Source: Bacteroidota bacterium
Lineage (GTDB): Bacteria; Bacteroidota; Bacteroidia; Bacteroidales; B39-G9
DNA: 16,574 nucleotides
Direction of reading: 5' to 3'
Assembly: GCA_003648455.1 (NCBI GenBank)
Contig: QMPG01000037.1
Span: 1-16,574 of the forward strand
Every line of letters starts with the position of its first letter. Position 1 is the first letter of the stretch. The position numbers and the translations under genes are program-made. A model generated the notes under the pieces. It did no database searches and was not told the DNA's origin. It saw only the letters and a list, made by a program, of their open reading frames with translations. Shown here in pieces: positions 1-16,574 of this stretch.

Positions 1-614
1 CCAAGTCCGGGTACAATATACGACCTAACAGTAAGTTCCTGGTCAACAGCACCAACCCAAATAGTAATATCTTTATTTGGCAAGTTCTTTTTAACATAAT
101 TAATGCCCTCATTGCTGGCAATTATTGCAACAATATGAGTGTGTTTAGGGTTTCCCATTTTCAACATTGCTTTATAAGCCAATACCATTGAAGCTCCGGT
201 TGCTAACATAGGATCAGAAATAATAACAATTTTGTCGTCAATAGATGGACCTGTAATATATTCAAACTCAATATGAAAAGTTCCGTCACCATCATATTTT
301 CTGTAAGCAGAAATAAATGTATTTTCAGCTTTATCAAAATAATTTAAAAACCCTTGGTGCAATGGCAAGCCTGCTCTTAAAACAGTTGATAAAACAGGTT
401 GCTGTTTAATTTTGGGTACCTCGGCAATTCCCAAAGGTGTATGAACAGATTCTTTTGAATATTCTAATTCTTTACTTATTTCGTATGCAAAAATTTCACC
501 TATTCGCTCAAGATTACGTCGAAAACGCAGACTGTCTTTTTGAATTTTATCATCACGAAGTTCAGCTATAAACTGATTAAAAATTGAATTGTTATCCCCA
601 AGAATCCTAATCAT
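1..614 (-). CDS. upp: Uracil phosphoribosyltransferase, 3' end cut by window edge
   Basis: Converts uracil and PRPP to UMP and pyrophosphate in the cytoplasmic pyrimidine salvage pathway. The reverse strand reads as 204 codons from an ATG at 612-614 (MIRILGDNNS...) without a stop before the window edge. The PRPP-binding loop SDPMLATGAS is at residues 133-142, and the family motif STVLRAGLPLHQG is at about 76-88. The family is usually 208-217 residues, so only about the last ten, including the uracil-contacting C-terminal loop, are outside the window. The ATG lies 15 nt beyond the radC stop, so the two genes are probably co-transcribed. There is no sign of damage. Confidence 0.95.
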   Translation of the reverse strand, partial: MIRILGDNNSIFNQFIAELRDDKIQKDSLRFRRNLERIGEIFAYEISKELEYSKESVHTPLGIAEVPKIKQQPVLSTVLRAGLPLHQGFLNYFDKAENTFISAYRKYDGDGTFHIEFEYITGPSIDDKIVIISDPMLATGASMVLAYKAMLKMGNPKHTHIVAIIASNEGINYVKKNLPNKDITIWVGAVDQELTVRSYIVPGL

Positions 615-629
615 CTTTTAAAATATTAA

Positions 630-1322
630 TTAAATTAAACTTTCATCTGCAAAGCTAAAATATTTATCATCAGCAACAATAATATGGTCAAGAATTTTTA
701 TATCGAAATATTCAGAAGCTTTCTTTAATTTTTCAGTAATAATTTTATCGTTGTTACTTGGCGTTATATTTCCTGAAGGATGATTGTGACATAGTATTAT
801 TGATGATGCCAATTCATTAACAGCAAGTTTTAAAATAATTCTTACATCAATAACAGTACCGGAAATGCCTCCCTGACTAATTTTATGTTTTTCTATAATT
901 TTATTATGTCTATTTAAGCAAAGAACCCAAAATTCTTCGTATGGCAAGTCGGATAGTATTGGTTGAAAAATATTAAAGAGATCTTTACTGTTTGTGATTT
1001 TTGTTTTATTTACAGCCTCCGTTAATTTTCTGCGTCTTCCTAATTCAAGAGCTGCAATAATTGCAATAGCTTTAGCATCGCCAATGCCATTAAACGATTT
1101 AAAATCGTCTATTGAAAGTTTACCTAATTCGTTTAGATTATTGTTTACTTTTGAAAGAATTGTTTTAGATAAATCAACAGCAGACTCATTTTTATTTCCG
1201 GAACCAATAAGAATGGCAATTAATTCGGCATTACTAAGACTGTTAATGCCTTTAGAAAGGAGCTTTTCGCGAGGACGGTCGTCAAGAGACCAATTTTTTA
1301 TGCTTAAATTAGTTTTTGCCAA
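630..1322 (-). CDS. radC: RadC family JAB/MPN-domain protein
   Basis: A 230-residue RadC (UPF0758) protein. The N-terminal half holds a helix-hairpin-helix (about residues 62-85, FNGIGDAKA), and the C-terminal half holds the JAMM metalloprotease-like domain with C-HNHPSG at 178-184 (His179, His181) and Asp192 as the expected zinc ligands. It was named for DNA repair, but that role in E. coli was withdrawn; the biochemical function is unknown. The start used is TTG at 1320-1322. The frame is open upstream to a stop at 1347-1349 but holds no ATG or GTG, so TTG is the only good candidate. It lies just after the rpsT terminator and 15 nt before upp. Confidence 0.93.
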   Translation of the reverse strand: MAKTNLSIKNWSLDDRPREKLLSKGINSLSNAELIAILIGSGNKNESAVDLSKTILSKVNNNLNELGKLSIDDFKSFNGIGDAKAIAIIAALELGRRRKLTEAVNKTKITNSKDLFNIFQPILSDLPYEEFWVLCLNRHNKIIEKHKISQGGISGTVIDVRIILKLAVNELASSIILCHNHPSGNITPSNNDKIITEKLKKASEYFDIKILDHIIVADDKYFSFADESLI

Positions 1323-1335
1323 ATTATTTATATAT

Positions 1336-1371
1336 AAAAAAAGCCTTCATAAAGAAGACTTTTTATTTTTT
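1336..1371 (-). terminator. Intrinsic terminator after rpsT
   Basis: Hairpin arms 1338-1348 and 1354-1364 pair over 11 bp around a 5-nt loop, with one G-U wobble on the minus-strand RNA. A T-rich run follows in minus-strand sense. The wobble pairs only in the minus-strand transcript, so this most likely ends the tRNA-Glu-rpsT message. It sits between rpsT and the radC TTG and may let some transcription through to radC and upp. Confidence 0.7.
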
Positions 1372-1381
1372 AAGATAAGGC

Positions 1382-1633
1382 TTATAAGCTACTAACATAC
1401 AAACTTAAACTTGATTTCAAATTTGATGCTTTATTCTTATGAATTATATTTCTTTTTGCAAGTTTGTCAAGCGCCGATGCTACTTGTGGCAATAACTCCT
1501 CTGCAACTTTTTTATCTTCTGTTGCTCTTAATTTACGAATTGCATTTCTTGCTGTTTTAGCATAAAATTTATTATGCAATCTTCTTTTTTCGCTTTGACG
1601 AATTCTCTTTTTTGCTGAAATATGATTTGCCAT
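1382..1633 (-). CDS. rpsT: 30S ribosomal protein bS20
   Basis: An 83-residue basic protein starting MANHISAKKRIRQSEKRR and matching bS20 in length (usually 83-90) and in the conserved N-terminal stretch that includes NKFYAKTARNAIR. It binds 16S rRNA during early assembly of the small ribosomal subunit. The ATG is at 1631-1633, 29 nt after tRNA-Glu, and the gene ends just before a hairpin terminator. tRNA and rpsT share one promoter at 1751-1780. No oddities. Confidence 0.97.
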   Translation of the reverse strand: MANHISAKKRIRQSEKRRLHNKFYAKTARNAIRKLRATEDKKVAEELLPQVASALDKLAKRNIIHKNKASNLKSSLSLYVSSL

Positions 1634-1662
1634 ACTACTTATTATATTTTTAAATAAAAAAG

Positions 1663-1734
1663 TAGTCCGACGGGGAATCGAACCCCGGTTACCAGGATGA
1701 AAACCTGGCGTCCTAACCCCTAGACGACCGGACC
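1663..1734 (-). tRNA. tRNA-Glu (anticodon TTC)
   Basis: A 72-nt cloverleaf on the minus strand. The acceptor 5' GGTCCGG pairs with TCGGACT (two G-U pairs) and the discriminator is A at 1663. The anticodon stem CCTGG/CCAGG (1704-1708 with 1692-1696) encloses the loop TTTTCAT, whose anticodon TTC is at 1699-1701. The T-arm reads GGGGTTCGATTCCCC. CCA is not encoded; TAC follows the discriminator, so CCA must be added after transcription. Confidence 0.96.
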
Positions 1735-1750
1735 ATTATCAATTGGTTTG

Positions 1751-1780
1751 CAAAAGTAATACAATTTTTTTTGTTTCAAA
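1751..1780 (-). promoter_or_regulatory. Bacteroidota-type promoter for tRNA-Glu-rpsT
   Basis: On the minus strand TTTG (1777-1780) is followed after 18 nt by TACTTTTG (1751-1758), an exact TAnnTTTG -7 box. The predicted start is about 10 nt before the tRNA 5' end at 1734. The same TTTG-N18-TAnnTTTG layout occurs before arsR. Confidence 0.72.
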
Positions 1781-1815
1781 ATTATTTTTAAGAAAAATAC
1801 AAAATTATTTAACTT

Positions 1816-2532
1816 TTATTCTCCTCCTTTGTTTGACAGCATATTAATCAATTTTTCTAATTGATTATTAGTTCCCAAAACAAAAATTTTATCGTTTTGA
1901 GATAACTTTTCTTCATGAGAAGGATTAAAAATAAATTTTCCTTCACCCTTTTTCATCCCAATAATATTTGCTCCCGTAATATTTCTTATTCCAAGTTCTC
2001 CTATCGATTTATCAACAAACTCCTTTCTCAAACTACAACACGAAAACTCCTCAAGATTCACTTCTCCTTTACTTTGCAGAAGTATTTTATCAAGGAACTC
2101 AACAATATCTGGTTGTGCAACTAATTTTGCCATATGTTTACCACCAATCAAATCTGGCATTACAACAAAATTTGCACCTGCTTTTTTTAATTTTGAATTT
2201 GAGCTAATATTTGATACCCGACTTACAATTTTTATTGATGAATTTATTTGTCGTGCTGTTAGAACAACATATAAGTTATCGGCATCAACAGGCAAACTTG
2301 TTATTAACGCTTTTGCATTTTTTATATTTGCTTTAATAAGAGTATCGTTTTCGGTTGCATCTCCGACAATAAAAAAAGAATTTTTATCATTGTATTTTGT
2401 GCTTAAATCTTCCTTTTGATCAATAATTACAAGTCTTTCACCATGCTCTTGCAAATTGATAGCAGCTTGTTTCCCATTTCTTCCATAACCACATATTATA
2501 ATATGATTTTTCAAACATTTGTAATTATCCAT
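1816..2532 (-). CDS. Stand-alone RCK (TrkA-N/TrkA-C) protein, K+ channel regulator without pore
   Basis: A 238-residue cytosolic protein. RCK_N is a Rossmann fold at about residues 9-130, with GYGRNG at 15-20, Asp38 ending the second strand (expected to select NAD(H)) and GDATEND at 57-63. RCK_C lies at about 158-232. From memory, Bacteroidota K+ channels carry a similar stretch (KxLKNHxIICGYGRxG) straight after two pore helices, and this ORF begins at just that point (MDNYKCLKNH). A stop lies four codons upstream (2542-2544) and the divergent mltF starts 59 bp away, so no pore can be encoded here. It is either a true solo RCK subunit for another channel or Trk/Ktr transporter, or a truncated channel. 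The domain is intact, which argues that it still functions. Confidence 0.85.
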   Translation of the reverse strand: MDNYKCLKNHIIICGYGRNGKQAAINLQEHGERLVIIDQKEDLSTKYNDKNSFFIVGDATENDTLIKANIKNAKALITSLPVDADNLYVVLTARQINSSIKIVSRVSNISSNSKLKKAGANFVVMPDLIGGKHMAKLVAQPDIVEFLDKILLQSKGEVNLEEFSCCSLRKEFVDKSIGELGIRNITGANIIGMKKGEGKFIFNPSHEEKLSQNDKIFVLGTNNQLEKLINMLSNKGGE

Positions 2533-2564
2533 TTTCGTTTCTCAAAAATTTTTATTAAATTTAT

Positions 2565-2572
2565 CAAAAATA
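2565..2572 (-). promoter_or_regulatory. Possible -7 box for the RCK gene
   Basis: TATTTTTG on the minus strand fits TAnnTTTG and lies about 33 nt before the RCK ATG. No TTTG is seen at the expected -33 position, so this is weak. Confidence 0.35.
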
Positions 2573-2586
2573 AGAAAATTCTTATT
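2569..2586. repeat. Short palindrome in the divergent RCK/mltF gap
   Basis: AATAAGAA-AA-TTCTTATT is an 8-bp perfect inverted repeat ending 5 nt before the mltF ATG and overlapping the possible -7 box of the RCK gene. It could be an operator or a small hairpin that affects mltF translation. It is low in complexity, so chance is possible. Confidence 0.35.
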
Positions 2587-2591
2587 AAGAA

Positions 2592-4001
2592 ATGAACAGA
2601 TTCTTTAAATTATTATTTCTCTGTATTTTAATTATTCTTGCATCATGTGAGAATGCTCAACATACAAAAACGCAAGAAAAAGTATCTGATTTACAAAAAA
2701 TTAAAAATAGAGGGAAATTAATAGCACTTACCGATAATAACTCCACAAGTTATTTTATTTATAGAGGCAAACCCATGGGTTATCAGTATGATTTGCTTAA
2801 AATGTTTGCTGATTATTTAGGTGTTGATTTGCAAATAATCACCAGCAACAATATGAACGACACTTTTGATAAACTCAAACTAGAACAATGTGATTTGTTG
2901 GCTTTAAATTTAACCGTAACCAAATCAAGAAGCAATATAGTAAATTTTACAGAGCCTCATGGAACAACTCGTCAGGTTTTGGTACAACGCAAACCCGAAG
3001 GTTGGGAGAAAATGTCGAAAAGGGAAATTGAAAGTAACATGGTAAGAAACCAATTAGACTTGGCAAAAAAAACAGTTTATGTTCAAGCAAACACTTCATA
3101 TTCTACCCGATTAAAACATTTAGCCGAGGAAATTGGTGACAGCATAAATATTATTGAAGTCGACAAAGAAACTGAACAGCTTATTTATTCTGTTGCAAAT
3201 GGAGAAATAGACTATACTGTAACTGATGAAAATGTAGCATTATTAAATCAAACATTCTTGCCAAACATTGATGTTATGACACCTGTTAGTTTTCCGCAAA
3301 AATTAGCCTGGGCAGTACGAAAAAATTCTCCCGAATTATTAAACGCAATTAATAACTGGATTAACAGTGTTAAGAACACTCCCATGTATGCTGTTGTTTA
3401 TAATAAATATTTTAGAAACAAAAAGGCAACAAGAAGATTAAAAAGTGATTATTTATCTGTTCACGGTGGGAAAATTTCAGTTTTTGATAAATATATTAAA
3501 GAATACAGTTCTGATATTGATTGGGACTGGCGCTTATTGGCTTCATTGATATATCAGGAATCGAGATTTGATCCAAGGGTTAAATCGTGGGCAGGTGCTT
3601 ATGGTTTAATGCAATTGATGCCCCACACAGCATCAAGGTTTGGAGCAGGTAAAAATTCTTCACCTAAAAAAAACATAGAGGCCGGAGTTAAATTTATTAA
3701 GTGGCTCGACAATTATTTTGCTAATACAATCGTTGACAAAAACCAAAGAATTAAATTTATTTTAGCTTCATATAATGTTGGTTTAGGTCATGTTTTAGAT
3801 GCAAGACGTTTAGCTGAAAAAAACGGTAAAGACCCTAATGTTTGGGATAATAATGTAGATTATTATATTCTTAACAAATCAAACCCTAAATATTATAGAG
3901 ATTCTGTTGTTAGATATGGATATTGTCGCGGACAAGAAACTTATAACTATGTTAATGAAATAATTAATCGTTATAAGGACTATCAAAATGTTATGAATTA
4001 A
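2592..4001 (+). CDS. mltF: Membrane-bound lytic murein transglycosylase F (MltF-like lipoprotein)
   Basis: Cleaves the MurNAc-GlcNAc bond of peptidoglycan to leave 1,6-anhydro-MurNAc ends. Length is 469 residues. There is a lipoprotein signal peptide with lipobox LASC (Cys19). A periplasmic solute-binding type 3 domain covers about residues 35-278. A Slt-type lysozyme-like domain covers about 300-465, with catalytic Glu323 in YQESRFDP, then AGAYGLMQLMP (334-344) and ASYNVGLGH. This order and length match MltF. In the E. coli family the N-terminal domain is regulatory, sensing muropeptides. The stop overlaps the converging NUDIX gene by 11 bp. No ribosome binding site is evident, which is usual in this phylum. 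Confidence 0.93.
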   Translation: MNRFFKLLFLCILIILASCENAQHTKTQEKVSDLQKIKNRGKLIALTDNNSTSYFIYRGKPMGYQYDLLKMFADYLGVDLQIITSNNMNDTFDKLKLEQCDLLALNLTVTKSRSNIVNFTEPHGTTRQVLVQRKPEGWEKMSKREIESNMVRNQLDLAKKTVYVQANTSYSTRLKHLAEEIGDSINIIEVDKETEQLIYSVANGEIDYTVTDENVALLNQTFLPNIDVMTPVSFPQKLAWAVRKNSPELLNAINNWINSVKNTPMYAVVYNKYFRNKKATRRLKSDYLSVHGGKISVFDKYIKEYSSDIDWDWRLLASLIYQESRFDPRVKSWAGAYGLMQLMPHTASRFGAGKNSSPKKNIEAGVKFIKWLDNYFANTIVDKNQRIKFILASYNVGLGHVLDARRLAEKNGKDPNVWDNNVDYYILNKSNPKYYRDSVVRYGYCRGQETYNYVNEIINRYKDYQNVMN

Positions 4002-4620
4002 GTAAGTCGGCTTGTTTTACAATTTTTATAAATTCGCATAACACCATTGCTGTTGCTCCCCAGATTTTATTCCCATTAGCATTATAATAAGGAGCTTGAA
4101 TTTTTTTATTTCCTACTTTAAAAAGACCGTTTTTTTTGTTTACATTATCTAGTAATTCGCTAATTTTCACATTAATAACATTGCTTACCTCAAAAGTGTC
4201 AATCTTAAAGTCAGGCTTTTTATTTACATATCCAATAAAAGGTTGTGCTGTATAGTTGCTAATCGGAATATAAATTGAACTTATTGGTCCAATAATTTTA
4301 ATTAATTCGGGTTCTATGCCAATTTCCTCATACGTTTCTCTTAAAGCTGTTTGAGATAATACATTATCAGAGCTCTCATATTTACCTCCCGGAAAACTTA
4401 TTTGAGCACTATGAAATCCATCGTATTCAGCTCTCTTAATCAGCACTGTGTAAATATCATTATTGTAAGGATATAATAAAATTAACACACTGCTTTTAAC
4501 AGGTGATTTGCTTGAATAGTTGTTAAATCTAAACGAAGGAGACATTATCTTATGAGCACTTTCACCAGGTAATTCTTTACTTAACTGATATTTTAATCTT
4601 TCAATAAAACTATCAAACAT
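3991..4620 (-). CDS. NUDIX hydrolase, CoA pyrophosphatase type (NudL/YeaB-like)
   Basis: A 209-residue protein with a Nudix box from about residue 78: GGKYESSDNV, then ALRETYEEIG (92-101). The REx2EE core (Arg94, Glu95, Glu98, Glu99) that binds the catalytic metal is intact. A Gly-x5-Asp spacing at the front of the box and the SFPGGK lead-in are typical of the CoA/ADP-ribose subfamily, which would split CoA into 3',5'-ADP and 4'-phosphopantetheine. The exact substrate cannot be fixed from sequence. It starts at ATG 4618-4620 and its 3' end overlaps mltF tail to tail, so the transcripts are antisense over 11 bp. Confidence 0.85.
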   Translation of the reverse strand: MFDSFIERLKYQLSKELPGESAHKIMSPSFRFNNYSSKSPVKSSVLILLYPYNNDIYTVLIKRAEYDGFHSAQISFPGGKYESSDNVLSQTALRETYEEIGIEPELIKIIGPISSIYIPISNYTAQPFIGYVNKKPDFKIDTFEVSNVINVKISELLDNVNKKNGLFKVGNKKIQAPYYNANGNKIWGATAMVLCEFIKIVKQADLLNS

Positions 4621-4660
4621 AAAATCTTATATCAAATTCAGGTTAATAAAATTAAACGTA

Positions 4661-4717
4661 TTGTAAAATTCGCTCTCCCGAATTAAAGTCAAGAGAACGA
4701 ATTAATAAATTTTACAA
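4661..4717. repeat. Nested inverted repeat between tyrS and the NUDIX gene
   Basis: The outer arms TTGTAAAATT (4661-4670) and AATTTTACAA (4708-4717) match perfectly. The inner arms ATTCGCTCTC (4668-4677) and GAGAACGAAT (4693-4702) match at 9 of 10. The two pairs share the ATT at 4668-4670, so the full arms cannot all pair at once. It may end or attenuate tyrS transcription, but no clean U-run follows on the minus strand. Confidence 0.5.
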
Positions 4718-4736
4718 ATTTTATTCTTTACAATTT

Positions 4737-6035
4737 TTATTCTTTGTTAATGGTTTTTATTAAAAAATAATTCTTTTTACCTTTTTGAACTAAGATATAT
4801 TTTTCGTCAATAAGCCAAGATTTATCTACAAGAGAATTTGCATCTGTAACTTTTTCTTTATTAATGCTTAATCCTCCGCCGGCAATTAATCTGCGCAACT
4901 CCCCTTTTGAACTAAAAATTTTTGTTTTATCAATTAACAAATCGGTAACATTAATTCCTTTTACTATATCATAAATATTAATTTCAAACTGTGGTACACC
5001 TTCGAAAACTGACAAGAAAGTTTCTTCATCAATTTTTTGCAATGTTTCTTTAGTTCCTTTGCCGAATAAAATTTTTGAAGCTTCAACGGCTGAATTATAA
5101 TCTTCTTCGGAATGAACAAGTATTGTAATTTCTTTTGCTAATGCACTTTGCAAAATTCGTAAATGTGGAGCTTTGTTATGTTCAGCAATCAATTTTTCAA
5201 TTTCATCTCTATTTAATAGTGTAAAGATTTTAATATATTTCTCAGCATCCTCATCAGAAACATTTAACCAAAATTGGTAAAATTTGTATGGTGATGTGTA
5301 TTTTTTGGCCAACCACACATTCCCTTGTTCTGTTTTACCAAACTTACCTCCATCGGCTTTAGTTATTAATGGGCAAGTAATTGCATATGCTTCACCATTA
5401 AGTTTTCGTCTAATTAATTCTGTTCCTGTAGTGATATTTCCCCATTGGTCGGAGCCACCCATTTGCAGTTTGCAATTTTTGTGTTCATACAAATGTAAAA
5501 AGTCATATCCCTGTACTAATTGGTATGAAAATTCGGTAAAAGAGAGACCTGATTTTGCCTCATTATTTAGTCTCTTTTTAACAGAATCTTTTGCCATCAT
5601 ATAGTTAACTGTAATATGCTTACCAATATCACGAATAAATTCAAGGAATGAAATATTTTTCATCCAATCGTAATTGTTAACTATCTCTGCTGAATTATCA
5701 TTCCCGTTAAAATCAAGAAAATTAGTTAACTGATTTTTTATTCTTGCCTGATTATGCTTTAATTTAGCTTCGGAAAGCAAATTTCTTTCTTCAGATTTAC
5801 CTGATGGATCACCAATCATTCCTGTTGCACCGCCAAGAACAATAATCGGCTTGTGCCCTGCTAACTGGAAATGTTTTAATAACATAACTGATACTAAATG
5901 TCCAATATGTAAAGAATCTGCAGTTGGGTCAATACCAACATAGGCAGTTGTCATTTCTTTTTTAAGTTGTTCTTCTGTTCCGGGCATGATGTCGTGAATC
6001 ATACCTCTCCATTTTAATTCATCAATAAAAGTCAT
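4737..6035 (-). CDS. tyrS: Tyrosyl-tRNA synthetase
   Basis: Class I aminoacyl-tRNA synthetase that charges tRNA-Tyr. Length is 432 residues, normal for TyrRS. The HIGH signature is at 43-46 (SLHIGHL), the tyrosine/ATP-site motif GGSDQWGN is at 193-200, and the KMSKS-type loop is KFGKT at 231-235, as in this TyrRS clade. A C-terminal S4 RNA-binding domain covers about 355-425. The start is ATG at 6033-6035, with a -7 box just upstream. No T-box leader is visible, as expected for Bacteroidota. Confidence 0.97.
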
Positions 6036-6051
6036 AGTCTGAAATTTTTTT

Positions 6052-6059
6052 CAAAGATA
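6052..6059 (-). promoter_or_regulatory. Possible -7 box for tyrS
   Basis: TATCTTTG on the minus strand fits TAnnTTTG and lies 17 nt before the tyrS ATG. No TTTG sits at the right distance upstream. It suggests tyrS can be read apart from cvpA. Confidence 0.42.
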
Positions 6060-6129
6060 ATAATTGAAAAATTATTATTATAATATGTTGTCAAATTCTT
6101 CTTTTTACAAATGTTTATTTTTGCAGAAT

Positions 6130-6681
6130 TTATACTCCTTTTTGTTTGCAATCAGAAAAAACAAATGTTTTATTTATAGATGATTTATTCAAACCTATAT
6201 TTTCAAATTTTAAATAAGGAAATATTGAAGGTGCAAAATTAGATAATGGTTTATATAAAAGAGAGCTTTGTGTTAGCTCTGGCGACATAAATTTAAGGTT
6301 TTTATCTAATCCATTAACAATAACAAGGATAATACTAATAATAAAAGCTATTTTGGCAATACCGAATACTGCTCCTAGAATTCGATTAATAAAACCTAAT
6401 GCAATTGCTTTTATCAATTTGTCGATTAATGTTGCAGCAAAATGAACAGCAACAACAATTATCACAAATGTGACAGCAAACGAAATAATTGGCAAATAAT
6501 TAGGGTTAAAATCAAAATTCAGAATTAAGTAATGACTTGTAATGTCAGAAAATTTAACTGCACCATAAATACCAAGTAACAAAGCGGCAAAAGATGCAAT
6601 AGAGTGAATAAAGCCTTTTGAAAAACCTTTATATGCACTCCATAATAAAGCCACTAAAACAATTAAATCAAAATAATTCAT
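6130..6681 (-). CDS. CvpA family membrane protein
   Basis: A 183-residue inner-membrane protein with four predicted helices at about residues 3-20, 27-47, 64-88 and 100-122. The N-terminus MNYFDLIVLVALLWSAYKGF and the KGF(I)HSI..A turn are characteristic of the CvpA/colicin V production family. The real role is unclear; members are linked to envelope integrity and, in E. coli, purF operon context. It lies 94 bp before tyrS on the same strand and is divergent from the GH3 gene. The Lys/Asn/Ser-rich tail is probably soluble. Confidence 0.85.
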   Translation of the reverse strand: MNYFDLIVLVALLWSAYKGFSKGFIHSIASFAALLLGIYGAVKFSDITSHYLILNFDFNPNYLPIISFAVTFVIIVVAVHFAATLIDKLIKAIALGFINRILGAVFGIAKIAFIISIILVIVNGLDKNLKFMSPELTQSSLLYKPLSNFAPSIFPYLKFENIGLNKSSINKTFVFSDCKQKGV

Positions 6682-6801
6682 AAAAACAAGGTTGTTGATT
6701 TTTTTTAATGTAGATAAATTTGATTAAGTGTAAAAATAAGAAAATTTATTATTGATTAGTGAAATAATTATAAAAAAAAGTAAAATATTTATTATTTAGT
6801 A

Positions 6802-6809
6802 TAAATTTG
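6802..6809 (+). promoter_or_regulatory. Possible -7 box for the GH3 gene
   Basis: TAAATTTG matches TAnnTTTG and ends 23 nt before the GH3 ATG. A -33 TTTG is not seen. An identical TAAATTTG is at 6715-6722, too far upstream to be the main choice. Confidence 0.42.
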
Positions 6810-6832
6810 TAATAACCAATAAACTTTAAAAT

Positions 6833-8350
6833 ATGCCATTATTTCGTTCCATTGTTTCGTGGATGATGATAAAAAGAACAAATGAGATTAATTTGTTTAA
6901 GAATTATCCTATTGAAGTGCAGCAAGAAACATTTAAAAAATTAATAAAAAAAGCTAAAGATACTGAATGGGGTAAAAAATATGACTACAAATCAATTAAT
7001 ACTATTGAAGAATATAAAAGAAGAGTGCCTTTACAATATTATGATGATATAAAACCTTATGTGATAAGACTTAGACAAGGGGAACAAAATTTATTGTGGA
7101 ATCAGGAAATAAAATGGTTTGCAAAATCATCGGGAACGACAAATGATAAAAGTAAATTTATACCTGTAAGTAAAGATGCTTTAGAAGATTGCCATTTTAG
7201 GGGAGCAAAAGATACTCTAACAATTTATTCGGAACAATATCCGGACACAGAAATATTTAAAGGTAAAGGGCTGACAATAGGAGGAAGTCATCATATAAAT
7301 AATTTTAGCAATGCTTCATATTATGGAGATCTCTCTGCAATATTGATTAAAAATGCTCCTTTTGGGACTGAGTTTATTAGAACACCAAGTCAATCGGTTG
7401 CTTTAATGGATGAGTGGGAAGAAAAACTAAATAAAATGGCTCATCAAACTATTAATGAAAACGTTACAAGCATTGCCGGAGTACCTTCGTGGACATTAGT
7501 ATTAATGAAAAAAATTCTAAGCATTACAGGTAAAAAAAATTTATTAGAAGTATGGCCTAATTTAGAGTTATTTATGCATGGAGGGATTAGTTTTGTGCCT
7601 TACAGAGAACAATACAAAAAATTAATTCCATCAAACGATATGCACTATCTTGAGATTTATAATGCTTCGGAAGGATTTTTTGGTATTCAAGATGACACTA
7701 ACTCAAACAGCATGTTGTTAATGCTTGACTATGGGATTTTTTATGAATTTATTCCTCTCGAAAATATTCACGATGAAATGCCAAAAACATTAAGCATTAA
7801 TCAAATTGAATTAAACAAAAATTATGCAATAGTAATATCGACAAACTCCGGTTTATGGCGATATATTATTGGTGATACAATTAAATTTACTTCAAAATAT
7901 CCTTTTAAATTTGTTATTACCGGTAGAATAAAACATTTTATTAATGCCTTTGGCGAAGAGCTTATTATTGATAATGCAAAAAATGCTTTAAAAATTGCCT
8001 GCGACCGAACAAATGCCATGATTAATGAATATACAGCAGGACCTGTATATATGAGTGAAAATCAAAAAGGTTGCCATCAATGGCTTTTTGAATTTGACAA
8101 GAAACCCAATAATCTGGAACACTTTACAGAATTGCTCGATAATTCATTAAAATCTTTTAATTCCGATTACGAAGCAAAACGATATAAAGATATTTCGTTA
8201 ACATTACCTCAAATTGTTTGTTTAAAAAAAGGTGTCTTTCATGAATGGTTAAAACGAAAAGGCAAACTAGGAGGTCAACATAAAATACCACGTCTTGCCA
8301 ATAACAGAATCTATGTTGATGAGTTGCTTAAAATTAACGAAGAATTATAA
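6833..8350 (+). CDS. GH3 family acyl-acid-amido synthetase-like protein
   Basis: A 505-residue member of the GH3 branch of the adenylate-forming (ANL) superfamily. The three ATP/AMP motifs are present: SSGTTNDKSKFIP at 99-111, YNASEGFFG at 276-284 and LWRYIIGD at 341-348, followed by TGRIKHFINAFGEEL at 363-377. Plant GH3 enzymes join amino acids to jasmonate or auxin through an acyl-adenylate. Bacterial homologues are common in Bacteroidota and their substrate is not established. All nucleotide-binding residues look intact, so it should be active. The ATG is at 6833 and the stop lies 12 nt before the secreted propeller-like gene, so the two are likely one operon. Confidence 0.9.
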   Translation: MPLFRSIVSWMMIKRTNEINLFKNYPIEVQQETFKKLIKKAKDTEWGKKYDYKSINTIEEYKRRVPLQYYDDIKPYVIRLRQGEQNLLWNQEIKWFAKSSGTTNDKSKFIPVSKDALEDCHFRGAKDTLTIYSEQYPDTEIFKGKGLTIGGSHHINNFSNASYYGDLSAILIKNAPFGTEFIRTPSQSVALMDEWEEKLNKMAHQTINENVTSIAGVPSWTLVLMKKILSITGKKNLLEVWPNLELFMHGGISFVPYREQYKKLIPSNDMHYLEIYNASEGFFGIQDDTNSNSMLLMLDYGIFYEFIPLENIHDEMPKTLSINQIELNKNYAIVISTNSGLWRYIIGDTIKFTSKYPFKFVITGRIKHFINAFGEELIIDNAKNALKIACDRTNAMINEYTAGPVYMSENQKGCHQWLFEFDKKPNNLEHFTELLDNSLKSFNSDYEAKRYKDISLTLPQIVCLKKGVFHEWLKRKGKLGGQHKIPRLANNRIYVDELLKINEEL

Positions 8351-8362
8351 AAAACAAAGCCC

Positions 8363-9154
8363 ATGAAAATTTTAATTTCGATATTACTACTTTTTTCAAC
8401 TTTTAATCTCGGATCCTTCAAATTAATTAATGAGATAAATATTACCAGCAATTTTTTCACAACTGATAATCTTGGAAATGTATATACTGTTAATAATAAA
8501 CAACTGACAAAATTCAACAAAGAAGGAAACAAAATTTGTGAATACAGCAATAATTTTCTTGGTGATATTACATCAGTAGATGTATCAAACCCATTGAGGA
8601 TATTAATTTTTTATAAAGATTTTAATCAGATTGTTTTTTTAGACAATACTCTTTCAGCAATTGGTAGCCCTATTAATCTTAATGATATTGATATTGATGA
8701 AGCGACATTGGTGTGTGGCTCAAATCAAAATGGTTTTATTGTGCTTAATAGTCAAACAAAAAAATTATGTAAATATGACAAAAATCTTAAAGAGGTTTAC
8801 GAAAGTTTTAACCTAGGGCAAATTGTTGGCAGAGAATTTCTTGCCAACGAGATGTTTGAAAAAAACGGTTATGTATATTTAAATATTCCGAATAAAGGAA
8901 TTCTTATTTTTGATATGTATGGTGTTTATGTGAAAACAATTTATATTAGAAATTTAAAAACGTTTCAAATAAAAAATAAAAATATTTTATATCATAATAA
9001 TAACTCTCTTAATTTGTATAATTTAAAATCATTTCAAACAGACAGCCTGAAATTACCTGACTTTGTTCGTATAATTAACTCCCGCATTGAAGAAGACCGA
9101 TTATACATTTTAAAAGCAAATAAATTATTAATATACCAAATTATCAACGAATAA
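8363..9154 (+). CDS. Secreted propeller-like protein of unknown function
   Basis: 263 residues. An N-terminal signal peptide (MKILISILLLFSTFNLGSFK) is followed by repeated short blocks of the type x-D-N/K-x-G-N-V-Y-x-V-N/x-K-x-L-x-K-F/Y (for example DNLGNVYTVNNKQLTKFN at about 35-52 and SQTKKLCKYDKNLKE), as in NHL/YncE-like beta-propellers. I see no catalytic motif. It is 12 nt after the GH3 gene and ends at a strong terminator, so it probably works with that enzyme or is simply co-expressed. The fold call is inferred from repeat character only. Confidence 0.7.
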   Translation: MKILISILLLFSTFNLGSFKLINEINITSNFFTTDNLGNVYTVNNKQLTKFNKEGNKICEYSNNFLGDITSVDVSNPLRILIFYKDFNQIVFLDNTLSAIGSPINLNDIDIDEATLVCGSNQNGFIVLNSQTKKLCKYDKNLKEVYESFNLGQIVGREFLANEMFEKNGYVYLNIPNKGILIFDMYGVYVKTIYIRNLKTFQIKNKNILYHNNNSLNLYNLKSFQTDSLKLPDFVRIINSRIEEDRLYILKANKLLIYQIINE

Positions 9155-9156
9155 TA

Positions 9157-9198
9157 AAAGAGACGAGCAAGATAACTTGCTCGTCTTTAACTTTTTTA
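9157..9198. terminator. Strong bidirectional intrinsic terminator
   Basis: An 11-bp perfect stem AGACGAGCAAG (9161-9171) with CTTGCTCGTCT (9176-9186) encloses the loop ATAA. T-runs follow on both strands (CTTTTTT from 9191 on plus, CTTTTATTATT on minus). It serves the converging GH3 operon (+) and the lipoprotein gene (-). Confidence 0.9.
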
Positions 9199-9216
9199 TA
9201 ATCTGTCAACTTATTT

Positions 9217-9633
9217 TTATTCATCTTCTTTTTTTAATTCCGCTGCTCTTTTAGCAATTGCACTAGTTAATTTTATTATAGACAACGGATTTTCTTCAAA
9301 CTTTTTTGAATACTCTTCTAAATTTTCTTCGGTAACTCCATATTTATTAAAGACTGCTTCAATCTCTTTTTGAGCTTCTTCACCAAGAGATAGCTGTCCT
9401 GCAGCTGTTCCTGTTTTTTCAGATTCAATGGCATACTTTGTAGAAATATACATTAGTTGAGCTGAAATCTCTACATAAATTTCATCGGTAATCTCACCTT
9501 TTGTTATATTTTCTTCAACCTGTTCATTGTCTTTCACATCAGAAGCTTCATTATTACTTCCACCGCTGCAATTAACAAAAAAAGTAATTGCAAACAACAT
9601 TACAGATAACTTAAAAAAAATTTTAATTTTCAT
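9217..9633 (-). CDS. Small lipoprotein, function unknown
   Basis: 138 residues with a lipoprotein signal peptide ending FFVNCS (Cys22 as lipidation site). An acidic low-complexity linker follows at about 23-47 (rich in Asn, Glu, Asp), then a helical region at about 48-138 with several Glu/Lys heptad-like stretches (ISAQLMYISTKYA, LGEEAQKEIEAVFNKYG). I do not recognise the family and see no catalytic residues. The acidic residues after Cys22 may bear on surface export in Bacteroidota, but the SGGSNNEA start is not a clear export signal. It ends at the shared terminator and lies 127 bp downstream of lpxH. Confidence 0.75.
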   Translation of the reverse strand: MKIKIFFKLSVMLFAITFFVNCSGGSNNEASDVKDNEQVEENITKGEITDEIYVEISAQLMYISTKYAIESEKTGTAAGQLSLGEEAQKEIEAVFNKYGVTEENLEEYSKKFEENPLSIIKLTSAIAKRAAELKKEDE

Positions 9634-9662
9634 CGGATTATTTATTTAAATTAAACAATAAA

Positions 9663-9691
9663 TCTCTCACCCTTTTTATTCCATTGAGAGA
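9663..9691 (-). terminator. Possible weak terminator or leader hairpin after lpxH
   Basis: TCTCTCA (9663-9669) pairs with TGAGAGA (9685-9691) across a 15-nt loop. An AT-rich, U-containing stretch follows on the minus strand. It could end the M1-lpxH message or lie in the leader of the lipoprotein gene. Confidence 0.35.
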
Positions 9692-9760
9692 CTAAGAAAT
9701 ATTGATTTATCTTATTTGTGTAAGTTACAAAGTTTTTGAAAAAGAAAAAATTATTCTTTT

Positions 9761-10510
9761 TTATTTAAACTCTTTTAATTCAAGTTTATCGCCATCAAAA
9801 ACTGCATAAGTAAAATGGGTAATCCAATCGCCAAGATTAATAAATTGGCATTTATTATTTAATTTCAAATCAATAGGAACGTGGCGATGACCAAATATCA
9901 TATAATCAAAGTGTTCGTATTTTAATTCTTCTTTAGCATAAATAACAAGATTCTCTTTATCAACTCCTTTAAACTCTTCAGCAACGAGACCTTTTGCTTC
10001 TCTACTACTAATTGACCAACTATGCGCAATTGCAAAAGCAACATTGGGATGAAGCCTTGAAAACAACCAATGAAGTATTGGATTTGTAAATATTTTTTTA
10101 AGCCTTTTGTATCCTTTATCGCCGGGACCTAAGCCGTCACCATGTGCAAGAAAAAATTTCTTGCCATTAATTATTTTTGTTACCGGATTTCGCTGAAGAA
10201 TAACTCCTGTTTCTTTTGGAAGATAATCGGTTACCCACAAATCGTGATTTCCTGTAAAAAAATATACGACAATTCCTTTATCTGTCAGCTCACATATTTT
10301 GCCAAGAAAACGCGAAAAACCTCGAGGAATAACTTTTTTGTATTCAAACCAAAAATCAAAAATATCTCCAAGAAGATAAATTTCTTGTGCATCACTTTTT
10401 ATTTCATCGAGCCATTTAACAAAAAGTTTTTCTCTTTTAAGACTTTTCTCATAACTTGGATAACCTAAATGAGCATCTGAAGCAAAATATATTTTTTTAT
10501 TTTTTCCCAA
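9761..10510 (-). CDS. lpxH: UDP-2,3-diacylglucosamine diphosphatase, LpxH-type metallophosphoesterase
   Basis: Removes UMP from UDP-2,3-diacylglucosamine to give lipid X, step four of lipid A synthesis, at the inner face of the cytoplasmic membrane. Length is 249 residues. All calcineurin-like metal motifs are present in order: DAH (Asp12, His14), GDIFD (48-52), GNHD (87-90), HGD (123-125) and GHRH (207-210). These correspond to the Mn ligands known in E. coli LpxH, and FDFWFEY after the GD box is typical of the family. The start is TTG at 10508-10510, 2 nt after the M1 peptidase stop. The frame is closed by a stop at 10517-10519 with no other start, so translation is probably coupled to the upstream gene. 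Confidence 0.87.
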   Translation of the reverse strand: MGKNKKIYFASDAHLGYPSYEKSLKREKLFVKWLDEIKSDAQEIYLLGDIFDFWFEYKKVIPRGFSRFLGKICELTDKGIVVYFFTGNHDLWVTDYLPKETGVILQRNPVTKIINGKKFFLAHGDGLGPGDKGYKRLKKIFTNPILHWLFSRLHPNVAFAIAHSWSISSREAKGLVAEEFKGVDKENLVIYAKEELKYEHFDYMIFGHRHVPIDLKLNNKCQFINLGDWITHFTYAVFDGDKLELKEFK

Positions 10511-10512
10511 TT

Positions 10513-13503
10513 TTAATTAATATATGATGAAGCGTTTTTTAACTTATATAATTTATTTAAATTTAAAGTAAAACGTATTTTTTGCCAGTAATTGTCTGTA
10601 ATAAAGTCATTTGTTTCTTTCAAATCTTCTGACATTAATACCGGAACATATATTACAAATATATTATTAAAAAATGGAATTTCAATTCCTGCCTCGTAAA
10701 TAAATTGGTTTGACTTGTTATAATTTTTTATATTGTCGTATGTACCAATATTTGCATAAATATTAATTGGAATTTTTGTAGGCAAACTACTTGTTAAATT
10801 TAATGTTGTAATCCAGTTATTGGTTTGTCCCAAAAAAGTGTAAGTTGTGAAACCTCCATCGTTTCGCACAAATTGTTGTGACAAAAGATGATTGTCGACA
10901 TCATTATTAATTGTTTCCATTCTACCTAAAAAAACATTGTCGAAAGTATAATCCTGATAGCCTGTTGTACCGGAAAGTCTGAAATTATAATTTCCATAAT
11001 AAGAATCAGAGTTATATAAAAATTTACCGGCAAAAAATCTAACGTTAAGTCCTTTTCTTACATTATTATAAGTAATTTTATAATTCGCTTCAACCCAACT
11101 TTTAACAAAGCCTTTAGCTGCCTGAATGTTTGCCGAAAATTTAAAGGGATTTATTAAGCGTTTATTTTCAAAATCATATCTAATATTATGAAAATACTTA
11201 TTAACCTTCTTATTATTATAAAAATAATCTTCTAAATCGCTTGCTAATATTGAGTTAATTGTAACAGTATTGTTAATTCTGCTTCGTGCGCATGATTTTC
11301 TGAAATTAATTTTAGCTTTTGCTTCATATCGTTGAAAATCTGCATCACTTTCATTTCCAATTGAATATTGTGTAACAGATGTTCCTATTTTAATATCCTG
11401 AATAAAACTGTTGTTTTGAAACATTGTATATGATAATTTCGCTGTACCTGCAATATTATTTTTCCCAAAACTGTAAAAAGGATTAATTATATATTCAAAT
11501 TTTTGCTTGGGTAAAAGCGAATTGGTAAATAATACTCCAGGCATATATTTATCATAATTATTCCACCCCAGAAGAGGATAATAATTAATTTGTGTTTTAT
11601 TAGAATTTTCTACTATACCAAACAGCTTAAATTTAAGAGGCTCAACTTTTTTCAATATTCCGCGTGTTCTTATTGTATTATTTTTTCTGTTTACATCGAG
11701 CATGTTTTTTGAATAATCAATAACGATTTTATCTACATCAGGAGTGTTTATTTTAAATTTCTTTTCACCTTCAAACCCATCATACCATTGTGAATAAACT
11801 ACAGTATCGTTATTTATTTCCGATATATTTATAGGCGAGTTAATTTTACCTGAATTTTTAACTATCAACTCATTATTTTTAATTGACTTAGTTTTATAGT
11901 CAATTTTTTTTGTTGTGTTTAAGATGTCGTTAAAAAACCAGTCAAGATTTTTATTGGAATTTTCAACAAAACATTTTTTAAAATCTTCGGGATATGGATG
12001 TTTATATTGCCACTGTTTAAAAAACTTTTGCATTATTTGGTTAAATTTATCTTCGCCAAGATAATTTCTTAAATAGTCAATTGAAAAAGCAGTTTTATAA
12101 TATGCAATAGCTCCATAATTAATTGAAGTATAATCTTTTGAATGCAGTGATGCAATTTGATCGGTGTTGTTTCTTGCTTTAAGCAAATAAATCAGTTCTT
12201 GCATATATTTATATTTTTCATTTTGAATACCCAGCATTTTGGCAATTTTTTCATTTCCTAATAATTGATAAACCCTGTTATTTGGATATTTCGTGTTTAT
12301 ATATCGAGCTTCGCTAAAAGTGTTAATACCTTCATCCATCCACGGGTATTCTCTTTCGTTAAAACCGAGCATTCCGTAAAACCAATTGTGACCCACTTCG
12401 TGCATAATTGTAACTTCGAGAACAAATTTATTTTGTGATTTCCCAATTATTGTTATTGTTGGATATTCCATTCCTCCTCCTGCAGTTAATGCTCCAAGAA
12501 CAGCAGTACAATTATTATATGGATAGTCACCATACCACGATGAATAATATTTAATTGCATCGTTGACATATTCTAAAGCATTTTCCCATTTATCAGCCTC
12601 ATAATTTAAAAAAAACACCCATGTATTTACTGTATGTTTTGAGTTTGGCAGTATTACTTTACTTTTTAAAACATGATAGCGTTTGTCGGCAAACCAGGCA
12701 AAATCATGAATGTTTTTTTCAGTAAAACGCAATGTTTTTGTTATTGAATCTGAAGCAGGATAAGTCTGGTCTTTCTCGTCAAATGCTTTTATTTGTTCTG
12801 TTTCTTTAACTTTTTGATCTAACCATATTTTTTCTTCATCATTCATTAAATTACCGGTTGCTGCAACAACATAGTTTCTAGGCACAGTTATTGAAACATC
12901 AAAAAAACCAAATTCAGAATAAAATTCACCTTGGTCGAGATAAGGCATTTGATGCCAGCCATATTTGTCATAAACTGCCGGTTTTGGATACCATTGTGAA
13001 ATTTGATATGATTGTTTTTTGTGTCCTAAACGTGAAAATGTTCTTGGTATCTTCACGTGGAAAGGAGTTGTTATAATTATTGTCTCGCCGGCTTGTATTG
13101 GTTTGTTTAAATATAATTTACAAATATCAATATTAACAGAATCTAATTCCCATTTAACTCTTTTATTATTTACTTTAAAATCAAGCGAATCAATATAACC
13201 TTTTTCACTTTCGTCAGAAAAATAAAACCAAGAGTCTCCATTCTCAAGTTTTTGTTTTGCAAAAGCAGTATTTTCATTTTTATATGCATTAGGCCACAAA
13301 TGAAAATATAGAAAATTTAATGTGTTTGGCGAGTTGTTTGTGTATTCAATTGTCTCATTAGCCGACAATTCATTCTTAACATCATTTAATTTGACATTAA
13401 TTTTATAGTTTACTTTTTGTTGGAAATAATCTTGAGAATAAACATTTGTTATAATCAATATATTTATCAATAATGTTGTGATTATAATTTTATTTAGTTT
13501 CAT
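10513..13503 (-). CDS. Exported M1 family metallopeptidase with barrel-like C-terminus
   Basis: 996 residues with a Sec signal peptide (about 1-23, cleavage near VYSQ). The N-terminal part is an M1 (gluzincin) aminopeptidase-like domain. The zinc site is HEVGH at 368-372 with the third ligand Glu391 (HExxH-x18-E), and GGGMEYP at 342-348 stands where aminopeptidases have GAMEN. From about residue 620 to the end the sequence turns into alternating aromatic/polar strands with Gly/Asn turns (for example FIYEAGIEIPFFNNIFVIYV near the end), as in a 12-16-strand outer-membrane barrel. M1 aminopeptidases usually lack such a tail. Likely place: outer membrane, with the protease domain in the periplasm or at the surface. 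It is followed within 2 nt by lpxH. Substrate unknown. Confidence 0.87.
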   Translation of the reverse strand: MKLNKIIITTLLINILIITNVYSQDYFQQKVNYKINVKLNDVKNELSANETIEYTNNSPNTLNFLYFHLWPNAYKNENTAFAKQKLENGDSWFYFSDESEKGYIDSLDFKVNNKRVKWELDSVNIDICKLYLNKPIQAGETIIITTPFHVKIPRTFSRLGHKKQSYQISQWYPKPAVYDKYGWHQMPYLDQGEFYSEFGFFDVSITVPRNYVVAATGNLMNDEEKIWLDQKVKETEQIKAFDEKDQTYPASDSITKTLRFTEKNIHDFAWFADKRYHVLKSKVILPNSKHTVNTWVFFLNYEADKWENALEYVNDAIKYYSSWYGDYPYNNCTAVLGALTAGGGMEYPTITIIGKSQNKFVLEVTIMHEVGHNWFYGMLGFNEREYPWMDEGINTFSEARYINTKYPNNRVYQLLGNEKIAKMLGIQNEKYKYMQELIYLLKARNNTDQIASLHSKDYTSINYGAIAYYKTAFSIDYLRNYLGEDKFNQIMQKFFKQWQYKHPYPEDFKKCFVENSNKNLDWFFNDILNTTKKIDYKTKSIKNNELIVKNSGKINSPINISEINNDTVVYSQWYDGFEGEKKFKINTPDVDKIVIDYSKNMLDVNRKNNTIRTRGILKKVEPLKFKLFGIVENSNKTQINYYPLLGWNNYDKYMPGVLFTNSLLPKQKFEYIINPFYSFGKNNIAGTAKLSYTMFQNNSFIQDIKIGTSVTQYSIGNESDADFQRYEAKAKINFRKSCARSRINNTVTINSILASDLEDYFYNNKKVNKYFHNIRYDFENKRLINPFKFSANIQAAKGFVKSWVEANYKITYNNVRKGLNVRFFAGKFLYNSDSYYGNYNFRLSGTTGYQDYTFDNVFLGRMETINNDVDNHLLSQQFVRNDGGFTTYTFLGQTNNWITTLNLTSSLPTKIPINIYANIGTYDNIKNYNKSNQFIYEAGIEIPFFNNIFVIYVPVLMSEDLKETNDFITDNYWQKIRFTLNLNKLYKLKNASSYIN

Positions 13504-13605
13504 AATTAATTATTTGTAAATTATGTAATACATGTTTAATTTTAGACGAATTCGAATTAATAGAAGTTACAGAAAATAAACGAAAGAAAAAAGAACTCTC
13601 AATTG

Positions 13606-13613
13606 CAAATATA
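13606..13613 (-). promoter_or_regulatory. Possible -7 box for the M1 peptidase gene
   Basis: TATATTTG on the minus strand fits TAnnTTTG and would give a leader of about 95 nt. No TTTG is seen 18-19 nt upstream, so the call is weak. Confidence 0.35.
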
Positions 13614-13619
13614 AAAAAT

Positions 13620-13937
13620 CAAACTTTCGTTAGTCGGTGAGCTACTATTTTAAATTTAACCCGAAAAATTCATAATTTTTCTACGCTTAAGAATTACCAA
13701 CAATTTTTTTTTTAAAACCCCAAATTTGGGTACTTCTAATGTGGGGTTTACTTGCGTGAGCTCACCGCCAGTTGGCGGTTCGGTTCCCGCTTTACTTTCC
13801 ACTATCCATCGCTAATTCATGCAATTCACTTCGTTTTTGTATGAATAAAGCAGGTTAAAGCGGGTTAATTCACTCCGAAAAGCCACTAAGATACTATAAA
13901 TTGACAACTTTAGTTTCCGGAGTAGTCTCATATGTGA
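13620..13937. repeat. Palindrome-rich gene-free region
   Basis: The 13504-13986 gap holds no credible ORF but many inverted repeats. GGTGAGCT (13636-13643) is inverted at 13759-13766. GAAAAATT/AATTTTTC (13663-13681) has loop CAT. AAACCCCA/TGGGGTTT (13715-13722/13742-13749) encloses CCCAAATTTGGG. GTGAGCTCAC lies at 13756-13765. ACCGCC/GGCGGT (13764-13779) has loop AGTT. CCCGCTTTA/TAAAGCGGG (13786-13794/13856-13864) encloses ATTCATGCAA/TTGTATGAAT (13815-13824/13837-13846). ACTCCG/CGGAGT lies at 13872-13877/13918-13923. It is locally richer in GC than its flanks. It may be a set of decayed palindromic mobile repeats or a structured RNA; no family is recognised. Confidence 0.6.
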
Positions 13938-13986
13938 ATATATAATTTTTTTTTTGATTTTTACGGTTTATCGAAGTGTAGTCATT

Positions 13987-14685
13987 TTATATAATAAAAA
14001 TTATTAAATAATAGACTCCCACCCCAATGAAAATAATTGAGACTATACGCCTAAACCAAATTTCAAAGATTGTTACTTTGTTAAAAACTACACCAACACC
14101 ACGAATAGTATAAGAAATAATCCAAGCAAAAATGATTACAGGTAATCCAGTGCCAATAGCAAAGATTATTGGCAAATAAAGCCCTGAAGCACTTGTTATT
14201 GTCATTGGTATTAACATTCCAAAATATAACACAGCACTATATGGACAAAAAGCTAAAGCAAAAACAATTCCTAAAAGCAGAACACCCCAAAAGCCTGATT
14301 GACTTTTCTGTTCCATTTTTTCTTTAAGTTTTCCAAAACCTGGCAACTTAATTTTAATGAAATCTAACATTAATAATCCAATAAGTATTAATAATGGTCC
14401 TAAAAAAATTTCACCCCATTTTTGAATAAACCCTGAAATTTGAAATTGACTTATTCCAAAATAAAATATCAAACCTATTGTTGTATAAGTTACAGCTCGT
14501 CCAAGAGTATAAATAAGTCCATTAAAAAAAACTCTTCTTTTATTATTAATGTCTTTCCCTAAAAATGCAATTGCGGTTATGTTTGTAGCAAGCGGGCAAG
14601 GGCTTATTGCTGTCATCAGCCCAAGAATAAAGGCATACAACAATGGCAATTGAGTGTTTTCTAATAACGATTGTAGAAACTCCAT
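13987..14685 (-). CDS. arsG: ArsG-family / CcdA-like membrane protein
   Basis: 232 residues with six predicted membrane helices in two halves, each half opening with a Cys-Pro element: SPCPLATN (Cys30) and FCPYSAVLY (Cys147). That is the paired-cysteine layout of CcdA/DsbD thiol conduits. Relatives beside arsF are named ArsG, a reported efflux permease for trivalent aromatic amino-arsenicals in the arsEFG operon of Shewanella putrefaciens. So it could export arsenicals, carry electrons across the membrane, or both. Its ATG overlaps the arsF stop (TAATG), so translation is coupled. It is the last gene of the arsEFG-like unit and reads into the palindrome-rich region. Confidence 0.78.
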   Translation of the reverse strand: MEFLQSLLENTQLPLLYAFILGLMTAISPCPLATNITAIAFLGKDINNKRRVFFNGLIYTLGRAVTYTTIGLIFYFGISQFQISGFIQKWGEIFLGPLLILIGLLMLDFIKIKLPGFGKLKEKMEQKSQSGFWGVLLLGIVFALAFCPYSAVLYFGMLIPMTITSASGLYLPIIFAIGTGLPVIIFAWIISYTIRGVGVVFNKVTIFEIWFRRIVSIIFIGVGVYYLIIFII

Positions 14686-15119
14686 TATTTTAAATTAAGC
14701 ATTTTGTCAACAGTTTCTTTAATTTTAACTTTTAGTTTGTCCGGCGTTGTTGTTGCATACAAAAATGCATCATTTGTTAAATCTATTCTTTGGTCGTTAT
14801 GTATAAAAATTAATGTTTGCCACTTAACGTTCATTTTATTTGCTAAATCTTCTCCGTTTTTTTCTTCCATATCAACAGATTGAAAAGTAATTTTTCCTGA
14901 ATTCACTTTGGCAGGATAAATATCAATTAAATCATTTCTCGTTTGTTCTTCCACGGCAAGACAAGTTGAACATCTGTGTTTATAATGAAAATAATATACC
15001 TCAACTTTATTTACATTGTTGGAACTGTCTTTAATAATATTAGAACTTTTGCTATTATTACTTGAAAAACCATTAAAAACAAATAATAACAATACTAACA
15101 AATTAATTATTTTTTTCAT
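14685..15119 (-). CDS. arsF: ArsF-family exported thioredoxin-like protein
   Basis: 144 residues. A Sec signal peptide (about 1-20, no lipobox) and a Ser/Asn-rich linker lead to a thioredoxin-like core at about 38-140 with VYYFHYKHRCSTC, the CxxC being Cys50-Cys53. The usual cis-proline position is not evident (KWQTLIF at 99-105). The family is annotated as the ArsF subunit of a nitrophenyl-arsenical nitroreductase in arsEFG operons. The export signal puts the CxxC outside the cytoplasm, able to take electrons from the ArsG cysteines. It starts 11 nt after the arsE stop and overlaps the arsG start by 1 nt. Confidence 0.78.
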   Translation of the reverse strand: MKKIINLLVLLLFVFNGFSSNNSKSSNIIKDSSNNVNKVEVYYFHYKHRCSTCLAVEEQTRNDLIDIYPAKVNSGKITFQSVDMEEKNGEDLANKMNVKWQTLIFIHNDQRIDLTNDAFLYATTTPDKLKVKIKETVDKMLNLK

Positions 15120-15130
15120 TTTTTTTAAAT

Positions 15131-15367
15131 TTAATAAGCTAATAAAATCTTTTTTATTTCTTTTGCAGAAGGCACACGTCCCTTTACCACTACTTTTTCG
15201 TTAATTACAAGAGCCGGAATTGAAATTACACCATAATTCATTATATCCATAATATCTTCAATTTTTGAAATATTTGCGACTATACCATTTTCAGAAATCA
15301 CTTCTCTTGTAAGCTTTTCAAGCACATTACAATTTGCACATCCTGTGCCAAGAATTTTTATGTCCAT
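15131..15367 (-). CDS. arsE: ArsE-like small thioredoxin (glutaredoxin-like)
   Basis: 78 residues with no signal peptide, so cytoplasmic. It has a compact thioredoxin fold with GTGCANC (Cys10, Cys13) after the first strand and SIPALVI with the cis-proline at residue 51, as in the small archaeal/bacterial redox proteins of the MTH895/TM0996 type. The frame is open 13 codons further up to an ATG at 15404-15406. However, that extension is encoded by the operator palindrome GTTCGT-N6-ACGAAC, so the ATG at 15365-15367 (MDIKILGTG) is taken as the true start. First gene of arsE-arsF-arsG. Proposed partner: ArsF in nitro-group reduction, or ArsG as electron acceptor. Confidence 0.82.
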   Translation of the reverse strand: MDIKILGTGCANCNVLEKLTREVISENGIVANISKIEDIMDIMNYGVISIPALVINEKVVVKGRVPSAKEIKKILLAY

Positions 15368-15386
15368 TTTTATTTTTTTATTATCA

Positions 15387-15404
15387 GTTCGTAAAAAAAC
15401 GAAC
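15387..15404. promoter_or_regulatory. ArsR operator O1, upstream of arsE
   Basis: GTTCGT-AAAAAA-ACGAAC is a perfect 6-6-6 palindrome ending 20 nt before the chosen arsE ATG. It has the same arms as O2 and O3. Binding here should block arsEFG transcription. Confidence 0.78.
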
Positions 15405-15460
15405 ATTATATTTCTTATCCAAATTTTTATGTAAAAAAATTAAAAAAAGATAGAATACTT

Positions 15461-15490
15461 TTTGTGAATAAAAAATTGTTCGTACATTTG
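15461..15490 (+). promoter_or_regulatory. Bacteroidota-type promoter of arsR
   Basis: TTTG (15461-15464), 18 nt, then TACATTTG (15483-15490), an exact TAnnTTTG. The -7 box fills the 8-nt centre of operator O2, so repressor binding would cover it. The predicted leader before the arsR ATG is roughly 10-15 nt. Confidence 0.78.
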
Positions 15491-15501
15491 CGAACAATTT
15501 T
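15472..15501. promoter_or_regulatory. ArsR operator O2, over the arsR promoter
   Basis: AAAATTGTTCG (15472-15482) and CGAACAATTTT (15491-15501) form a perfect 11-bp inverted repeat around TACATTTG. It shares GTTCGT and CGAAC with O1 and O3, and its position implies autorepression of arsR. Confidence 0.82.
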
Positions 15502-15507
15502 AAAATA

Positions 15508-15810
15508 ATGACGATGACTAAAAAAATAATAACAGACGAACAAAGAAAAATTGCACGTTATGCTAAAGCCATGGGACACCCTATTCGTATGTATTTATTA
15601 CAATTGCTTTCAAAACAAGCGTGTTGTTACAGTCGCGATTTATCTGAAGAGTTGCCAATTGCAAAATCTACACTTTCGCAACATTTAAAAGAATTGAAAA
15701 ATGCAGGACTTATACAAGGCGAAATTGAAGCTCCAAAAATTAGATATTGTCTTAATTTAAAAAACTGGGAAGAAGCCCAATTTTTATTTAAAAAATTCTT
15801 AGGAATATAA
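15508..15810 (+). CDS. arsR: ArsR/SmtB family metalloregulatory repressor
   Basis: A 100-residue winged-helix dimeric repressor that leaves DNA on binding a thiophilic metalloid or metal. It opens with ARYAKAMGHPIRMYLLQLL (about 16-34), has a recognition helix at PIAKSTLSQHLKELKNAGLI (50-69) and a wing at about 70-82. Possible inducer ligands are the adjacent Cys39-Cys40 (QACCYSRDL, in the same helix as the ELCVCDL site of classical ArsR) and Cys81 (RYCLNL). A Cys pair plus one more suits As(III) or Sb(III). The ATG at 15508 is used; a second ATG two codons on (15514) is possible. It is divergent from arsEFG and likely regulates itself, arsEFG and the following gene. Confidence 0.92.
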   Translation: MTMTKKIITDEQRKIARYAKAMGHPIRMYLLQLLSKQACCYSRDLSEELPIAKSTLSQHLKELKNAGLIQGEIEAPKIRYCLNLKNWEEAQFLFKKFLGI

Positions 15811-15827
15811 AAAAATTTACAATAATG

Positions 15828-15845
15828 GTTCGTGTTTTTACGAAT
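15828..15845. promoter_or_regulatory. ArsR operator O3, upstream of the nifX-like gene
   Basis: GTTCGT-GTTTTT-ACGAAT matches the O1 arms at 11 of 12 positions. It lies in the 84-bp gap between arsR and the nifX-like gene, 49 nt before the latter's ATG, implying a separate or attenuated ArsR-controlled start. A third ACGAA half-site follows at 15847-15851. No clean TAnnTTTG is seen nearby. Confidence 0.7.
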
Positions 15846-15894
15846 TACGAAATAGAATTTAATTTAATCATTAATAATAATAAAATTAGAAGTT

Positions 15895-16317
15895 ATGAAA
15901 ATAGCAATAGTAACAAATGATGGCAATACCGTCAGTCAGCATTTTGGCCGTTCACAGTATTACAAAGTAATTACTTTAGAAAACGACAAAGTATTATCAG
16001 ATGAACTCAGACAAAGAGGAACAGGGCACTTTGCACAAGGTCAAGGACAACAGCATTCTGAGTCAGAGTCTTCTCATTTTAATCAGCAAGGCAAACATGG
16101 TTATGGACAAGATGCAGATAACAAACATGCTTTAATGGCACAAGAAATTGGTGATTGTGATATTTTAATTGCCGGTGGCATGGGAAGTGGTGCATATGAG
16201 AGTTTTCAAAGAGCAGGATTAAAAGTGGTTTTAACAGACAAGCAATATATTGACGAATCTATACAAGCGCTTATAAAAGGCAATTTGAAGAATCTTGCAG
16301 ACACAAGAACAGACTAA
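15895..16317 (+). CDS. NifX/NifB-type dinitrogenase Fe-Mo cofactor binding-like protein
   Basis: 140 residues of the Nitro_FeMo-Co fold (ribonuclease H-like, NifX/NafY/NifB C-terminus). Its start is MKIAIVTNDGNTVSQHFGRSQYYKV (residues 1-25, with the conserved HFGR) and its end is DCDILIAGGMGSGAYESFQRAGLKVVLTD (about 88-116). Between them, about residues 42-76, is an insert rich in His, Gln, Gly and Ser that could bind metal. Such small solo proteins occur in many anaerobes without nitrogenase, and their roles are mostly unknown. Here no nif gene is near; the gene follows arsR with its own operator. Cys89 is the only cysteine. The product may bind or buffer a metal or Fe-S cluster under metalloid stress, which is inference. 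Confidence 0.85.
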   Translation: MKIAIVTNDGNTVSQHFGRSQYYKVITLENDKVLSDELRQRGTGHFAQGQGQQHSESESSHFNQQGKHGYGQDADNKHALMAQEIGDCDILIAGGMGSGAYESFQRAGLKVVLTDKQYIDESIQALIKGNLKNLADTRTD

Positions 16318-16347
16318 TTAAATAAATTAATAAAAACTATTTATAAA

Positions 16348-16401
16348 TACCACAGATTCAAAGTCTGTAATCAGATATAAAAATCTGTGGTAACTTTTTT
16401 T
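16348..16401 (+). terminator. Terminator after the nifX-like gene, with inner hairpin
   Basis: TACCACAGATT (16348-16358) and AATCTGTGGTA (16382-16392) form a perfect 11-bp stem. The loop holds a second hairpin TCTG-TAAT-CAGA (16364-16375). A T-run (16395-16401) follows on the plus strand. Confidence 0.8.
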
Positions 16402-16475
16402 ATTCCAATCTTTCGGAATAAACACATTTTAATTATACAATAATGAGTCCGGTCTAAAAAGCAAGTATCTACCTA

Positions 16476-16561
16476 TTTGTCATTCTGAACTTGTTTCAGA
16501 ATCTACTGATACCATGAAAGTTAAAGATTCCGATCCGTCAGCTGACGGACGGAATGACAAA
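16476..16561. mobile_element. MITE-like 86-bp palindromic repeat
   Basis: Terminal inverted repeats TTTGTCATTC (16476-16485) and GAATGACAAA (16552-16561) enclose two hairpins: TTCTGAA/TTCAGAA (16483-16489/16495-16501) and the perfect 16-mer TCCGTCAGCTGACGGA (16534-16549). From memory, the TTCTGAACTTGTTTCAGAA stretch recurs between genes in Bacteroidota and some other genomes. No ORF. No clear target duplication is visible. Confidence 0.72.
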
Positions 16562-16574
16562 AAAGACCTTTTTA

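Follow-up and report, generated by a model that had tools for sequence, protein, structure and literature searches.

Candidate ArsR operators before arsE, arsR and a nifX-like gene in a Bacteroidota ars locus

Does one resident ArsR/SmtB repressor govern not only its own gene but also the divergent arsEFG genes and a nifX-like gene that lies behind arsR? A Bacteroidota contig raises this question, and it is addressed here for the window, which is the whole 16,574-nt stretch of DNA that was analysed, and for related loci. The genes concerned are as follows.

13987–14685, reverse strand: arsG, organoarsenical efflux permease family (NF040495, 316.4 bits, cut-off 200)
14685–15119, reverse strand: arsF family (NF040494, 97.6 bits, cut-off 60)
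15131–15367, reverse strand: arsE, MTH895/ArsE thioredoxin-like (TIGR00412, 108.9 bits, cut-off 62)
15508–15810, forward strand: ArsR/SmtB-family repressor with the helix PIAKSTLSQHL (K53/S57) and conserved C39, C40 and C81
15895–16317, forward strand: nifX-like gene with a PF02579 domain (56 bits) and a His-rich insert

The ars locus of the window and its repressor

ArsE, ArsF and ArsG each score above the respective NCBIfam cut-off (TIGR00412, NF040494, NF040495). Chen, Zhang and Rosen reportedly described arsEFG in 2019 in connection with roxarsone and nitarsone. By their family models the window genes are alike, and the assignment as arsEFG rests on these models, with nitroaromatic arsenical reduction and efflux as putative activities. 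The ars operon of Bacteroides vulgatus ATCC 8482 is said to be the subject of a 2016 study by Li, Mandal and Rosen. That operon, cited in PMC6953987, is likewise a case of ars genes in Bacteroidota.

The window ArsR exceeds the curated cut-offs of PF01022 (45.7 versus 22) and NF033788 (57.6 versus 55) and has the winged-helix fold of the ArsR/SmtB family. The best structural matches of its model are 6j05 and 6j0e, which we take to be AfArsR and CgArsR; the window protein resembles these As(III)-responsive repressors in fold, in size, and in the position of arsR beside ars genes. In R773 ArsR, the ligand motif is CxC. The window ArsR, in contrast, lacks CxC; its conserved cysteines are C39 and C40, ahead of the first HTH helix, and C81, on the second strand of the wing. 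As for the nifX-like gene, only the PF02579 domain is supported, since its TIGR02663 score of 21.3 bits lies far below the NifX cut-off of 112.

The order of these genes is unusual, with arsEFG divergent from arsR and the nifX-like gene behind arsR. A mechanical ORF list starts arsE with an ATG at 15406, which would place the first palindrome inside the gene. We took the start to be most probably 15367, because of the MDIKIL reading at this position and because arsE of relatives begins after the site. On the far side of arsG, positions 13504–13986 form a long stretch without a listed gene that separates arsG from a 996-aa ORF; this ORF has an HExxH-like motif by eye. A TyrRS comparison matched 26 of 29 genomes with a best identity of 72%, and a close relative of the window was absent among these 29.

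Conserved palindromes at arsR

The earlier note had reported three palindromes of the form GTTCGT-N6-ACGAAC, one each before arsE, arsR and the nifX-like gene. All three are present, with 0, 1 and 1 mismatches.

15387–15404, reverse strand: operator 1, before arsE, perfect GTTCGT-N6-ACGAAC with 0 mismatches
15472–15501, forward strand: operator 2, over the arsR promoter, arms of 11 bp and spacer of 8 bp; core 15478–15495 with 1 mismatch
15483–15490, forward strand: spacer TACATTTG of operator 2, of the form TAnnTTTG, which fills the spacer exactly
15809–15818, forward strand: A7T3 tract, separated from operator 3 by 9 nt
15828–15845, forward strand: operator 3, in the arsR–nifX gap, GTTCGT-N6-ACGAAC with one mismatch
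15846–15851, forward strand: TACGAA, an extra half-site directly after operator 3

The second palindrome had been placed at 15477, one base early, and actually starts at 15478. The longer 11-bp repeat noticed around it is real: the arms 15472–15482 and 15491–15501 are perfectly complementary and enclose TACATTTG. The clustering had been called hard to explain by chance, and the counts bear this out. Three sites with ≤1 mismatch lie within 460 bp, whereas 3000 shuffles gave an expectation of about 0.01 (0.0097) for the entire window; with ≤2 mismatches there are three matches versus 0.27 expected, and 0 of 200 window shuffles reached three. When only the intergenic gaps were shuffled, a site arose in 3 of 20,000 cases for 15367–15507 and in 5 of 20,000 for 15811–15894.

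A genome-wide pattern scan was dropped as proof of a regulon: across 12 whole relative genomes, 1-mismatch sites stood at control level, with 108 matches (ars sites included) versus 125 in the backward-read control. Because of this background, the evidence lies in clustering and conservation and not in the motif alone.

The group around the window ArsR is very large: 8000 of 8000 scored candidates were significant, and the named ones among the best 120 were Bacteroidota; 34 of these 120 were aligned with the window ArsR. Relative loci were the best 80 of 533 confirmed, a best-match sample and not a census. The earlier note had staked its reading on the palindromes being conserved upstream of orthologous genes, and for arsR this test came out in its favour: within 130 nt upstream plus 10 nt, the palindrome with ≤1 mismatch was kept in 72 of the best 80 of 533 loci. 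Nine other spacings (2–5 and 7–11) gave 0/80 at this threshold in the same best 80 of 533, and two mismatches were reached in 23 and 54 of these loci at spacings 9 and 10. In the 72 arsR operators (best 80 of 533 loci), G1 T2 T3 C4 G5 and C14 G15 A16 A17 are invariant, C18 stands at 93%, and bases 6 and 13 at 72 and 82%, frequencies to be read with the proviso that the selection itself permits one mismatch only. The arsR site is missing in eight of the best 80 of 533 loci (L023, L026, L035, L036, L050, L063, L065 and L075); a copy with ≤2 mismatches lies elsewhere in the locus in seven of these, and L026 has none.

For arsE the expectation of conservation was borne out in part. Among the 72 arsR–arsE gaps of the best 80 of 533 loci, 38 hold the palindrome with ≤2 mismatches and 23 with ≤1. 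The usual order in these best 80 of 533 is arsR-arsE-arsF-arsG, with 75 arsE, 68 arsF and 66 arsG matches that all run in the direction of arsR and none divergently, unlike in the window. In 59 of 66 cases (best 80 of 533 loci; PF03773 in two representatives), an ArsP_1 permease lies no more than 700 nt behind arsG, and 42 of these 59 arsG–permease gaps contain operators with ≤1 mismatch. By tblastn, 16 of the best 80 of 533 loci contain an Acr3-like gene, 23 an ArsC-like one and 12 an ArsM-like one; in a family check of representatives, Acr3 and ArsM scored above a cut-off and the ArsC-like representative below.

Operator register and recognition-helix residues

A set of 214 unique arsR genes from the window and related loci (231 matches, 17 repeats dropped), with no shared 90-nt upstream sequence, was used to place the operator relative to the promoter. 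The generalized operator XXXCG-N8-CGXXX was found upstream of 172 of 214 genes versus 8 of 214 for backward-read upstream sequences; it was not found upstream of the other 42. TAnnTTTG, taken here as the -7 box of Bacteroidota, begins at position +5 in 70 of the 172 operators, where it is exactly the 8-bp spacer, and at -7 in 56, where the G of the box is operator base 1. One of these two registers is thus occupied in 126 of the 172 operators and both in none, with each other offset reached ≤6 times; in 46 of the 172, TAnnTTTG is in neither register. The window arsR operator is of the +5 type, CG-TACATTTG-CG within the perfect 11-bp inverted repeat, and TAnnTTTG in register is absent from sites 1 and 3 of the window. 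The register at arsR operators points to repression, and since the operator is locked onto the -7 box, occlusion of polymerase would be the simplest mechanism. At the arsG–permease sites, TAnnTTTG was in register in 0 of 42, with one box anywhere from -40 to +60, so these internal sites do not belong to the promoter type.

ArsR residues 53 and 57 vary together with the outer operator bases 1–3. Among the 147 genes with K53/S57 (30 without operator), GTT occupies at least one half in 115 of 117 operators and TTT occurs in two. The 24 genes with Q53 (five without operator) have NAT in 19/19. The 26 with R53/S57 (six without operator) have TTT in 13, a TGT-type in five, GTT/TTT in one and another sequence in one, and all 14 genes with R53/N57 have TGA on at least one half. 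The three leftover genes comprise one with L53 (TTT), one with an unreadable residue (TAT), and one that was unaligned and without operator. Operator base 3 is A in 14/14 operators with N57; with S57, both halves have T there in 154 of 158. A quick tree of 211 of the 214 genes, built without the helix columns, indicated that residue 53 changed eight times and the operator class 11 times, leaving one independent pair on starred branches and two to three in all; significance is out of reach with these pairs, and the helix–operator match cannot be told apart statistically from shared ancestry. The R53/N57 paralogue ArsRs of L002, L023, L070 and L079 have two TGACG-type operators 28–29 nt apart upstream.

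These data bear on the reading that the palindromes arise by chance, or are common to promoters in AT-rich Bacteroidota DNA, and have nothing to do with the window ArsR. It could appeal to the control-level counts in the 12 whole genomes (108 versus 125), yet it does not account for the retention before arsR, the spacing specificity, or letters that vary with the recognition helix, and we regard it as extremely improbable. With site conservation, the TAnnTTTG register and the helix–operator letter match taken together, the core interpretation of the palindrome as an ArsR operator is well supported.

Internal operators and the nifX-like gene

A second kind of site lies inside the transcription units. 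Of the 143 sites with ≤1 mismatch in the best 80 of 533 loci, 61 have only the in-register box, 50 only an A-tract, one has both, and 31 lack both; an A-tract here means an A4+T3 tract ending 5–14 nt upstream of the operator. In 43 of 52 cases, 9 or 10 nt separate tract and operator (best 80 of 533 loci). Of 110 gaps that hold an operator, promoter-type gaps among them, 46 have an A4+T3 tract ≤40 nt from the stop codon, versus 20 of 295 operator-free gaps (best 80 of 533 loci). The A-tract AAAAAATTT, seen in arsR–arsE and arsG–permease gaps and at window positions 15809–15818, is nearly exclusive with the TAnnTTTG class.

Repressors of the LacI type bound inside a transcription unit act as transcriptional roadblocks, according to the accessible parts of PMC10310618 and PMC4132739. 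The same arrangement is proposed here, by analogy, for the internal ArsR sites; those parts of PMC10310618 and PMC4132739 do not describe an A-tract register.

Site 3 of the window has just this anatomy: the arsR stop codon TAA, A7T3, 9 nt, the operator, and the half-site TACGAA follow one another as at the arsR–arsE internal operators of relatives. Site 1 fits neither class, with no box in register and an A5T3 tract that ends about 17 nt upstream. The shared anatomy raises the possibility that site 3 was inherited and not acquired for the sake of nifX. Such a site would be an old arsR–arsE operator, stranded by inversion of arsEFG or insertion of the nifX-like gene, and nifX would be regulated only incidentally or by read-through from arsR. 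The 75 arsE, 68 arsF and 66 arsG matches that are co-directional and come with no nifX (best 80 of 533 loci; nifX matches in the flanking DNA covered, 0/80) also agree with this account, to which we give somewhat less than an even chance.

Against it stand other nifX-like genes. A search of the order (393 genomes, 21 matched) gave 12 close places in 11 genomes at 55–66% identity, and a search of the phylum (395 genomes) added three at 43–52%, for a total of 15 loci; a further 80 genomes around G144 gave four matches, none additional. In its literal GTTCG form, the nifX operator is not conserved, with 0/15 of these relatives carrying it, although one of them, L092, offers only 18 nt of upstream DNA. 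A different palindrome, NATCG-N8-CGATN, precedes nifX in five of the 15 (one copy in L083, two each in L085, L087, L090 and L093), and ten, L092 among them, have neither form. A Q53 ArsR lies directly upstream in four of the five NATCG loci, and in the fifth (G172) a Q53 ArsR lies on another contig. Four of these five loci continue beyond the nifX-like gene with a DGC-domain gene, itself preceded by a NATCG site, and a transporter of SBF/ACR3-like type that scores below the ACR3 cut-off; in the remaining one, the contig stops at nifX. Seen as loci, L240–L243 are of this Q53 type, with NATCG before both nifX and DGC, and in L240 an OsmC-like gene lies in between. By eye, no A-tract in the same register was seen at Q53-type nifX loci. 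G295 and G374 have Q53-type ArsRs (L126 and L125), yet the NATCG operator is absent before their nifX genes.

Because the five NATCG operators among the 15 loci match the Q53 ArsR of their own genome, the predicted ArsR control of nifX-like genes recurs, but it is not universal. By the conservation test, the proposal that the three sites form one regulon is supported for arsR and partly for arsE, but finds no echo in GTTCG before nifX (0/15). The nifX arm is plausible: ArsR likely regulates the nifX-like gene, but the site itself is best interpreted as an internal operator that was inherited.

Proposed mechanism and its implications

Based on these observations, we propose that the resident ArsR quite probably binds all three palindromes, represses arsEFG, arsR and the nifX-like gene, and is released by inducer. 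We infer the binding, the repression, the inducer and a functional effect on nifX as follows. An ArsR dimer would sit on each palindrome and keep the genes repressed. At arsR, where the operator arms bracket the -7 box, the bound repressor would exclude RNA polymerase. In front of nifX, ArsR on the internal site would block a local promoter or the elongating polymerase. ArsR would then be released by its inducer, for which a trivalent arsenical held by C40 and C81 (with C39) is the most likely candidate.

The same operators could also answer to a signal other than arsenic, such as reactive sulfur species, another thiophile, or a redox signal on C40 and C81. C40 is kept in 214/214 ArsRs, C81 in 207 and C39 in 151; thioredoxin- and DsbD-like partners occur in the window and an OsmC-like partner in a Q53 locus; and SqrR and BigR are among the fold neighbours. 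We consider such an inducer unlikely, and a trivalent arsenical is retained as the preferred one.

More tentatively, and at less than even odds, the operators may represent a general scaffold of Bacteroidota ars regulation, XXXCG-N8-CGXXX at the -7 box, combined with a code in helix positions 53 and 57, A-tract operators that halt polymerase, and nifX-like targets that switch letters. If true, the arms flank or adjoin the -7 box, and the three outer bases are read by residues 53 and 57, with K for GTT, R for TTT or TGT, Q for NAT, and R with N57 for TGA; a second operator class would lie inside the operon, with an A-tract 9–10 nt upstream. Among the titles and abstract openings of open-licence PMC papers, none was found on this operator, the helix code, or an ArsR–nifX link.

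The analysis turns a guess from a single window into a testable protein–DNA recognition rule for a widespread ArsR group. It shows the place of the operator relative to the promoter, and ars regulons with arsEFG, ArsP_1, Acr3 or nifX-like genes become readable from raw sequence. The nifX-like gene thereby gains a likely place in arsenic-type stress.
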